A stretch of 64,000 bases of DNA from Deltaproteobacteria bacterium (lineage in GTDB: Bacteria; Desulfobacterota; Dissulfuribacteria; Dissulfuribacterales; DYLC01): positions 124,001 through 188,000 of the forward strand of contig JAQVIJ010000003.1 in assembly GCA_028695735.1 (NCBI GenBank), given 5' to 3'. The notes below the pieces were generated by a model that did no database searches, was not told where the DNA came from, and was given only the letters and a program-made list of their open reading frames with translations. This document shows, piece by piece, positions 1 to 64,000 of the stretch (position 1 is the first letter of the stretch; each line of letters begins with the position of its first letter). The position numbers were made by a program, and so were the translations under genes.

Positions 1-911
1 CCGAGATACTGGGCGCTGCGATAGCCCTTCGCATGCTGTTTCACATCCCCCTTGCCGCGGGGGCGACACTGACCACCGCACTGGTGTTTTATCTGCTCAT
101 AACCAACGGCTACCGGCGTATAGAAAAACTCATAATGGGTTTTGTCTCCCTTATAGGCCTTTCCTTTTTGATAGAGATACTGCTGGTGCCAGTGGATTGG
201 AATGCCTCACTTGTGGCATGGGTGACCCCTGTTATTCCGGAAGGCTCCATGCCCATTGTAATGAGCGTCCTGGGTGCTGTTGTTATGCCCCACAATCTCT
301 TTCTGCACTCGGAGATCATTCAGAGCCGGAAATGGAATCTGGAGGATGAGGCCGTCATCGCACGCCAGATGGACTATGAATTTTTGGACACCCTGGCCTC
401 CATGCTCATAGGCTGGGCCATAAACAGCGCCATGATCCTGCTGGCCGCCGCGACATTTTTTCAGGCTGGCACACAGGTTACGGATCTGGAGCAGGCTGAG
501 CGTCTGCTGCGTCCCATTGCAGGGGATTGGGCTGCATGGATATTTGCGCTGGCCCTGCTGTTTGCCGGTGTAGCCTCCAGTGTCACTGCCGGCATGGCGG
601 GCGGCAGTATCTATGCAGGCATGTTCGGCAAGGAGTACGATATACAAAACAGACAGACGCTTTGGGGCTGTGGCATTACACTGCTGGGCGCCCTGGGGGT
701 TATCTTTTTGATATCAGATCCATTCAAAGGGCTTATCTACTCCCAGATGCTTTTGAGCATTCAACTGCCCATCACCATTCTGCTTCAGATATGGCTTACC
801 TCATCAAGGCGTGTCATGGGCAGCCATGTGAATGGCAGACTTGAGCTTTTTGCCTTGAGTGTAGTGGCAGCTGGGGTTATTGTGCTGAATGTCATGTTGT
901 TGTTTTCATGA
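1..911 (+). CDS. NRAMP-family divalent metal ion transporter, 5'-truncated by window edge
   Basis: Polytopic inner-membrane transporter of the NRAMP (MntH/SLC11) family, which imports Mn2+ or Fe2+ with protons. The frame is open from base 3 with no stop before the first internal ATG at 33, so the gene begins outside the window and only the C-terminal part, about 300 residues, is seen. The family signature MPHNLFLHS, the metal-binding sixth helix, lies near bases 285-311 and is followed by about five hydrophobic helices. The first-helix DPGN metal motif would lie upstream. Whether Mn or Fe is the substrate cannot be told from this part. The family call is secure; the symbol is left blank. Confidence 0.9.
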   Translation, partial: EILGAAIALRMLFHIPLAAGATLTTALVFYLLITNGYRRIEKLIMGFVSLIGLSFLIEILLVPVDWNASLVAWVTPVIPEGSMPIVMSVLGAVVMPHNLFLHSEIIQSRKWNLEDEAVIARQMDYEFLDTLASMLIGWAINSAMILLAAATFFQAGTQVTDLEQAERLLRPIAGDWAAWIFALALLFAGVASSVTAGMAGGSIYAGMFGKEYDIQNRQTLWGCGITLLGALGVIFLISDPFKGLIYSQMLLSIQLPITILLQIWLTSSRRVMGSHVNGRLELFALSVVAAGVIVLNVMLLFS

Positions 912-963
912 GGCAGTAAATCTGTGCAGTGGCATGAATGCAACAAGGCCGTCTGTTTTCCTG

Positions 964-1024
964 CCTGCCTGTGCGTTGCACGCAGACAGGTATGTGAGCG
1001 AAAAGGCAATTTTTCGAGGTTCCC
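964..1024. repeat. Composite palindrome plus AATTTTTC repeat, copy 1
   Basis: A 27-bp imperfect palindrome (964-990) is followed by a 32-bp stretch (993-1024) that ends in GGCAATTTTTCGAGGTTCCC. The same two modules recur at 2273-2346 on the other side of rodA, with the palindrome in inverted orientation and the 32-bp part differing at three positions. The element fills most of the gap between the NRAMP gene and rodA, just upstream of the rodA start. It may be a small non-coding mobile repeat; this is inferred from its copy structure. Confidence 0.65.
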
Positions 1025-1060
1025 TATAATCTTTTATAGTTACATGGAGCATAATTACAC

Positions 1061-2200
1061 ATGCCCTTTTTTAGAATAGATAAAAAAATTCTGAAGCACC
1101 TCGACTGGTGGTTGCTGGCATCTCTTGTCTGCATAATGGCCATCGGCATCACCAATCTTTACAGCGCCAGCGCCGCCACCAACAGGCCGTTCGCCATAAA
1201 GCAGGCGGTGTGGTATGCAGTTGGGCTGGTCGGAATAACGGCATTGATATCCCTGGATTACCGCAAGTTACAGAGGTTTGTATATCCGCTCTATGCCCTG
1301 ACCCTTTTCTGTCTGCTGCTGGTGGATATAATCGGGGCATCCGCCAAGGGCGCCCAGCGCTGGCTTGCATTGGGCTTTTTCAATTTTCAACCCTCTGAGC
1401 TGGCCAAGCTCACCACAATCATTCTGGTAGCGCATCTCTTTTCCAAAACAGGCAAGCTGAACCACTCCTTCAAGGACATCCTGTTGCCGGCCGCTCTGCT
1501 TTCCGTTCCGTTCGGGCTCATTCTCATACAACCCGATCTCGGGACCGCTGGGCTGGTTGCGCTCATCGCAGTCACCATGGTGTTCATGGCAGGTCTGCGC
1601 TGGACCACCCTTGTGTTGTTGTTTCTTTCCGTCATATCGGTGCTGCCGTTTGGCTGGCGTTTTCTGAAACCATACCAGAAAGACCGGATACTGTCGTTTC
1701 TAAATCCGGAAAGCGGCGTAAAAACAGAGGGTTATCATGCCCTGCAATCTAAAATAGCCATTGGTTCAGGCCAGATAAACGGGAAGGGTTTTCTGCAAGG
1801 AACCCAGGCGCACCTAAGTTTTCTGCCCGAGTCACACACCGACTTCGCCTTCGCCCTGTGGGCTGAAGAATGGGGCATGGTGGGTTCTCTCGTGCTGCTT
1901 CTGATATATTTTATTTTGCTGTGGAGAGGCGTCAGAATTGCATCAGAGACCAAGGACCGCTTTGGAGCGCTGCTTGCAAGCGGCGTGGTCATAATGCTCT
2001 TTTGGCAGATAAGCATCAATTGCGCTATGGTGACCGGGGTATTCCCTGTGGTAGGCGTTCCATTTCCGCTGATCAGCTACGGGGGCTCATCGGTGGTGAT
2101 GACCCTCGCAGCCATCGGACTGCTGCTCAGCATCAAGGTCTCAAGATATCTCAACACCCCTTCTTCAAAGGGAATAAAAGGGGAGTTGACGCCACAATAG
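1061..2200 (+). CDS. rodA: RodA, SEDS peptidoglycan glycosyltransferase for rod shape
   Basis: SEDS-family polymerase that builds glycan strands from lipid II at the lateral wall with its class B PBP partner. The 379-aa product is the usual RodA length and has about ten hydrophobic helices. It carries the extracellular SHTDFAFALWAEEWG segment with the catalytic Asp and the C-terminal signature PFPLISYGGSS near bases 2066-2098. FtsW is the main alternative, but the short N-terminus and the overall match to RodA (ALGFFNFQPSELAK) favour rodA. No mre genes or PBP2 are next to it in this window; the upstream neighbour is a metal transporter and the downstream bamD is convergent. Confidence 0.93.
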   Translation: MPFFRIDKKILKHLDWWLLASLVCIMAIGITNLYSASAATNRPFAIKQAVWYAVGLVGITALISLDYRKLQRFVYPLYALTLFCLLLVDIIGASAKGAQRWLALGFFNFQPSELAKLTTIILVAHLFSKTGKLNHSFKDILLPAALLSVPFGLILIQPDLGTAGLVALIAVTMVFMAGLRWTTLVLLFLSVISVLPFGWRFLKPYQKDRILSFLNPESGVKTEGYHALQSKIAIGSGQINGKGFLQGTQAHLSFLPESHTDFAFALWAEEWGMVGSLVLLLIYFILLWRGVRIASETKDRFGALLASGVVIMLFWQISINCAMVTGVFPVVGVPFPLISYGGSSVVMTLAAIGLLLSIKVSRYLNTPSSKGIKGELTPQ

Positions 2201-2272
2201 CCGTTAGCCCGAACCTGTCTAATGGGCCGATTATTCGAGGACACGAATAATGGAATTCCAACATTTTTCGTC

Positions 2273-2346
2273 CCTGTCTGCGTGCAACGCACAGGCAGGG
2301 ACGGGCAATACATTTGTGAGCGAAAGGGCAATTTTTCAAGGCTCCC
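2273..2346. repeat. Composite palindrome plus AATTTTTC repeat, copy 2
   Basis: A 27-bp imperfect palindrome (2273-2299), the reverse complement of the one at 964-990, is followed by a 32-bp segment (2315-2346) nearly identical to 993-1024. The right end abuts the bamD stop codon, so the element lies in the 3' region between convergent rodA and bamD and could fold into a hairpin in either transcript. There is no clear U-tract, so a classical intrinsic terminator is not evident. Confidence 0.65.
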
Positions 2347-2347
2347 A

Positions 2348-3121
2348 TTACATGAATGGGAACAGTCGCTTGAGCAGCGGTTTTTCAATCTGCTGGGATT
2401 CGAGCTCTTCAGGAGGCAGTGTGCTCAACAACTCCTGGGCTTGACCGGCTGCCACGGTCTCAGGATAGTTATTGATGGATCTCTGAAGCCTCAGCCTGGC
2501 CTGTTTTATTTGATGTGTCTTGATATACCACCTGGCCACCTCAACCTCATGCAAGGCCAGTTCGTTTCGGGCCTCGGCCCTCAAAACCTGCGCTTCCTGA
2601 CTGTAAGGACTGTTGGGGAATTTTTTCAGGAGCCTGTCGTAAGTCTGAATGAGTTTATGTGTATTTGTCTGATCCCTGTTGGGAGTGGCCATGAGTTTGT
2701 AATGGCACATGCCGATCTGAAATATGACATAGGGGACGGCTTCATTGTTTGGATGCAGCTTTTCGAACTCTTCGTAAAGAGGAATGGCTTCTTCATAATC
2801 GCCGTTGTAGAATTTGCTGTCGGCTACACGCAACTCAGCCAATGTGGCATAGGGGCTGAATGGATAACGATCTTTTAGTTTTTGAAAGGTCTCCGCGGCA
2901 AGGCTGTAACGGCCTTTGTTAAAATACTCAAGCCCTTGATTGAGAAGACCTGTTTCATCCCCTTCGTCCACTGGTTTTGATCCAAATATATGCGACCAGA
3001 AACCCTTTTCTTTCTCGGCAGGCTCCAGCACCTTCGGAACCTTGCTGCAACCCACACACAATATGCCGACACACAACGCCACTACCATGCCGCGTGAAAT
3101 CGAATGACGGATGAAATCCAT
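2348..3121 (-). CDS. bamD: BamD-like outer membrane assembly lipoprotein
   Basis: Periplasmic TPR lipoprotein of the BAM complex, which inserts beta-barrel proteins in the outer membrane. The N-terminus has a basic n-region, a hydrophobic stretch and a lipobox-like VGC followed by SKVPK. TPR repeats follow (GLEYFNKGRYSLAAETFQ, ADSKFYNGDYEEAIPLYE), with the BamD-type FPNSPYSQEA segment. The frame stays open to a TTG at 3151, but the ATG at 3121 gives a compact signal peptide and was chosen (257 aa). YbgF/CpoB-like TPR proteins are the alternative, but a lipoprotein with this repeat pattern is typical of BamD. It is convergent with rodA and downstream of trxB. Confidence 0.85.
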   Translation of the reverse strand: MDFIRHSISRGMVVALCVGILCVGCSKVPKVLEPAEKEKGFWSHIFGSKPVDEGDETGLLNQGLEYFNKGRYSLAAETFQKLKDRYPFSPYATLAELRVADSKFYNGDYEEAIPLYEEFEKLHPNNEAVPYVIFQIGMCHYKLMATPNRDQTNTHKLIQTYDRLLKKFPNSPYSQEAQVLRAEARNELALHEVEVARWYIKTHQIKQARLRLQRSINNYPETVAAGQAQELLSTLPPEELESQQIEKPLLKRLFPFM

Positions 3122-3240
3122 GCTCTTAAGGGGAAAATCGTTTGATTTCAAAATAATATCCTATACAAATGACTTGAGAATTAACAATGCAGCCGCAAAG
3201 CAAAAGAACACGACAGGCATGGCCCTGTGATTCGCAGCTA

Positions 3241-4161
3241 TCATTCAGTGGTTAACATATGGCTTACTGCAAAGGCCGCCGTGGCGCCGTCGCCTACTGC
3301 GGTGATGATCTGGCGAAGGGGCTTGGCCCTGCAATCGCCTACAGCAAGAATGCCTGGGACAGATGTCTTCATCCATTCGTCGGTGAGGATAAAGCCCTGT
3401 TCGTCCCTTTTGACCTCAAGTGGCAGAAAAGATGTATTGGGTGCAAGCCCAACAAACACAAAAACACCGTTTACAGGCAACTCGCTGCGCTCACCAGTGA
3501 CCTTGTTCAAAAGCGACAAGGATTCGACGGCATTCACACCATTGACTGATTCCACCACCGTGTTCCAGACAGGTTCGATTTTCGGCTCGGACAAGGCCTT
3601 TTCCTGCAGCAAGGCAACCGCCCTCAACCGATCCCTACGGTGTATCAGATAAACCTTGCGTGCAAATTTGGTGAGAAACAGGGCCTCTTCCACCGCGGTA
3701 TCCCCGCCACCTACCACAGCCACGGTCTGATCCCTGTAAAACGGCCCGTCACATGTGGCGCAGTAGGAAACCCCCTTGCCTGTGAGCTCCTGCTCGCCCG
3801 GTGCATTCAGACGTTTGGGGTTGGCGCCGGTGGCTATTATGACCGCACGCGTAAGAATCGAATCGCCGTTGGCAAGCTCCAAACGGATACCGTCTTGCAC
3901 TTTGGCGAGAGATACCACTTCCCCATTCATCTCGTCTATTCCAAAGCGCTTGGCATGAGCGGTCATCTTTTCAACCAGTTCATACGCCATGATACCGTCA
4001 GGAAAACCGAGATAGTTATCGACCCAGTGAGTCAGTAACATCTGACCGCCTGGGCTGATGCGTTCAAGCAAGAGTGTCTTGATGCGCGCCCTGCTGGCAT
4101 AAAGGGCAGCCGCCATGCCGGCAGGGCCTGAGCCTATGATGACGAGTTGAGGATTATCCAT
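3241..4161 (-). CDS. trxB: Thioredoxin reductase
   Basis: FAD-dependent enzyme that passes electrons from NADPH to thioredoxin in the cytosol. The sequence shows the N-terminal FAD-binding GSGPAG, the redox-active CATC of CATCDGPFY, the NADPH-binding GGGDTA and the C-terminal GDCRAKPLRQIITAVGDGA segment. The ATG at 4161 was chosen over the in-frame TTG at 4182 because it starts directly with MDNPQLVIIGSGPAG, as in the family, and follows an ACGGA ribosome-binding sequence; this gives 306 aa. It lies 21 bp downstream of trxA and is probably cotranscribed with it from the promoter at 4551-4579. Confidence 0.95.
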   Translation of the reverse strand: MDNPQLVIIGSGPAGMAAALYASRARIKTLLLERISPGGQMLLTHWVDNYLGFPDGIMAYELVEKMTAHAKRFGIDEMNGEVVSLAKVQDGIRLELANGDSILTRAVIIATGANPKRLNAPGEQELTGKGVSYCATCDGPFYRDQTVAVVGGGDTAVEEALFLTKFARKVYLIHRRDRLRAVALLQEKALSEPKIEPVWNTVVESVNGVNAVESLSLLNKVTGERSELPVNGVFVFVGLAPNTSFLPLEVKRDEQGFILTDEWMKTSVPGILAVGDCRAKPLRQIITAVGDGATAAFAVSHMLTTE

Positions 4162-4182
4162 AATTCCGTCTAAAAATATCAA

Positions 4183-4512
4183 TTAGAGCGCACGATTCAA
4201 TGCGGTATCGATGGCAGCCCTGCCCACCGCACCTGTGATCTGATCTACCACCTTCCCATCCTTGAAAACAATCATGGTAGGAATGGCGCGAATGCCGAAT
4301 TTACCAGGCGTGCTGGGGTTTTCATCCACATTCATCTTGCATATCTTTGCCTTGCCGTCATAATCCGCAGCCAGTGCATCTATGACCGGAGCAATGGCCC
4401 TGCAAGGACCACACCATGCAGCCCAGAAATCCACCAAAACAGGCACGGATGACTTGAGGACAACTGCGTCGAAATCGTTATCGGTAACATGAATAACTTT
4501 GTCGCTTGACAT
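4183..4512 (-). CDS. trxA: Thioredoxin
   Basis: Small cytosolic disulfide reductase and partner of the adjacent trxB product. The 109-aa protein has the classic WAAWCGPCRAIAP active site, the cis-Pro loop RAIPTMIVFKDGK and normal thioredoxin length. AAAGGAG lies well placed before the ATG at 4512. A good sigma-70 promoter sits directly upstream, with its -35 box overlapping the lpxB stop codon, so trxA-trxB can be expressed independently of the aroC-lpxB operon. Confidence 0.97.
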   Translation of the reverse strand: MSSDKVIHVTDNDFDAVVLKSSVPVLVDFWAAWCGPCRAIAPVIDALAADYDGKAKICKMNVDENPSTPGKFGIRAIPTMIVFKDGKVVDQITGAVGRAAIDTALNRAL

Positions 4513-4524
4513 AGAAAACTCCTT

Positions 4525-4579
4525 TATAAGATAGAAGATGTGATTTTTATCTTATATGATATGCCATAACAGCTGTCAA
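4525..4579 (-). promoter_or_regulatory. Sigma-70-type promoter of trxA-trxB with inverted-repeat operator candidate
   Basis: Read leftward there is TTGACA (4579-4574), a 17-nt spacer and TATAAG (4556-4551), 11 of 12 consensus bases with ideal spacing. A perfect 9-bp inverted repeat, TATAAGATA (4525-4533) and TATCTTATA (4548-4556), has one arm on the -10 box and the other next to the ribosome-binding site. Because one arm is in the promoter rather than the transcript, a DNA-binding operator is more likely than an RNA hairpin. The regulator is unknown. Confidence 0.7.
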
Positions 4580-5748
4580 GGAGATTGTAGCAGCATATCA
4601 AGGGCCAGTCGCGCTGTCTGCATCGCAGCCCCCTCCTGTCCTTGTCCACCCACTTTCAGTTGTGACACTACCTCATTCAGGCCGTTCAGCATGTCCTGAC
4701 GTCTTTTTTTGTCCTTCAACAGAAACAGGCCGGCCTCGCTCAGCCTTTCAGGCGTTGCCTCATGCTGCAAAAACTCCGGCACTATCTCCCTGTCCGCTAT
4801 CAGATTTACGAGGGACATGAATTTTACATGCACTATTCGTCTTGCTAATTGATAGGTCATGCCGGAAACCCTGTAGGCTACCAGCATCGGAATCCTCAAA
4901 ATGGCGGCCTCCAGGGTCACTGTGCCGGATGCCAGAAGCAGGAGGCTGGACGCAGCCATTGCATCATAGGCCTGCCTCTCAACTATGCTGATCTCCGGAA
5001 TGCGAGGGTTTGCCTGTCTCTCCCTTGCAATACATTCCTCGACCCATGTGCGGGAAAGGCTCGGCGCCACGGGCAGAACAAACTGGCATTTTGGCAGGTC
5101 ATGCTGAATCAGGGCCGCTGTCTGTAAAAAAATAGGCAGCATACGCTGCACCTCGCCCCTTCTACTGCCTGGGAGTATGCCGACGATATCCCTGCCGGGT
5201 ACGAGACCAGCCGACTCACAGAACGCCTCACGGGACATGGATGGCCTGACCACATCCAGCAGAGGATGACCTACAAAATGGGCATTCAGGCCGTTGGAAC
5301 GAAAAAAATCCTCCTCAAACGGCAGAATAACGGCCAATTTATCGATAAGTCGCCGCATCTTTTTGATTCTTCCCCTGCGCCAGGCCCAGACCTGGGGGCT
5401 GATATAATAAAACACCGGAATGCCCAGATGCCTGGCATAACGCGCCATGAAGAGGTTCAGGCCCGGGTAATCTATGAGCACCAGCAGGTTCGGGCGTTCC
5501 TGTTTCAAGGCGTGCATGGCCTGTCTGACTGCCTTTAGGATGGGCCTGACATGCGACATGATCTCGAACAGGCCCACAACAGCCAGCTCATTGTTCAAAA
5601 ATACCGGATGCAACCCTGCCTCCACCATTTGAGACCCGCCTATGCCCAAAAACTCCACCTCAGGCCGCAGTGATTTCATGGCCCGCATCAGCCCGGCTCC
5701 ATGCAGGTCACCGGATGCCTCGCCTGCTATGATGAAGACCTTTTTCAT
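4576..5748 (-). CDS. lpxB: Lipid-A-disaccharide synthase
   Basis: GT19 glycosyltransferase that joins UDP-2,3-diacylglucosamine and lipid X to form the lipid A disaccharide at the inner membrane. The start KKVFIIAGEASGDLHGA and the segments GIGGSQM, YYISPQVWAWRRGRI and GHPLLD are diagnostic, and 390 aa is the usual length. Its start overlaps the upstream yggU gene by 4 bp, making it the last gene of an aroC-tyrA-yggU-lpxB transcription unit. Its presence shows that the cell makes lipid A. Confidence 0.96.
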   Translation of the reverse strand: MKKVFIIAGEASGDLHGAGLMRAMKSLRPEVEFLGIGGSQMVEAGLHPVFLNNELAVVGLFEIMSHVRPILKAVRQAMHALKQERPNLLVLIDYPGLNLFMARYARHLGIPVFYYISPQVWAWRRGRIKKMRRLIDKLAVILPFEEDFFRSNGLNAHFVGHPLLDVVRPSMSREAFCESAGLVPGRDIVGILPGSRRGEVQRMLPIFLQTAALIQHDLPKCQFVLPVAPSLSRTWVEECIARERQANPRIPEISIVERQAYDAMAASSLLLLASGTVTLEAAILRIPMLVAYRVSGMTYQLARRIVHVKFMSLVNLIADREIVPEFLQHEATPERLSEAGLFLLKDKKRRQDMLNGLNEVVSQLKVGGQGQEGAAMQTARLALDMLLQSP

Positions 5749-6050
5749 AAGGCAGCCGACAGCCGTGTGGCCGCCTCATCAACAGTCAGCCCACGCAGCA
5801 AAAAGATCTTGGTTCTGGCGGAGGCGCCGGACAGAAGCTGGACGGATTTCATGGGTAGAGAGAAAAAATCTGCTAGAAAACGCTGACATGCCTCGTTTGC
5901 AGCGCCTTCCACCGGTGGGGCGTGTATTTTCAGACGTATCGAATCCTCGAAAACACCGGCAAAACCGGAACGGGAGGAACGCGGCTGAACCCTCAATCGA
6001 ATGGTCACGCCGTCTCTTGATTCATGCAGGAAAGACAATACGCTGCTCAC
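5745..6050 (-). CDS. DUF167/YggU-family protein
   Basis: Small protein (101 aa) of the DUF167 (YggU/UPF0235) family. The family pattern is visible: RLRVQPRSSRSGFAG at the N-terminus, then LKIHAPPVEGAANEACQRFLA and LLSGASARTKIFLLRGL. The biochemical role is not established; structures of homologues are known but no activity is assigned. It overlaps tyrA by 4 bp upstream and lpxB by 4 bp downstream, so it is translationally coupled to both. Confidence 0.9.
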   Translation of the reverse strand: MSSVLSFLHESRDGVTIRLRVQPRSSRSGFAGVFEDSIRLKIHAPPVEGAANEACQRFLADFFSLPMKSVQLLSGASARTKIFLLRGLTVDEAATRLSAAL

Positions 6051-6868
6051 AGGGTCTGTTTTCCCACGGTATCCATATAGGTCTTGCCTGCGGCCTGTGC
6101 GCTTCGAAACAATTCCACAAAGGCATCTCTGTCAGTTCTAAGGACGGCCTCATGCAGTTTGTCGCAGACCCCAAGGAAGTTATGCAGGACATTTGCCGCA
6201 AAGGGATTTGCCATCTGAATTGTGGCATAGAGCTGTGGATCCTGATAAAAGAGCCTTGCCACAATCTCCATCTGTTTTGAAAAACTCGGGGTGGAGAGGA
6301 ATACCAGTTCTTCCATGTCCAAACCCTGATCAAAGACCGCCTTTCCAAGGCTGATGAGAATGAAGTGGTTCAAGGCCTGTACCCAGGCCATGGCGCGATC
6401 ATGGGAGGCGGCGTCCGTGCAGTGTACGCAAGCGCCTCTGGACTCCAGGAGCGACCTCCACCACTCAAACCATTCATTTCCGCGGCCGGGGCACAGGGCC
6501 ACGCGCCTTCCATTTATGGAATCCTCGGCAGGCCCGAAAAGGGGATGGGAACCAGCTACGGAGCAGACCGTGTTCTGAAGCATCTCCTGCACTTGCACGG
6601 CCTTTAGGGAGCAGAGGTCCGTCAAAAAGGCATCTTTCGGCATCAACGGCCCTATCCGGCCGATTACCGATGAAAACGCCTCCATGGGCACGGAGACGAT
6701 CACCACATGGCAGCGTCGGGCCAGGTCTTCGGAGGAGAGCTCAGTGCCCATGTCAGAGACCAGGACTTGATAACCGGCATCGGTCAAAAATCTGAAAAAC
6801 CAGTTTCCCATGCGGCCTTTGCCGCCCACTATACCGATCAGTATGTCTCTTTTGCAGACGGCATTCAT
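6047..6868 (-). CDS. tyrA: Prephenate dehydrogenase family (tyrosine biosynthesis)
   Basis: NAD(P)-dependent enzyme converting prephenate (or arogenate) toward tyrosine. There is an N-terminal nucleotide-binding [14 protein letters not shown], the substrate-site segment SHPLFGP and a helical C-terminal dimer domain. No chorismate mutase domain is fused and no C-terminal ACT domain is seen. The open frame begins at 6931 inside aroC, but the ATG at 6868 overlaps the aroC stop codon as ATGA and starts just before the nucleotide-binding motif, so it was chosen (273 aa). The adjacency to aroC puts consecutive aromatic-pathway steps in one operon. Prephenate versus arogenate preference cannot be read here. 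Confidence 0.88.
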
Positions 6869-7923
6869 GGATTGACCGCCTTTTGCCTCAAGAGGTGGTC
6901 TGCCAGCACCAGTCTCACCATGGCCTGACATACCGGCACGATGCGAGGGATGGCTGAGGCATCATGTCTGCCCCCTATTCTTACCGTGACCGGCTCGCCT
7001 TCTGTATTGACAGTCTGCTGTACCAGAGAGATGGAAGGGATGGGTTTGACCGCCACACGACAGACGATCTCATCCCCATTGGAGATACCGGCCAATATAC
7101 CGCCTGCATTGTTGGACAGAAAGCCGCCCGGCCCTATGGCGTCATTGTTTTCGGACCCGCGCAGAAAGGCCGCCTGCATGCCGGCCCCGATCTCCACGGC
7201 CTTGACCGCCCCTATGGACATCAATGCCTTGGCCAGGTCTGCGTCTAATTTGTCAAAGACAGGTTCTCCCAGGCCGGCAGGCACATTTTTGGCCAGAATC
7301 TCCACAATACCTCCCAGAGAGTCCCCCTCTGACCGCACCGATGCAATTAGCTCTTCCATTTGCACGGCGGCCTCTGCATCGGCACAAAAAAGGCGGTTGT
7401 TTTCTATGGCCTGCTCATTCATTTCTTTCGCCCTGATGCCACCCAGGCACACCGTATGGGCAATCACCTCTATTCCCGCTGTATTCAGGACCAGTTGGGC
7501 GACTGCGCCTGCGGCTACACGGGCGGCGGTCTCCCTGCCGGAGGCCCTGCCTCCTCCTCGATGGTCACGGATACCGTATTTGGCCAGGTAGGTCATGTCA
7601 CCGTGGCCTGGCCTGAAGACGTCCTTTAGGGCATCATAAGAAGAGCTTTTGGCATCCTTGTTATAAATGACAAGACTGATGGGGGTGCCTGTGGTCAGTC
7701 CTTCGAAGACTCCGGAAAGTATCTCCACCCTGTCGGGTTCCTTGCGAGTGGTTTCTGCGGCCCCGCCCTTGCCAGGCCTGCGTTTGTCCAGAGCGGCCTG
7801 AATGAAATCCGCATTCAGGGGGAGCCGCGATGGGCATCCATCTATGACCACACCGATGGCAGGTCCGTGTGACTCGCCCCATGTGGTGACTCGAAAGCTA
7901 TGACCGAAGGTGTTGCCAGGCAT
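6865..7923 (-). CDS. aroC: Chorismate synthase
   Basis: FMN-dependent enzyme that eliminates phosphate from EPSP to give chorismate, the last shikimate-pathway step. The family signatures are [19 protein letters not shown] at the start, [19 protein letters not shown] centrally and the C-terminal [13 protein letters not shown]. The frame extends to 8004, but the ATG at 7923 has AAAGGA eight bases upstream and gives the standard start [10 protein letters not shown] (352 aa). An ATG at 7932 is too close to that site. It is the first gene of the leftward aroC-tyrA-yggU-lpxB unit. Confidence 0.95.
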
Positions 7924-8036
7924 GTTATTCATCCTTTCAAAACAGATTAGAAACCCCGCAGAAATAACGGGGACCTGCGGACAGGGCTGCCTGAAGCGCA
8001 GCAAGGGTGCCCGGAGGCTATGAATTCAAATAATAA

Positions 8037-8121
8037 ATGGCGGCGAATGGATTTGTCAAACCATTCCGAATGGGTCTTGCCAAATCCATTCGGCTGTGTT
8101 AACAAAAGACGCATGGCGGCG
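8037..8121. repeat. Nested inverted repeat between 9-bp direct repeats next to tRNA-Cys
   Basis: A perfect 12-bp inverted repeat, CGAATGGATTTG (8044-8055) and CAAATCCATTCG (8081-8092), encloses a second small palindrome CCATTC-C-GAATGG. The whole lies between two copies of ATGGCGGCG at 8037-8045 and 8113-8121, the second being the 5' end of tRNA-Cys. It may be a small insertion at the tRNA 5' edge or a regulatory hairpin upstream of the tRNA. Confidence 0.5.
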
Positions 8122-8189
8122 TAGCCAAGTGGTAAGGCGACGGTCTGCAAAACCGTTATTCTCCAGTTCGAATCTGGACGCCGCCTCCA
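8115..8189 (+). tRNA. tRNA-Cys (GCA)
   Basis: A complete cloverleaf can be folded. The acceptor arms are GGCGGCG (8115-8121) and CGCCGCC (8179-8185), the anticodon stem is ACGGT/ACCGT around loop CTGCAAA with anticodon GCA, and the T arm is TCCAG-TTCGAAT-CTGGA. The discriminator base is U, as expected for tRNA-Cys, and CCA is encoded at 8187-8189. Confidence 0.96.
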
Positions 8190-8269
8190 TTTCTTAACAG
8201 ACCTGTTCTTGTCAATTGTTTTCAAGGTATTCCCTGGGCAACCATCCTGAAAACAAACGAGGAAATTCA

Positions 8270-8575
8270 ATGGCCATTATGGAAATAACTGTCGTTCCTC
8301 TTGGCACCTCCACTACGAGTTTCAGCCATTTTGTGGCGGCAATGCAACGATGTCTTGAAAAAACTGGAGTTGCTTTTGAACTGACTGATATGGGCACCAT
8401 TATAGAAGGTGAAATGACCCAACTGCTGGACACACTGAAGGTCCTTCACGAAATCCCCTTTGAAATGGGAGAAAAACGCGTCTATACCATAGCGAAGATA
8501 GACGACAGGCGTGATAAAAAGACATCCCTTGGAGACAAAATCAGGTCGGTGCAAGACCGCATTACACGGGCCTGA
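8270..8575 (+). CDS. MTH1187/YqgV-type thiamine-binding family protein
   Basis: Small cytosolic protein (101 aa) of the MTH1187/DUF77 family, which forms ferredoxin-like-fold oligomers; some members bind thiamine-type ligands. Recognisable segments are MEITVVPLGT, FELTDMGTIIEG and RVYTIAKIDDRRDK. GAGGAAATTCA precedes the ATG at 8270, which was chosen over an in-frame ATG at 8216. The gene follows tRNA-Cys and precedes a tiny CXXC protein. No thiamine genes are nearby, so the ligand is inferred from the family only. Confidence 0.85.
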   Translation: MAIMEITVVPLGTSTTSFSHFVAAMQRCLEKTGVAFELTDMGTIIEGEMTQLLDTLKVLHEIPFEMGEKRVYTIAKIDDRRDKKTSLGDKIRSVQDRITRA

Positions 8576-8585
8576 AATCCATTTT

Positions 8586-8717
8586 ATGAAGCGCATCACC
8601 GGTTTTCTCATAATCTTCTTCAGCATCCTGATGTTATACGGTATTTTCTTGGGAGAGCCGCTGAAGATATTGAAAAAGGCTACGACCATCTGTCTTGACT
8701 GCATTGGAATCGGATGA
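8586..8717 (+). CDS. CD1871A-like 43-aa CXXC membrane peptide
   Basis: A 43-residue open frame, MKRITGFLIIFFSILMLYG and so on, ending TTICLDCIGIG. It has a single N-terminal hydrophobic helix of about 20 residues and a C-terminal CLDC motif, matching the short CD1871A-type CXXC proteins found beside membrane ferredoxin genes. Its stop overlaps the start of the 4Fe-4S protein at 8714 as ATGA, indicating coupled translation. A redox or electron-transfer accessory role is inferred from the motif and neighbour; nothing direct is known. Confidence 0.72.
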   Translation: MKRITGFLIIFFSILMLYGIFLGEPLKILKKATTICLDCIGIG

Positions 8718-9610
8718 TGGAAAGACGCAGACGCCTGACACAATCGCTTTCCACGCTTCTGGCCAATTCCTACTGGCTGTTTCTTGGGAATTCACCCATA
8801 TATCAAGGGCCGCTAAAGGCTGTCTGCTTTCCTGGCCTCAACTGCTATTCCTGTCCTGCGGCAGCCTTTGCCTGTCCTGTGGGTGCCGTTCAGAATTTTG
8901 CAACCACCCTGAGAATGGGCCTCCCATCCGGGCATTTCGGGGCGTATATTATAGGTTTGCTGGGCCTGACAGGCGCCTTTCTCGGCAGAATACCCTGTGG
9001 ATGGCTGTGCCCATTCGGTTTTTTGCAGGAATGGATCTACCGCATTCCCACAAAGAAGCTCAGTCTGCCGCGAGTCCTGCGTTTCGGGCCGTATGTGTTT
9101 CTCATCCTTTTTGTTTTATTGTTGCCGGCCTTGCTTGTTGATGAATCCGGATACGGGGCGTTGTGGTTCTGCAAATACATCTGCCCTGCCGGCACACTTG
9201 AGGCAGGCCTACCTCTCATGGTACTTGCGCCTGACCTCAAACAGCTGATAGGCGTCCTCTTTTTCAACAAGGTCATCCTGCTGTTTATAATCCTGGGGCT
9301 GTGCATCTTTATCTCGCGTTTCTTTTGCAGGGTTGTCTGCCCGTTGGGGGCCATTTACGGTCTTTTCAATAAAACGAGCTGGATACGCCTGGAATTTCAT
9401 GAACATGCCTGTGTAAATTGCAAGGCATGTTTCAAAATCTGTCCCACGGGTGTATCATTTTTCAACGGCGCCGACTCCATCAACACTCATGCCTGCATTC
9501 GCTGCATGAAGTGTTACAACATCTGTCCCTCTGACGCCGTCTCCATCTCCATTGGAAGCATGAAATCAAAGACAATAATACCGGACAACACAGCAAGGAC
9601 TACTCCATGA
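8714..9610 (+). CDS. Membrane 4Fe-4S ferredoxin-type protein (NapH/MauN-like)
   Basis: Integral membrane iron-sulfur protein of 298 aa. There are about four hydrophobic helices and several CXXXCP-type motifs (CPAAAFACPVG, CGWLCPFG, CKYICPAG, CRVVCPLG). The C-terminus has two classical [4Fe-4S] ferredoxin motifs, CVNCKACFKICP and CIRCMKCYNICP. Such proteins pass electrons across or along the cytoplasmic membrane. It is coupled to the upstream 43-aa CXXC peptide and downstream rdgB by 4-bp overlaps. The electron donor and acceptor are unknown; NapH, NosR and RnfB-like roles are all possible by family. Confidence 0.85.
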   Translation: MMERRRRLTQSLSTLLANSYWLFLGNSPIYQGPLKAVCFPGLNCYSCPAAAFACPVGAVQNFATTLRMGLPSGHFGAYIIGLLGLTGAFLGRIPCGWLCPFGFLQEWIYRIPTKKLSLPRVLRFGPYVFLILFVLLLPALLVDESGYGALWFCKYICPAGTLEAGLPLMVLAPDLKQLIGVLFFNKVILLFIILGLCIFISRFFCRVVCPLGAIYGLFNKTSWIRLEFHEHACVNCKACFKICPTGVSFFNGADSINTHACIRCMKCYNICPSDAVSISIGSMKSKTIIPDNTARTTP

Positions 9611-10221
9611 AGATGATCCTGGCCACGAAAAACAAAGGCAAAATAAAGGAATTTCAGGCCCTCGCGCAAGGCATGGCCATTGAACTCTTGTCGCTTGAAG
9701 ATATCCCTGATATGCCTGATGTATTGGAAGACGGTTGCAGTTTTCATGAAAATGCCTTGAAAAAGGCCTGCGCCATAGCGAAACACACAGGCATAACCGC
9801 CATTGCCGATGACTCGGGTCTGGAGGTGGACGCCCTGAACGGGGCTCCTGGCATACATTCCGCCAGATATGCCGGAGAAAGGGCCGGCGACCAGGAAAAC
9901 ATCCAGAAACTGCTGAAGGCCCTGAACGGCCTGCCTCTAAACAAAAGAACGGCCAGATTCAGGTGCGTGATAGCCGTATGCACGCCTCAAGGCCGTCACA
10001 TCACCACAGAAGGCACATGTGAGGGCATTATAGCCATTGAACCACATGGTTTTCACGGTTTTGGTTATGATCCGGTATTCCTGCTGCCTGACAGAAATTG
10101 TACCATGGCGGAGCTGGAACCAGGTATGAAAAATCTCATCAGTCATAGAGCGATGGCATTGGCAAGATTGAAAGACATCCTGCCCGCCTTTTTGAAGGAG
10201 ACAGGAGGTAACCGGGAATGA
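9607..10221 (+). CDS. rdgB: RdgB/HAM1 XTP/dITP pyrophosphatase
   Basis: House-cleaning enzyme that hydrolyses non-canonical purine triphosphates (dITP, XTP) to the monophosphate and pyrophosphate. It shows the family start ILATKNKGKIKEF, TAIADDSGLEVDALNGAPG with the catalytic Asp, FGYDPVF and the terminal SHRAMAL segment. 204 aa is typical. It overlaps the upstream 4Fe-4S gene and the downstream 58-aa gene by 4 bp each. Confidence 0.95.
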   Translation: MKMILATKNKGKIKEFQALAQGMAIELLSLEDIPDMPDVLEDGCSFHENALKKACAIAKHTGITAIADDSGLEVDALNGAPGIHSARYAGERAGDQENIQKLLKALNGLPLNKRTARFRCVIAVCTPQGRHITTEGTCEGIIAIEPHGFHGFGYDPVFLLPDRNCTMAELEPGMKNLISHRAMALARLKDILPAFLKETGGNRE

Positions 10222-10394
10222 ACAAACTTCAGACCTACGACAAGGAAGAATGCCTGCGTCAGGCGGTGGAAATCGCCAAAAGTTATGCGCAATCCGGCGA
10301 AAACAAACATGGACAGATAGCAGATTTTTTGGAAACCGTTTATAATAAATTATTGGAACTCAAACAAAATGCAGTAACCGAAGAAAAAACATAA
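10218..10394 (+). CDS. Uncharacterised 58-aa protein
   Basis: A small open frame beginning MNKLQTYDKEECLRQAVE with no recognisable domain. It is hydrophilic and probably alpha-helical, has one cysteine and lacks a signal peptide. Its ATG overlaps the rdgB stop as ATGA, with GGAGG at 10204-10208 nearby, which supports real translation. It lies 13 bp before a strong AGGAGGG site of the next gene. Function unknown. Confidence 0.6.
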   Translation: MNKLQTYDKEECLRQAVEIAKSYAQSGENKHGQIADFLETVYNKLLELKQNAVTEEKT

Positions 10395-10407
10395 ATCAGG
10401 AGGGAAT

Positions 10408-10971
10408 ATGCTCAATCCATCTCAATGCACGCTCTATAGTGGAGGCATGAAGGGAGCAGAGGCGGAATTTGGAATCAATGCCGAGCGCTGGAACGTCAAA
10501 GAGGTCAATTTCTCTTACAAAGGCCATCAGATGGAGCGGACAAAGGACATATATGTCCTGACCGACGAAGAATTGAAACAGGGTGACGTAAGTATGGCCA
10601 TTGTCTCAAGCCGAATGGGGCGCACCTACGCCGAGGCTGAAAAGATACGAAATGTCATTCAGTCCATCTTTCACATGGTGAACAAGGGTCATCAGGTCTT
10701 TGCCGTAGGCTGGATACAGCCAGACAAGACCGTCAAGGGCGGCACAGGATGGGCAGTGGAGCTGGCCAAATTCTTTGGCAGACCGGTGAGCGTGTTCGAT
10801 CAAGGGGAAAACGAATGGTTCTCATGGAACGGGGTTCAGTGGTTCAAGGACCTGCCGCTCATCTGCCACAGGACATTTGCCGGAACAGGTACACGTCATC
10901 TCACTGAACAGGGCAAGACGGCCATCAAAGAGCTGTTCGAACGCTCCTTCGGAAAACCGTCGCAAGGATAA
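10408..10971 (+). CDS. Rossmann/SLOG-like conserved protein of unknown function
   Basis: 187-aa cytosolic protein. The N-terminal CTLYSGGMKGAEAEFG and the later KGGTGWAVELAKFFGRPVSVFD resemble the glycine-rich turns of SLOG/DprA-like nucleotide-binding folds, which is the best guess; no catalytic motif is certain. AGGAGGGAAT gives a strong ribosome site before the ATG. It is the last gene of the 8270-10971 run and is followed by a 10-bp perfect hairpin at 10992-11022. Binding of a nucleotide-like ligand is inference from fold resemblance only. Confidence 0.6.
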   Translation: MLNPSQCTLYSGGMKGAEAEFGINAERWNVKEVNFSYKGHQMERTKDIYVLTDEELKQGDVSMAIVSSRMGRTYAEAEKIRNVIQSIFHMVNKGHQVFAVGWIQPDKTVKGGTGWAVELAKFFGRPVSVFDQGENEWFSWNGVQWFKDLPLICHRTFAGTGTRHLTEQGKTAIKELFERSFGKPSQG

Positions 10972-10991
10972 TCCATCGATATATTTTTAGG

Positions 10992-11022
10992 GATTGCCGG
11001 GTCACTCACATGCCCGGCAATC
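10992..11022. terminator. Hairpin between convergent genes, overlapping the prfC stop
   Basis: A perfect 10-bp stem, GATTGCCGGG (10992-11001) and CCCGGCAATC (11013-11022), with an 11-nt loop. It lies between the SLOG-like gene and convergent prfC, and its right arm covers part of the prfC stop codon. Neither strand has a clear U-run after the stem, so it may be a weak bidirectional terminator or an RNA 3'-end stabiliser. Confidence 0.5.
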
Positions 11023-12616
11023 AAACATACTCCCTCGTCTTATGAAACACGATATCAGGAAAGAGCTCCATGGCGCGGCCGAGCTTCCACTCGCTTGCCG
11101 CCAGGAATGCCAGATGACCCTCGGCATCCACCGCCAGATTGCTTTGGTTTCTGGCCTTGAATTCCTCCAGTTTCTTACGGTCAGGGCATGACACCCAGCG
11201 GGCCGTGGCGTATTCCACCGGCTCATATACCGCATCCACTCCATATTCGGCCTTGAGTCTGGCCATGGTCACATCGAATTGCAACACGCCAACAGCGCCC
11301 AGGATGTAGCCACTGCCAAGGACAGGCTGAAAGAGCTGAACAGCGCCTTCCTCGGCCAGTTGCACCAATCCTTTATGTAATTGTTTGATTTTAATAGGAT
11401 TTTTTAGCACAACCTTCATGAAGTGCTCAGGCGCGAAATTGGGGATGCCGGTAAACTTGAGCGGCTCTTTTTCTGTGAAGGTATCACCTATCTTGATGGT
11501 GCCGTGGTTGTAGATGCCGATTATGTCACCTGGGTAGGCCTCTTCCACATTTTTGCGGTCCTGCGCCATGAAGATGGTCGCATTGGCCAGAGATATCTCT
11601 TTGCCGGTGCGATGGTGAATGACCTTCATGCCCCGCCGGAATATGCCTGAACAGATACGGAAAAACACGATTCTGTCCCTGTGCGCCGGATTCATATTGG
11701 CCTGTATCTTGAAGGCGAAACCTGAAAAATCCTGTTCCTCAGGTGAAACCATGCGATTGACAGCGGGCCTCTTGCCGGGGGCCGGCGCCAGTTCCACAAG
11801 GGCATCCAGAAGCTCCCTGACACCGAAGTTATTGATGGCGCTGCCGAAAAAAACAGGCGTTTGTCTGGCATGAAGATACTCGTTCATGTCAAAGGGTTTT
11901 GTGGCCCCCTGCACCAGGGCTATCTCCTCACGGAGCTGAACGGCATCGCTTCCTATTAGTTTGTCTAACATGGGGTCCGACAGCTCTTTTATTACGATTC
12001 CATTCTGGGGGATGGTCTCGGAACCGGGGGTGAATAGGTGCAACTCCTGACGGTAAAGGTTGTAAACCCCCTTGAAGCCCTTGCCCATGCCGATAGGCCA
12101 TGACAGGGGTGCGCATTCTATCTGCAGCTTCTCTTCGATATCGGCCAGCAGATTCAAGGGTTCCTCGCCCTCCCTGTCGAGTTTGTTGATGAAGGTAATG
12201 ATGGGGGTGCTGCGCATTCGGCAGACCTCCATGAGCTTTCGAGTCTGAGTCTCCACGCCCTTTGCACTGTCTATGACCATCAATGCGCTGTCCACGGCAG
12301 TGAGCACACGATATGTATCCTCTGAGAAATCCTGATGCCCGGGTGTGTCCAGCAGATTGATTTCCTTGTCGCGATACGGGAAATTCATGACGGATGTGGT
12401 AACAGAGATACCTCTTTCCTTTTCAATGGCCATCCAGTCGCTCAGGGCATGCCTTGATGCCTTGCGGGCCTTGACTGCTCCGGCCATTTGAATAGCGCCT
12501 CCGAACAGGAGTAATTTCTCGGTCAATGTGGTCTTTCCGGCATCAGGGTGGCTTATAATGCCGAAGGTGCGTCTGCGTTGTATCTCTCTTTGAAGTTGAT
12601 TTTGCAATGTATTCAT
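11021..12616 (-). CDS. prfC: Peptide chain release factor 3
   Basis: Translational GTPase that recycles class I release factors after termination. The sequence shows [21 protein letters not shown] (P-loop), the switch segment [16 protein letters not shown], the NKLD-type [10 protein letters not shown] and the RF3-specific C-terminal domains. The chosen ATG at 12616 gives 531 aa, but AGGA directly abuts it. The TTG at 12607, nine bases from AGGA, is an equally good start. The frame stays open to 12646. An intrinsic-terminator-like hairpin lies just upstream at 12636-12670. Confidence 0.95.
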
Positions 12617-12635
12617 TCCTGTCAATAAAAATCTT

Positions 12636-12670
12636 AAAAAAAGCAAAGGCGCCTTATTGCGCGCCTTTGC
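12636..12670 (-). terminator. Terminator-like hairpin in the prfC leader
   Basis: The stem GCAAAGGCGC (12643-12652) pairs perfectly with GCGCCTTTGC (12661-12670). Read leftward it is followed by seven T residues (12642-12636), the form of a rho-independent terminator, and only 19 nt then separate it from the prfC start. No gene ends here on the minus strand (ligA is divergent), so it is either an attenuator in the prfC leader or the end of a short RNA starting between the two genes. Confidence 0.65.
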
Positions 12671-12760
12671 AGAGGTTTATGGGTTTATATGTACAACCGG
12701 CATGTATTTTGAATAGAAATATAATGTAAAATGCCACAAATGTCCAGTTCAGGAAAATAG

Positions 12761-14842
<2,082 letters not shown>

Positions 14843-14895
14843 TCAAGTGCCCCAATGTCCCCCAAGGTCCCCTAAGGTCCATTGAAATGTCGCTG

Positions 14896-14928
14896 AAAAC
14901 AAAAACGCCCTGTAAGCACAGGGCGTTT
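14896..14928 (-). terminator. Intrinsic terminator of the cold-shock gene
   Basis: An 11-bp stem, AAACGCCCTGT (14903-14913) and ACAGGGCGTTT (14918-14928), with a 4-nt loop. On the minus strand it runs into a TTTTTGTTTT tract, so it fits termination of the cold-shock gene 32 bp upstream. It may also stop ligA transcription from the other side, though with a weaker T-run. Confidence 0.8.
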
Positions 14929-14959
14929 AGAAAAACTAATGTGTGACAATCAATTTATA

Positions 14960-15160
14960 TTATAACTGCACCACATTCTGCGCGGCCAGACCTTTTGGGC
15001 CCTCCACAACCTCGAAACTCACGCGGGCACCCTCGGTAAGGGTCTTGAACCCGTCGGCCTTTATGGCAGAATGATGTACAAATACATCCTTGCCATTGTC
15101 CTGCTGAATAAACCCGAACCCTTTTGCATCGTTGAACCACTTTACTGTACCTTCAGACAT
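14960..15160 (-). CDS. CspA-family cold-shock protein
   Basis: 66-aa single OB-fold RNA/DNA chaperone. It has both nucleic-acid-binding motifs, KGFGFI (RNP1) and VFVHHSAI (RNP2), and the usual TVKWFN start. AAGGAG lies before the ATG. A leader of roughly 80 nt is predicted from the promoter at 15248-15275, and a terminator follows the gene. Cold induction is common in this family but not shown here. Confidence 0.96.
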
Positions 15161-15247
15161 CTTTTACTACTCCTTTTACTTTTGGCCTTTGGCCTTTTTT
15201 CTGTAAGTGCCGAAAGGTGCCTCCAAGAAAATGATCAAATTCAATCA

Positions 15248-15275
15248 TTTTTAGACATGCAATCCTTATCGTCAA
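15248..15275 (-). promoter_or_regulatory. Candidate promoter of the cold-shock gene
   Basis: Read leftward, TTGACG (15275-15270), a 16-nt spacer and TAAAAA (15253-15248): five and four matches to the sigma-70 boxes. It lies about 90 bp upstream of the cold-shock start and implies a leader of around 80 nt. This is a reading by eye only. Confidence 0.4.
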
Positions 15276-15380
15276 CAAACGTTTTTCATTAAAACACGAT
15301 TTTCCATAAAAGCAAGGATTATTTCACTGATTGTTTAATTGGCATTGCAATCGGTATAGGACGCCCTGCCCAAGGCTTGT

Positions 15381-17081
15381 TTATGTTTTGTGGGCGCTCT
15401 TGGGTTTATGGTGAGGATATACGGCCTCTATGCGTGCATCAAAAACGCGCAGTATCTCCTGGACAAGAGGCATGTTTTTCAGTTCCTCGTTCACGGGCTG
15501 TCCTGTGGATGCCAATTGATTCCGGTCGTCCCTTTCCGTGTCATGATGAATCTTTATTTGAATCTGTTGGGGTTTTCCGTAAAATTTAGCGAACAGTTTT
15601 TCGAGCGCCTGAAGATTGGGTTCGCTTTTTATGATCTCGCAGTGAATATTGGAGGCAAAGGTCAGGGTCACGCAGTTATTCTGCTGCTGAATGGCGCAAT
15701 CATTCATCAATGATGCAAGATCAGGTCTTTTCTGGCTGAGAAAGTCCATTACGTCCTTTGCCGGCAGCGGTGCAAGAACGGTTTCCGATACCGTGTCTGT
15801 CTCTGGAATGATTGCTGTTGCCTGATCCCCAGGAGTCGGCCCAGGGGTCAGGTTAGGAGCCTGTGCCTGAACAGGGGATTTAACCGCTGCAGGGCTGTCC
15901 GGGACAGGTCTTGAAGGTGTCGCCGCAGGTTTTGGGACTTCAGTACCGGCTATAAGGCCGTCTATTCTGGAAATGAGCCGGGTTATGTCTATTGATTCCT
16001 GCAACATGGCGATGCGCGCAAGCAGTATCTCCAGGGCTATGGCCGGTGCCTGGCTGAACTGTAGGGTGGAGAGGCCTTTTACCAGCAGATCCAGTATCTG
16101 TATTGCCAGGGTGATGGGTATGGCCTGCATCTGTGGCCAGAGCCTTTCCGCCTCATCTGGCCCCAATTTCACGATTCTTTTGCCAGCCTCAAGGCCTGTT
16201 ATGCGCAGTATCAGCAGGTCTCGCATGTACTCCACGAGCTGCATGGCAAAGGCCCTTGGCTCCACTCCTCTGAGATGTAGCTCGTGCACCAGGTCAAAGA
16301 CCGTGGCCAGGTCCTTTTGCAAAAGCGCCATGCAGATCCTTTCCAATATCTGGCTGTTTAGAAGCCCAAATGCCTCACACAGCTCCTCTGCCGTCTTGAC
16401 TCCGTAGGCAGCGGCCTGGTCCAACAGGCTCAAACTGTCTCGCACACTGCCGTCCGCCTCCCTGGCTATGAGCAGGGTGCAGGCCTTGTCCATGCCAAGC
16501 CCTTCATTTTCAACGATTTGATTTAAGTAGTCTGCAAGCCTTTGAATGGGAATGCGGCGGAATTCATAGTGTTGGCACCTGGAATGAATGGTGGCAGGGA
16601 TCTTGTGGGGTTCGGTGGTGGCCATGAGAAAGAAGACATGTTCAGGTGGCTCCTCCAGTGTCTTCAAAAGGGCATTAAAGGCCTCTTTGGTGAGCATGTG
16701 CACTTCATCTATGATATAGACGCGAAAACGGCCTGCTACTGGCCGAAAACGGCAATTCTCCCGCAGGCTGCGAATCTCATCTATGCCTCGATTGGAGGCG
16801 CCGTCTATCTCCTGCACATCAGCGAAGTTGCCTTGCGTAATGGCCGTACAGCTTTCACACTCATTGCAGGGAGTGGGAGTTGGCCCCTTTTTGCAATTGA
16901 CTGCCTTGGCCAGGATGCGGGCCACGGAGGTCTTGCCCACACCCCTTGGCCCGCTGAAGATCAGGGCATGCGCCAGCCTGTTTTGCTGAATTGCATTTTG
17001 CAAGGTCTGTGTTACATGGCGCTGACCTATCACCTCTTCAAAGGTCTGGGGACGGAGTTTTCGTGCAAGGACCAGATACAA
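15381..17081 (-). CDS. dnaX: DNA polymerase III subunit gamma/tau
   Basis: Clamp-loader ATPase subunit of the replicative polymerase. The N-terminal AAA+ module has GPRGVGKTSVARILAKAVNC (P-loop), a four-cysteine zinc finger (CKKG, CNECESC), the Walker B IIDEVHML and the sensor motif ATTEPHKIP. A low-complexity Pro/Ala/Thr linker (around residues 380-430) joins it to a tau-type C-terminal domain. The TTG at 17081 was chosen because GGAGG lies nine bases upstream and it yields the family start M-YLVLARKLRPQTFEEVIGQ (566 aa). The frame stays open to a TTG at 17111. No obvious slippery A-run for a gamma form was noticed. Confidence 0.95.
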   Translation of the reverse strand: MYLVLARKLRPQTFEEVIGQRHVTQTLQNAIQQNRLAHALIFSGPRGVGKTSVARILAKAVNCKKGPTPTPCNECESCTAITQGNFADVQEIDGASNRGIDEIRSLRENCRFRPVAGRFRVYIIDEVHMLTKEAFNALLKTLEEPPEHVFFLMATTEPHKIPATIHSRCQHYEFRRIPIQRLADYLNQIVENEGLGMDKACTLLIAREADGSVRDSLSLLDQAAAYGVKTAEELCEAFGLLNSQILERICMALLQKDLATVFDLVHELHLRGVEPRAFAMQLVEYMRDLLILRITGLEAGKRIVKLGPDEAERLWPQMQAIPITLAIQILDLLVKGLSTLQFSQAPAIALEILLARIAMLQESIDITRLISRIDGLIAGTEVPKPAATPSRPVPDSPAAVKSPVQAQAPNLTPGPTPGDQATAIIPETDTVSETVLAPLPAKDVMDFLSQKRPDLASLMNDCAIQQQNNCVTLTFASNIHCEIIKSEPNLQALEKLFAKFYGKPQQIQIKIHHDTERDDRNQLASTGQPVNEELKNMPLVQEILRVFDARIEAVYPHHKPKSAHKT

Positions 17082-17197
17082 CTTCAAATGCCTCCAATAT
17101 GGATTTTTCAAGGTTTATTTTACTCGTCTATTGCATTGAAACAAGTGGGCTCTTGTCTTAAAGTGAAGGACGAAAATATGAAAAAGGAGATTGAGCC

Positions 17198-18661
17198 GTG
17201 GCATACAAGGATCTGCAAGAATTTATAGGCCTTTTGGAGAAAAAGGGGGAACTGGTACGCATAACACACCCAGTAAGCCCTGTATTGGAGATCACAGAAA
17301 TAACCGACCGAGTCTGCAAACTGCACGGCCCAGCCCTCCTCTTTGAAAATGTGCCTGGTTATTCCATGCCTGTGCTGATGAATGCCTTTGGTTCCTATAA
17401 ACGCATGTCCATGGCCCTGGAGGTGGAGGACCTCAACGCCCTTTCCGAGGATGTGGCCAATTTCATGGAGGCTGAGGCGCCCAATACCCTCATGAAAAAG
17501 CTGAAGATGATACCAAAATTGAGCAGATTGGCATCAGCCTCCCCGCGCATGGTTCAGAATGCGCCCTGCCAGGAGGTGGTCTATAAGGGAGATGCCGTGG
17601 ATTTGACCAGGCTTCCTGTGCTCAAGTGTTGGCCTCAAGACGGAGGCCCCTTTATCACACTGCCTCTGGTCTTCACACGGCATCCAGAGACCGGTGTGAG
17701 AAATGTGGGGATGTACCGCATGCAGGTCTTTGATAGAAACACCACTGGCATGCACTGGCACACTCATAAAGGCGGGGCCCAGCACTATCGAGTGGCCGAG
17801 CGCTTGGGCAAAAGGCTGGAGGTGGCGGTGGCCATAGGGCCTGACCCTGCCATGACCTACGCGGCCACAGCACCCCTGCCGGATGACATAGATGAGGTGG
17901 TGTTTGCAGGTTTTTTGCGCCATGCGCCCTTGGAGCTGGTGAAGTGTCTCACTGTGGATTTGGAGGTGCCCGCCCATTCCCAGATCGTGCTGGAAGGCTA
18001 TGTGGAGCCCTTTGAGCGCCGTGTTGAAGGGCCATTTGGAGACCATACAGGTTATTACTCCCTTTCCGATGAGTATCCCGTGTTTCATGTCTCCTGCATG
18101 ACTCACAGAAAAAAGGCCATCTATCCCTCTACCATTGTGGGTAGGCCGCCGCAGGAGGACTGCTACATGGCCAAGGCCACGGAAAGGCTCTTTTTGCCCC
18201 TCATTCAAAAGACCCTGCCCGAGATCCTCGACATCAATCTGCCTCTGGAGGGTGTCTTTCACAATTTGGCCTTTGTCTCCATAGACAAACGCTATCCAGG
18301 GCATGCCAAGAAGGTCATGCATGCCCTTTGGGGCCTGGGCCAGATGATGTTTTGCAAGATCATCTGTGTCTTTGATAGGGAGGTGAATGTTCAGGACCTC
18401 TCCCATGTGCTCTGGCGGCTGGGAAATAATGTGGACCCACGGCGAGATATTGTATTTGTAGATGGGCCTGTGGATGCCTTGGATCATGCCTCTCCTCTGC
18501 CTCACTATGGCAGCAAGATGGGCATAGACTGTACCCGTAAATGGCCTGAAGAGGGTTTCACCCGGCGCTGGCCGGATGTAATAGAGATGGATTTGGATGT
18601 GGTGGATCGGGTCAATAAGATGTGGCATAAATTGGGTATTGGGCGCAAAAAAGTGCAATAA
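17198..18661 (+). CDS. UbiD-family decarboxylase (probable menaquinone pathway)
   Basis: Prenylated-FMN-dependent decarboxylase of the UbiD family, 487 aa. Typical segments are YRMQVFDRNTTGMHWHTHKGGA, EAxxxHSQIVLEGYVEP-like (EVPAHSQIVLEGYVEPFE), EGPFGDHTGYYS and GRPPQEDCYMAKATERLFLPL. In anaerobes with the futalosine route this family probably decarboxylates a naphthoate intermediate of menaquinone synthesis, which is the best guess; other aromatic acids are possible. It starts at a GTG with AGGAG eight bases upstream. No ubiX or mqn genes are adjacent in the window. Confidence 0.9.
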   Translation: MAYKDLQEFIGLLEKKGELVRITHPVSPVLEITEITDRVCKLHGPALLFENVPGYSMPVLMNAFGSYKRMSMALEVEDLNALSEDVANFMEAEAPNTLMKKLKMIPKLSRLASASPRMVQNAPCQEVVYKGDAVDLTRLPVLKCWPQDGGPFITLPLVFTRHPETGVRNVGMYRMQVFDRNTTGMHWHTHKGGAQHYRVAERLGKRLEVAVAIGPDPAMTYAATAPLPDDIDEVVFAGFLRHAPLELVKCLTVDLEVPAHSQIVLEGYVEPFERRVEGPFGDHTGYYSLSDEYPVFHVSCMTHRKKAIYPSTIVGRPPQEDCYMAKATERLFLPLIQKTLPEILDINLPLEGVFHNLAFVSIDKRYPGHAKKVMHALWGLGQMMFCKIICVFDREVNVQDLSHVLWRLGNNVDPRRDIVFVDGPVDALDHASPLPHYGSKMGIDCTRKWPEEGFTRRWPDVIEMDLDVVDRVNKMWHKLGIGRKKVQ

Positions 18662-18832
18662 AATTTCTCTCAAATTGCGCTATTGAATCTAACAACGTAA
18701 AAAGAAATTGTATGTTTTTGAAAAACCTGTGACAGCCTTAAAAAGCACTTGGCAAACAGGGTAGATTGTGATAGAGAAAATGCAGTCTGTTTTTTGGCAT
18801 TTTATTCATAACCATAAAGGAGGATTTCACAA

Positions 18833-19765
18833 ATGGCAGTTTTCGTAATGGGGCACAAAAGCCCTGACACCGATTCAGTGACCGCAGCAGTGGCATTTGC
18901 AGAGCTTCAGAAGGCCCTTGGCGTGGATGCAGTTCCATGCCGCCAGGGTGACCCCAACCCTGAGACCGAGCTCGCATTTAAGAAGTTCGGCGTCCCCATG
19001 CCTGAGCTCATGACCGATGTCACCGGCAAGCAGTATATGCTGGTGGATCACAGCGACATCAAGCAGGCCCCTGACAACTGGGACAAGGGAGAGCTGCTGG
19101 CAGTAGTGGATCACCACAAGATCGGCGACATCACCACCGCCAGCCCCATCTTCTTCTGCGCCATGCCCGTAGGTTGCACCGGCACCGTGCTTTACAAGCT
19201 CTACACCGATATGTTCAAGAAGCCCATTGACTCAAAGGTCGCAGGGCTCATGCTCTCTGCCATTCTGAGCGATACAGTACTCTTCAAGTCACCCACCTGT
19301 ACCCCTGACGACAAGGCCGCTGCAGAGGCCCTTGCCAAGATCGCCGGTATCTCTGACATCAAGGCATGGGGTCTGGAGCTGGCCAAGGCCAAGAGCTCTG
19401 TGGAGGGCGTACCTCCCATGGACCTGATTCACAGGGATTACAAGGACTTCAATATGAGCGGCAAGACCGTTGGTATCGGACAGCTTGAGCTGGTATCCCT
19501 GAGCCAGGTCAGCAACGATCTCAAGTGTGCCATCATGGACAACCTGCAGAAGATGAAGGTGGACGGCAACCGCCACAGCGTATTTTTGATGCTCACAGAC
19601 ACCATGGAGAAGGAAGGCACCGAGCTGTTGGCTGTCACCGATGACCCATCCGTAGTGGAGAAGGCCTTTGGCAAGAAGCTGGAAGGCAATTCCGTGTGGC
19701 TGCCAGGCGTCATGAGCCGCAAAAAGCAGATGGTGCCTCCGCTGGAGAAGGCATTTGCCAGCTAA
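18833..19765 (+). CDS. ppaC: Manganese-dependent inorganic pyrophosphatase
   Basis: Family II pyrophosphatase (DHH superfamily), cytosolic, which drives biosynthesis by hydrolysing PPi and needs Mn2+ or Co2+. The metal-binding motifs are GHKSPDTDSV, the central VDHSD, the DHH-type VVDHHKIGD and the C-terminal phosphate-binding SRKKQ. 310 aa is typical, with no CBS insert. Codons are strongly biased toward C-ending forms, suggesting high expression. AAAGGAGG precedes the ATG and a strong terminator follows. Confidence 0.96.
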   Translation: MAVFVMGHKSPDTDSVTAAVAFAELQKALGVDAVPCRQGDPNPETELAFKKFGVPMPELMTDVTGKQYMLVDHSDIKQAPDNWDKGELLAVVDHHKIGDITTASPIFFCAMPVGCTGTVLYKLYTDMFKKPIDSKVAGLMLSAILSDTVLFKSPTCTPDDKAAAEALAKIAGISDIKAWGLELAKAKSSVEGVPPMDLIHRDYKDFNMSGKTVGIGQLELVSLSQVSNDLKCAIMDNLQKMKVDGNRHSVFLMLTDTMEKEGTELLAVTDDPSVVEKAFGKKLEGNSVWLPGVMSRKKQMVPPLEKAFAS

Positions 19766-19794
19766 TTTAGTAACTGATTGATTCTTTGATTGAT

Positions 19795-19830
19795 AAAACG
19801 GAGCGGCTATGAAGGTCGCTCCGTTTTTTT
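19795..19830 (+). terminator. Intrinsic terminator of ppaC
   Basis: The stem AACGGAGCG (19797-19805) and CGCTCCGTT (19817-19825), with an 11-nt loop, is followed by a run of T residues to 19830. It lies 30 bp after the ppaC stop on the plus strand and also separates it from the convergent gene at 19853. Confidence 0.9.
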
Positions 19831-19852
19831 GTGGGTATTATTGAAGATGGTT

Positions 19853-21499
19853 TTATCCCCCCAGGGCCTTGGCCAGGTCTTTGAATGTGATGGCCAGAAT
19901 ATGTGTCTGACCAGCACCCATGAAGAAATCGCCGCTTACCACCACTACATAGAGTTCGTCTTTATATGTGAAGACCGACTGAACCGGGCCGTCAAATGCC
20001 GTGTTCAGTTTTCTCAAAACCAGCCTGCCGCCTGTGGGGTAAAGGATGCCCACAGTGCCTTTGGAAGGAGCGCCGCCCACCATGTTCCAGAAGGTGTTTT
20101 CATTGGCGGCTATGGCTGCCACAGCGGTCTCCCCTGTTTTTACCACAGCAGGTTGGCTCCAGATGACAAATGTCTTGGGGTTGGAGATGCCAGGAAGTGT
20201 TGGTTCCACCTGCACAGTCTTGATGGAGCCCCCTAATGGCTCCGCTGACTCGTAGATCAGGCGGTTCCTTTCATAGACCACCAGTTTTTTGCCCACATTA
20301 TAATAACCGTAATCCATGGCCCCGTTGCCGTTGATGTCGGCTATGAAGGCGCCGTTTATGTTCCAGGAGGCAGGCACGCTGAAGGCCTCCTTTTTGACCA
20401 CATCGTTTCCAGAGACCGCAAGTTTGTGTATGGCTGCGCCGAACAGGTCTTCCTTGTCGAAGTTTTGGCCGATGAGGGTCTCTTTGGTGCCATTTCCATC
20501 CAGATCAAAGAAAGACATCATATAGCCAATATTTTTGGCGACAACCTCTATGTGGTCGCCATTGAAGCGCAACATGCGGGATTTGAAGCCTTCCTTGGGA
20601 ATATAGATGTTTAGGGCTATGAGCCCGTCGGTGCCCACGGAAATGCCCAATATCTCTCCAAAACCATCATAGGAATAGCTGAACCGTTCAGGTTTGCCAG
20701 CGGGTTGAATGGAGACGGTTCGTTTGCTGAGATATATGAAATAGAGGTTGTTGGATGCATCCAGCTTGGCAAGTTCCACGTGGTCCACCAGAAAGTCCAG
20801 GCTCCCAACATGCCTGAATGACTCAAATGTGAGTTGTGTGCTCGAGCCCTTGATGCCAGGGATTGGCCCTGCGCCGGCTGAAGGAGTGGCTGGCTGTGCC
20901 TTGGGCAGCAGTGAACTGGTCTTATAAAAGGCTATTGTCTCACCGCCGCTCCAGACAGTGACTATGTCTTGAGCCGCGTGAACAAAGATGCGATCCGTCT
21001 GTGCGGGTGGAGTAAATGTCCCCTGTGTGCGGGTGTATGCCTCCCATTTCAGATGTGGAAGCCTGGAGCGCATGAGCTCATACAACCCTGTGCCTTCGCT
21101 GGTGCCGTCCTGAAAGATCACTGGAATCTCATCGAATCGTCTGGCGAGCTGTCCTTGTTTGGGCCTGCAGTTGGGTTGAATGCAGGTATAGGTTATTTCG
21201 CTGAACTCCTGTTCCACCTTGACGGTGCGGCCATGGGCGATGGGGGTGCTCAGCTGTCCCAGTGACTTGCCTGTGGCAGGGTCGGTTATGCCCTCTCCTG
21301 GCTCGAAGATAGTCCACAGGTCACCCTTGTGCACACCGCTTGTCTTGCCTTTATTGATGAGTACTCGGCCGTCGGATGTGGTGAGAATCGAGCCGTCGAT
21401 TTTGGACAGATCCGTTACGAGACTGTCCAGATAATCGGCATGGGCTGCAGGGACACAGGCCAGAAGCAGAACAAATAATATGCGCAATAGATGGAACAC
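19853..21499 (-). CDS. Secreted VCBS/FG-GAP-like repeat protein with FlgT-like N-terminal domain
   Basis: Exported protein of unknown role, 548 aa. A clean Sec signal peptide (MFHLLRILF...PAAHA, cleavage before DYLD) appears if translation starts at the GTG at 21499, which has GGAAAGGAG seven bases upstream; the frame stays open to a TTG at 21532. The N-terminal region (GRVLINKGKTSGVHKGDLW, DPATGKSLG) resembles FlgT-type C-terminal domains. The middle has calcium-loop-like DLDGNGTKE and DINGNGAMDYG motifs, suggesting a beta-propeller of VCBS/FG-GAP type. It lies between ppaC (convergent) and the porin (same strand, upstream). A role at the outer membrane or in surface structure is inference. 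Confidence 0.7.
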   Translation of the reverse strand: MFHLLRILFVLLLACVPAAHADYLDSLVTDLSKIDGSILTTSDGRVLINKGKTSGVHKGDLWTIFEPGEGITDPATGKSLGQLSTPIAHGRTVKVEQEFSEITYTCIQPNCRPKQGQLARRFDEIPVIFQDGTSEGTGLYELMRSRLPHLKWEAYTRTQGTFTPPAQTDRIFVHAAQDIVTVWSGGETIAFYKTSSLLPKAQPATPSAGAGPIPGIKGSSTQLTFESFRHVGSLDFLVDHVELAKLDASNNLYFIYLSKRTVSIQPAGKPERFSYSYDGFGEILGISVGTDGLIALNIYIPKEGFKSRMLRFNGDHIEVVAKNIGYMMSFFDLDGNGTKETLIGQNFDKEDLFGAAIHKLAVSGNDVVKKEAFSVPASWNINGAFIADINGNGAMDYGYYNVGKKLVVYERNRLIYESAEPLGGSIKTVQVEPTLPGISNPKTFVIWSQPAVVKTGETAVAAIAANENTFWNMVGGAPSKGTVGILYPTGGRLVLRKLNTAFDGPVQSVFTYKDELYVVVVSGDFFMGAGQTHILAITFKDLAKALGG

Positions 21500-21605
21500 T
21501 TGGAAACTCCTTTCCGGTTTTAAATATGACAAATCTGCATTGTATTAAGGGAATCGGCAATTGCAAGAGAGAAAAACAGGATGGCATATTTTATTACAAA
21601 GAAAT

Positions 21606-21643
21606 AAAAAAGCTGGTGCCTGTTTAGAGCACCAGCCTTTTTA
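21606..21643 (-). terminator. Intrinsic terminator after the porin
   Basis: The stem AGCTGGTGC (21611-21619) pairs with GCACCAGCC (21629-21637), apart from the outermost base pair, around a 9-nt loop. It is followed leftward by a T-rich tract. It ends the porin transcript before the repeat-protein gene and is A/T-flanked on both sides. Confidence 0.88.
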
Positions 21644-21668
21644 TCATAACCGAGCCACTAAAGACCGA

Positions 21669-23108
21669 TTAGAACTTGAAGAGGATACCTGCGCCTGTCT
21701 GGAAGATGTCATCTGCGCCATGCTTTCCAAGCTGGCTGGCTGGCACCATGTAATCGGCGGCCTTGCCGGCAAACAGATAACCGGCCTCAAGCTTGAGGTC
21801 CACATTCTTGTTGTATGCATAGTTATACCATACATCCAGCTCGGTACCCAGTTTGTCGCTGGAGAAGTTGTATCTGTTTGTGGCAGCGTTCCAACCGCGT
21901 TGATAATCTTTGTCAAGCCTCAGATAACGGATGGAACCCTTGATGGTGTTTTGCTGATCTGCCTGGTATTCCCCATAGAGGGCGATGGTCTGCAGGCCCT
22001 TGTCCAGAATGTATGGGGCGTCAGACAGGAACTTGTCGTTATAAAGGGCGAAGAAGCCCTCCTTGAAGAAGATCATGCCGGCTTCGATATCGGAGTCAAT
22101 GATGTCGAAGTTTTTGGCCTTGCCGTCACCGGCGTTGTCATCACCAGTTACATACAGACCGCTCAACCATACCTTGAGGTTGTCCATGGGCTTCATGCCT
22201 GCATCTAAATGCAGCAACCAGGCCTCACGATCCAGATCCTTGATGCCATTGGTTATGAAGTTGATGCTGCCGCCCTGGTAGATCACATCGCCATTCACAA
22301 AGAACTGGCCCAGATCCGCGCTGCCCGTGGCACCTAAGTAGTAAATCTTGCCGTTATAGGGGTCTGCGCCCACATAGGGTGACTTGCTGCCCTGATCGCT
22401 GTATACGCCGAACACTCCGGCCTTTACACCCTTCATGAGCTCTGTGTCGAACTTGGCCAGGAAGTAATCGTCATCGGTGGTGTCTTTGAATGGGTCAGGA
22501 CCTGTTCTGCCCTTTACCCAGCCGACCTGCCAGGAATGGACATCCATCTTGCCGTTATAGGTAAGGCCTGCAGCGGTCTCCTTCCACAGCCAGGGATTGA
22601 CATTGATGGGCTGCAGACCTGCTACGATGCGGTGATCCTTGCCAAGGCCTGGAATGGCCAGGTCTGTGTATGCAAAACGGGTTTCCACATTGACACCATC
22701 GCCGGAGAGGCCGAAGCTGGCGTTTCTGCCTGTTGTAGCAGTGCTGTCACCCCAGGTGCTTGTGCCTACTTCCATTGTATAGACGAACTTGGCCAGGCCG
22801 TCATCGGTGGTGCCCACAAAGCCCAAGCGTGTACGGGTAAGACCCATGATATCGCCCTTTCCGCCGTTGTTGAAGACCTCCAAGGACTTCAGGTCTGTGA
22901 TGGACTTGTTTTTACCACCATAGCTGAAGTAGTCGGTGTCTTTGGACTGAATCGTGCCTTGAAGCGTGTCGTAGTTGGTGGTGCCGAGAATGCCATTGGC
23001 CATTTCTCCGTTGAAGGTGGTGGTAAAGGCAAATGCGCCGGTTCCCACGCCAACTATGCTTACGCCTGCCATCGTAGCCAAAACTGACTTCAATAACTTC
23101 TTTTTCAT
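21669..23108 (-). CDS. Outer-membrane beta-barrel porin
   Basis: Probable general porin of 479 aa. The ATG at 23108 follows AAAGGAGGTTAC and gives a standard signal peptide (KKKLLKSVLATMAG...GAFA, then FTTTF). The mature part alternates hydrophobic and polar residues in many short strands (KFVYTMEVG, FFALYNDKF, TIALYGEYQ, LKLEAGYLFAG) and ends in Phe, the usual BAM recognition residue. Codon use suggests strong expression. The frame stays open upstream to 23174, but that part is the 13-bp tandem-repeat leader. The substrate is unknown. It would depend on BamD and the periplasmic chaperones. Confidence 0.85.
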   Translation of the reverse strand: MKKKLLKSVLATMAGVSIVGVGTGAFAFTTTFNGEMANGILGTTNYDTLQGTIQSKDTDYFSYGGKNKSITDLKSLEVFNNGGKGDIMGLTRTRLGFVGTTDDGLAKFVYTMEVGTSTWGDSTATTGRNASFGLSGDGVNVETRFAYTDLAIPGLGKDHRIVAGLQPINVNPWLWKETAAGLTYNGKMDVHSWQVGWVKGRTGPDPFKDTTDDDYFLAKFDTELMKGVKAGVFGVYSDQGSKSPYVGADPYNGKIYYLGATGSADLGQFFVNGDVIYQGGSINFITNGIKDLDREAWLLHLDAGMKPMDNLKVWLSGLYVTGDDNAGDGKAKNFDIIDSDIEAGMIFFKEGFFALYNDKFLSDAPYILDKGLQTIALYGEYQADQQNTIKGSIRYLRLDKDYQRGWNAATNRYNFSSDKLGTELDVWYNYAYNKNVDLKLEAGYLFAGKAADYMVPASQLGKHGADDIFQTGAGILFKF

Positions 23109-23116
23109 GTAACCTC

Positions 23117-23168
23117 CTTTGATTTCTGTCTTTGATTTCTGTCTTTGTTTTTTGTTTTTGGTTTCTGT
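23117..23168 (-). repeat. Four tandem 13-bp units in the porin leader
   Basis: Plus-strand units CTTTGATTTCTGT (23117-23129 and 23130-23142, identical), CTTTGTTTTTTGT (23143-23155) and TTTTGGTTTCTGT (23156-23168). They sit in the porin 5' leader, and the first unit supplies the AAAG part of the ribosome-binding site. Unit length is not a multiple of three, and loss or gain would change spacing to any upstream signal. It could be a length-variable leader. Confidence 0.7.
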
Positions 23169-23560
23169 TCTCAACTTAAAACAAGCAACTACTTCACTTC
23201 CCGCGCCGCATTCTGAATGCCAGATTCCAGAATATAAGGCGCTGCCTTCAGAAAAACGGTGTGTTTCACCTCCTTTGAAGTAATGTGATTTGGATATGCG
23301 GTTTTCTATAACCCCTTTATTTATTTGTTAAAAAATACACAACGAGCCACAATCACGACACATTTTGCGTTATATATATTACCGATGGAACCCTCTGTCA
23401 ACCCTAAAAATGCATTTTAACTTTTTCGTAACATTATCTTGAGGGTTCCCTTGAGGCATCTTGAACGAAGAGGGTATTATATATTGAGAAAGCTTCCGGA
23501 ATATGTTTTGTTTATTATAATCTCTTTTATTGATATGGCGTTAGCTACACGAGTGTGACT
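23169..23560. other. Intergenic region between divergent porin and PNP genes
   Basis: About 390 bp with no supported gene. It holds a second copy of the porin ribosome-site sequence (ACCTCCTTTG, 23268-23277), a 26-codon minus-strand frame (23269-23189) whose GTG abuts that site, an AT-rich stretch around 23310-23420 and a GAGGGTTCCCTTGAGG sequence near 23441-23456 loosely related to the dispersed GGGAnCCTTGAA motif. Promoters for both divergent genes should lie here, but none stands out clearly. Confidence 0.5.
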
Positions 23561-24394
23561 ATGAAATATCAGAATCTTATAATAGAATCCATGGAGTTTT
23601 TGTCAAGATATGTGCCCTATGTGCCGGAGTTCTGCGTGGTGCTTGGCACAGGGCTGGGCAGAGTAGTGCAGGCCCTCCATGTGGATTTCGAGTTGAGTTA
23701 CGACGAGATACCCCATTTCCCCCGCTCCACCTCGCCGTCTCACATGGGTAAATTGTTGATGGGCTCCATCAATGGCGTGCCTGTGGCGGTCTTTCAGGGC
23801 AGATTTCATTATTATGAGGGCTATAGCGCTCGGGAGTTGACTCTGCCCATTCGAGTCATGGGTGTCATGGGTGTGAAGAGATATGTGGGGTGCAATGCCG
23901 CTGGAGGTCTGAACCTGAGCTTTGCCGCTGGTGACCTGATGCTCATTCGAGACCACATAAATCTAATTCCTGACAATCCGTTGAGGGGTCCCAATGTGAA
24001 TGCCTGGGGCGAGCGATTTCCTGATATGTCACGGGTCTATTCAGCAAAATTTGCTCGAATGTTCAAAAAATGTGCCGAAGAGCTGGGCATTCCCCTGCGC
24101 GAGGGTGTGTTTGTAGCTGTGCCTGGGCCGTCCCTGGAGACGCCTGCAGAGACCCGTTTTTTGCGCATGATCGGCGGGGATGCAGTGGCCATGTCCCTGG
24201 TGCCTGAGGTGATTGTGGCCGCTCATATGGGCATGGAGGTCGCTGGCATCTCTGTCATCGCCAATGTGAATGACCCTGACAATTTTCAGCCCATTTCCAT
24301 AGAGGATGTGATAGAAAATGCCCAGCGGGCCAACAGTGACCTTACCCGTCTGCTGGTAAACTTTATTTCAGGAGTTGAGTCTTGGAAAGAGTAG
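23561..24394 (+). CDS. Purine nucleoside phosphorylase, probably (methylthio)inosine-type
   Basis: Trimeric-type phosphorylase (PNP/MTAP family), 277 aa, which cleaves purine nucleosides with phosphate. Signatures are VVLGTGLGR, FQGRFHYYEGYS, GCNAAGGLN, GPSLETPAE and AVAMSLVPEVIVAAHMGM. The specificity position in ISVIANVND is Asn, the residue that favours 6-oxopurines (inosine, guanosine), rather than Asp as in adenosine-type MTAPs. It overlaps the MTA/SAH deaminase gene. Together they suggest MTA to methylthioinosine to hypoxanthine plus methylthioribose-1-phosphate. The ATG at 23561 was chosen; a GTG at 23555 is possible. Confidence 0.88.
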   Translation: MKYQNLIIESMEFLSRYVPYVPEFCVVLGTGLGRVVQALHVDFELSYDEIPHFPRSTSPSHMGKLLMGSINGVPVAVFQGRFHYYEGYSARELTLPIRVMGVMGVKRYVGCNAAGGLNLSFAAGDLMLIRDHINLIPDNPLRGPNVNAWGERFPDMSRVYSAKFARMFKKCAEELGIPLREGVFVAVPGPSLETPAETRFLRMIGGDAVAMSLVPEVIVAAHMGMEVAGISVIANVNDPDNFQPISIEDVIENAQRANSDLTRLLVNFISGVESWKE

Positions 24395-25677
24395 ATTCGA
24401 TTATAACGGCAGGTATGGTGCTGCCTTCTCCCCTTACTGCACCCATCCATGACGGAGCGGTTGCCATTCAAAACGGCCTTATCGTGGATGTGGGGCCAAA
24501 AGAGGCTGTTTTGAGCCGATATGATGCGGCCAGGTTGTTAAACAGGCCTTCAAGCCTCTTGATGCCAGGCCTGATCAATTGCCATACCCATGCAGCCATG
24601 ACCATCTTTCGAGGCATGGCGGATGATTTGCCCTTAAAGATCTGGCTGGAAGAGCATATCTTTCCAGCAGAGGCGGCCTTGACTCCGGAATTGGTGGAAC
24701 TTGGGACTGAATTGGCCTGCGCAGAGATGATTCGAAGCGGCACCACCTCCTTTGTGGACATGTATCTCTTTGAGGATGTCGTGGCCTCTGTGGTGGATCG
24801 GGTAGGCATGAGGGCCTGGTTGGGCGAAGGGGTGTTTGATTTTTCAACGCCGGCCTTCAAGGATGGTGCGAACGCCTTACAGGAGACCGAGCGGCTTTTG
24901 AACAAATGGCAGGGCCATGAACGAATCACCATCACCATAGACCCGCATACGCCTTACACCTGCAGGGAGGAGCTGTGGTTAAAGGCGATGAAGCTGGCTG
25001 ACAGGACCGGCGCCCTTCTCGTGACTCACCTTTCGGAAACGGAGTGGGAGGTGCAGGAGATGAAGGCTCGAGTCGGCAGGTCGCCTGTGGCCTATCTGGA
25101 CAGCCTTTCCCTGCTGAACGAACGCATGCTTGCCGCCCACTGTGTGGCCTTGTCTCATAATGATATGGAGTTGTTGACTCGCAGGGGAGTGGCCGTGGCC
25201 CATTGCCCTGAGAGCAATCTCAAGCTGGCCTCAGGTGTGGCGCCGGTGCCTGCCCTTTTGCGCATGAACGGTCGTGTGTGTCTGGGGACGGACGGCGCCG
25301 CCAGCAACAACGACCTCAACATGTTCGGCGAGATGCGTACCGCCGCCTTGCTGCATAAAGGTGTTGGCAGGGATCCTGTAGTGATGTCTGCACCTGATGT
25401 ATTTGCCATGGCTACTTTATGGGCTGCAGACGCCCTACACCGCCCGGATATCGGCCGGTGTGAGCGTGATTGCAGGGCGGATTTGGTGATCTTGAATATG
25501 GATATGCCTCACATGACGCCCTGTTATAATCCGTTGTCCCAGATAGTTTATGCAGCCAACGGTGCGGAGGTCTCGGATGTGCTGGTGAACGGCGCCTCGC
25601 TCATGGAGAATGGAAGACTGCTGACCATCGATGAAGCAAGGCTTTTGTCGAGGGTCAAGCAATTGTGCCTGAATTGA
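24382..25677 (+). CDS. mtaD: 5-methylthioadenosine/S-adenosylhomocysteine deaminase
   Basis: Metal-dependent amidohydrolase (431 aa) that deaminates MTA and SAH to the inosyl forms. Metal-site motifs are PGLINCHTHAAMTIFRG, the His in THLSETEWEV, the AHCVAL His and the Asp in LGTDGAASNN. The TTG start at 24382 overlaps the upstream phosphorylase by 13 bp, and AGGAG lies seven bases before it. Chlorohydrolase/guanine deaminase-like relatives share this fold, but the pairing with a 6-oxopurine phosphorylase supports the MTA route. A terminator follows at 25695-25722. Confidence 0.9.
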   Translation: MERVDSIITAGMVLPSPLTAPIHDGAVAIQNGLIVDVGPKEAVLSRYDAARLLNRPSSLLMPGLINCHTHAAMTIFRGMADDLPLKIWLEEHIFPAEAALTPELVELGTELACAEMIRSGTTSFVDMYLFEDVVASVVDRVGMRAWLGEGVFDFSTPAFKDGANALQETERLLNKWQGHERITITIDPHTPYTCREELWLKAMKLADRTGALLVTHLSETEWEVQEMKARVGRSPVAYLDSLSLLNERMLAAHCVALSHNDMELLTRRGVAVAHCPESNLKLASGVAPVPALLRMNGRVCLGTDGAASNNDLNMFGEMRTAALLHKGVGRDPVVMSAPDVFAMATLWAADALHRPDIGRCERDCRADLVILNMDMPHMTPCYNPLSQIVYAANGAEVSDVLVNGASLMENGRLLTIDEARLLSRVKQLCLN

Positions 25678-25694
25678 GGGTGCCTTGAGGTAAT

Positions 25695-25722
25695 AAAAAA
25701 GGGGGCATAAGCCCCCTTCTTC
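25695..25722. terminator. Bidirectional terminator between mtaD and hsp20
   Basis: The stem AAGGGGGC (25699-25706) and GCCCCCTT (25711-25718), with a 4-nt ATAA loop, is flanked by A-runs on the left and a T-rich right side. It fits termination of the convergent mtaD and Hsp20 genes. Confidence 0.88.
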
Positions 25723-25745
25723 TCATCAGTTGGCCGTTGGGATTA

Positions 25746-26192
25746 TCAGGCCGCCTTGATCTCGATCTGTTTGGGTTTGACCTCTTCTTTCTTGGGCAGA
25801 ACCAGTTTTAGGACGCCTTTGTCGTAATTTGCCGTCACCTTTTCGGTGTCTATGGCTACGGGGAGCCGAATCATTCTGCAGAAGGACCCGTAGCGTGTCT
25901 CGATGCGGTGATAGTTTTCTTCCTTCTCCTCGGTCTCCTGTTTGCGCTCACCTTTTATGGTCAGGACATCTCCTGTAACGGAAATGTTGATGTCCTTGGC
26001 CTCCATGCCTGGTATTTCGGCCTTTACAATCAATTCGTCCTTGGTTTCTGAGATATCTATGGACGGCGTCCATGTCTTTTCATCCATGGTGGCGATTGCC
26101 CTGCCGCCAAAGAAATCTTCCCACATCTTGTCCATTTCCCTTCTCAGGCTGCTGAGTTCTCTTAAAGGACGGAATGGTTGAATCTCAAACAT
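25746..26192 (-). CDS. Hsp20-family small heat-shock protein
   Basis: ATP-independent holdase with an alpha-crystallin domain, 148 aa. The ACD spans about residues 40-130 and ends with the GVLKLVLPK motif. The C-terminal tail has the short QIEIKA sequence that can dock to neighbouring dimers. The ATG at 26192 has AAAGGAGG upstream; the frame stays open to 26240. No CIRCE or sigma-32 element was recognised upstream, so heat control is inferred from the family only. Confidence 0.95.
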   Translation of the reverse strand: MFEIQPFRPLRELSSLRREMDKMWEDFFGGRAIATMDEKTWTPSIDISETKDELIVKAEIPGMEAKDINISVTGDVLTIKGERKQETEEKEENYHRIETRYGSFCRMIRLPVAIDTEKVTANYDKGVLKLVLPKKEEVKPKQIEIKAA

Positions 26193-26490
26193 GGCGATAC
26201 CTCCTTTTTTTGATGGATTATTTTTTACTGCTTCATGCAAGGGAAAAATAAGTATTTTTGAGTGGCAGTCAATATCTCATGGTTTATGCCCTTCGCCTTC
26301 ATCACGCCTTGTTCCCGAACGAAAATTCTAATTTTCCGGAATTCCCTTGTGTTAATGTTATCGGGCATTGAATTTGCATTTCGAGGGGCCCATTCCTCTT
26401 GTCTTTAGAGGAGGGCAATGGTATTTTTCTTTTCAAGGTATTGAATGCCAGTCATTTTTTAGACTTTTATAGAGGAGAGGAGTAGCTGCA

Positions 26491-27798
26491 ATGTGGAATC
26501 CTATCGAGGGTGCTTCTCGAGAAACCATTGAGGCGTTACAACTTCAGAGGCTTCGCGAGACCGTTACAAGGGTGTATCATCTCGTTCCGTTTTACAAGGC
26601 AAAACTTGACGAATCAGGCATAAAGCCCAGGGATATAGATTCGCTGGAAAAGCTGGCCCTGCTTCCGTTTACCCTGAAACAGGACCTGCGGAATCACTAT
26701 CCGTTTGGGCTTTTTGCAACACCTATGGACCAGATCGTCCGCATCCATTCTTCTTCAGGCACCACCGGCAAGCCGACTGTCGTGGGCTACACGGCCCATG
26801 ACATGGATGTTTGGGGGGAAGTGATGGCGCGGACTCTGAAGATGGGGAATGTGGGGCCTGGTGATGTGGTGCACAATGCCTATGGCTATGGCCTGTTTAC
26901 GGGCGGCCTTGGGTTTCATTACGCTGCAGAGCGAGTTGGTGCGGCTGTGGTGCCCTCCAGCGGGGGATTTACCAAACGGCAGCTCTTGCTTATGAAGGAT
27001 TTTGGCGCCACTGTGCTCTGTTGCACTCCGTCTTTTGCCTTACACCTCTCCGAAGTGGCTCGTGAGGAAGGTTATGACCCCAAAAAGGATTTCAAGCTGC
27101 GCGCAGGCTTCTTCGGGGCTGAACCCGCATCCATAGGCCTGCGAAATGCCATAAAAGAGGCCTGGGGTATTGAATATTATGAGGCATACGGTCTTTCTGA
27201 GATCATAGGGCCGGGGGTGGCGGCCACCTGTCCTTGCGGCCATCTCCATGTGGCCGAGGATCACTTCCTGCCCGAAATCATAAATCCTGATACAGGCGAG
27301 GTGCTGCCCGAGGGAGAGGCCGGCGAACTGGTCTTGACCACCATCACCAAACAGGGTCTTCCCATTCTCCGCTATCGCACCAAAGACATCTCCAGGTTGC
27401 ACAGAGAGCCGTGTAAGTGCGGAAGGACTCTGGTCTATATCGATACCATCAAGGGCAGAAGCGATGACATGCTTATTGTAAACGGAGTAAATGTATTTCC
27501 ATCACAGGTGGAGCATGTGCTCACCAAGGTGGAGGGTGTTACGCCCAATTATGTAATCGTGTTGGAAAAGAAGGGGGTTTTGGACAGGCTCGAGGTCTGG
27601 GTGGAGGTGGATGAAGCCACTATGGGTGACGGCGGCATCGGCGCCCTGGAGGGCCTGAAAAAGCGTCTGGAAAATGAGATGCTGAACGAGCTCTATATCA
27701 ATGTGAAGATCAAACTGGTGGAGCCCAAGACACTGGAGCGCAGTATGGGCAAGGCGCAGCGTATCTTGGATAAGCGGGATGTGGAGAAGAATAAATAA
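26491..27798 (+). CDS. Phenylacetate-CoA ligase family enzyme
   Basis: AMP-forming acyl-CoA ligase of the PaaK family, 435 aa, cytosolic. It has the P-loop-like HSSSGTTGKPTVVGYT, the second motif YEAYGLSEIIGPG and the C-terminal mobile domain with GRSDDMLIVNGVNVFPSQVE. In anaerobes these enzymes often occur beside tandem ACT proteins and may act on aryl acids from aromatic amino-acid degradation. The exact acid is unknown. The next gene, 12 bp downstream, is such an ACT protein. A strong GAGGAGAGGAG ribosome site precedes the ATG. Confidence 0.92.
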   Translation: MWNPIEGASRETIEALQLQRLRETVTRVYHLVPFYKAKLDESGIKPRDIDSLEKLALLPFTLKQDLRNHYPFGLFATPMDQIVRIHSSSGTTGKPTVVGYTAHDMDVWGEVMARTLKMGNVGPGDVVHNAYGYGLFTGGLGFHYAAERVGAAVVPSSGGFTKRQLLLMKDFGATVLCCTPSFALHLSEVAREEGYDPKKDFKLRAGFFGAEPASIGLRNAIKEAWGIEYYEAYGLSEIIGPGVAATCPCGHLHVAEDHFLPEIINPDTGEVLPEGEAGELVLTTITKQGLPILRYRTKDISRLHREPCKCGRTLVYIDTIKGRSDDMLIVNGVNVFPSQVEHVLTKVEGVTPNYVIVLEKKGVLDRLEVWVEVDEATMGDGGIGALEGLKKRLENEMLNELYINVKIKLVEPKTLERSMGKAQRILDKRDVEKNK

Positions 27799-27809
27799 GG
27801 AGGCGGTTC

Positions 27810-28253
27810 ATGAGACAGCAATATGCAGTGAAACAACTTTCCATCTTTCTGGAAAACCGCAAGGGCAGGCTTTTGGAGGTCACCAGGACATTGAGCGATG
27901 CGGGTATCAACATTCGGGCCCTGGCCATGGCCGAGTCCGCTGAATTCGGCATTCTGCGCATTGTGGTCAACAACCCTGAAAAGGCCAAGAGTGTGTTGGC
28001 GGCCAATGGTTTCACCGTAAAGGAGCAGGATGTATTTGCGGTGAAAGTGGACGACAAGCCGGGAAGTTTCTGCAGGGTGGTGGAGGTCCTTTCCAAAAAC
28101 GATATCAACATCGACTATACCTATGCCTTCGTGGGTGAAAGCGCTCATGCGGTTTTGCTCTTCAAGACCCCTGACGCCCTGATGGAAAAGGCCCTGGCCG
28201 CCCTCAAGGATGCCGGAGTCATGTTGGTGGAGCCCATGTTTTTCTATAGTTGA
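27810..28253 (+). CDS. Tandem ACT-domain protein
   Basis: Regulatory-type protein of 147 aa with two ACT domains: [30 protein letters not shown]-type N-terminal half and [26 protein letters not shown]-type C-terminal half. ACT domains bind amino acids and usually sense them. It has no enzymatic domain. AAGGAGG precedes the ATG, and it directly follows the PaaK-like ligase, a recurrent pairing in sulfate reducers and related anaerobes. It probably modulates or accompanies the ligase; the ligand is not known. Confidence 0.88.
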
Positions 28254-28261
28254 GACCGAAT

Positions 28262-29932
28262 ATGAAGACAAAATTCATCTTCATTACCGGCGGTGTACTT
28301 TCCTCTTTAGGAAAGGGGCTTGCAGCGGCATCCATCGGTGCACTTTTGGAGGCCAGGGGGCTGCGTGTGACACTTCAGAAGTTGGATCCCTATATCAATG
28401 TGGATCCAGGCACCATGAATCCCTTTCAGCACGGAGAGGTGTTTGTCACCGATGACGGTGCAGAGACGGACCTGGACCTGGGGCACTACGAGCGTTTTAC
28501 TCATGCAGTGCTTGGCCAGGGGCATAATTATACCTCCGGACGCATATATTACAGCGTGATCACCAAGGAGCGCAGGGGTGATTATCTGGGGGGTACGGTG
28601 CAGGTCATTCCGCATGTCACCGATGAGATCAAGCAGGCCATCTTGCAGCTGGAGGGTGAGGCGGATATAGCCATTGTGGAGATAGGCGGCACTGTGGGGG
28701 ACATTGAGGGCCAGCCTTTTCTCGAGGCAATCCGGCAGCTGCGCGTGAATCTGGGCAAGGAGCATACCCTGTATGTGCATGTCACATATGTGCCTTACAT
28801 CAAGGCGGCAGGGGAGCTCAAGACCAAGCCCACACAGAGAAGCGTCCGGGAGCTGCGGGCCATAGGTATTCAGCCCGATATCCTGCTCTGCCGGTCCGAG
28901 TTGCCTCTTTCAAAGGGCATGAAGGACAAGATCGCCATGTTCTGCGATGTCTCAGAGGAATGTGTCATAACAGCCCAGGATGTGGATTGCATCTATGAGG
29001 TGCCTCTCAAGCTGCATGCGGAGGGTCTGGACGATCGAATCATAGATGCCCTTTCCATCTGGACTCGAACGCCGGTTCTGGATGCATGGGAGGACTTCAA
29101 CGCCAAGGCCAGACAACTGCAACACGAGGTGACCATAGCCGTCATAGGCAAGTATGCCAATGCAAAGGAATCATATAAAAGCCTGTATGAGGCGCTGTTT
29201 CACGGCGGCGTGGCCAACAATACCACTGTAAGAGTGGATTTCGTCAATTCAGAGGAGATTCGAGGCGACGAATTGGCAGCGAGGCTCTCCAGAGTGCATG
29301 GAGTACTGGTGCCGGGCGGCTTTGGAGTGCGGGGCATAGCCGGCAAACTGGAGGCCATCACATACGCCAGAAAGCAGCGAATACCGTTTTTTGGAATATG
29401 TCTTGGAATGCAGCTCGCCGTCATAGAGTTTGCCCGTAATGTGGCCGGAATTGAGCTTGCCGACAGCAGCGAGTTTGCGTCTGCCACGCCCGATCCCGTC
29501 ATATACCTCATGAAAGAATGGTATAATCCGCGTACCGACGAGCGGTGTTACAGGGATGAAGGCAGCGAAAAGGGCGGTACCATGAGGCTTGGCGCATATC
29601 CGTGTGTCCTGACGCCGGATACAAGGGCTGCCGCAGCCTATGGATGCCAGGAGATTTCAGAGCGTCACAGACACAGATATGAGTTCAACAACGCTTACAG
29701 GGAGGCTTTGCAGGCCGATGGCATGGTGTTTTCCGGTCTCAGCCCTGACGGAAACCTGGTAGAGATCGTTGAACTGCCGGATCACCCCTGGTTTTTGGGC
29801 TGTCAGTTCCACCCTGAATTCAAGTCGCGGCCCCTGTCGCCACACCCCCTGTTTACAGCTTTCATTCGTGCCGCACTGGCTTACAGACATGCGAGGCTGC
29901 CAAAAGATTTAAAAGCGAGTGAGAATCCCTGA
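28262..29932 (+). CDS. pyrG: CTP synthase
   Basis: Makes CTP from UTP, ATP and glutamine. The synthetase domain starts [16 protein letters not shown] and contains [15 protein letters not shown]. The glutaminase domain has the nucleophile in GICLGMQ and the His/Glu of [10 protein letters not shown]. The ATG at 28262 gives 556 aa; an in-frame TTG at 28250 overlaps the ACT gene's last codons. It begins the long run pyrG-kdsA-kdsC-lpt; CTP is needed to activate Kdo, which may explain the placement. Confidence 0.97.
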
Positions 29933-29934
29933 AC

Positions 29935-30774
29935 ATGATTGACACACCCCAGAAACTCCGCATAGGCCGGCTGGAAGTCGGTGAAAATTGCCCACCATTG
30001 CTGATTGCAGGGCCTTGTGTGCTGGAGGACATGGAGACAGCCCTTCAGATAGGCCGAATGGCCATGTCTGCGGCACAGGAAAATGGTTTTTCCTATATGT
30101 TCAAGGCCTCCTTTGACAAGGCCAACCGCACCTCGATAACCTCTTACAGGGGGCCAGGTCTTAAAAAAGGCATGGAGATGTTGAGAGAGATCAAAACCCT
30201 TCTTGCTGCGCCGGTCATTTCCGACATACACCTGCCCGAACAGGCCGAGGCAGTCAAGGATGTGCTGGACTGTATTCAGATACCGGCGTTTCTGTGCAGA
30301 CAGACAGATCTGCTGTGCGCCGCCGCTCGGACGGGTCTGCCGGTCAATGTCAAGAAAGGGCAGTTCATGGCGCCCTGGGACATGAAGTATGTGGTGGCAA
30401 AGCTTCGGGAATGCGGGGCGTCCAGGATACTGCTCACGGAGAGGGGTACCTCCTTCGGCTATAACAATCTGGTAGTGGATATGCGTTCGCTGGCCATAAT
30501 GCGTTCCCTTGGCGCCCCTGTGATATTCGATGCCACTCACAGCGTGCAACTGCCTGGCGCCGGGGATGGATGTTCTTCAGGACAGAGGGAGTTTGTGTCT
30601 GTTTTGGCCAGGGCCGCCTGCGCCGTTGGAGTCAACGGGCTTTTTCTGGAGGTGCATACAGATCCGGACAAGGCCCTTTGCGACGGCCCCAATTCCCTTT
30701 ATGTGGAGCAGTTGTCAGGGCTTTTGAGGACATTGAAGGCGGTGATGAATGCTGTTTCCCATGTATCGGGCTGA
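29935..30774 (+). CDS. kdsA: 3-deoxy-8-phosphooctulonate (Kdo-8-P) synthase, metal-type
   Basis: Condenses PEP with arabinose-5-phosphate to Kdo-8-phosphate for the LPS inner core. The segments KASFDKANRTSITSYRGPG, the GQFMAPWDMK-type loop and TERGTSFGYNN are diagnostic. Cys28 in IAGPCVLED takes the place of the Asn of the E. coli enzyme, indicating the metal-dependent class of KdsA. 279 aa is normal. It starts 2 bp after pyrG and 17 bp before kdsC. An arabinose-5-P isomerase (kdsD) is not in the window. Confidence 0.96.
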   Translation: MIDTPQKLRIGRLEVGENCPPLLIAGPCVLEDMETALQIGRMAMSAAQENGFSYMFKASFDKANRTSITSYRGPGLKKGMEMLREIKTLLAAPVISDIHLPEQAEAVKDVLDCIQIPAFLCRQTDLLCAAARTGLPVNVKKGQFMAPWDMKYVVAKLRECGASRILLTERGTSFGYNNLVVDMRSLAIMRSLGAPVIFDATHSVQLPGAGDGCSSGQREFVSVLARAACAVGVNGLFLEVHTDPDKALCDGPNSLYVEQLSGLLRTLKAVMNAVSHVSG

Positions 30775-30791
30775 GTTTGAGGGAACTGAAT

Positions 30792-31373
30792 ATGGGCAGA
30801 CTTGATCAGGATATACTTTTCAGAAAGGCCGAAGGAATCGAACTGCTGGTCATGGATGTGGACGGTATTCTGACGGACGGCCGTATAGTTTATGATTCAA
30901 GGGGCGAACAGATACAGTCCTTTCATGTGAGGGACGGTTTCGGGATCCATCTGCTGCACAAGGCCGGTGTCAAAACCGCTGTTTTGAGCGCCCGCTGTTC
31001 CAATGCCCTTGCCGTGCGCTGTAATGAATTGGGCATAACGCATGTAATGCAGGGCCATTCACGAAAACTACAGGGTTACGAGGGGCTTTTGAGCCTGTTC
31101 GGGCTGATGGATTCCCAGGTGGCCTATATGGGTGACGACTGGTTGGATATCCCCGTATTGTCGAGGGTTGGTTTTGCTGTCACAGTGCCTGATGCAGCGT
31201 CCCAGGTCAAGGATTACTGCCACCATGTCACTGTAAGCGCCGGAGGAGCAGGGGCGGTCAGGGAGGTTTGTGAGCTGATACTCAAGGCAAAGAACTGCTG
31301 GCATGTGTTTTTTAACGAATTTATTGAAGGGAGCCTTGAAGAAGGTCATGCGAATCTACCCGAGGCTGATTGA
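30792..31373 (+). CDS. kdsC: Kdo-8-phosphate phosphatase
   Basis: HAD-superfamily tetrameric phosphatase that releases Kdo from Kdo-8-P. It has the nucleophile motif VMDVDGILTDGR and the metal motif MGDDWLDIPVL, and no cap domain, as usual for KdsC. The ATG at 30792 (193 aa) is the family start, although the frame is open far upstream inside kdsA. The last 20 residues (GSLEEGHANLPEAD at the end) form an extra tail whose DNA contains GGGAGCCTTGAAGAAG, a near copy of the dispersed intergenic motif. Confidence 0.95.
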   Translation: MGRLDQDILFRKAEGIELLVMDVDGILTDGRIVYDSRGEQIQSFHVRDGFGIHLLHKAGVKTAVLSARCSNALAVRCNELGITHVMQGHSRKLQGYEGLLSLFGLMDSQVAYMGDDWLDIPVLSRVGFAVTVPDAASQVKDYCHHVTVSAGGAGAVREVCELILKAKNCWHVFFNEFIEGSLEEGHANLPEAD

Positions 31374-31388
31374 CATGAAGGGGATCAA

Positions 31389-31979
31389 ATGCGATTGAAT
31401 TGGAATCCAGCCGATGTGGAGAGGCGTCATGTCCTTCTGATTGCCCTCATTGTCCTGGGTGTTTCCTGGTTTTACTGGCAGAGCTGGATGGAACAGAATG
31501 AATTCAGAAAGGACCTGATGAAGCGGCTTTCCGGTATCACAGCGGATTTTATGGCTGAAGGCGTCTATTATTATCGTTTGTCTGATGGTAAACTGAACAT
31601 CAAGGTGCAGGCGAGCCAGGCGGTTTTTTTGAATAATGACAGAATGGATGTGAATGAGCCTGTGATATATTTTCTTTCGTCAGACGGCCAGACTATCCTG
31701 ACGCGAGCGGCAAAGGGTTTTTATCTCATGAACGACAGTTTGACACTGCAAGGCGATGTGCGGATGGAGTTTCCATCTTACGGGACCCTCACTACATCGG
31801 AACTTTTTTATGATCAGGCCAAAAAAATGGTCTGGACCAAGGCGCCCGTGCTGTTTTCCGGAGACGCTATGTCTATAACGGGTGAAGGATTGGAATACGG
31901 GTTCGACACCGGCGAGATAAGGGTATTCAGACCACAGGCTCAAATCTCCTCCAAGGCCGGAAAACTGGTTGGATGGTGA
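31389..31979 (+). CDS. lptC: LptC, LPS export bridge protein
   Basis: Bitopic inner-membrane protein with one N-terminal helix (HVLLIALIVLGVSWFYW) and a periplasmic OstA-like beta-jellyroll that hands LPS from LptB2FG to LptA. 196 aa is typical. The sequence is weakly conserved, as usual for LptC, but position directly upstream of lptA-lptB supports the call. AAGGGGATCAA is its ribosome site. Confidence 0.88.
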   Translation: MRLNWNPADVERRHVLLIALIVLGVSWFYWQSWMEQNEFRKDLMKRLSGITADFMAEGVYYYRLSDGKLNIKVQASQAVFLNNDRMDVNEPVIYFLSSDGQTILTRAAKGFYLMNDSLTLQGDVRMEFPSYGTLTTSELFYDQAKKMVWTKAPVLFSGDAMSITGEGLEYGFDTGEIRVFRPQAQISSKAGKLVGW

Positions 31980-32003
31980 GAAGATGTTATTCGAGGACAT
32001 GTC

Positions 32004-32558
32004 ATGAAACATTATAACATTTTGTTAATATTGCTATTTTATGTTTTTGTCTTTTGTTTGGCCGCTAATTCAGCCCAGGCCGTAGCTACAGGCAAGGATT
32101 CACAGACGTCAAAGGGGGCGGCCAGGTCCTCGGGGCCGATACACATCAAAAGTGATCTCATGGAGGCCAACGACCAGGCAGGGGTAGTGGTCTTCACCGG
32201 CTCTGTTGTGGCTACTCAGGATGACCTGACCATAAATTCAGACAGGATGGAGGTATTCTATTCCAAGCAGGGAGACAAGGCTGCCACAGACGATGGCGCC
32301 AAACGCTCCATAGACCGCATAGTCGCCATTGGTCATGTGCACATCGTAAAGGGTGCGCGCACGGCAACGGCTGAAAAGGCCGTCTATGAAAAACCCGCGG
32401 AGAAGATTGTCCTGACCGGCTCAGCGCAGGTAGTGGAAGGCCAGAATCGTGTAAAAGGCGATGTGATCACCATGTTCGTGAATGAAAGCAGGAGTGTTGT
32501 GCAGGGGACCGGCAAGGATCGCGTAGAGGCGGTGGTCTTCCCGTCTGAAAACAAATGA
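32004..32558 (+). CDS. lptA: LptA, periplasmic LPS transport protein
   Basis: Periplasmic jellyroll protein (184 aa) that forms the LPS bridge between membranes. There is a signal peptide (N-terminus KHYNILLILLFYVFVFCLAANSAQA) followed by the OstA-type domain IHIKSDLMEANDQAGVVVFTGSV and repeated beta strands such as KIVLTGSAQVVEGQNRVKG. It lies between lptC and lptB in the standard order. Confidence 0.92.
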   Translation: MKHYNILLILLFYVFVFCLAANSAQAVATGKDSQTSKGAARSSGPIHIKSDLMEANDQAGVVVFTGSVVATQDDLTINSDRMEVFYSKQGDKAATDDGAKRSIDRIVAIGHVHIVKGARTATAEKAVYEKPAEKIVLTGSAQVVEGQNRVKGDVITMFVNESRSVVQGTGKDRVEAVVFPSENK

Positions 32559-32559
32559 T

Positions 32560-33285
32560 ATGTCCGATACATTGAGGGCCTCCAAATTAGTCAAGACCTA
32601 TGCCGGCCGCCGGGTGGTAAACGGCGTGGAACTGGAGCTGCAAAGCGGCATGATAATCGGTATTCTCGGGCCTAACGGTGCGGGAAAGACCACGACCTTC
32701 TATATGATTGCAGGGCTGATTCGTGCGGATGAGGGCAGGGTCTTCCTGAATGACAAGGACATCACGGAAATGCCCATACATGAAAGGGCGTTGCACGGCA
32801 TCACCTATCTGCCCCAGGAACCCTCTGTGTTCCGCAAGCTTTCTGTGGCCGACAATATACGGCTTGTCCTGGAAATCAGGGGTTGGCAGCAGAATGCCAT
32901 TGACCTTCGCACCCGGGAGCTGCTTGAAGAGCTTGGGATAGAGGGTCTGGCTGGTCAGCAAGCCCATTCCCTTTCGGGTGGAGAGAGGCGCAGGCTGGAG
33001 GTATTGCGTGCCCTGGCCACGGAACCTAAATTTATATTGTTGGATGAGCCGTTTGCAGGCGTGGATCCCCTGGCGGTCGCTGATCTGAAGGGGATCGTTC
33101 AACGGCTCAAGACAAAGGGAATAGGCATCGTGATCTCCGACCACAATGTCAGGGATACGTTGAGCGTCTGTGATTACGCCTACATCGTGCATCAGGGCAG
33201 TATCATAGAGCAGGGGAGGCCGGAACAGATCATTTCGAGCCAACTGGTTCAACAGGCATATCTTGGAGAGGATTTCAGGCTTTAA
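32560..33285 (+). CDS. lptB: LptB, LPS export ABC transporter ATPase
   Basis: Cytoplasmic ATPase of the LptB2FGC exporter, 241 aa. It has Walker A GPNGAGKTT, the Q-loop region YLPQEPSVFRKLSV, signature LSGGERRRLEV, Walker B FILLDEPFAGVDP and the H-loop SDHNVRDTL. LptF and LptG are not in this window. It starts 1 bp after lptA and is followed 2 bp later by rpoN, the usual proteobacterial order. Confidence 0.96.
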   Translation: MSDTLRASKLVKTYAGRRVVNGVELELQSGMIIGILGPNGAGKTTTFYMIAGLIRADEGRVFLNDKDITEMPIHERALHGITYLPQEPSVFRKLSVADNIRLVLEIRGWQQNAIDLRTRELLEELGIEGLAGQQAHSLSGGERRRLEVLRALATEPKFILLDEPFAGVDPLAVADLKGIVQRLKTKGIGIVISDHNVRDTLSVCDYAYIVHQGSIIEQGRPEQIISSQLVQQAYLGEDFRL

Positions 33286-33287
33286 TT

Positions 33288-34724
33288 ATGGCATTGGAAC
33301 TTAAACAAAACCTGAAACTTACGCAGCAACTCGTGATGACCCCGCAGCTTCAGCAGGCCATCAAGATGCTTCAGCTTTCCAGAATCGAACTCATCGAGAT
33401 GATCAATCAGGAGCTGGAAAACAATCCTGTTCTGGACGAGACGACGCAGATGGAGGGGGCAGGCGACAGGGATGCGACTGCCGAGATTGTTCCAGCCCTG
33501 TCAGCCACCGATCTGGAAAAGACCGCATGGGAAAAGAAGGCCCTGGAAGAGGTTGAGTGGAAGGACTATTGGGACGAGGACAGAAAAAACGCTATTCAAT
33601 CCTTTTCCTTTGAGGACAAGGAGGCCCCTGATTACGAAAATCTTCTGACCAAGACCACTGATCTGACTGAACATCTTATGTGGCAGCTGCAACTCTCCGA
33701 TGCCACGGAACAGCAGCGCAGGATCGGAGGGTTTATCATAGGTAATCTGACGGACGACGGCTACCTGGCCCTGTCTGTGGAAGATATAGCGGCTGAACTC
33801 GAGTGCGATGTAAAGGATGTGCAGACTACCATGGAGTTGGTGCAGGGCTTCGACCCTGTGGGAGTGGCCGCCAGGGATTTGAAGGAGGCCCTCCTGTTGC
33901 AGGCGAAGCACTATGGTATAGAGGATCCGCTGGTAAAAGAGATTATAACTGATCACATGTCTTCACTTGAAAGACATAACTATCAATTGATTGCAAAGGC
34001 TACAGGCCGTTCTGTAGATGATGTCAAACATGCTGTTGATATTATTACGCATTTTGAGCCAAGGCCTGGAAGGCAATATGCCGCAAGTAGTGTCAATTAT
34101 ATTGTACCGGATATATATATATATAAAATAGGCGATGAATATGTAATAACATTAAATGACGATGGTATGCCTAATTTGAAGATAAACCCTTTTTATCAAG
34201 ATAATTTAATGAAAACAGTGAATGATAAACAGGCAAAAGAGTTTATACAGGACAAGATGAAATCAGCTTTGTGGTTGATTAAAAGCATCGATCAACGGAA
34301 AAGAACTATTTATAAGGTAGCGGAAAGCATTGTAAAGTTTCAAAAGGATTTTTTTGATAAGGGTATTGAATATCTTAAGCCGATGGTCTTGAGAGATGTC
34401 GCAGATGATATAGAAATGCATGAGTCCACTATAAGCAGAGTGACTGCCAATAAGTATATGCAGACACCTCATGGTTTGCTTGAATTGAAGTATTTTTTCA
34501 GCGCCGGTCTGAAGAGATCTGATGATGCAGATGATATTGCAGCTCAGAGTGTAAAGGAAAAATTAAGGCAGTTGATAGCGGCTGAAGACCCACGTAAGCC
34601 ATATAGTGATCAGAAACTTGTCGAGTTGCTTGAAAAAAATAATATTAAAATTGCAAGAAGAACAGTCGCAAAATATAGGGAAATGCTTGGCATTCTGCCG
34701 TCAAGTATGAGAAAGAGAAATTAG
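33288..34724 (+). CDS. rpoN: RNA polymerase sigma-54 factor
   Basis: Directs transcription from -24/-12 promoters with enhancer-binding ATPases. The N-terminus is the activator-interacting region (LKLTQQLVMTPQLQQAIKMLQL), then an acidic region II, core-binding domain and DNA-binding domain ending with the RpoN box ARRTVAKYR before LGILPSSMRKRN. 478 aa is full length. From about base 33910 the third codon positions become much more A/T-rich than before, and a (TA)n run at 34111-34125 encodes DIYIYK; this continues into hpf. The reading frame is intact throughout. Confidence 0.96.
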   Translation: MALELKQNLKLTQQLVMTPQLQQAIKMLQLSRIELIEMINQELENNPVLDETTQMEGAGDRDATAEIVPALSATDLEKTAWEKKALEEVEWKDYWDEDRKNAIQSFSFEDKEAPDYENLLTKTTDLTEHLMWQLQLSDATEQQRRIGGFIIGNLTDDGYLALSVEDIAAELECDVKDVQTTMELVQGFDPVGVAARDLKEALLLQAKHYGIEDPLVKEIITDHMSSLERHNYQLIAKATGRSVDDVKHAVDIITHFEPRPGRQYAASSVNYIVPDIYIYKIGDEYVITLNDDGMPNLKINPFYQDNLMKTVNDKQAKEFIQDKMKSALWLIKSIDQRKRTIYKVAESIVKFQKDFFDKGIEYLKPMVLRDVADDIEMHESTISRVTANKYMQTPHGLLELKYFFSAGLKRSDDADDIAAQSVKEKLRQLIAAEDPRKPYSDQKLVELLEKNNIKIARRTVAKYREMLGILPSSMRKRN

Positions 34725-34814
34725 CCATACTGTTGCAAAATAAGCCGACGTTTTTCTGTTCATGTGACAGCTATAGTCATTTTAGTAGTAAATAAATCAT
34801 TATGGAGGAATATT

Positions 34815-35351
34815 ATGAAAATTACAGTCAAGTTTAGACACGTGCAGCAGACAGATGAAGAAGCGGCAAAGCTTATAGATTATGTAGAAAAAAGGATGCA
34901 GAAGTTGAGCAAGTATTCCAATGGGTTAATGGATGTCATTGTAGTGCTTTCCACTGAAAAATTTAGAAATACTGCTGAAATCCTGGTGGTTGGAGACGGT
35001 GTAAGAGCTGCCGCCAAGGAAGAGTCAACTGATATGAACACAGCCATTGATCTTCTGTCCGACAAGATCGAGAAACAGCTCAAGCGTTTCAAGGAGAGAT
35101 TGCAGGAGAGAAAGGGAGGTGTTTCTTCCGAGATGTCTGCCGCCGGTCAGTACAGGGGCGCAGCCGGGGCCGAGGAGATCGCATTTGTAACCCCTGAAAA
35201 GCTTGCAACCAAACCTATGTCGGTTGAAGAGGCCTTGGATCAGTTCCAGATACTTGGTGGAGACTTTATGGCATTTCGTGACGCTGTAACCGGCAACATC
35301 AACGTGTTGTATTGGCGCAAGGACGGCGGTCTTGGCTTGTTGCAGCCTTGA
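34815..35351 (+). CDS. hpf: Long-form ribosome hibernation promoting factor
   Basis: Ribosome-associated protein (178 aa) that promotes 100S dimer formation in stationary phase. The N-terminal S30AE domain begins MKITVKFRHVQQTDE. The C-terminal domain after a linker (KLATKPMSVEEALDQFQILGGDFMAFRDA) makes it the long form, which dimerises ribosomes alone. GGAGGAATATT precedes the ATG; the frame stays open to 34764. Its first half is AT-rich like the 3' part of rpoN, its second half is not. Confidence 0.95.
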   Translation: MKITVKFRHVQQTDEEAAKLIDYVEKRMQKLSKYSNGLMDVIVVLSTEKFRNTAEILVVGDGVRAAAKEESTDMNTAIDLLSDKIEKQLKRFKERLQERKGGVSSEMSAAGQYRGAAGAEEIAFVTPEKLATKPMSVEEALDQFQILGGDFMAFRDAVTGNINVLYWRKDGGLGLLQP

Positions 35352-35396
35352 TTTGCCCACTCCTGCCAGGACATTTTCGGGCCCCAGTCAAGTGAT

Positions 35397-36290
35397 ATGG
35401 AGATGAATGCACGCAGCCGGAGCCGAATGACCCAGGGGGTTGTAATCACCGGTATCTCCGGCTCAGGCAAGAGTACCGCACTCAGGTCTTTTGAGGACAT
35501 GGGTTATTTCTGTGTGGACAACCTGCCCATCGCCCTTTTGCCCCAGTTTCTGGCGTTGCTTGAGCAGGGGGCGCGTGAGCCGGTCAGGGTCGCCCTGGTT
35601 ATGGACCTGAGGGAAGAGGCCTTTGTCAGGGAATATCGTTCCATATTCCAGCAGATTCAGGCCGATGGCTTTCATGTGGAGCTGCTTTTTCTGAATGCAA
35701 AGGATGACATTCTGGTAAGGCGTTACAGCCAGACCAGGCGTCATCACCCCCTGCAGCAGAGCGGGGACATCCTGTCTGCCATTCACATGGAGCGCGAGCA
35801 GCTTGCCGCCCTGAGAGAAAGCGCCGACAGGGTCCTGGATACCAGTGAATTGAATGTCCATCAACTTCGACAGGCCATCTTTCAATTGTATTCACAGAGG
35901 GATGACCTGAACAGGTTTGTGATTCAGGTCGTGTCCTTCGGTTTCAAATACGGGGTGCCGGCGGATGCCAATCTGGTCTTTGATGTCCGTTTTCTGGCCA
36001 ATCCCTATTTTGAACCTGAATTAAAGCCATTGGATGGCAGAACCAAGGCTATTCAGGAGTTTTTGACCGGTCATGCAGATACTCAGGAGTTTTTGCGTAT
36101 TTGTGAACAGTTGTTGAGTTTTCTGGTGCCTCAGTACCGGTCTGAGGGCAAATCGTATCTGGTGATAGCCTTCGGCTGTACAGGCGGTTTCCATCGCAGC
36201 GTGGCCATAGCGGAGTATCTCGGGAATTTTTTGCGCAGTCCGGATCAGGAAGTCATAGTATCTCACAGGGATATAGGCAGAGGAGAGTGA
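35397..36290 (+). CDS. rapZ: RapZ, nucleotide-binding regulator
   Basis: RNase adapter/NTP-binding protein, known from E. coli to control glucosamine-6-P synthase through small RNAs; its role in distant phyla is less clear. It has the Walker A ITGISGSGKST and the C-terminal conserved IAFGCTGGFHRSVAIAE. 297 aa is normal. It sits between hpf and an EIIA domain protein in the rpoN cluster. An alternative start at the ATG at 35403 is possible. Confidence 0.93.
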   Translation: MEMNARSRSRMTQGVVITGISGSGKSTALRSFEDMGYFCVDNLPIALLPQFLALLEQGAREPVRVALVMDLREEAFVREYRSIFQQIQADGFHVELLFLNAKDDILVRRYSQTRRHHPLQQSGDILSAIHMEREQLAALRESADRVLDTSELNVHQLRQAIFQLYSQRDDLNRFVIQVVSFGFKYGVPADANLVFDVRFLANPYFEPELKPLDGRTKAIQEFLTGHADTQEFLRICEQLLSFLVPQYRSEGKSYLVIAFGCTGGFHRSVAIAEYLGNFLRSPDQEVIVSHRDIGRGE

Positions 36291-36292
36291 AT

Positions 36293-36694
36293 ATGGTCGG
36301 TGTGGTGATCGCGGCCCACGGCAATCTTGGGCAGGAGTTGTTGCAGACCATGGTTTTTATCATAGGCTCGGCTGAACAGATGAAGGCTTTGACGGTGGAT
36401 CCTTCCATAGATGTTCAGGTCATTCAAAAGAATATCCAAAAGGCCATAAAAGAAGTGGACTCAGGTGACGGCGTCCTTATCCTGACAGATATGTTCGGCG
36501 GCACGCCTTCCAATATCTCTCTGGCGTTTCTGGAGGAGAACAAGGTCGAAGTGGTTACCGGTGTCAATCTGCCGATGCTCATCCGTCTGTGTCAGTGCAG
36601 AAGCGGAGGTAAGGGCCTGAAAGAGGTGGCCGAGGAGGTGGTTACTTACGGCAGAAAGAGTATAAGTCTGGCCAGCGAGATACTGGCCCGGTGA
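36293..36694 (+). CDS. PTS EIIA domain, mannose-type
   Basis: Small (133 aa) phosphocarrier domain of the EIIA-Man family. The phosphorylatable His is in VIAAHGNLGQEL, and LTDMFGGTPSNISLAF is the other conserved motif. There is no EIIB, EIIC or EIID, so a regulatory rather than sugar-uptake role is likely, as in other rpoN-linked PTS branches. The ATG at 36293 follows GAGGAGAG; a GTG at 36287 overlaps the rapZ stop. HPr, EI, PtsN and HprK are not beside it. A terminator follows. Confidence 0.9.
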   Translation: MVGVVIAAHGNLGQELLQTMVFIIGSAEQMKALTVDPSIDVQVIQKNIQKAIKEVDSGDGVLILTDMFGGTPSNISLAFLEENKVEVVTGVNLPMLIRLCQCRSGGKGLKEVAEEVVTYGRKSISLASEILAR

Positions 36695-36740
36695 TACGCT
36701 GTGAAATATACGGGTGTGAGCCTATTTTTATGATTCAGAT

Positions 36741-36772
36741 ACTGCGCCGCTGGCTGTGTGGCGCAGTTTTTT
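36741..36772 (+). terminator. Intrinsic terminator at the end of the rpoN/EIIA run
   Basis: The stem ACTGCGCC (36741-36748) and GGCGCAGT (36760-36767) is followed by six T residues. It lies 46 bp after the EIIA stop codon and closes the long rightward unit that starts near pyrG or paaK. Confidence 0.92.
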
Positions 36773-36811
36773 GTCCGGCCTGTGATTGCGGCATGGATAT
36801 TTTACGCCGGG

Positions 36812-37309
36812 TTATTTTCTAAGTGTTGCAATCATCCTATTTTTTCTCAAAAAGATGTCCAGGGCGTCACATATGCTGGTAAATACCACTTTACTTGCAA
36901 ATATAGCCTCTTTTGAAGCGCCTTCTTTTCCTATGATGCATATGCCGAGGGAGGCGTTTTTGAGCATGATGGCGTCATTGCAGCCGTTTCCTATGGCAGC
37001 CGTGTATTCACAGCCGATATTGGCTATGAATTCCAGTTTCTGGACATCCCCGCGTCCTGCTGCCAGGGTTATGATGTGAATGTCGTTGTTTTCGATGAGA
37101 GATTGCGTAAGTTCATGCACGGTTTGATTGGTATCGGATGTCAGGATATAGACGGTCAGTAATTGGGAAACGGCCTTCAGCCGCTCCACAACCCCCTCGA
37201 TCCATCTGCCGTCCGTGGTGAGTGTGCCGTCCAGGTCGAGCACCAGATATTTGAGATTGTAAAATACGCCGCATGGTAGGTCGAGTTCCACTACTTTTTG
37301 ATGCTGCAT
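36812..37309 (-). CDS. HAD-family hydrolase, soluble P-type ATPase-like
   Basis: Cytosolic HAD protein of 165 aa, with the nucleophile motif LVLDLDGTLTTDGRW, motif II LTSDT and the metal motif AIGNGCNDAIML. The pattern matches the small group resembling the P-domain of P-type ATPases (COG4087-like). The substrate is unknown. AGGAGGAATTGC gives a strong ribosome site, and the gene follows a Trm112-like protein by 10 bp, so the two are probably cotranscribed. Confidence 0.82.
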   Translation of the reverse strand: MQHQKVVELDLPCGVFYNLKYLVLDLDGTLTTDGRWIEGVVERLKAVSQLLTVYILTSDTNQTVHELTQSLIENNDIHIITLAAGRGDVQKLEFIANIGCEYTAAIGNGCNDAIMLKNASLGICIIGKEGASKEAIFASKVVFTSICDALDIFLRKNRMIATLRK

Positions 37310-37319
37310 GCAATTCCTC

Positions 37320-37520
37320 CTAATGGTTTTCGTTTGTTACTTGGGCTTCATCAAGGTGTTTTGCTTCGGTTATCAGCATTACCGGAATGCCGTCTCGTAT
37401 CTCATAAAGGAGAGCACAGGAGTGGCAAACAAGTCCGGATTGGTCGGAAGTGACGGCTAATGCCCCTTTACACCGGGGACAAACAAGGATTGAGAGCAGT
37501 TCAGGTGTCATGTTTTGCAT
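37320..37520 (-). CDS. Trm112-family small zinc-ribbon protein
   Basis: 66-aa protein with the pair of CXXC motifs CPRCKGAL and CHSC and the ending YEIRDGIPVML, diagnostic for the Trm112/YcaR family. Eukaryotic Trm112 activates methyltransferases; the bacterial role is mostly unknown. Two close ATGs (37520 and 37511) are possible and no clear ribosome site decides between them. It lies upstream of the HAD gene and downstream of the fold-back repeat at 37569-37691. Confidence 0.82.
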   Translation of the reverse strand: MQNMTPELLSILVCPRCKGALAVTSDQSGLVCHSCALLYEIRDGIPVMLITEAKHLDEAQVTNENH

Positions 37521-37568
37521 ACCGCATATATTATAAGAAATTATGAAACTGGGCAATAGCTTTGAACA

Positions 37569-37691
37569 CACCCAAATTCCGCAATGTCATTCAATCGTCC
37601 TGGCTTCATTTAGAAATCAGATGATTATGAGGGTATTTTCAGGTGAAATACTCATCGAAAAATCAAGGTGAGACATCGCGGAATTTGGGTG
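37569..37691. repeat. 123-bp fold-back element with 20-bp terminal inverted repeats
   Basis: The ends CACCCAAATTCCGC plus ATGTC (37569-37588) and GACAT plus GCGGAATTTGGGTG (37672-37691) are inverted repeats with one mismatch in 20. A second inverted pair inside (ATGAG...TATTT and AAATA...CTCAT, about 37625-37655) makes it almost fully foldable. It contains no frame. It could be a MITE or the remains of an insertion sequence; no target-site duplication was obvious. It lies between the divergent Trm112-like gene and rpoZ. Confidence 0.7.
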
Positions 37692-37826
37692 ATTGCATTA
37701 TATGGATGATGGTGTAAACTTGAACATTTCTATATTGCCTGACTGTTTTTTGTGGTGTTTTATTCGGACAACACGCCATGTAGTCTGATAAACGCAAATG
37801 CAATAATTCTGTTTTTAGGAGATATT

Positions 37827-38108
37827 ATGGCAAGAATTACTGTCGAAGATTGTCTGACCAAGGTGGCAAACCGTTTCGAATTGTCCCATTTGGCCGTTGA
37901 GCGGGTTAAACAGCTCAGAAAGGGTGCTCATCCCCTGGTGGAATGCGACAACAAGGAAATAGTCCTGGCCCTGAGGGAGATCGCCGCCGGCAAGGTCACT
38001 TATGAGAACATCGATGACCTGGCGAGGCAGCTTGAGGAAGAAAGGGCCTTTCAGCGTTTTCATCCTGAGACCGTTTTTGCTGAAACGCCTGTCTCTCAGG
38101 CGGAATGA
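37827..38108 (+). CDS. rpoZ: RNA polymerase omega subunit
   Basis: Small assembly subunit of RNA polymerase and part of one ppGpp site in proteobacteria. [30 protein letters not shown] and the following [16 protein letters not shown] are typical. 93 aa. The ATG at 37827 has AGGAGA upstream; the frame stays open to 37752. It precedes dnaJ by 21 bp. Confidence 0.95.
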
Positions 38109-38129
38109 TTTTTAATTATATAAGCAACC

Positions 38130-39269
38130 ATGAAACGCGATTACTATGAAGTACTCGGTGTTCAGCGGGACAGCAGCCCCGAGGAGATTAAGAAGGCCTA
38201 CAGGAAGATTGCCTTGCAGTATCATCCTGACAGAAATCAGGGGGATAAGGAGGCGGAGGAGCGTTTCAAGGAGGCCGCCGAGGCATATGAAGTCCTGAGC
38301 AATCCGGAAAAACGCAGGAGATATGACACATTGGGGCATGAGGGGCTGGGGGCTGGTTTTCAGGCCTCGGATTCCGATGATATTTTCAATGCCTTCAACG
38401 ATCTCTTCGAGAATTTTTTCCATTTCAACGGAGCCAGACCCAACCGCCCCCGTGGATTTGTACCTGAAAGGGGTTCTGACCTGCGCTATGACCTATCTTT
38501 GAAATTTGAACAGGCGGCAAAGGGTTTGGTGGCGGAGATAGAATTGACACGTCTGGAGATGTGCGATGCCTGCGGTGGAACCGGTATGGAGGATGGTGCA
38601 CAGCCCATTGCGTGTCCCCTCTGCGGTGGAAGCGGCCAGGTGATTCAGTCGCAGGGCTTCTTCAGAGTGGCTACTACATGTCCCAGGTGTTCCGGACGTG
38701 GCATGATCATTTCGAATCCGTGTAAAAGATGCCACGGCGAGGCCCGTGTAAAAGAAAGGCGCAAGGTGCGCGTCCAGGTCCCCCCTGGTGCCGAGACAGG
38801 ATTTAAGCTGCGTCTGAGGGGTGAGGGCGATGTCGGTCTGCGTGGCGGGCCGAGGGGTGATCTCTATATCTTCCTGCATGTAGAGCCCCATAAGTTTTTT
38901 GAACGGCACGGCAATGATATCGTTTTCAAACAGCCTGTCTCCATTGTGCAGGCCGCTCTGGGAGCTGAAGTGGAGGTGCCCACACTGGATGGCCCGCAGC
39001 GCCTCAGAATACCGGCTGGTGCGCAGCCCGGCGATGTATTGAGGCTGAAAGGCCACGGTGTCCAGGACCCGCGTGGTTACGGCAAGGGTGATCAGATAGT
39101 CATCCTGTCCATTTTCGTACCCAAAAAGCTGACAGACAGGCAAAAGGAGCTTCTGGAGGAGTTCGATGCCATTGAGCAGCAGAAGGATGGCGATGGTTTC
39201 CTGAAGAAGATATTCAGATTTTTAGACGGCAAGGAGAGTGGAAACCCGCATCATGAAGACAGGCACTGA
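38130..39269 (+). CDS. dnaJ: DnaJ chaperone
   Basis: Hsp70 co-chaperone, 379 aa. The order is J domain with HPD (YHPDRNQ), a short G/F-like linker, four zinc-finger repeats ([32 protein letters not shown], the last lacking the final Gly) and the substrate-binding C-terminal domains. DnaK is not nearby. The family DnaJ versus CbpA is settled by the zinc fingers. It overlaps moaC at its end. Confidence 0.95.
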
Positions 39270-39783
39270 GTTAAAGACAGGTCTTGCATTTTCACATCTC
39301 GACTCAAAGGGCAGGGCCGTCATGGTGGATGTCACGGAAAAGCAGGTCACCAAACGGGAGGCCATGGCCTCGGCCCGTGTCTTCATGACAATGGAAACCC
39401 TGGACAAGCTTTTGAAGGATGCTGTTCCCAAAGGTGATGTCCTCGCTGTGGCGCGCGTGGCCGGTATAATGGCGGCCAAGAAGGTGGCCGATCTCATTCC
39501 CCTGTGTCATCCCCTTCCACTTTCGTCTGTGGAGGTGTCTTTCAGACCTTTTGAGAAGGCGAGTGAGTGTGGCATAGAGATCAGCGCCGTTGCAAGGACC
39601 ACTGCCGTGACAGGCGTGGAGATGGAGGCTATGACCGCTGTTTCCATCGCAGCCCTCACCATATATGATATGTGCAAGGCCCTTGAAAAGGGCATAACAA
39701 TAAGCGATGTATGTCTGCAATATAAAACAGGCGGTAAAAGCGGCCAATGGCGCAGACATGTTTCAGGAGGTTCAAATGGATAA
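39253..39783 (+). CDS. moaC: Cyclic pyranopterin monophosphate synthase
   Basis: Second step of molybdenum cofactor synthesis, forming cPMP from the MoaA product. Family motifs are [16 protein letters not shown], the conserved [15 protein letters not shown] and [15 protein letters not shown]; the catalytic Lys lies near QYKTGGKSG. The start at 39253 gives 176 aa; a GTG at 39238 is in frame, with AAGGAG almost touching it. It overlaps dnaJ and the DksA-like gene. No other moa genes are in the window. Confidence 0.95.
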
Positions 39784-40138
39784 GGAACAATTGGAGTATT
39801 TTCTCAAGTTGCTTTTGCAAAAGAAGGCGGAACTGGCGGGGGCCGCTGATGAGACCATCGAAGAGATGACCCGGCTGGAGGAAAATTTCCCTGACATGAC
39901 GGACCGGGCCTCACTTGAGACCGACAGGAGCTTTGAATTGCGGATTCGCGACAGGGAAAGAAAACTGCTGCATAAAATCGACAAGGCTATTGAACGTATT
40001 CAGAACGGCACATACGGTATCTGTGAGGCCTGCGGAGAGGAGATAGGCTTCAAACGCTTGGAGGCCAGACCTGTCACCACTTTGTGTATCGACTGTAAGG
40101 CCAAGCAGGAGCGGGAGGAAAAGTCCCGAGGGGAGTAG
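39776..40138 (+). CDS. DksA/TraR-type zinc-finger regulator
   Basis: 120-aa protein with a coiled coil rich in acidic residues (about residues 5-75) and a C4 zinc finger (CEACGEEIGFKRLEARPVTTLCIDC). This family binds the RNA polymerase secondary channel and acts with ppGpp. AGGAGGTTCAA precedes the ATG at 39776, which overlaps moaC by 8 bp; the frame stays open to 39707. The expected acidic pair at the coiled-coil tip appears as DMTDRAS, consistent with DksA. Confidence 0.9.
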   Translation: MDKEQLEYFLKLLLQKKAELAGAADETIEEMTRLEENFPDMTDRASLETDRSFELRIRDRERKLLHKIDKAIERIQNGTYGICEACGEEIGFKRLEARPVTTLCIDCKAKQEREEKSRGE

Positions 40139-40140
40139 CT

Positions 40141-42321
40141 ATGCCGTTATACTGCGCCTTTTTGTGGCATATGCATCAACCCATGTATCTGGATTCCAAA
40201 AGGGGGCGATTCACGATGCCGTGGGTGCGTTTGCACGCCACAAAGGCTTATATGGACATGCAGTATGCAGTGGCTCAACAGCTCAGGCAAGAAGGGGTGC
40301 AGGCAAAGGTCACCTTCAATCTCGTTCCGTCCCTGTTGTTGCAGCTGGCGCTTTACCGGCAAGGTATCTCGGATGATTTTCTGGACCTGAGCCGCAAACC
40401 GGCCTCCTCCCTTTCTTCTCCAGAGCAGGAATTTCTGCTTAAACACTTCTTCAGCTGTCATTGGCCCACAATGGTGGAGCCATATCCCCGTTACGCACAG
40501 CTCCTCTCCATGAGAGGCCGCGATGTCTCCAGCGCGGATGCGCAGTGGATTAGAAATAAATTTTCGGTGCAGGATTTGCTGGACCTGCAGGTCTGGTTCA
40601 ATCTCACCTGGATGGGTTTTGCCGCAAAAAAGCTGCCTCTTGTCCAGACCCTGCTTCAAAAAGGCCGTTTTTTTACCGAGCAGGACAAGAATGACCTGCT
40701 GGACCTGCAAATGGAGATACTTGGCGGGCTTGTGAATGCATATGCCCAGCTCTGGCAGGATGGTGTCATCGAGATCAGCACCACACCTTTCTATCATCCG
40801 ATTCTGCCACTGCTTGTGGATAGCGATATAGCAGCCAGACCAAGACCTGGTGTCAGGCTGCCTGTCCGTTTTTCATGGCCCGAGGATGCACATAACCAGC
40901 TTGTGATGGCCGCAGATTATCTCACCACCCTTTTCAAGAGAACGCCTCGCGGACTCTGGCCTTCGGAGGGTTCTGTTTGTCCTGAGCTCGTGCCGCTTTT
41001 TCAATCGGCTGGTTTTAGATGGGCCGCCACGGATGAGGCCGTTTTGTTCGGTTCCTTGACGGATATTAAACATGAGAGCCTGTTTCAGCCATATAGAGTG
41101 CAAGTGAACGATGCCTCCATTGACATGGTTTTCCGGCATCACGAGCTTTCCGATCTCATAGGTTTTGTCTATAAAAACAGTCCGCCGGATGTGGCTGCCC
41201 AGGATATGATTCGCCGTTTGAAGGGGATTCATGCCTCGCTTTCCGGCATGAAAAGACCGCCTTTTGTGGCCATTATTCTGGATGGTGAGAATCCGTGGGA
41301 GTATTATCCCGATGGCGGAGAGGCGTTTCTGAACGCCTTGTATGGGGGTATAGACAGGGAACCTGACCTGAAACTCACGACCATCGGCGAATATCTTGAT
41401 GCGTATCCGCCGGATGTTACATTGAACAGGTTGTATTCTGGTTCCTGGATCAACGGAGATTACGGAATCTGGATCGGCGGGGATGAGGAAAACAGGGCAT
41501 GGAACGCCCTTGGAAGGGCAAGAAATGCAGTGGCGCAGAAAAAGGCGGCCAATGAGCTCTCACCTGACGTGGAAGCGGAGGTGATGGAGGCCATATACAG
41601 GGCTGAGGGAAGCGACTGGTTCTGGTGGTATGGGGATCAGTTTTCAACCAGTTATGCCTATGAATTCGATAGTCTGTTTCGAATTAACCTGCAACAGGTT
41701 TATTCATTGCTGGGCCTGCCTGTTCCGGAAGAACTGCTGAAGCCGCTGCGCAGACCAGTTGTCGTACAGCCTGTCATGCAGCCCACAGCCTTTTTACACC
41801 CCACCATAGATGGGCGTTTGACCTCCTATTGGGAGTGGCAGGGTGCCGGTGTTGTCTCCTTTACAGATTCAGGGGGCGCTATGCACAAGGGAAGGGGGCT
41901 GCTGCGGGATATCTTTTACGGCTTTGATGTTCAAACGTTTTTTTTGCGGCTGGATGCCCATATTTCCTGGTCTGAGTGGCAGGCCGAGCAGGGTGAAGAT
42001 GTAGGTCTTGTGGTGCGTCTGGCCACAGGCAAGACCATCTGCTCCTTTCGTTTTTTCATGCAGCAGGGCGATTGGCGCATGGTCCTGCACAAGAATGACA
42101 ACCACCTGGAACCTGTGCCTTCAAATATTGAATGGGCCGTGCATGACCTGCTGGAGCTGGCCGTTCCCTTTGCCTTTCTGGAGGCCTCTGCAGGCTGGGT
42201 CTGTGAATTGAGTGTTTATACCGAGCGGCATGGTCTTGTGCTGGATATGTGGCCCAAAACAGGGCACATAGTACTGACCGTGCCTGACAATGACTTTGAA
42301 AGACGCTTATGGCTGGTTTGA
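40141..42321 (+). CDS. Glycoside hydrolase family 57 enzyme
   Basis: 726-aa alpha-glucan-active enzyme of GH57, probably cytosolic since no signal peptide is seen. Conserved regions are FLWHMHQPMY, FNLVPSLLLQL, WPSEGSVCPEL (with the presumed nucleophile Glu) and IILDGENPWEYYPDGGEAFL. The last 230 residues are a beta-rich domain of unknown role. Neighbours galT and glgB suggest action on storage glucan. The exact activity (amylase, glucanotransferase or other) cannot be told from sequence alone. Confidence 0.88.
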   Translation: MPLYCAFLWHMHQPMYLDSKRGRFTMPWVRLHATKAYMDMQYAVAQQLRQEGVQAKVTFNLVPSLLLQLALYRQGISDDFLDLSRKPASSLSSPEQEFLLKHFFSCHWPTMVEPYPRYAQLLSMRGRDVSSADAQWIRNKFSVQDLLDLQVWFNLTWMGFAAKKLPLVQTLLQKGRFFTEQDKNDLLDLQMEILGGLVNAYAQLWQDGVIEISTTPFYHPILPLLVDSDIAARPRPGVRLPVRFSWPEDAHNQLVMAADYLTTLFKRTPRGLWPSEGSVCPELVPLFQSAGFRWAATDEAVLFGSLTDIKHESLFQPYRVQVNDASIDMVFRHHELSDLIGFVYKNSPPDVAAQDMIRRLKGIHASLSGMKRPPFVAIILDGENPWEYYPDGGEAFLNALYGGIDREPDLKLTTIGEYLDAYPPDVTLNRLYSGSWINGDYGIWIGGDEENRAWNALGRARNAVAQKKAANELSPDVEAEVMEAIYRAEGSDWFWWYGDQFSTSYAYEFDSLFRINLQQVYSLLGLPVPEELLKPLRRPVVVQPVMQPTAFLHPTIDGRLTSYWEWQGAGVVSFTDSGGAMHKGRGLLRDIFYGFDVQTFFLRLDAHISWSEWQAEQGEDVGLVVRLATGKTICSFRFFMQQGDWRMVLHKNDNHLEPVPSNIEWAVHDLLELAVPFAFLEASAGWVCELSVYTERHGLVLDMWPKTGHIVLTVPDNDFERRLWLV

Positions 42322-42331
42322 GGAGGGTTGA

Positions 42332-43336
42332 ATGCCTGAATTGAGAAGAGACCCCATTATAGGCCGTTGGGTGATAATAGCCAAGGAACGGGGCCGGAGG
42401 CCGACTGATTTCATCATAGCCGAAGAGCCTGTGCGCGGTGGTTTCTGCCCTCTTTGCGAGGGAAACGAGCATACCACACCTCATGAGGTGCTGGCCTATG
42501 GGCGGTCGCATTTTGCGCCGGATACACCCGGGTGGTCGCTGCGTGTGGTGCCCAACAAGTTCCCTGCACTGGTCATAGAAGGTGATCTGGACAAGGAAGG
42601 CGAGGGTATCTATGACAAGATGAACGGCATAGGCGCCCACGAGGTGATAATCGAGACCCCACGTCATGATGATGTGCTGCACCAAATGCCTGTCGCACAG
42701 ATAAAATTGATTTTGATGTCCTATCGGGACCGTATGTTGGATTTGATGAGGGATATGCGATTCCGTTACATCATAGTGTTCAAGAACTTCAAAAGGGCGG
42801 CGGGCGCCTCCCTGGAGCACTCGCACTCACAGCTCATAGCGCTGCCCATAGTACCGTATCTTATTCAGGAAGAGATCAACAGTTGTCTGAGATATTTTGA
42901 TTATAAGGAACGATGTGTATTCTGCGACATCATCCGTCAGGAGCTGGCCACGGGCTCCCGCATAGTCTGTGAAAACAGCAATTTTATAACCATTTGCCCG
43001 TTTGCGCCTAGATCGCCCTTTGAGATGTGGCTGTTGCCCAAGAGACACCTCTCTACATATACAGACCTGGACGATTCCATGCTGGATTCACTTGCTCAGA
43101 TATTTTCAGAGACCATGAAACGGCTGAACGCGGCCATTCCCAATGTGCCATACAATTATATGCTGCACACATCACCTCTTAAACAACTCAACATAGAGCA
43201 TTATCACTGGCACATAGAGATCATGCCCAAGACCACCATGGTGGCTGGTTTTGAGTGGGGCACAGGTTTTTACATCAACACCACTCCGCCGGAAGAAGCG
43301 GCAAAATTTCTGCGGGAGGTGAGATTGCTTGTTTAA
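42332..43336 (+). CDS. galT: Galactose-1-phosphate uridylyltransferase family
   Basis: HIT-superfamily nucleotidyltransferase, 334 aa, which exchanges UMP between UDP-glucose and hexose-1-phosphate. It has the start PELRRDPIIGRWVIIAKER, a zinc-type CPLCEGNE, and the active site IEHYHWHIEIMPK with the HxH nucleophile. A second CXXC (CVFCDI) is present. It lies 10 bp after the GH57 gene, so a role in glucan-derived sugar nucleotide turnover rather than dietary galactose is likely. Confidence 0.92.
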   Translation: MPELRRDPIIGRWVIIAKERGRRPTDFIIAEEPVRGGFCPLCEGNEHTTPHEVLAYGRSHFAPDTPGWSLRVVPNKFPALVIEGDLDKEGEGIYDKMNGIGAHEVIIETPRHDDVLHQMPVAQIKLILMSYRDRMLDLMRDMRFRYIIVFKNFKRAAGASLEHSHSQLIALPIVPYLIQEEINSCLRYFDYKERCVFCDIIRQELATGSRIVCENSNFITICPFAPRSPFEMWLLPKRHLSTYTDLDDSMLDSLAQIFSETMKRLNAAIPNVPYNYMLHTSPLKQLNIEHYHWHIEIMPKTTMVAGFEWGTGFYINTTPPEEAAKFLREVRLLV

Positions 43337-43360
43337 TGCCGGTTTAGCCGTTATAATAAA

Positions 43361-43377
43361 GGGAGCCTTGAAAAATA
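43361..43377 (+). repeat. Dispersed GGGAGCCTTGAAAAATA motif
   Basis: An intergenic copy of the motif, in the gap between galT and the single-domain response regulator. It matches 16 of 17 positions of the copy at 52984-53000 and lies about 60 bp before the regulator's start. No coding role. Confidence 0.6.
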
Positions 43378-43422
43378 TTTGAAAAGGGTGATGAATGTTC
43401 CTGATCCTTAAGGGGTGACAAT

Positions 43423-43797
43423 ATGAGTGCTGACAAGAAAAAGATACTGGTGGTGGACGACGAGGAACACATACATCTCCTCTATAAAGAAGAACTGGAG
43501 GAGGAAGGATACGAGGTGCGTTCCGTGCTGAGTGGAGAGGAGGCCCTGAAACTGTTCGACAGTTATGCCCCTGACCTCGTCATCCTTGATATAAACATGC
43601 CCGGTATGGACGGCATAGAGGTGTTGCGCCAGATGAAACAGAAACGGCCTGCAACCCCTGTAATTTTGAGTTCGGCCTATCCTGAATACAAACAGGACCT
43701 GGCATCCTGGGCATCAGATGACTATATAGTGAAATCATTCAATCTGGATGAGCTGAAAAGATCCATCAAGAAACATATCGAGAAAAACAATGCATGA
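43423..43797 (+). CDS. Single-domain response regulator
   Basis: 124-aa receiver domain only, with the acidic pocket VVDDEE, phosphoacceptor Asp in LVILDINMPGMDG, the Ser of ILSSAY and Lys in YIVKSF. No output domain. It overlaps the next gene, a REC-GGDEF protein, by 8 bp; both are probably parts of one relay. The partner kinase is not in the window. Confidence 0.93.
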   Translation: MSADKKKILVVDDEEHIHLLYKEELEEEGYEVRSVLSGEEALKLFDSYAPDLVILDINMPGMDGIEVLRQMKQKRPATPVILSSAYPEYKQDLASWASDDYIVKSFNLDELKRSIKKHIEKNNA

Positions 43798-44854
43798 TTT
43801 TTGCGCGTGGCAGGCACCTCAAGGGATTATAGAGCCCCAGCAACTGCTGGTAGTGGATGATGACCCGGGCATTCTCTCCCTGCTGACGGATTTTTTTGCC
43901 TGTTACGGTTATCCGTTCCGAATAGCTCAAAATGGCATTGAGGCCCTCAACCTGCTGAAACAGTTCGATGCCACTATCATCATCACCGATCTGCTCATGC
44001 CCAATATGGACGGTATGGAACTGATTCGTGAGGTCAAAAAAACTGCCCCTGATATAGACATCATTGTTGTAACCGGTTTTGCTAAACAGTATCGTTATAC
44101 AGATGTGATCAAGGCAGGCGCCACGGATTTTATTCAGAAACCCTTCAACCTTGACGAGCTGGAGGCAAAGCTCAATCGAGTCATCAGGGAGCGTCAATGG
44201 CGGGCGCAGCTGCGTCACATGACCGCAAGGGACGCCCTCACCAATCTTTTCAACAGACGTTATTTCGATATCAAGCTCTGCACCGAGGTGGAAAGGGCTA
44301 TTCGGCAACATTATCCACTTTATCTCTGCATGCTGGATCTGGACAGATTCAAGGCCGTCAACGATACTTACGGCCACCAGACCGGTGATGAGCTGCTGAA
44401 GGAGTTTGCAAAACTTCTGGAAAAGACCACGCGCAGAAACGTAGATGTGCCATGTAGGCTTGGCGGCGATGAATTCGCTGTCATCATACCTTATGCGACG
44501 CGTAATCAAGCGGTTGCTGTAGCTGAGCGTATTTTGAGCCATTTCAAAAAGATGAAAAACAGATACGATACGCTCGTCAGCATAGGTCTTGTCGCCTTGA
44601 AATCCGTGGAAGATCCGTTGGATATCCTGGGTTCAGAGAATGGAATAGAACGATTGACCGATGAATTTATAAAGGCTGCGGATAGCGCCCTTTATGCTGC
44701 CAAGAGGTCCGGGGGCAGTCGAATAGTGGTGTCTGATGCAAGTAACGATATTGCAGAAACAGGAGTGCAATCAGGAGAGACAGCCGGCCTCATGCCGCAG
44801 GAAGCGGATGAGCAATCGTCCTCATCCCCTGTTTCCATTCCAGATAGTGTTTGA
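43790..44854 (+). CDS. REC-GGDEF diguanylate cyclase
   Basis: 354-aa response regulator with an N-terminal receiver (LLVVDDDPG; Asp in [13 protein letters not shown]) and a GGDEF domain with intact [10 protein letters not shown] active site. An RNVD inhibitory site lies five residues upstream, so product feedback is expected. It should make cyclic di-GMP on phosphorylation. The last 65 bp overlap the 3' end of the convergent Nudix gene, and the C-terminal tail there is a low-complexity Ser/Gly/Glu stretch. Confidence 0.93.
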
Positions 44855-45233
44855 GAATGATGCCGTGGTCGAAGGCCATGGCCGGTATGCCCCTAAAAAG
44901 TGAGTCAATGGAGTAAATTTTTACAGCCCTTGCATCGTCCCCTGCCTGGGGCGCGCCAGTCGCGGTGGCTATGAATACTACGCTTGCAGTGTGGCGGCGT
45001 TTATCCCTTGATGGGTCTGAATATACACCCAAAATGCCTTTGAGTTCTATGTCCAGGCCTGTCTCTTCTCGGGCCTCACGTCTTGCCGCCTTCTCTACAG
45101 GTTCGCCGTAATCCACGAACCCTCCCGGAAGGGCAAGGCCGTAAGGAGGATTTTCCCGTTCTATGAGCACGATACCTTGTGGAATTTCTATGATCATGTC
45201 CACTGTCAGGGCTGGATTTCTGTAGGTGTCCAT
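44790..45233 (-). CDS. Nudix hydrolase
   Basis: 147-aa Nudix protein with the box [23 protein letters not shown] (positions 38-60) fully matching GX5EX7REUXEEXGU. It hydrolyses a nucleoside diphosphate linked to another moiety; substrate unknown (ADP-ribose and NADH are possibilities). It lies 15 bp downstream of glgB on the same strand, so an ADP-sugar role is possible. Its 3' end overlaps the REC-GGDEF gene by 65 bp. Confidence 0.92.
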
Positions 45234-45248
45234 ATAAGTCAGGCTGAG

Positions 45249-47162
45249 TCAGTCTATCTTTTTTAGAATGCTCATGGCCAGGGGGGGCAGGGTCATTTCA
45301 AGGGATTGCGGCCTTCCATGCATGGTAACCGCCTCTGTAGTCATGGGAAACGGGTTTAGGACGCCGCTTCCGCCGTATTCCTTTTCATCAGTATTGAATA
45401 TCTCCCGCCATACGCCGGCTGAAGGCATGGCTATGCGATAGTTGTGTCGCACCACCGGTGTGAAATTGAGGGCCATCACCAGATTGGAGCCGTCCTTCGC
45501 CTTGCGCACGAAACTTATGACGCTTTGTTCGCTGTCGTTGCAGTCCAGCCATTCGAAGCCGCCTGGCTCACAGTCGAGTTCGTAAAGGGCTGGCGTGGCT
45601 TTCAGGAGTGAGTTCAATGCCTTTACCATGTTCTGAAGCCCCTTGTGCGTATGGTATTGCAGCAGGTGCCAGTCCAGACTGGCATCGAAGTTCCATTCCG
45701 ACCATTGGCCGAATTCGTTTCCCATGAAGAGCAGTTTCTTGCCGGGATGCGTGAACATATAGCCATACAACAGGCGCAGGTTGGCAAATTTCTGCCATTC
45801 ATCCCCGGGCATTCGGGCAATCATGGACCCCTTGCCATGCACTACTTCGTCGTGTGAAAATGGCAAAATAAAGTTTTCATGAAAGGCATAGAGGAGGCTG
45901 AAGGTCAGGTTGTTGTGATAGAATTTGCGATAAATGGGGTCTTTTGACATATACAGCAGCATGTCGTGCATCCAGCCCATATTCCATTTGAAGCCAAAGC
46001 CCAGCCCTCCGAGATAGGTGGGTTTGGAGACCATGGGCCATGCCGTGGATTCCTCTGCGACAGTCATGGCATCCTTGTGTTCGCCGTATATCAGCTCATT
46101 GAACCGTTTCAGAAAGGCTATGGCCTCCAGGTTTTCCCTTCCGCCGTATTCATTGGGGATCCACTCACCTTCCTGCCTGGAATAGTCTAAATATAGCATG
46201 GAGGCCACTGCATCCACGCGAAGACCATCTATGTGATAGACATTCATCCAGAACAGGGCATTGCTCAAAAGGAAATTGGCGACCTCTCTGCGGCCATAGT
46301 TGAATATCTTGGTGCCCCAGTCCATGTGTTCGCCTTTGCGAGGGTCGGCATGTTCATAGAGGCAGGTGCCGTCAAAAAAGCCGAGGCCGTGTCCGTCCTT
46401 CGGGAAATGGGCCGGTACCCAATCGAGCAGCACACCGATGCCGTTATTATGTAGTGTATCCACGAGATACATGAAGTCTTGAGGTGTGCCGAAGCGGCTG
46501 GTGGGGGCGAAGTAGCCGATGGTCTGATAGCCCCATGAGGCATCCAGCGGATATTCGGTTATAGGCATGAGTTCCACATGGGTGAACCCCATTTCTTTTA
46601 CATAGTCCGCCAGTCTGTGTGCGAGCTCCCTGTAAGTGAGCCAGCGGTTCCCCTCTTCAGGGATGCGCATCCAGGAACCGAGGTGACATTCATAGATGGA
46701 GACAGGGGCGGCGACATGCTGTCTCTGCCCCCTCTGCGCCATCCAGTCCTCATCATTCCAGTCATAATTGAGCTGCCAGACTATTGAAGCGCTTTTGGGC
46801 CTTGTTTCAAAAAAGAAGGCGTAGGGATCCGCTTTTTGAGTCTTATAGCCGTTATATCTGGAATGAATGGCGTACTTATAAAGGGTGCCCGGTCCTATAT
46901 CGGGCACGAAGCCCTCCCAGATGCCTGAATCACCGCAGTTTTCCAGGGGATTTGCCGTTTCATTCCATTGATTGAAGTCGCCTATGACGGATGTATAAGC
47001 GGCGTTGGGCGCCCATACAGCGAACCATACGCCTTTTTTGCCGTCTTTTTCGCCTACATGGGCCCCAAGTTTCTCCCACGACCGGTAGTGGGCGCCTTCC
47101 ATGAAGAGGTGCATATCGAAATCAGATAGCCATTGCCTGAAGATTTTTTTTGTCTTTTTCAT
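45249..47162 (-). CDS. glgB: 1,4-alpha-glucan branching enzyme
   Basis: GH13 enzyme that makes alpha-1,6 branches in glycogen. It has one CBM48 domain, then the (beta/alpha)8 domain with [10 protein letters not shown], the nucleophile in [16 protein letters not shown], acid Glu in VAEESTAWP and [13 protein letters not shown]. At 637 aa it lacks the first N-terminal module seen in E. coli GlgB. With GH57 and galT it points to glycogen turnover, though no glgA or glgC is in the window. Confidence 0.96.
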
Positions 47163-47183
47163 GGCTGAATCTTGCCGCTGCCT

Positions 47184-49601
47184 TCAATGAGATGCTGGAT
47201 GCACATCGGAGGGGGGTTGCATAAATCCATCCAGCCAGAAGGCTTCCGGAATGGTCTTTGATGAAACGAACAGCTGCTCGGCTGTTTCGATGGCAAGGGC
47301 GTTGGTCAGTACCTCATCCATGTGATCCATCAATTTTATCGTCAGGTTTTTCAGGAGTTTTTGAGGGATTTCCTGAAGGTCTTTCTCGTTTTCCTGCGGA
47401 ATCAGAATGGTGTCTATGCCAGCCCGTTTCGCTGCCAGTATCTTTTCCTTCAGACCTCCAATGGGCAATACGCGGCCGCTCAGTGTGATCTCGCCTGTCA
47501 TGGCCACATTGTGCCTTGCCGGTATTCTCAATAGGGCAGAGACAATGGCCGTAGCGATAGTGATGCCTGCGGACGGGCCGTCCTTTGGAATGGCCCCTTC
47601 GGGCACATGGATGTGTATATCGATTTTTTCATAGAAGTGCAGAGGCAGATTGAAGTTGTGCGCCCGAGTGCGGACATAGCTCAGGGCTGCCCTGGCTGAT
47701 TCCTGCATGACATCTCCGAGTTTGCCGGTGATGGTCAGATTTCCTTTGCCCGGCATTATGGCGGCCTCTATGTATAAAATCGAGCCGCCTGTTTCGGTCC
47801 AGGCCAGACCTGTGACCACGCCTGTCTGGTCCTTTTCTCCGTGGCTGTTGAACCGGTATTTAGGCACTCCGAGATATTTTATGATGAGAGACGGAGTGAT
47901 CTTGGTGGTAAAATTCGCAGACGCGTCGGTTGCTATCTCCTTTGCCATCTTTCTGCAGACAGTTGCAATGGCCCTTTCGAGATTCCTGACACCGGCTTCC
48001 CTGGTATAGGAACGGATGATCTCCAGTACGGCATCGTCGGTGAACTGTATGGACCTCTCTGCAAGGCCATGGGCCTCTACCTGTTTTGGAATCAGGAAGT
48101 TGTTTGCTATCTCCAGTTTTTCTTCCTCGGTGTAACCGGACAGCTCTATGATCTCCATGCGGTCCTGAAGCGGCAGTGGAATTGTGTGGAGTGAGTTGGC
48201 AGTGGTGATGAACAGCACGTTGGAAAGGTCGTAATTGAGGTCAAGGTAGTGATCGTTGAAGGCCTTGTTCTGTTCGGGGTCAAGGACCTCCAGCAGGGCT
48301 GCGGATGGATCGCCCCTGAAGTCCGAGCTCATCTTGTCTATCTCGTCCAGACAGAAGACAGGGTTTATGGAATTCGCCTTTTTCATGGATTGAATGATCT
48401 TGCCCGGCATGGCGCCGATATAGGTGCGGCGATGTCCGCGTATCTCAGCCTCATCCCTGACGCCGCCAAGGGAGATTCGGATAAAATTTCTTCCCATGGC
48501 ATCTGCCACCGATTTGGCCAGGGAGGTCTTGCCCACACCAGGCGGGCCGGCCAGACACAGGATCGGACCTTTCAGCTTTTTTGTAAGGGCCTGGACTGCC
48601 AGGTGCTCCAGTATGCGTTCTTTGGGTTTTTCAAGGCCGTAATGCCCGGCATTCAGTATCCGTTCCGCTTTTTCAAGGTCATAGTTGTCTTTGGTGGCAT
48701 TGCACCAGGGTATGGCAAGAATCCAGTCGATATAGTTTCTCACGACAGTGGCCTCGGCTGACATGGGGGCCATGGCCTTCAGTTTATTGAATTCCTGCTC
48801 GATCTTCTGGCTGGCCTCCTTGGACAACTTTTTCTTTTTGATCTGTTTCGCCAGCTCCGCCAGGTCGTTTTTGTCGTCAGGGCTGCCGATCTCCTTGTGG
48901 ATCGCCCGAATCTGCTCGTTCAGATAGAAGTCTTTTTGTATCTTTTCCATCTGTTTGCGCACGCGGTCTTTGATACGCTCTTCGGTCTGAGTGATTTTGA
49001 TCTCGGTGCGCATGATGGTGTATAACTTTTCAAGTCTTTTCAGAGGGTTTGGCTCTTCAAGTATCTTTTGCTTGGCAGGTGTCTTGATGGGTATCTGGGC
49101 CGCTATCACGTCCACAAGTCTGCTTGGATCCTGTATGGATGCTATGGAAGAGGCAATCTCCTGTGGGATCTTCTTGTGTATTTTGATGTAGTCTTCAAAG
49201 GTGGTGAGCACAAGTTTGGTCAATGCCATCAGTTCCACCTGTGGAATCAGGTCATTGCACTGAATCGGCTCCACCTCTACCTGGAAGTATGTCCCTTCGT
49301 CTATAAACTGGAGTATCCGAGCCCGTTCCAGCCCTTCTATCAGGGCCTTTACACTTCCATCCGGCAGGCGGATGAGCTGCAGGACGGTGGCCGTAGAGCC
49401 GATTTTGTAGATGTCTTTTGCGCCTGGATTGTCGTTGGAGGCGTCTTTCTGCGTGGCCAGGAACAGCATTTTGTTATGAGACATGGCCTCTTCAATGGCT
49501 TGAACGGACTTGGGTCTGCCTATAAAGAAAGGCGATACCATCTGTGGAAAGAATACGATGTCTCGAATGGGTAAAAGAGGTAATTTTTGCTTGTAGGTCA
49601 T
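47184..49601 (-). CDS. lon: Lon protease
   Basis: ATP-dependent serine protease, 805 aa. The N-terminal substrate domain starts [15 protein letters not shown], followed by a coiled helical region, AAA+ domain ([13 protein letters not shown]; Walker [11 protein letters not shown]) and the protease domain with catalytic Ser in [10 protein letters not shown] and Lys in [14 protein letters not shown]. It is the last gene of the tig-clpP-clpX-lon group, 17 bp after clpX. It starts at a standard ATG with AGGAACACAG upstream. Confidence 0.97.
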
Positions 49602-49618
49602 AAAAAGCTGTGTTCCTA

Positions 49619-50875
49619 TCAGGATGCCTTTGCTTCAGCGGTATAAAGTATGATGGGTTCGGCTTCGTGAAGAATGACATCTTCACTTACGATACATTCC
49701 TGAACCCCCTCCTTGGACGGTAGTTCGTACATGACATCCAGCATGGTTTCCTCAAGCACGGATCTCAGGCCGCGCGCCCCGGTCTTTCTGCGCAGACACT
49801 CCTGCGCCACCGCCTTGATGGCCCCGTCCGTGAAGTGGAGTTTGATACCATCCATGGCGAACAGCTTCTGGAACTGTTTTATGATGGCATTTTTAGGCTC
49901 CTGCATGATGCGAATCAGGGCGGTTTCATCCAGTTCCTGAAGTGTGGTCACAACAGGCAGACGTCCCACCAGCTCTGGAATCAGACCGTATTTTATCAGG
50001 TCTTCCGGTTGAGTCTTTTGCAGTATCTCCTCCAGGCTCATCTCCTTCGTGCTGATCACATCTGCTCCGAATCCAATGGAGGATTTGCCCAATCTGGCCT
50101 TGATGACAGAGTCCAGGCCAACAAAGGCACCGCCGCATATAAAGAGGATGTTGGTGGTATCGACCTTTATATATTCCTGTTGAGGGTGTTTGCGCCCGCC
50201 TTTTGGAGGCACGTTGCAGATGGTGCCTTCGATAATCTTCAGAAGGGCCTGCTGAACGCCTTCACCCGATACATCCCGAGTGATGGAAGGGCTTTCTGAT
50301 TTGCGGGATATTTTGTCGATTTCATCTATATAGACGATTCCCCTCTGGGCCAGTTCGACGTCATAGTCAGACGCCTGCAACAGCCCGAGAATGATGTTTT
50401 CCACGTCCTCTCCCACATAACCAGCCTCAGTAAGGGTGGTGGCATCGGATATGACGAATGGGACATTCAATATCTTTGCCAGGGTCTGTGCCAGCAATGT
50501 CTTTCCACTGCCCGTGGGGCCGATGAGCAGCACGTTGCTTTTCTGGAGTTCCACATCCTTCGTGGATGCCTGCATGTCTATCCGTTTGTAATGGTTATAT
50601 ACCGCTACAGAAAGGGTCTTTTTTGCGCTATCCTGCCCGATGACATATTCGTCCAGGAGCTTTTTGATCTCCATGGGCGAGGGATTCCGGTTATGAGCGG
50701 CTGTTTCCTCAGGCTGTTGCTGACTGTTTTCTTCCAGCAAGATGGAGTTGCAGATGTCCACACACTCGTCGCAGATATAGACATCCGGGCCTGCAATGAG
50801 CTTTTTTACCTCATCCTGGGCCTTGCCACAGAAAGAACAGCGTAATTGCCTTGAGTTTTCCTGTTTTTTTGCCAT
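49619..50875 (-). CDS. clpX: ClpX, ClpP-associated unfoldase
   Basis: AAA+ unfoldase (418 aa) that feeds ClpP. It has the N-terminal zinc-binding domain ([13 protein letters not shown]...CDECVDIC), Walker [13 protein letters not shown], Walker [12 protein letters not shown] and the IGF loop ([10 protein letters not shown]) that docks on ClpP. It begins 1 bp after the clpP stop. Confidence 0.97.
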
Positions 50876-50876
50876 G

Positions 50877-51482
50877 TTAGTTGTTCTCCTGTTTGTTGTC
50901 AGGACGTTTGAACAGCACTGTGTCTATCAGGCCGTATTGTTTGGCCTCATCGCCTCCCAGGAAATAATCCCGTTCGGTATCCTCCTGTATCTTGGAGACA
51001 GGCTGGCCCGTATGCTGGGCGAGAAGTTCATTCAACCGTTGCCGAAGCCGCAGTATCTCCCGTGCATGTATGTCGATGTCGGTGGCCTGCCCTTGAAATC
51101 CGCCCATGGGTTGATGTATGAGGATGCGCGCATTGGGCAGGGCGTATCTCTTGCCTCGCGTCCCCGCCGCCAGGAGAAATGCGCCCATGCTTGCTGCCTG
51201 GCCCAGACACAGGGTGCTTACATCCGGTCTGATGTATTGCATCGTGTCGTAGATCGCAAGCCCTGCCGTGACATGCCCGCCCGGAGAATTTATGTAGAAT
51301 GTGATGTCCCTTTTAGGGTCTTCCGCCTCCAAGAAGAGGAATTGGGCTATGATGAGATTGGCGACATCGTCGTCGATGGGGCCGCCCAGAAACACTATGC
51401 GTTCCTTGAGCAATCGGGAATAGATGTCATAGGCCCTTTCGCCACGAGCGCTCTGCTCTACAACCATCGGGATTAGAGGCAT
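50877..51482 (-). CDS. clpP: ClpP, ATP-dependent protease subunit
   Basis: Serine protease barrel subunit, 201 aa. The catalytic Ser is in [14 protein letters not shown], His in ILIHQPMGG and Asp near [11 protein letters not shown]. The first residues may be a short propeptide removed by self-processing. It overlaps the tig stop by 1 bp at the start and precedes clpX by 1 bp. Confidence 0.97.
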
Positions 51483-52759
51483 CAGGCCACCTCCTGGATA
51501 TTTGCGTTTTTCATAAGGAAATCCACGGTCTTCTGGGCCTTCATGGATGGAATGACATGTTGCAGAATGGCATTGTAAAGGGTGTGCTGATCCATGCCCC
51601 GAGTGTTCATGGAGTTGACGTAGTTTCGAATCTCGCTCTCCTCCACCTCTATGTTCTCCTGCGTAGCGATCTTTTCAAGGATGAGTTCGGTTTTGACCTG
51701 GGCGATGGCGTCATCCCTCATCTTTGCCTTGAGTTTTTCTTCGGATAACCCCGCCTTCTGCATGTCCACCCCGCGCTCACTCAGGTGACTCGCTATGTTG
51801 TTGAGCATGCTCTCCAGTTTGCGTTCCACCAGGCCTTCCGGCACAGGAAAATCCACCTTTGAGACCAGACTGGACATGAGTTGTTCCCGCATGGAACGTT
51901 CCACGGCATTCCGTTTGTCTATTTCGAGCTGAGTGCGGAGACGATTTCTGAGGTCCTCCAGGGTCTTGTAGGCCTGGTTGACCTTTTGAGCGAATTCGTC
52001 GTTCAATTCAGGCAGCACACGTCGCTGTATGGTCTTGATGGTGGTGTTGTAACGCACGGTCTTGCCTGCCAGATGGTCGTTGACCGCATCTTCCGGATAG
52101 GATACCTCGATGTCTTTGGTCTCGCCCTTCTTCATGCCTATGAGCTGGCGTTCGATCTCCTCATGGAAATAGCCTTTTCCGACCTCTATGAAATAGTCTT
52201 TGTCCGCTGCGCCTTCGATGGGTTCATCGTTGTGATATGCGGTGTAATCCACTGTGACGATATCGCCTTCTGTTACGGTCCTGTCGTCGTCCTCGATGAT
52301 CTCCATGGCGCCCCAGTGTTTTCTCAGGGCCTCAAGCTGTTCGTCTATCTCTTCCTCTGTGACCGAGACCGCTGGTTTCTGAAGCTCGATGCCCTTATAT
52401 TCAGGGAGTTCAAACTGGGGCCAGAGTTCCAGAATGGCTTTGTAGGAGAAGGATTCGTCGGCCTTAAACGGTGAAATGTCTTCCACGGAGGGGTCTAATA
52501 TAAGGGTGGAGCCTACTTCCTTCACGGCCTCGTTCAGGCTGTCTTTTATCAGATTGCGGATGGCGTCGTTTTGGGCCTCTGCACTGTAATGACGCTCCAG
52601 CAGGTGTCTTGGGGCCTTGCCCTTTCTGAATCCGCTGATCTTGACCTCTTTATTGATATCGGCATATATCTTGTCGAGCGTTTTTTTTACGGTTTCAGGA
52701 GGTAACTCCACAGTGATACGTTTTTTTACAGGGTTGATTTCTTCGATTTGAACCTTCAT
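51482..52759 (-). CDS. tig: Trigger factor
   Basis: Ribosome-bound chaperone and prolyl isomerase, 425 aa. The N-terminal ribosome-binding domain has the signature [16 protein letters not shown], followed by the FKBP domain ([20 protein letters not shown]...[14 protein letters not shown]) and a helical C-terminal arm domain. The ATG at 52759 has AAAGG about ten bases upstream; an in-frame TTG at 52777 is less likely. It heads the tig-clpP-clpX-lon unit, downstream of tRNA-Leu. Confidence 0.96.
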
Positions 52760-52834
52760 GATGTGTTTACCTTTCAATCGTGATATTATCGCTGCTATCC
52801 GGAATTTCAGCCATACTTAAAACATACTCAAAAA

Positions 52835-52919
52835 TGGTGCGAAAGGCGAGACTCGAACTCGCAAGGGTGACCCCGCTGGATCCTAAGTCCAGTGCGTCTA
52901 CCAGTTCCGCCACTTTCGC
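52835..52919 (-). tRNA. tRNA-Leu (TAG)
   Basis: Cloverleaf with acceptor stem GCGAAAG/CTTTCGC, anticodon stem CTGGA/TCCAG, loop with anticodon TAG, a long variable arm (GCGGGGTCACCCTTGC region) as in class II tRNAs, T arm GCGAG-TTCGAGT-CTCGC, discriminator A and encoded CCA (52837-52835). Together these identify tRNA-Leu reading CUN codons. Confidence 0.96.
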
Positions 52920-52932
52920 AGAATATTTTGAA

Positions 52933-52961
52933 AATGTAACCTAAAGGTATTATTGAGTCAA
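52933..52961 (-). promoter_or_regulatory. Sigma-70-type promoter of tRNA-Leu
   Basis: Read leftward, TTGACT (52961-52956), a 17-nt spacer and TACATT (52938-52933), with five and four consensus matches. It places the start about 7 nt before the mature tRNA 5' end, a normal distance. The transcript could read on into tig. Confidence 0.65.
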
Positions 52962-52983
52962 TGAATAGATACAGGTTCTTTAA

Positions 52984-53052
52984 GGGAGCCTTGAAAAATT
53001 AGAATTTTCAAGGCTATCTTAATACGGTACAGGTTTATTTTTCAAGGAACCC
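52984..53052. repeat. Palindromic copies of the dispersed GGGAGCCTTGAAAAATT motif
   Basis: GGGAGCCTTGAAAAATT at 52984-53000 is followed at once by its near-inverse AATTTTCAAGGCT at 53003-53015, forming a palindrome, and a third related copy ATTTTTCAAGGAACCC lies at 53037-53052. This is the densest occurrence of the motif in the window. It sits between tRNA-Leu and the C_GCAxxG_C_C gene. Confidence 0.65.
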
Positions 53053-53117
53053 TGAGGTTAATCCTTGATTGTGACAGGGTGTTGAACTGATATTTTTGAA
53101 GGGGGTGTTTTATTCCG

Positions 53118-53609
53118 ATGGACTCAGACCGCATTTCCGGCAGGGCATTGGGGCTTTTTGATGAGGGATTTCATTGCAGTCAGGCGGTATTTTGTGCTGT
53201 GGCCGAAGCGCTTTCTCTTCAGGCCGGCGAGGTCAGCGCTGTTGCGTCCTCGCTCTCTCCATTCGGGGGTGGAATGGGAAGCAGCGGCAATATCTGCGGG
53301 AACCTGTCCGGCGCCCTGGCTGTACTGGGCGTGCTCATGGGCAAGCGTGAGCCTAAACTCCAGGACGACAAGAACATCTGGCGGGCGAGCAATCGAATGG
53401 TCAGGGAATTTGAAGAGATAACAAAGGAATACCACGGCATGAATTGCCGGGATATAGCGCGTATCGACTGGCGAAACCGGGAGGATGTAAGGGCATTCAG
53501 GGCGAATCCAGAGGGCCGGCGCAGGGAGTGCTGCCGTGTCATGGACAAGACCGTCAGGGCTTTGGTGGAGATATTGAAGGAATTGCAAGCCGTTCATTCA
53601 GTCCGGTAA
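53118..53609 (+). CDS. C_GCAxxG_C_C family (redox-active, cysteine-rich) protein
   Basis: 163-aa protein with the scattered cysteine/glycine pattern of the family: GFHCSQAV, GGGMGSSGNICGNLSGAL, GMNCRDIA and a C-terminal CC pair (RRECCRVMDK). Other family members are proposed to be redox-active or metal-binding; no activity is proven. No signal peptide, so cytosolic. It is followed by the Ig-like and YjdF-like genes at close spacing. Confidence 0.85.
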   Translation: MDSDRISGRALGLFDEGFHCSQAVFCAVAEALSLQAGEVSAVASSLSPFGGGMGSSGNICGNLSGALAVLGVLMGKREPKLQDDKNIWRASNRMVREFEEITKEYHGMNCRDIARIDWRNREDVRAFRANPEGRRRECCRVMDKTVRALVEILKELQAVHSVR

Positions 53610-53622
53610 CCCTTGTGAGAAG

Positions 53623-53964
53623 ATGTCCGCCCAGCTTGCCATACAGTTCATAAGCCCCCAGAACGGTCAGATGGTTAATAATGGGCAATCCCTGCACGTC
53701 AGCGCCTATGTAACCCTGAGCTGTGGGGCGCCCACCTGCGCCGGAGGCCGTTATGATGCCGCTCAATTGCATGTGACAGCAGAGTTGTTTCGGGATGGCT
53801 TGCCGGTGAGTGCTTCACGTATGTCTTTTACGGGTGATGTGAGCGAATTTGCCTGCGAAATTGCCCTGCACGGGCCAGGAAGATATGAATTGACAATCTC
53901 GGCCATGGACGGAAATTCAGGCATGGCAGGCAGGGCCAGATGCAGTTTCGGAGTCAGACCGTGA
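53623..53964 (+). CDS. Small Ig-like-fold protein, unknown function
   Basis: 113-aa protein of mostly beta-strand character (IQFISPQNGQMVNNGQSLHV...RYELTISAMDGNSGMAG), resembling single Ig-like or Big-type domains. It has no signal peptide or lipobox at this start and three cysteines. The GTG of the next gene overlaps its stop codon as GTGA. Function not recognised. Confidence 0.6.
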   Translation: MSAQLAIQFISPQNGQMVNNGQSLHVSAYVTLSCGAPTCAGGRYDAAQLHVTAELFRDGLPVSASRMSFTGDVSEFACEIALHGPGRYELTISAMDGNSGMAGRARCSFGVRP

Positions 53965-54542
53965 AATCATACAAGGCATGGATCTCAGGGTTGTATGCCG
54001 TTGTCTGGCTCTGGTCTGCCGTGGACCCGTTCAGCCGTAGCGACTGGTTGCTGGAGAACCTGCTGGTGTTTCTGGGGCTGCCCGTGGTCTTTTTTCTGGA
54101 TAGAAGATACGACCTCTCTCCCATTTCCTTTGCAGCAGTCTTTCTGTTTTTGGCCCTTCATTCCACAGGAGCGCACTACACCTATGCGGAAATGCCCGTC
54201 TTTCATCTGCTTTCCCAATGGTTTGGCCTGGGACGCAATCACTACGACCGTGTGGTGCACTTCCTGTTCGGGTTTCTGCTGTTTAAGCCCATATTCGAAT
54301 GTTTTCATAAGTCCGGCAATTCCCGTTCCATGGCAGGTTTTGTGACACTGTGCCTTCTGGTCTCCCTTTCTTCCCTTTACGAGATACTGGAGTGGCTGGT
54401 TGTGGAACTGGTCTATCCTGATCTCGGGGCGCAGTTCCTGGGCATTCAGGGCGATGAGTGGGATGCCCAGAAGGACCATGCCCTTGGGGTCTTGGGGGCG
54501 CTTATCGCCTATGGGATGAACAGACCCTTTATGAAAAAATAG
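53961..54542 (+). CDS. DUF2238/YjdF-like membrane protein
   Basis: 193-aa inner-membrane protein with five or six hydrophobic helices. The signature NHYDRVVHFLFGFLLFKP and the later SSLYEILEWLV and GDEWDAQKDHALGVLGALIAY match the YjdF/DUF2238 family. Role unknown. The GTG at 53961 has GGAG seven bases upstream and overlaps the previous stop; an in-frame ATG at 53940 is less likely. Confidence 0.82.
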   Translation: MKSYKAWISGLYAVVWLWSAVDPFSRSDWLLENLLVFLGLPVVFFLDRRYDLSPISFAAVFLFLALHSTGAHYTYAEMPVFHLLSQWFGLGRNHYDRVVHFLFGFLLFKPIFECFHKSGNSRSMAGFVTLCLLVSLSSLYEILEWLVVELVYPDLGAQFLGIQGDEWDAQKDHALGVLGALIAYGMNRPFMKK

Positions 54543-54563
54543 CCAATAATTCAAACAACCATG

Positions 54564-54687
54564 GCGAGGGGGCTACAGATATTGCACGCTTGCTCCTTTG
54601 TTTTTGCTTGACAGTGAGGGAATTTTATGATTTTTGATAAAAAAGCCTGTAAGGCAGGTAATAAATAATGTTAGTCTGCCCCTTGCA
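54564..54687. repeat. Left boundary of the restriction-modification island: outer and inner direct repeats
   Basis: GCGAGGGGGCTACAG (54564-54578), followed by ATATT, is repeated with a one-base gap at 56687-56700. AAGGCAGG and the following GTTAG and CCTTGC (54651-54687) are repeated as AAGGCAGG...GTTAG...CCTTGC at 56469-56505. Both pairs frame the two restriction-modification genes in nested fashion. DNA between here and 54754 is AT-rich and otherwise without a gene. Confidence 0.55.
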
Positions 54688-54754
54688 TAACGTGGTCATT
54701 TTTTATGGTTATTGGATTATATAGGGTAGAATCTCAATCGGAGAAAATAACACT

Positions 54755-55681
54755 ATGACCACTGAAAACGCTGAAATTACTTTACCTCGTTCTATAAGCG
54801 AAGCAACCGAATATTATCGGGCAAAAATTGCCATAGGTACAAATCGCACTTGTTCGTGCAAACCCAATAGCCTAAATTGCTTAAGCGGTAAAGAGTGGCT
54901 TAAGAGTCAAATTGGTGTTTGGCAATTTTTCTATGAAGGCAGAGATATTCGAGACAAGAAATTACATCCTGCTACTTTTCCAATTTCTTTAGCCAAAAAG
55001 GTAATTAGCGTTTTTACACACGAAGGTGAATTAGTTCTTGACCCTTTTGTAGGAAGTGGCACTTCACTCGTAGCCGCTCAAGACCTAAATCGAAACGCTG
55101 TAGGGTTTGACTTGCAGGAAAAGTATATCGAGTTATGTGTTAAGCGATTGGCAGGCAATAACTTATTTAATCAGGCACAACAAGTTGCTATACAAGATGA
55201 TGCTTTGCATATTCCAAATTATTTAGAACCGGGTTCGGTCAGTCTAATATGGACTTCCCCGCCTTACGCTAATTTATTGAATCGGAAGCGCAAAAATAAA
55301 TCTAGGCGAGACAGAAATAATGAGCAACTCCATAAAGTAGAACAATACTCCCAAGATCCAAGAGATTTAGGAACTATGGCTTTGGATGAATATACATCTG
55401 CGATGGGTGATATTTTCGAGAAGTTATTACCATTGCTTCGCCCAAAAGGTCATTGTGTAATTAATGTCCCTGATATGTGGTGGAAAAATGAACGTATTAC
55501 AATTCATGTTTCCCTGATAAACGAATTGCGCAAACGTGGTTATGAACTCCGAAATACGATTATTTGGGATAGGACTAATATAGTGAATAATATTGGCATT
55601 TTTGGATACCCCAGCAACTACATCACAATGGGTACAACTTTTGAATATCTGCTCGATTTCTGGAGACCCCCTGAAGCATGA
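54755..55681 (+). CDS. Type II DNA methyltransferase, probably N4-cytosine
   Basis: 308-aa site-specific methyltransferase (N6_N4_Mtase family). The AdoMet motif LDPFVGSGTSLVAA (about residue 95) precedes the catalytic TSPPYANLL (about residue 167); this motif order fits the gamma-type arrangement. TSPPY is typical of N4-cytosine enzymes, while adenine enzymes usually have DPPY. It overlaps the next gene, an MvaI/BcnI-like nuclease, by 4 bp. The codon use is clearly AT-richer than the flanks, suggesting horizontal transfer. It should protect the host site, likely CCNGG-like by analogy; this is inference. Confidence 0.9.
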   Translation: MTTENAEITLPRSISEATEYYRAKIAIGTNRTCSCKPNSLNCLSGKEWLKSQIGVWQFFYEGRDIRDKKLHPATFPISLAKKVISVFTHEGELVLDPFVGSGTSLVAAQDLNRNAVGFDLQEKYIELCVKRLAGNNLFNQAQQVAIQDDALHIPNYLEPGSVSLIWTSPPYANLLNRKRKNKSRRDRNNEQLHKVEQYSQDPRDLGTMALDEYTSAMGDIFEKLLPLLRPKGHCVINVPDMWWKNERITIHVSLINELRKRGYELRNTIIWDRTNIVNNIGIFGYPSNYITMGTTFEYLLDFWRPPEA

Positions 55682-56463
55682 AAACCTACACCAAAGAGTC
55701 GTTGATTGCCGCGTTGAAAGATATAAAAAATCGTGGATGGATTCCTAATGCCCGCCCGGGAAATGTTGGTGGCATCGGAAACACGTTGGAAGACCTTCTT
55801 GGTATTCAGGAAAACAATCTACCAATTCCAAATGCCGCTGAATGGGAATTAAAATGTCAGAGAGCAGAAACAGCCTCATTAACAACTTTATTTCACATGG
55901 AACCTTCCCCACGAGCCTTGAAATTTGTGCCGAATATTCTTTTACCGAAGTATGGATGGAAACACGAACTTGCTGGCATAAGATATCCCGACAACGAGAT
56001 GAGTTTTCGCCAAACAATACACGGTCTTGAAAGAAGTGACCGGGGTTTTATGGTAGAAATTGACAAGGGCAATCGAAAAGTTTTGATTTCCTTTGACTCA
56101 AGCAAAGTAGATTCCCGCCATGCAGATTGGTTAGAGTCGGTCAAAAATCGTGTTGGCTTAGGTGAATTGAATCCACAACCGTACTGGGGATTTGATGACT
56201 TAAATCACAAGGCAGGTACAAAACTGCTGAACACCTTCTATGTTCAAGCAGAAGTTATGAAAGATGGCGAAAAGGAATTTTTTCATTACAATCGTATCTT
56301 GATACTAAAGGGGTTCAGCGTTGACAATTTTGTCAAAGCACTGATTGAAGGAAATGTGCTTGTAGATTTTGACGCTCGAACCGGTCACAATCACGGCACA
56401 AAATTTAGATTACGACAAAATGCTCGACCAAAGTTGTATTCTAATATTCAAGAAGTTGTGTAA
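55678..56463 (+). CDS. MvaI/BcnI-family type II restriction endonuclease
   Basis: 261-aa endonuclease. GWIPNARPGNVGGIGNTLEDLLG near the N-terminus, the catalytic EWELK (about residues 54-58, the E-x-K of the PD-ExK core) and the late HNHGTKFRLR match the MvaI/BcnI family, which cleaves CCWGG or CCSGG as a monomer. Its recognition sequence cannot be read from here. It is AT-rich like its methyltransferase and overlaps it as ATGA. It is followed by the hairpin GGCTAACG/CGTTAGCC. Confidence 0.9.
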   Translation: MKTYTKESLIAALKDIKNRGWIPNARPGNVGGIGNTLEDLLGIQENNLPIPNAAEWELKCQRAETASLTTLFHMEPSPRALKFVPNILLPKYGWKHELAGIRYPDNEMSFRQTIHGLERSDRGFMVEIDKGNRKVLISFDSSKVDSRHADWLESVKNRVGLGELNPQPYWGFDDLNHKAGTKLLNTFYVQAEVMKDGEKEFFHYNRILILKGFSVDNFVKALIEGNVLVDFDARTGHNHGTKFRLRQNARPKLYSNIQEVV

Positions 56464-56818
56464 GGTAAAAGGCAGGCTAACGCAAACCGTTAGCCCCTTC
56501 CTTGCTATCATAGTCGTATAATTGGGAAATCTCTTGAGGCTTATTTGCCCAGAGAGGGTAACATCGGTACCCCCTTGGGCGAAACGTTTTATTGAAGTGC
56601 TCAAAGGGAAAACGGGTTGCTGAACTGAATAATCTTTCAAGACTCCCTGCACGATTTGTCTGATTTTAAGATTTGCGTTGCCTGGAGCGAGGGGGTACAG
56701 GAAGAGAGATATTTTTTACTGTTGTCTTTTTACGGAACAGTCATTATTGTAATAAGAAACAGGATGTTTTTAACGCCTTTCTATCTCGTCTTTCCGCATT
56801 TCTGTTTCGGAGGGCCCT
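56464..56818. other. Right boundary of the restriction-modification island, without a gene
   Basis: 355 bp without a supported gene. It contains the inner direct repeat (56469-56505) with the embedded perfect 8-bp stem GGCTAACG/CGTTAGCC, a larger imperfect hairpin GCCCA...GGGTA...TACCC...TGGGC (56547-56580), a variant of the dispersed motif (AATCTTTCAAGACTCCC, 56631-56647), the outer direct repeat (56687-56700) and a strong GGAGGGCCCT ribosome site before the radical SAM gene. The promoter for that gene should lie in the last 120 bp. Confidence 0.6.
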
Positions 56819-58132
56819 ATGAAAGAAGCCGAGTCCACCCGCCGTTTCTTCTTGAAATCCCTTGCTGCATCCCTTTGTGTCACCTCCTTTGCCGGTTCCG
56901 AACTGCTTGAAGAGCTGTTTGCCGCAATGGCAGGCAGGACATCCCTTGAAAATGGCATAAACGCCGCCTTGAACGCCTTTTGCCTCTCCTCGGCAAACGC
57001 CGCCTCCATAGATGAGGTTCTGATGGACGCCCCTGAAGCCAGATACTGGGTTTACTCGAATCAGGAAGGGGTGGATTGCGGCCTTTGTCACGATGCCGCT
57101 GACGAGGGCATTCAGGCAGTGAAAGCCGGTGGTCACAACCACAAGACACCCGTAATCCGCTGTCAGCTCTGTCCTCACATGTGTGTGATAGAGGAAGGAA
57201 AACGGGGCAGATGCAGGACTCGAATGCATGTGAAAGGCAGTCTTAAAAGCCTGGTATATGGAAGGCCTGTGGCCATTCACACAGACCCAGTGGAGAAGAA
57301 ACCCTTGTTTCACTTCCTGCCTGGCGCCTATGCCTATTCCATGGGCACATCCGGATGCGTTCTGAAGTGCCGCTTCTGTCAGAACTGGGAGATATCCCAG
57401 ATGTCGCCCGAGGACTTTAATGTAGGGCGCATTCAGGCTGTTGCGCCCGTGAACGCCGCTTCGGCAGAAAAGGCGCCGATTATCGCCTTCACCTATAACG
57501 AGCCCACCACATGGACGGAATTCATGCTGGATGTCGTGCCCCTGGCCCACGAAAAGGGCATAAAATGTGTGATGATCAGTTGCGGATTTATAAATCCTGC
57601 GCCTTTGAAGGACCTGGCGCAGGTCATGGACGCCATCAAGATCGACCTCAAGGGCTTCAGCGAGAATTTCTATCAGAATGTCACCAGTTCCTCCCTCAAG
57701 CCTGTGCTGGAGAGCATAAAGATTGTCTCCGGACAGGTGAGGCAGGGCAGGTGCCACCTCGAGATCGTAAATCTGGTGGTGCCCACATTAAATGACTCCC
57801 AATCCATGCTGGGGAACCTGTCTTCCTGGGTATATGATGAGACAGGGCCGGATACCCCGCTGCATTTCACCAAATTTCATCCGGATTATCAGCTGATGAA
57901 TCTGCCTTCCACGCCGGTGGCGACGCTGGAGAAGGCCAGGGACACGGCCATGAAGACGGGAATGCGCTATGTCTATGTGGGCAATGTGCCGGGGCACCCA
58001 GGTGCTCACACCCATTGCCCCGCGTGTGGAAAGGTGGTTCTGGAGCGGAACAGCCTCTTCCTGCTGGCCAATCACCTGAAGGACGGCAAATGCGGGTTCT
58101 GTGGAGAACCGGTTCGGGGGGTCTGGGCATGA
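56819..58132 (+). CDS. amrS: AmmeMemoRadiSam system radical SAM enzyme with Tat signal
   Basis: Radical SAM protein of 437 aa. The [4Fe-4S]-SAM motif is GCVLKCRFCQNW (about residues 179-188). Upstream is the family cysteine segment CQLCPHMCVIEEGKRGRC, and the C-terminus has a zinc-ribbon pair (CPACGK, CGFCGE). Remarkably the N-terminus is a canonical twin-arginine signal, S-T-RRFFLK with a hydrophobic stretch after it, so the protein may fold with its cluster in the cytoplasm and then be exported. The following Memo-AMMECR1 fusion is coupled by ATGA. Reaction and substrate are unknown for this family. Confidence 0.9.
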   Translation: MKEAESTRRFFLKSLAASLCVTSFAGSELLEELFAAMAGRTSLENGINAALNAFCLSSANAASIDEVLMDAPEARYWVYSNQEGVDCGLCHDAADEGIQAVKAGGHNHKTPVIRCQLCPHMCVIEEGKRGRCRTRMHVKGSLKSLVYGRPVAIHTDPVEKKPLFHFLPGAYAYSMGTSGCVLKCRFCQNWEISQMSPEDFNVGRIQAVAPVNAASAEKAPIIAFTYNEPTTWTEFMLDVVPLAHEKGIKCVMISCGFINPAPLKDLAQVMDAIKIDLKGFSENFYQNVTSSSLKPVLESIKIVSGQVRQGRCHLEIVNLVVPTLNDSQSMLGNLSSWVYDETGPDTPLHFTKFHPDYQLMNLPSTPVATLEKARDTAMKTGMRYVYVGNVPGHPGAHTHCPACGKVVLERNSLFLLANHLKDGKCGFCGEPVRGVWA

Positions 58133-59643
58133 AGACCCTGATGCTGTGTTTCCTGATATTGTGTTTGCCTGTTGTCAGTTTTTCCAAGGAGGAAGATATG
58201 ATTCGAGCACCGTATGTGGCAGGTCAGTTTTATTCATCCAACGCGCAACAGCTCAAAAAGGCCATAGAACTTTATTTGGCACATGCCCCTGTGATTCCAG
58301 GGGCCGAACCCGTCGGTCTAATAGCGCCTCACGCAGGCTATGTGTATTCAGGACAGATAGCGGCGGATGCCTACAGACAGGCCCAGGGTCATGATTATGA
58401 TGTGGTGGTGATACTGGGCACCAATCACACGCGGCCTGGTTTTTCAGGCGTGTCCATTTATGCCAGGGGTGGCTTTCAGACGCCACTGGGAACGGCATAT
58501 GTGGACGAGGCCCTGGCTGAGGCCCTTCTGAAGGAGGATGAGCGTTTCGTCTTCGATTCAGGCGTGCATCGGGAGGAACACTCCGTTGAGGTGCAGGTGC
58601 CGTTCATTCAGTATCTCTTTCCAAAGGTGAGGATTCTGCCCGTGGTCATCGGCGAGCCTGACGAGGGGCTTTGCAAGGCCTTTGGTCAGGCCCTGGCCAA
58701 GGTATTGAAGGGCCGCAGACCCCTGATCGTTGCCAGTTCCGACCTCTCCCATTATCCTGCGCATGACGACGCAGTGCGTGTGGATATGAGAACCTTGAGG
58801 GCTGCGGCGTCCCTGGAGCCGTCCGCCCTGCTTCAGGCTGTTTCCGATGGCGAGAGAGAGGGTGTGCGCAGGCTGGGCACATGCGCCTGCGGCGAGGGGC
58901 CGATCCTTGCGCTCATGGAGGCCTGTAAAGGGCTTGGCGCCAGACAAGGAGTGGTAGTGAGTTATGCCAATTCAGGGGATGTCTCCATGGGTGATTATAA
59001 TCGCGTGGTGGGTTATGGCGCTGTGGCCTTTTTGAAGGGCCCTGTGCAGTGGAAGACCCTTGTGCCATCCGCCATGGAACAGCCGGTTCAGGATGCTGTG
59101 CTGACAACTGAAGACAAAAAGGCCCTTTTGAAGTTCGCTCGTGATACCCTGGAGCAGTTTCTTTCCACTCAGACAGCCCCCATTGCTCGCGGGTTCGGGC
59201 CTGGCGCCAATGTGGTGCGCGGGGCGTTTGTCACCCTCAAAAAACACGGCGATCTTCGAGGCTGTATCGGGAATATGCAGGCATCCTTTCCCCTGGCCCG
59301 CACCGTCGGGGCCATGGCCCTGTCCGCTGCATTGAATGACCCCCGTTTTCATCAGGTCAGTTACGACGAACTTTCTTCCATTCAAATAGAGATATCGGCC
59401 CTTACTCCTTTTAGGGAGGTGAGCGGAGTGAACGAGATAGTTGTCGGCAGGGATGGCGTGCTTCTGGTGAAGGGCGGCGCATCCGCTGTATTTCTGCCGC
59501 AGGTGGCGCCTGAGCAGGGCTGGGACCGCGATACCATGTTGAGCCATTTGTGCAGAAAGGCCGGAATGAATCAGGACTGTTGGCGCAGCGGGGCCAGATT
59601 CTATACATTCCAGGCGGAGATATTTGAAGAGGAACACAAATAG
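58129..59643 (+). CDS. AmmeMemoRadiSam protein: secreted Memo-AMMECR1 fusion
   Basis: 504-aa protein combining the two non-radical components of the system. Residues about 25-290 are Memo-like (PHAGYVYSG, LGTNHTRPGF, HREEHSVEVQVPF, SSDLSHYPAHD) with the presumed metal or substrate His residues. Residues about 320-500 are AMMECR1-like, with the hallmark LRGCIGN. The ATG at 58129 overlaps the radical SAM stop and gives a Sec-type signal peptide (KTLMLCFLILCLPVVSFS); the frame stays open to 58015. Memo relatives are similar to extradiol dioxygenases. In most genomes the two are separate, cytosolic proteins. Confidence 0.9.
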   Translation: MKTLMLCFLILCLPVVSFSKEEDMIRAPYVAGQFYSSNAQQLKKAIELYLAHAPVIPGAEPVGLIAPHAGYVYSGQIAADAYRQAQGHDYDVVVILGTNHTRPGFSGVSIYARGGFQTPLGTAYVDEALAEALLKEDERFVFDSGVHREEHSVEVQVPFIQYLFPKVRILPVVIGEPDEGLCKAFGQALAKVLKGRRPLIVASSDLSHYPAHDDAVRVDMRTLRAAASLEPSALLQAVSDGEREGVRRLGTCACGEGPILALMEACKGLGARQGVVVSYANSGDVSMGDYNRVVGYGAVAFLKGPVQWKTLVPSAMEQPVQDAVLTTEDKKALLKFARDTLEQFLSTQTAPIARGFGPGANVVRGAFVTLKKHGDLRGCIGNMQASFPLARTVGAMALSAALNDPRFHQVSYDELSSIQIEISALTPFREVSGVNEIVVGRDGVLLVKGGASAVFLPQVAPEQGWDRDTMLSHLCRKAGMNQDCWRSGARFYTFQAEIFEEEHK

Positions 59644-61818
59644 GTGCTTCCTGAGTTCTTTACCATAGGCCTGGTCTCGCTGCTGGGGCAGATTGTCCTG
59701 CTTCGCGAGTTAAGCGTGGCCACCTATGGCGTGGAACTCATCTATCTCCTGGGCATGGCAGGCTGGCTCATCGGCTCCAGTCTGGGGGCTGGTCTGGGGC
59801 GGCGTAGGGGCACAGGCGGTTATTCAGCCGTCCTGTGGATCTTTCTGCTGTATTCCCTGTTGCTGCCGTTGGATATGGTTTTTTTGCGGCTTTCCAGATG
59901 GCTTTTGGGCGGCGTGACAGGTGCCTTTCTGCCGTTTCATCTTCAGATACTGACCCTTATACTCTCGGTCATTCCACTGTCTTTTCTGATGGGTATGGCC
60001 TTTCAACGGGCTGCGCGACTCTGGATTGCTGAATGCAGTGAGACCAATGCACTGGCCCGTGCCTATGGCTGGGAGTGCATCGGCAGTGTGGCGGCAGGCG
60101 GCCTCGCCACCCTTGCGCCGGCCTTTCATGTGCCGAATTCCCTGACCGGATTGTGCTGTGCCTCTTTTCCCCTCCTTCTGATCTTTTGCCGTATGCCTCC
60201 GCTCAAGAAGATACGGGCTGTTTCAGTGGTTTCTGTGCTGCTTGCCGTGTTTTTTGCTGTTTCCGCTGTTTTTGTAAGCCCCATAGACCTCTGGACCAGC
60301 GGGTTCAATCACCCATTTTTGAAGGCGGTGGCGGACACACCCTATGGCAGAATAGCTGTCACATCCCTGGAAGGGCAGACCACCATCTTTGAAAATGATT
60401 CCGTCAGCTTTGAGACCGAGAGCAATTCAGCGGAAGAGCTGGTGCATTCAGCGGCCCTTCAACATTCAGCGCCCCGCAGCGTCCTGCTCCTTGGCGGAGG
60501 ATTGGAGGGACTTGTGGAGGAGGCCCTGAAATATGCGAGTGTGCAGACCATTGATTGTGTGGAGTTGAATCAGGAATTGATTCGCACCACCCTGCCGTTT
60601 CTTACGGATGAGCGCAGAAAGGCCCTTTCGAATCAGCGTGTGCGCTTCATTTATGAAGACCCCAGGCGTTTTTTGCTCCGCAGTTCCGGCGAATACGACC
60701 TGATTCTTGTGGCGATGCCTGAGCCGTCTTCAGGGCAGGCCAATCGCTTCTATACCAGAGAGTTCTTTCAGCTCTGCAGGACAAGGCTTTCCACCGGTGG
60801 TGTCATGGGCTTCAGGCTCAGCGCATCCGAGAATTTCTGGTCGCAGCAGTTGATTACCAGAAACAGGGCGATTGTCTCGGCTGTAAAGGGTGTATTCCAG
60901 GACGTCATGGTCCTGCCTGGCTCCATCAATCTGGTCCTGGCCGGAGACCAATTGACCATAGATACAGGGCTGCTGGCCAGGCGTTATGAGGCCGCAGGGC
61001 TTGCAAACCGGCTGGTCATTCCTCAGTATCTGCAATATCTGATCAGCAGTGACAGGTTTCAGGAGGTGGCCGGCCACATGTGGAAAGAGGATGCCGCAGG
61101 TCTGATGAACACGGACAAGAGGCCTGTCTGTTATTCCCTGACCATACGTCTGTGGCTCTCCAGGTTTTTCCCTGGTGTTTTGACCGCTGAAGGGCCGCTT
61201 GCCGGCTATAACGGTCATTCTGTTTTTTGGGGCATTCCTTTGCATTATCTTCAGGCGCTGGGCGTGTTTCTGGCCATTGCTGTATTATTCCGGCTGTTGA
61301 GGGGCGGAAAGATCCTTTCCAGGGCAGGCGTCATGTGCTGGGCCGCATTCTGGAGCGCTGTGCTTGAGACAGTGCTTCTTTTGCAGTATCAGGTCGCAAG
61401 CGGTGCCCTTTACGGTGAGCTTGGCCTGCTTCTCATGGCGCTGATGGTGGGGATGTCCGTGGGTGCCCTGGTCTTCGGAGCCCTTTCCCCTTCCCGTATG
61501 CTGGGGGCTGTGTTGGTGTCGGCCATGACATGCACCGGCTTGCTGGCGGCCTGGGGGGTGGATACGGGATTTTTGTCCGGCTTTTGGTCGGTCGGGCCCC
61601 TGATGCTGATCTGCGGCCTTCTTCTGGCCGGTGTCTTCGCATACCTGAGTCATGACCGCCTGCAGGAGAGGCTGGCTGCGCCGCTTTATACAGCGGATCT
61701 GGTGGGTGGGGCCATTGGAACAGTATTTGCCGTTCTGTATGCCATTCCTTTCTGGGGGTTGGATCAGGCGGCCTTGTTTACAGGGTTGTGGTCCATCGGC
61801 GTCATCTTCGGCATGTAA
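59644..61818 (+). CDS. Polytopic membrane protein with spermidine-synthase-like domain
   Basis: 724-aa inner-membrane protein. The N-terminal third has about six helices, then a Rossmann methyltransferase-like domain of the spermidine-synthase type (ILLLGGGLEGLVEEALKY-like region as VLLLGGGLEGLVEEALK, CVELNQELI, YDLILVAMPEPSSGQANRFYT), then about six more helices. It starts at a GTG directly after the Memo-AMMECR1 stop and so belongs to that unit. Aminopropyl transfer is not established for membrane versions; the substrate is unknown. It may act on the product of, or with, the exported AmmeMemoRadiSam proteins. Confidence 0.85.
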   Translation: MLPEFFTIGLVSLLGQIVLLRELSVATYGVELIYLLGMAGWLIGSSLGAGLGRRRGTGGYSAVLWIFLLYSLLLPLDMVFLRLSRWLLGGVTGAFLPFHLQILTLILSVIPLSFLMGMAFQRAARLWIAECSETNALARAYGWECIGSVAAGGLATLAPAFHVPNSLTGLCCASFPLLLIFCRMPPLKKIRAVSVVSVLLAVFFAVSAVFVSPIDLWTSGFNHPFLKAVADTPYGRIAVTSLEGQTTIFENDSVSFETESNSAEELVHSAALQHSAPRSVLLLGGGLEGLVEEALKYASVQTIDCVELNQELIRTTLPFLTDERRKALSNQRVRFIYEDPRRFLLRSSGEYDLILVAMPEPSSGQANRFYTREFFQLCRTRLSTGGVMGFRLSASENFWSQQLITRNRAIVSAVKGVFQDVMVLPGSINLVLAGDQLTIDTGLLARRYEAAGLANRLVIPQYLQYLISSDRFQEVAGHMWKEDAAGLMNTDKRPVCYSLTIRLWLSRFFPGVLTAEGPLAGYNGHSVFWGIPLHYLQALGVFLAIAVLFRLLRGGKILSRAGVMCWAAFWSAVLETVLLLQYQVASGALYGELGLLLMALMVGMSVGALVFGALSPSRMLGAVLVSAMTCTGLLAAWGVDTGFLSGFWSVGPLMLICGLLLAGVFAYLSHDRLQERLAAPLYTADLVGGAIGTVFAVLYAIPFWGLDQAALFTGLWSIGVIFGM

Positions 61819-61865
61819 TTCGAGAAGCGCCATAACGGCCGTGAAGCAGGGTGTTTTTCAGGTCA

Positions 61866-62831
61866 TCAATACAGGACGGCCATTAAAAAACATGATCCTG
61901 CAAAGAGACCAGAGGTGAGATAGAGGAGTTTTACCGCCTCATCTATATGCCTTGTGGAGGGGAATCCGCTGTCTTCGTTCATATAAGGCCGTTGCACCCA
62001 TTTGCCATGATAGTTGGCGGGCCCGAAGAGCCGAATGCCGAGGCTGTGCGCAAAGGCCGCTTCGCTCAGGCCTGAATTGGGACTTGCGTGTTTGCCTGCA
62101 TCCTGTCTGACGCCTCTCAATACCTGAAATGGGTCTCGCATGCGCAGAAGCCATGCAGAAACAGCTATGAAGATCACGGTCAGTCGGGCTGGAATGTAGT
62201 TGGCTATGTCGTCCATTCGTGCCGACGCTGTGCCGAATTCCATGTAACGTTCGTTTTTATAGCCCACCATGGAATCCAGTGTGCTGATGGCCTTGAAGCC
62301 CACCGCAGCCACCGGTCCTGCCGCTGCTGCGTAAAAAAAGGGCGAAATCACTCCATCCACCAGGTTTTCCGCGCAGGATTCTATGGCCGCCATGACAATC
62401 CCTTTTTCATCGAGACTGCTCACATTCCGGCCCACTATGCGGGCAAGCCGCAGTCTTCCCGCCTCCAGCCCCTGTTCCTCCAGGGCGGTTCCAACCCCCT
62501 TTACCTCGTCCGCCAGACAGCGCAGGGAGACCGCCTGATAGATCAGAAACGTGCTCAAAAGCCAATAGGCGGGTTCGGAAAGATATTTGCAGAAGGAGAT
62601 GGCCGCCCATGCAGTTGTGCAGGAGATCAGGACGATGGCGCTTGCAAAAAGTCCGCCCTGAATGCGTGGGGGTAGGCTGAGCCTGCGAAATGCGGGCTCA
62701 CACCGGCTGATTAGAAGGCCCATGTAGCGCACCATGTGTGGCATGTATTCTGGATCGCCTGCAAGCAGGTCCAGAGTAACAGCGGCAAGTATAGGCCAGG
62801 CGTTTCCGTTTTCCAGTAGAAATGGCTTCAT
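61866..62831 (-). CDS. cbiB: Adenosylcobinamide-phosphate synthase
   Basis: Integral membrane enzyme (321 aa) that attaches aminopropanol (phosphate) to adenosylcobyric acid. Segments VTLDLLAGDPEYMPHMVRYMG, IESCAENLVDGVISPFFYA, YKNERYMEFGTASARMDDIANYIPARL and EAAFAHSLGIRLFGP are diagnostic of CbiB/CobD. It is convergent with the spermidine-synthase-like gene and 31 bp downstream of cobQ on the same strand, which supplies its substrate. Confidence 0.95.
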   Translation of the reverse strand: MKPFLLENGNAWPILAAVTLDLLAGDPEYMPHMVRYMGLLISRCEPAFRRLSLPPRIQGGLFASAIVLISCTTAWAAISFCKYLSEPAYWLLSTFLIYQAVSLRCLADEVKGVGTALEEQGLEAGRLRLARIVGRNVSSLDEKGIVMAAIESCAENLVDGVISPFFYAAAAGPVAAVGFKAISTLDSMVGYKNERYMEFGTASARMDDIANYIPARLTVIFIAVSAWLLRMRDPFQVLRGVRQDAGKHASPNSGLSEAAFAHSLGIRLFGPANYHGKWVQRPYMNEDSGFPSTRHIDEAVKLLYLTSGLFAGSCFLMAVLY

Positions 62832-62862
62832 GTGGGCAGTTTTTCTGATGCCATGGCCCCTT

Positions 62863-64000
62863 TCAGAGCCCCTTGTTCAGCACCGACATAATCTTGTCCA
62901 TATCTGCATTAGTCTTCATCCATTCAGCCAGTTTGTCCATGTTCTGTTCCTTGAAGGCCTTGTAGCAGATGGTTTCCCGTCTTTCGCAAAGCCCTTTCCG
63001 TCTGCGAAGGAGGTTCAAAAATGCCAGCCTGACCTCATCGTTTTCGAAGATTCCGTGGAGATATGTGCCCAACACAAGGCCGTCATCTGCCATGGCGCCC
63101 AGTTCCTCTCCCTTTTCAGGGCTTATGTGCTGGACAGGGCCGCTGGCAGAGGTCTTCCCCATGTGTATCTCATAGCCGGTTGCACGGCCATCGAGCCCAA
63201 GGGCTGGAATTTCCAGAGGGATCTCCGTCTGCTCCAGCCATTTGTCGAAGGTCATGACGGTCTCCACGGGCAAGAGTCCCAGGCCTGGCGTGGCGCCGGA
63301 AGGGCCTTCTACGCCAAGTGGATCGCTTACTGTCAGGCCCAGCATCTGATAGCCGCCGCAGATGCCCCAAATGGGTTTTCCTGCGGCCCTGGCGGCGTGT
63401 ATTGCCTCTGACAGGCCGTTTTCATGGAGAAATTGTAGGTCAGCACGGGTATTTTTGGTCCCTGGTATCAGAATGCAGTCACTTTTTTTCAGGCGATCCG
63501 GAGCGCTTGTGAAGGTGATGGATATGTCCTCTTCCACATCGAAGGGAGTGAAATCCGTAAAATTGCTGATGCGCGGCAGTTTTACCACTGCTATCTGAAG
63601 GGATGCCCCTGACCTGAATCTGGCGCTTTCGTGCAGATGCACTCCGTCTTCCTGGTCAACCGTGATGTCCTGAAACCATGGCAGCACACCCATGCAGGGT
63701 AGGGGCAGTATTCGGGCGAACTGGTCGATCCCAGGCTGCAATAGGCCCCTGTCACCTCTGAATTTATTGATGAGATAGCCGCGCAGAAGGGGTTTGTGGA
63801 GGTCTTGAATCAGGTCATAAGTGCCCTTGAGCCAGGCAAAGACGCCCCCCCTGTCGATGTCTCCTATGAGGATGACAGGTGCCCCTGCATATTCGGCCAT
63901 CTTCATGTTAACGAGGTCTCGGTGCTGGAGATTGATCTCGGCAGGGCTGCCGGCACCCTCGATGACGATCACATCGAATTCCCCTGCAAGGGAATCGTAG
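62863..64000 (-). CDS. cobQ: Cobyric acid synthase, 5'-truncated by window edge
   Basis: Amidates four side chains of the corrin ring with glutamine and ATP. The visible part holds the end of the synthetase domain (VIVIEGAGSPAEINL, ILIGDIDRGGVFA) and the glutamine amidotransferase domain with nucleophile Cys in GICGGYQMLG and His in LGTYLHGIFEN. The frame is open through the window end (EFDVIVIEG), so the N-terminus lies outside. Position next to cbiB fits a cobalamin cluster continuing beyond the edge. Confidence 0.95.
   Translation of the reverse strand, partial: YDSLAGEFDVIVIEGAGSPAEINLQHRDLVNMKMAEYAGAPVILIGDIDRGGVFAWLKGTYDLIQDLHKPLLRGYLINKFRGDRGLLQPGIDQFARILPLPCMGVLPWFQDITVDQEDGVHLHESARFRSGASLQIAVVKLPRISNFTDFTPFDVEEDISITFTSAPDRLKKSDCILIPGTKNTRADLQFLHENGLSEAIHAARAAGKPIWGICGGYQMLGLTVSDPLGVEGPSGATPGLGLLPVETVMTFDKWLEQTEIPLEIPALGLDGRATGYEIHMGKTSASGPVQHISPEKGEELGAMADDGLVLGTYLHGIFENDEVRLAFLNLLRRRKGLCERRETICYKAFKEQNMDKLAEWMKTNADMDKIMSVLNKGL

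Follow-up and report, generated by a model that had tools for sequence, protein, structure and literature searches.

A restriction-modification (R-M) gene pair lies, in the 64,000-nucleotide stretch of DNA analysed here (the window), between two genes earlier named yjdF and amrS, the first for a DUF2238 membrane protein and the second for a radical SAM protein, and the repeats on either side raise the question of how the pair came to be there. The original prediction had framed the island with two nested pairs of imperfect direct repeats, an outer and an inner one, and had seen in these the possible ends of an insertion.

The R-M island and the repeats around it

The island consists of two overlapping genes:

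54755..55681 (+), DNA methyltransferase of the N6_N4_Mtase family with a TSPPY motif in its translation (Pfam PF01555, E 1.8e-28)
55678..56463 (+), restriction endonuclease of the MvaI/BcnI family (Pfam PF15515, E 1.1e-63; R.MvaI, 2oa9, E 1.2e-16)

By Pfam and PDB sequence searches the pair thus has the arrangement of an MvaI/BcnI type II R-M system, a nuclease of the family adjoining a methylase. Such systems cut CCWGG or CCSGG; counts of these sites were uninformative as to their avoidance. No transposase or integrase was found among the ORFs of the surrounding window, as had been stated. Within the 60 genomes searched, the family is represented by only one more, which belongs to another genus (AmrS identity 59%) and is too distant for a nucleotide comparison of the junction.

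The outer repeats are:

54564..54578 (+), left copy, GCGAGGGGGCTACAG, its pattern at two places only in the assembly
56687..56700 (+), right copy, GCGAGGGGGTACAG, likewise

The letters of both copies were confirmed at these positions, and a search of all 2,222,912 bases of the assembly for the pattern GCGAGGGGG(C)TACAG gave no places other than 54564 and 56687. The copies differ by one indel. Their score was matched by 127 of 2000 dinucleotide shuffles of both whole intergenic gaps, and by 20 of 5000 mononucleotide shuffles of only the flanks outside the dispersed repeat and cassette described below. The pair is modestly beyond chance, which is suggestive and not strong.

The letters of the inner pair are likewise present, but as an approximate direct repeat it was rejected: the best local alignment holds 11 matches with one gap (AAGGCAGG-TAA), and 1580 of 2000 shuffles score at least as high. 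The inner pair does straddle an island with defined ends, as had been proposed, the left one being a dispersed repeat and the right one homologous to the 3' cassette end of a relative. Instead of a direct repeat or target duplication, these ends are an attI-like site on the left and a truncated attC-like site on the right, and they look like the product of site-specific recombination.

A dispersed attI-like repeat at the left end

Two features define the left end:

54591..54670 (+), dispersed repeat of attI-like character that contains a TTGACA box and whose last base is the G of the GTT core (shown by alignment, by model R1 and by eight more matches within this genome)
54670..54676 (+), left core GTTAGTC at the common end of the repeat, with a candidate crossover at 54670/54671; homology to the relative L123 runs from here to the start codon

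The left member of the inner pair is the last part of this repeat, which is about 80 bp long and stops at GTT. A DNA search of the bacterium's own genome with 54500-56800 gave the eight further matches, all within 54595-54675. The sequence-only model R1 returned nine copies in this genome at E 9.3e-11 or better, eight of which are its own training rows, while the ninth is broken before the core. All eight intact copies end at one GTT point, a fixed joining point as in an attI; beyond it the copies are unrelated, except for two similar ones on C7, and no shared right half was seen. TTGACA or TTGACG is present in all eight full copies, with GATAAT 15-16 nt away in four. In the window copy the second promoter box is poorer, and the output of a simple promoter scan did not include the box of this copy. 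The copies form two sequence types, with GATAAT after TTGACA or without it, the window copy being of the second type.

The left core GTTAGTC fits GTT and does not fit RRRY in full (the cassette start consensus being TTRRRY behind the G). The core of the repeat, AATAAATAATGTTAG, resembles the published attI2 core, AATAAAATGTTRRRY, given in passages of PMC12901181. Since no intI stands beside any copy in the assembly, the repeat is called attI-like only. Matches to tRNA, tmRNA or a known RNA family were sought at the repeats and none was obtained. Longer, REP-like repeats with GGACAGTCACATTC-like ends are also scattered in the genome (L009:3200-8320 on C7, L012:4770-6600 on C8 and L010:1-1000 on C2) and partly overlap three C7 attI-like copies.

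Outside this genome, model R1 gave seven weak matches (E 5e-5 to 0.01) in seven of 59 other genomes; among the five inspected only the one in L085 was at all similar. It lies at L085:1501-1541 (G002, of the same order), just upstream of an ordinary gene, matches the middle and end of the repeat at E 0.01, and may be due to chance or be a distant relative. A pattern scan found the repeat nowhere in the GTDB220 collection, viral contigs and plasmids, sets that may lack the records of this genome or of very close ones.

An ORF of at least 95 aa stands within about 215 nt after six of the eight copies with an intact end, and the cargo behind the repeats comprises DUF488, DUF4136, a BrnT toxin, a four-helix-bundle protein and a T5orf172/TPR protein. 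These segments were compared with a cassette rule, by which the first seven letters are complementary to a terminal core near the last stop; an attC carried by the cassette itself enforces this pairing of its two ends. The rule is exact in four of the eight intact copies (C7:3799, C2:2133, C8:29750 and C8:189022), where the exact reverse complement lies at most 25 nt from the stop ending the cassette ORFs and occurs once in 3.5 kb. At C2:51781 there is a single exact 7-mer match, which falls within the ORF, and the two C7 minus-strand copies have no exact 7-mer match. The window cassette agrees in six of the seven letters. On both sides of a 100-N gap at C2:51781 there is a duplicated segment (L011:3666-4528 and 5447-6221), which is probably a scaffolding artefact.

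According to the attC model R2, a full attC follows three of the four rule-obeying copies; these three are among its training rows. R2 places four full attC sites in this genome, each at a different locus, and on C2 a second, truncated attC was seen by eye after the first. The fourth full site, C9:13583-13654, is not a training row and ends a cassette of two small ORFs, by reading a putative HicBA-like pair. This cassette (L119:991-1572) immediately follows an ordinary gene, has no attI-like repeat ahead of it, and looks like an off-target insertion. The cassette end at C8:189022 is short, as in the window. A second shortened attC-like end, on C8 (L013:6291-6312, GCATAAC-8 nt-GTTAT), abuts the end of hemA, and the attC stems of this genome may be undergoing decay. 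A home-made attC scanner gave 27 hits in control loci totalling 97 kb and was dropped as too noisy.

The right end and the relatives of the island

The right end, and the segment that the two ends would delimit, are:

56474..56495 (+), truncated attC-like site with a candidate crossover at 56489/56490, aligning to the last 21 nt of the site in L123
54671..56489 (+), putative integron-type gene cassette with the R-M operon, both ends matching L123; GC 39.7%, against 51.7% in the remainder of the window

The right site contains the hairpin GGCTAAC-7 nt-GTTAGCC at 56475-56495 (fold z -3.98). It is the best but weak match of model R2 in 56400-56900 (7.3 bits) and, compared with an attC with R'', L'', L' and R', it is a remnant of about 21 nt only. 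L123, from an Anaerolineaceae genome, is the closest among the relatives found (nuclease 88% identical). Its alignment to the window extends from 54661 to 56463, with 79.5% DNA identity; at the left end 70 of 89 columns are identical from the GTT core to the start codon, as against 47 of 90 to the left of the core. Its 3' site has attC-like cores and extends over 130 nt, from AGACAAC to GTTAGCA; model R2 did not report it. The window sequence AGGCTAACGCAAACCGTTAGC aligns to the last 21 nt of this site with a score of 30, which was reached in none of 10000 shuffles and in none of 2801 pieces of the other 79 loci. The right site stands 10 nt after the stop codon in the window and about 120 nt after it in L123, and therefore about 110 nt appear, from the two sequences, to be missing by loss from the attC of the window cassette. 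Because the alignment to L123 puts the letters of the six-of-seven core match in L', and not in R'', this match may have arisen otherwise than by descent.

No integron integrase over the TIGR02249 cut-off was found in the assembly of this bacterium (97.2% complete, nine contigs), which leaves room for a missed gene; such an integrase was found in 77 of the 198 genomes searched, a set that includes this one. Lacking an intI in its genome as assembled, the locus is not a complete integron. The repeats had been proposed as a route for precise loss of the island, and this is unlikely today because no integron integrase was found and the right site is short of most of its attC.

The nuclease is present in 12 of 395 genomes of the phylum, this one included, and six relatives were read in their genomic context (G396, G328, G249, G067, G133 and G181). 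In G396 the methylase-nuclease pair forms a complete cassette with attC, and in G328 the nuclease comes with a different methylase and occupies the first cassette position next to an integron integrase, which scored 374.6 bits against a cut-off of 265; the attC of G328 was recognized by model R2 at E 7e-4 and was not in its training. G249 has an attC-like 3' end with no matching start and was not counted as a cassette, and in G067, G133 and G181 there was no matching start and no cassette was seen.

Among 80 named relatives, kept from 385 confirmed, model R2 found an attC in L132, L134 and L142, whose hosts are Desulfobacteraceae, Desulfobacterales and Syntrophaceae. L142 (Syntrophaceae UBA4767) is evidently G396, and its two attC sites are thus training rows of R2. 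The 7-mer rule gave an exact pair at four loci of the 80 relatives, against two in the control; from this rule only L132 and L142, both of which also have a model attC, were counted. The whole 5,940-base contig of L134 (JASEIZ010000138.1) is a perfect inverted self-duplicate, an assembly artefact, and its left end was for that reason unused. The genomes of L132, L134 and L124 have an integron integrase that passes the cut-off; none was found in those of L123 and L125. Homologous genes accordingly stand as true cassettes in G396/L142, G328, L132 and L134. The closest relatives of the nuclease are those of Anaerolineae (82-88%), mostly outside recognisable cassettes.

Origin of the island and comparison with known systems

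The R-M pair is probably a two-gene integron-type cassette (54671-56489) which was inserted by an integrase at the attI-like repeat and is now fixed. A cassette circle would have been recombined by an integron integrase between its attC and the GTT core ending the repeat 54591-54670, and the cassette-free junction would accordingly read ...AATAATG joined to TTAGCCCC. The promoter-like box of the repeat copy points into the R-M cassette, and we infer that the repeat acted as attI and may drive expression of the genes. With the integrase absent from the present assembly and the cassette attC short by about 110 nt, the cassette would since have become fixed; this order of events is likewise deduced. 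The reading gains support because the repeat family has a common end at GTT, because the cassette rule is exact in four of eight copies with a full attC after three of the four, because L123 shows DNA homology at both ends while relatives of the R-M genes occur as cassettes, and because the core resembles that of attI2. It is weakened by the missing integrase and by a right site which, at 7.3 bits, is not a recognisable attC, as well as by the three of eight intact copies that break the rule (C2:51781 and two on C7). It is further weakened since model R2 missed L123 and the closest Anaerolineae relatives are mostly not in cassettes, and since nine attI copies in one genome are unusual; the attI of G328, the sole one checked elsewhere, is single.

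In a related explanation an integrase did insert the cassette, but the repeat is an unrelated dispersed, promoter-bearing element that served as a repeated attG-like target. The absence of an integrase from the assembly, the nine copies and the C9:13583-13654 cassette, which follows an ordinary gene without a repeat, would all fit, and attG insertion is described in passages of PMC12901181. A pre-existing repeat should, however, leave some empty copies that run through the joining point, whereas each of the eight intact copies ends at one and the same GTT, with no shared right half seen, and the core resembles attI2; this explanation is the less likely of the two. An origin of the outer pair (54564, 56687) as a 14-15 bp target-site duplication around repeat, cassette and about 200 bp is improbable. 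Its uniqueness in the assembly and the few flank shuffles that reach it are in favour, but the copies differ by one indel, whole-gap shuffles reach the pair in 127 of 2000 cases, nothing comparable flanks the sibling unit at C8:189022 (its best pair is equalled in 126 of 1000 shuffles), and the window holds no transposase around the island. That the R-M genes arrived by homologous or illegitimate recombination and landed beside the repeat, with coincidental similarities at the ends, is less probable still. The nearest relatives, in Anaerolineae, do lie mostly outside recognisable cassettes, but the homology to L123 spans GTT core to GTT core and includes a strong right-end match, and elsewhere in the genome, too, cassettes stand behind the repeat.

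A wider and tentative possibility is a distributed integron, with nine scattered promoter-bearing attI copies, an integrase acting in trans (lost or external) and cassettes frozen by loss of attC stems. Each attI copy would then be a separate landing and expression site for cassettes. New in such a system would be an attI-like site in nine places, giving scattered, separately promoted cassette genes and not one array, and it would show by what route cassettes pass out of an integron to become ordinary genes of the chromosome, and how cassettes without an integrase can arise. Exact ends have also been obtained for the transfer of an R-M system whose nearest relatives are in Anaerolineae. R-M systems were reportedly found in pseudomonad super-integrons by Vaisvila et al. 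in 2001. Passages of PMC8618304 already mention, in a general way, that cassettes can carry restriction functions. No description of many attI copies in one integrase-less genome was found in titles and abstract openings and in passages of PMC12901181, PMC8618304, PMC11023631 and PMC12707154.

Among known systems, the island nuclease belongs by Pfam and PDB sequence search to the same family as R.MvaI and R.BcnI of type II R-M systems, but it is distant in sequence. Insertion of cassettes into genomes at attG sites (Loot et al. 2024, as cited in passages of PMC12901181 and PMC11023631) likewise gives single cassettes in chromosomal sites, whereas the target here is a repeated element with a fixed end. 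In common with the attI of class 1 and 2 integrons, as treated in passages of PMC12901181, the repeat has an AT-rich run before a GTTRRRY-like core, a putative insertion point at G/TT and a promoter-like box nearby; unlike them it is present in nine copies and not beside an integrase gene. A CALIN is a cluster of attC sites lacking an integrase (passages of PMC8618304), and this genome also has attC-bearing cassettes without an integrase, although these are dispersed over different loci as single cassettes or pairs, most of them behind copies of the attI-like repeat. Finally, the island differs from an integron gene cassette in its attC of only about 21 nt and in the lack of an integrase in the assembly, and what is claimed is a decayed cassette; it resembles one in its GTT-core ends, its low-GC mobile cargo, its terminal attC-like remnant and the occurrence of related genes in true cassettes.

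What the first reader, a model, noticed from the sequence alone, without database searches (positions are those of the whole stretch)
56819..61818. Apparently exported AmmeMemoRadiSam system with a membrane spermidine-synthase-like partner
Seen: three coupled genes. The radical SAM protein begins with a canonical Tat motif (T-RRFFLK), the second protein is a Memo-AMMECR1 fusion with a Sec-type signal peptide, and the third is a twelve-or-so-helix protein with an internal spermidine-synthase-like domain. Known: radical SAM, Memo and AMMECR1 co-occur widely as a system with no assigned reaction, normally without export signals. Inference: this version works at or outside the cytoplasmic membrane. 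Tat would allow the cluster to be assembled before export, and fusion would fix the stoichiometry. The membrane protein could supply or use an aminopropyl-like or related modification. An envelope-located radical SAM reaction would need an unusual source of electrons and SAM, which makes the system worth study.
Basis: partly seen in the sequence, partly recalled or inferred. Interest (0 to 1): 0.8.

Follow-up and report, generated by a model that had tools for sequence, protein, structure and literature searches.

The report
Exported radical SAM system, possible heme
A trio of genes that normally works inside cells, built around an oxygen-sensitive radical enzyme, exists here in a version whose three products all carry features pointing outside the inner membrane, the enzyme also carrying what looks like a built-in heme site; this is unusual because no radical enzyme of this kind seems to have been described outside the cytoplasm.

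Summary
Three coupled genes encode an AmmeMemoRadiSam radical SAM enzyme (AmrS) with a canonical Tat signal, a Memo-AMMECR1 fusion with a Sec signal, and a membrane protein with a SpeE-like domain between two helix blocks. Export is not an oddity of this genome. Exported AmrS form one well-supported side of a tree, opposite cytosolic AmrS (100/100). Similarity places exported-type AmrS in 107 of 395 genomes of the phylum, and 93 of those also encode the membrane partner (35 of the other 288 do). Positive-inside analysis of 39 homologues puts the SpeE-like domain outside. New here: in the window's subclade a CxxCH and a His exactly seven residues before the AmrS Cys motif occur together (10/10 versus 0/76 elsewhere) and were lost together once; all eight sampled carrier genomes have ResB/CcsA cytochrome c maturation. 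This suggests a c-type heme module in an exported radical SAM enzyme. A zinc site is the main rival. The SAM source outside the cytoplasm, and the substrate, remain unknown. No prior description was found in the open-access library.

The parts
56819..58132 (+). Tat-exported AmrS (AmmeMemoRadiSam radical SAM enzyme), 437 aa
   Evidence: TIGR04337 344 bits vs cut-off 220; PF04055
56837..56857 (+). Twin-arginine motif T-RRFFLK (residues 7-13) followed by a hydrophobic stretch
   Evidence: Sequence; Tat-like start in 54/61 related AmrS (strict rule 45/61) vs 13/431 background ORFs by the strict rule
57077..57091 (+). CxxCH (CGLCH, residues 87-91), candidate covalent c-type heme site
   Evidence: C, C and H invariant in 10/10 members, xx varies; absent from other exported and cytosolic AmrS
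57140..57142 (+). His108, exactly 7 residues before the first Cys of the N-terminal Cys motif; candidate distal ligand
   Evidence: His at -7 in 10/10 CxxCH proteins, 0/47 other Tat-type, 0/29 cytosolic
57161..57214 (+). N-terminal Cys motif C115/C118/C122/C132 shared with cytosolic AmrS
   Evidence: Alignment A2
57356..57379 (+). Radical SAM cluster motif CX3CX2C (C180, C184, C187)
   Evidence: Kept in 10/10 heme-type and 49/49 other exported AmrS
58129..59643 (+). Exported Memo-AMMECR1 fusion, 504 aa; the only Memo and the only AMMECR1 found in the genome
   Evidence: TIGR04336 and TIGR04335 over cut-off; one PF01875 and one PF01871 match in the genome
58129..58188 (+). Sec-type signal peptide (about residues 1-20)
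   Evidence: Sequence; signal-like N-terminus in 31/37 homologues
58204..59031 (+). Memo domain with the three metal-ligand positions of human MEMO1 (H49, H81, C244) conserved
   Evidence: Alignment to 3bcz; ligands from PMC11081632
59122..59625 (+). AMMECR1 domain with LRGCIG motif
   Evidence: TIGR04335 168 bits; RGCIG in 36/40 homologues
59644..61818 (+). Membrane SpeE-like protein, about 14 helices with the SpeE-like domain between helices 7 and 8
   Evidence: PF01564; loop charge analysis of 39 homologues
60277..61239 (+). SpeE-like (Rossmann, nucleoside-binding type) domain, predicted to face the periplasm
   Evidence: Flanking loops PPLKKIRA and RLLRGGKILSRA positive, so inside; E307 and D339 kept, catalytic Asp replaced

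Best explanation
This is an extracytoplasmic branch of the AmmeMemoRadiSam system. AmrS folds and receives its 4Fe-4S cluster in the cytoplasm and is exported by Tat; the Memo-AMMECR1 fusion goes out through Sec; the 14-helix protein holds its SpeE-like domain on the periplasmic face. Shown by sequence comparison: the signals, their conservation, gene linkage, intact active-site motifs, the topology prediction and the coupled CxxCH/His pair. Inferred: ResB/CcsA attach heme c to CxxCH, His108 being the distal ligand, and the heme passes electrons from periplasmic low-potential carriers to the radical SAM cluster. More weakly inferred: the SpeE-like protein handles the SAM-type nucleoside outside (delivering SAM or removing 5'-deoxyadenosine or MTA), and AmrS acts on Memo-AMMECR1 or on its ligand. 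My separate estimates: export 0.88, SpeE-like domain outside 0.75, heme 0.65, electron relay 0.45, SAM handling 0.3.
For: Tat-like starts in 54/61 AmrS of this kind and signals on 31/37 Memo proteins. Tree: the exported side (61 rows) is separated from 29 cytosolic AmrS at 100/100, and the CxxCH clade at 100/100. The membrane gene is encoded in 93/107 genomes with exported-type AmrS vs 35/288 without, odds ratio 48, not corrected for kinship; 45/134 such genes lie within 6 kb of an AmrS where about 0.6 is expected, and 29 loci hold all three. Positive-inside loops put the SpeE-like domain outside. CxxCH and His(-7) occur together 10/10 and 0/76 elsewhere, lost together in one family. ResB in 8/8 sampled carrier genomes; the only two ResB-less genomes of 13 are in the family that lost CxxCH. 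TatC in 15/16 genomes.
Against: No SAM is expected in the periplasm and no SAM exporter was identified. AF2 models were poor (mean pLDDT 44 and 52), so neither the heme site nor the topology is supported by structure. The trimmed CxxCH segment of the window matches the zinc-binding Endonuclease_7 family at 24.8 bits, cut-off 23.6. The f40 family does without the CxxCH, and the nearest relative (G001) lacks the membrane gene at its locus. TatC was not found in one genome with a Tat-type AmrS (G176).
Confidence: 0.6

Rival explanations
1. The AmrS is exported, but the CxxCH...H insertion is a structural zinc site (treble-clef or Endonuclease VII-like, CxxC...CxxC) and not a heme site.
For: PF02945 match at 24.8 bits for the trimmed window segment (cut-off 23.6), weaker matches in four other members; the CxxC...CxxC spacing fits a treble clef.
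Against: The residue after CxxC is His in 10/10 and the His at -7 is invariant, neither needed for a CxxC/CxxC zinc site; the downstream Cys belong to a motif complete without the insertion in cytosolic AmrS; ResB/CcsA-type genes present in all eight sampled carriers. Two members match Paired_CXXCH_1 below cut-off.
Confidence: 0.25
2. The exported AmrS does no SAM chemistry outside; it works as a cluster-bearing redox or scaffold protein, or completes its reaction on a cytoplasmic target before export.
For: SAM is not expected in the periplasm (general knowledge); Tat exports proteins with cofactors already in place.
Against: CX3CX2C is kept in 59/59 exported AmrS and the TYxEP-type motif in 56/59, which argues for continued SAM binding; the near-obligate partner has a nucleoside-binding type domain facing outside.
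Confidence: 0.2
3. The N-terminal motifs are membrane anchors or chance, and all domains work in the cytoplasm.
For: No localisation experiment exists; some members lack a clear AxA cleavage site; the internal start near 58199 could give a signal-less Memo.
Against: Tat and Sec signals recur in partner genes across many families; the SpeE-like domain is independently predicted outside.
Confidence: 0.08
4. The membrane protein is a true aminopropyltransferase that makes or attaches an aminopropyl group.
For: PF01564 and SpeE sequence similarity over the catalytic domain.
Against: Key catalytic Asp replaced by Asn/Gly/Ala/Ser in most of 39 homologues (Asp in 4) and in all 12 of the subclade; aminopropyltransferase equivalog models far below cut-off.
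Confidence: 0.07

Closest known systems
AmmeMemoRadiSam system (TIGR04335/04336/04337), cytosolic form
   Same: Same three domain families, all over their NCBIfam cut-offs; same Cys and metal-ligand motifs
   Different: Here the proteins carry Tat and Sec signals, Memo and AMMECR1 are fused, a membrane SpeE-like partner is added, and AmrS has a CxxCH/His insertion
Pyruvate formate-lyase activating enzyme and other glycyl-radical activases
   Same: Closest solved structure by sequence (3c8f, E=0.001) and next-best NCBIfam models
   Different: Cytoplasmic, no Tat signal or CxxCH; no glycyl radical enzyme is encoded beside this cluster
Spermidine synthase / polyamine aminopropyltransferase (SpeE; 1uir, 3anx)
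   Same: Rossmann domain, glycine motif, Glu307 and Asp339 at nucleoside-binding positions
   Different: Embedded between two membrane blocks, predicted outside, key catalytic Asp replaced
c-type cytochromes matured by ResB/CcsA (System II)
   Same: CxxCH plus a conserved second His in an exported protein, maturation genes present
   Different: Single site inserted into an enzyme; no Pfam cytochrome family over its cut-off
MEMO1 (human)
   Same: Fe/Cu ligand positions H49, H81, C244 conserved (PMC11081632)
   Different: Bacterial, exported, fused to AMMECR1

Membership tests
AmmeMemoRadiSam system | AmrS radical SAM enzyme over TIGR04337 cut-off | tested here: met
   344 bits vs 220
AmmeMemoRadiSam system | Memo and AMMECR1 domains encoded together with AmrS | tested here: met
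   TIGR04336 261 bits and TIGR04335 168 bits in the overlapping next gene
AmmeMemoRadiSam system | Cytoplasmic proteins without export signals (usual, not formally defining) | tested here: not met
   Tat and Sec signals conserved
Tat substrate | S/T-RRxFLK-like motif followed by a hydrophobic region, conserved in orthologues | tested here: met
Tat substrate | TatC encoded in the genome | tested here: met
   three PF00902 matches in G000
Tat substrate | Export abolished in tat mutants | not testable with these tools
   needs an experiment
c-type cytochrome | CxxCH in an exported protein | tested here: met
   10/10 in the clade
c-type cytochrome | Second axial ligand conserved together with CxxCH | tested here: met
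   His at -7 10/10 vs 0/76; that it is a heme ligand is inferred
c-type cytochrome | Maturation machinery in the genome | tested here: met
   ResB at C9:191309 and CcsA-type gene at C9:192802
c-type cytochrome | Match to a known cytochrome c family | tested here: not met
   only sub-threshold Paired_CXXCH_1 in two members
c-type cytochrome | Covalently bound heme | not testable with these tools
   needs heme stain or mass spectrometry
Spermidine synthase (polyamine aminopropyltransferase) | Spermine_synth domain | tested here: met
   PF01564 68 bits vs 22.9
Spermidine synthase (polyamine aminopropyltransferase) | Catalytic Asp of the DxxDP motif | tested here: not met
   A357 in the window; Asp in 4 of 39 homologues
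Spermidine synthase (polyamine aminopropyltransferase) | NCBIfam equivalog cut-off | tested here: not met
   108 vs 472 and 102 vs 260 bits
Endonuclease VII-like zinc domain | PF02945 over cut-off in the clade | tested here: inconclusive
   24.8 bits (cut-off 23.6) in the trimmed window segment only, 13-19 bits in four members, none in the other four

The most novel reading that the evidence does not exclude
The first radical SAM enzyme that works outside the cytoplasm, carrying its own covalently bound c-type heme as electron entry and paired with a membrane protein that presents or clears the SAM-type nucleoside on the periplasmic face.
Probability: 0.35. Interest if true: 0.92.

Novelty: new variant of a known kind. 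Interest (0 to 1): 0.77.

Why it matters
AmrS, Memo and AMMECR1 have no assigned reaction although Memo and AMMECR1 reach from archaea to humans (MEMO1, AMMECR1). An exported version confines the possible substrates to the envelope and offers a purifiable, possibly heme-tagged enzyme. If it is active, radical SAM chemistry is not restricted to the cytoplasm, and SAM or an equivalent must cross the inner membrane.

Tried and rejected
Considered the signals a one-genome accident or a start-codon artefact: rejected on orthologue evidence. Considered the membrane protein an aminopropyltransferase: weakened by loss of the key catalytic Asp. AF2 models of the membrane protein and AmrS (alignments of 3 and 4 sequences; only window and the search for related loci sequences were eligible) were too weak to use beyond a helix count, and no fold search was run on them. 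Literature searches found no exported radical SAM enzyme; one hit, a Tat tail-anchor paper, proved unrelated. A paper on the PCAD-Memo superfamily, known to me from memory, is not held, so I could not check whether it mentions exported versions. First attempts with an off-by-one start for gene 2 failed.

Full report
What is there. Between 56819 and 61818 three genes lie head to tail on the + strand. Gene 1 (56819-58132) has a Shine-Dalgarno-like GGAGG upstream. The ATG of gene 2 (58129) overlaps the stop of gene 1, and gene 3 starts (GTG 59644) directly after the stop of gene 2, so the genes look translationally coupled. Gene 1 is AmrS (TIGR04337, 344 bits), gene 2 a Memo-AMMECR1 fusion (TIGR04336 and TIGR04335, both over cut-off), gene 3 a membrane protein with a Spermine_synth domain. 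The genome G000 has a second AmrS without extra N-terminus on another contig, but its only Memo and only AMMECR1 are those of the exported fusion.

Are the signals real? AmrS starts MKEAESTRRFFLKS, the canonical Tat motif; the fusion starts MKTLMLCFLILCLPVVSFS. I took 40 loci from the same phylum, three from named genomes and then about 19 more, and looked at the N-termini. Of 61 AmrS, 54 have a Tat-like start by a loose rule and 45 by a strict one; among 431 other ORFs from the same loci 13 pass the strict rule and 63 the loose one. Of 37 Memo proteins 31 have a signal-like start and 34 are fused to AMMECR1. Cytosolic AmrS begin directly at M-K-E-A-x-F/L-Y, without room for a signal. These are regular-expression and hydropathy rules, not SignalP.

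Exported AmrS form a clade. A 90-sequence tree splits a cytosolic group (29 rows) from a group holding all Tat-type AmrS (61 rows) at 100/100 support. Two rows in the exported group were labelled cytosolic: one is cut by a contig end, the other has a TRKEFLK variant. The tree is unrooted, so one side of a branch is what is shown. By similarity (E <= 1e-95 to the window AmrS, a cut at which the loci inspected at the lower end were Tat-type) exported-type AmrS occur in 107 of 395 sampled genomes of the phylum, in 77 of 246 genera.

The membrane protein is a near-obligate partner. At E <= 1e-30, 93 of 107 genomes with exported-type AmrS encode it against 35 of 288 without (odds ratio 48, Fisher p 3e-45, not corrected for kinship). 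45 of 134 such genes lie within 6 kb of an AmrS where random placement would give about 0.6; 29 loci hold AmrS, fusion and membrane protein together. The same genomes head all three ranked lists. The closest relative, G001, has AmrS and fusion but no membrane gene within the 16 kb fetched.

Which side is the SpeE-like domain on? Averaged over 39 homologues, the short loops alternate: K+R 2.3 before the domain's first flanking helix, 2.6, 2.4 and 1.3 in the inner loops of the second half, and 0.6 and 0.4 in the outer loops. Both flanks of the domain thus lead to the outside. The first half of the protein alternates less clearly. Helix count is about 7 + 7. The AF2 model (pLDDT 44) gives seven helices before the domain and is otherwise of no use. 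Within the domain E307 (34/39) and D339 (39/39) stay, at positions that in spermidine synthases bind the nucleoside (from memory of that family), while the catalytic Asp is Asn/Gly/Ala/Ser in most (Asp in 4 of 39, in none of the window's subclade) and an MPEPxSGQxNRFYT signature appears. I read this as nucleoside binding without aminopropyl transfer.

The new feature. Between the Tat signal and the AmrS core the window protein has DCGLCH...H. In 10 of 10 members of one well-supported clade (the window, its nearest relative G001, six other sampled genomes and L032/L033) the pattern is CxxCH with free xx, followed by a His exactly seven residues before the first Cys of the N-terminal Cys motif. 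No other exported (0/47) or cytosolic (0/29) AmrS has either element. One nested family (f40, four genomes) has lost both, which makes them look like one functional unit. It is an insertion between the strand ARYW (AxFY in cytosolic AmrS) and the Cys motif. All eight sampled carrier genomes have ResB, and the only two genomes of 13 without ResB belong to f40; because f40 is one lineage this is consistent with heme rather than a statistical test. The simplest reading is a covalently bound bis-His c-type heme. The competing reading is zinc: the trimmed window segment passes the PF02945 cut-off narrowly (24.8 vs 23.6 bits), but a CxxC/CxxC zinc site needs neither the invariant His after CxxC nor the His at -7, and four of the nine CxxCH segments have no such match.

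How it most likely works. Shown by comparison: intact radical SAM motif (CX3CX2C in all 59), Memo metal ligands in the window (H49, H81 and C244 positions of MEMO1; PMC11081632), RGCIG in 36 of 40 AMMECR1 domains. Inferred: AmrS is loaded with its cluster, exported by Tat, given heme by ResB/CcsA, and reduced by periplasmic low-potential carriers. Its target is probably the Memo-AMMECR1 fusion or a ligand of it, since these are its constant companions; AmrS resembles glycyl-radical activases in sequence, which act on partner proteins. The membrane protein may solve the SAM problem by presenting or clearing the SAM-type nucleoside outside. This last step is the weakest.

Limits. No localisation, heme or activity data exist. 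The structure models were poor. L032 and L033 are near-identical although named from different phyla, so one may be misbinned and they count as one lineage. Sampling was within one phylum. Literature was searched only in an open-access library; nothing on exported radical SAM enzymes was found.

Noticed in passing
window 54755-56463: DNA methylase (PF01555) overlapping an MvaI/BcnI-type restriction endonuclease (PF15515, 216 bits): a type II restriction-modification pair directly upstream of the system.
   Followed up: partly
L090:7015-8085 and seven further loci (L077, L079, L081, L082, L084, L092, L098): A second radical SAM protein, PflX-like, next to exported AmrS; in L090 it also begins with a Tat motif (EITRRDFIKSS), so a second exported radical SAM family may exist.
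   Followed up: partly
L034:4716-5780; also L094, L096, L121, L132: DUF362-type proteins next to exported AmrS, with a Tat motif in L034.
   Followed up: partly
L117 (G414:C16:48000-62000): Exported Memo-AMMECR1 fusion and membrane SpeE-like gene without an AmrS nearby; a PflX-like radical SAM lacking a Tat start lies 1.1 kb upstream.
   Followed up: partly
L032 and L033: Near-identical three-gene loci named as Deltaproteobacteria and Calditrichaceae: misbinning or recent transfer.
   Followed up: no
G000:C9:156646-157653 (L024): Second, cytosolic-type AmrS in this genome although no cytosolic Memo or AMMECR1 was found; its partner is unknown. It lies beside what reads like ftsH and an exported SYLF-type protein.
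   Followed up: partly
window 53118-54542 and 61866-63999: C_GCAxxG_C_C redox protein and DUF2238 membrane protein upstream; cobamide genes CbiB/CobD and CobQ-like convergent downstream.
   Followed up: no
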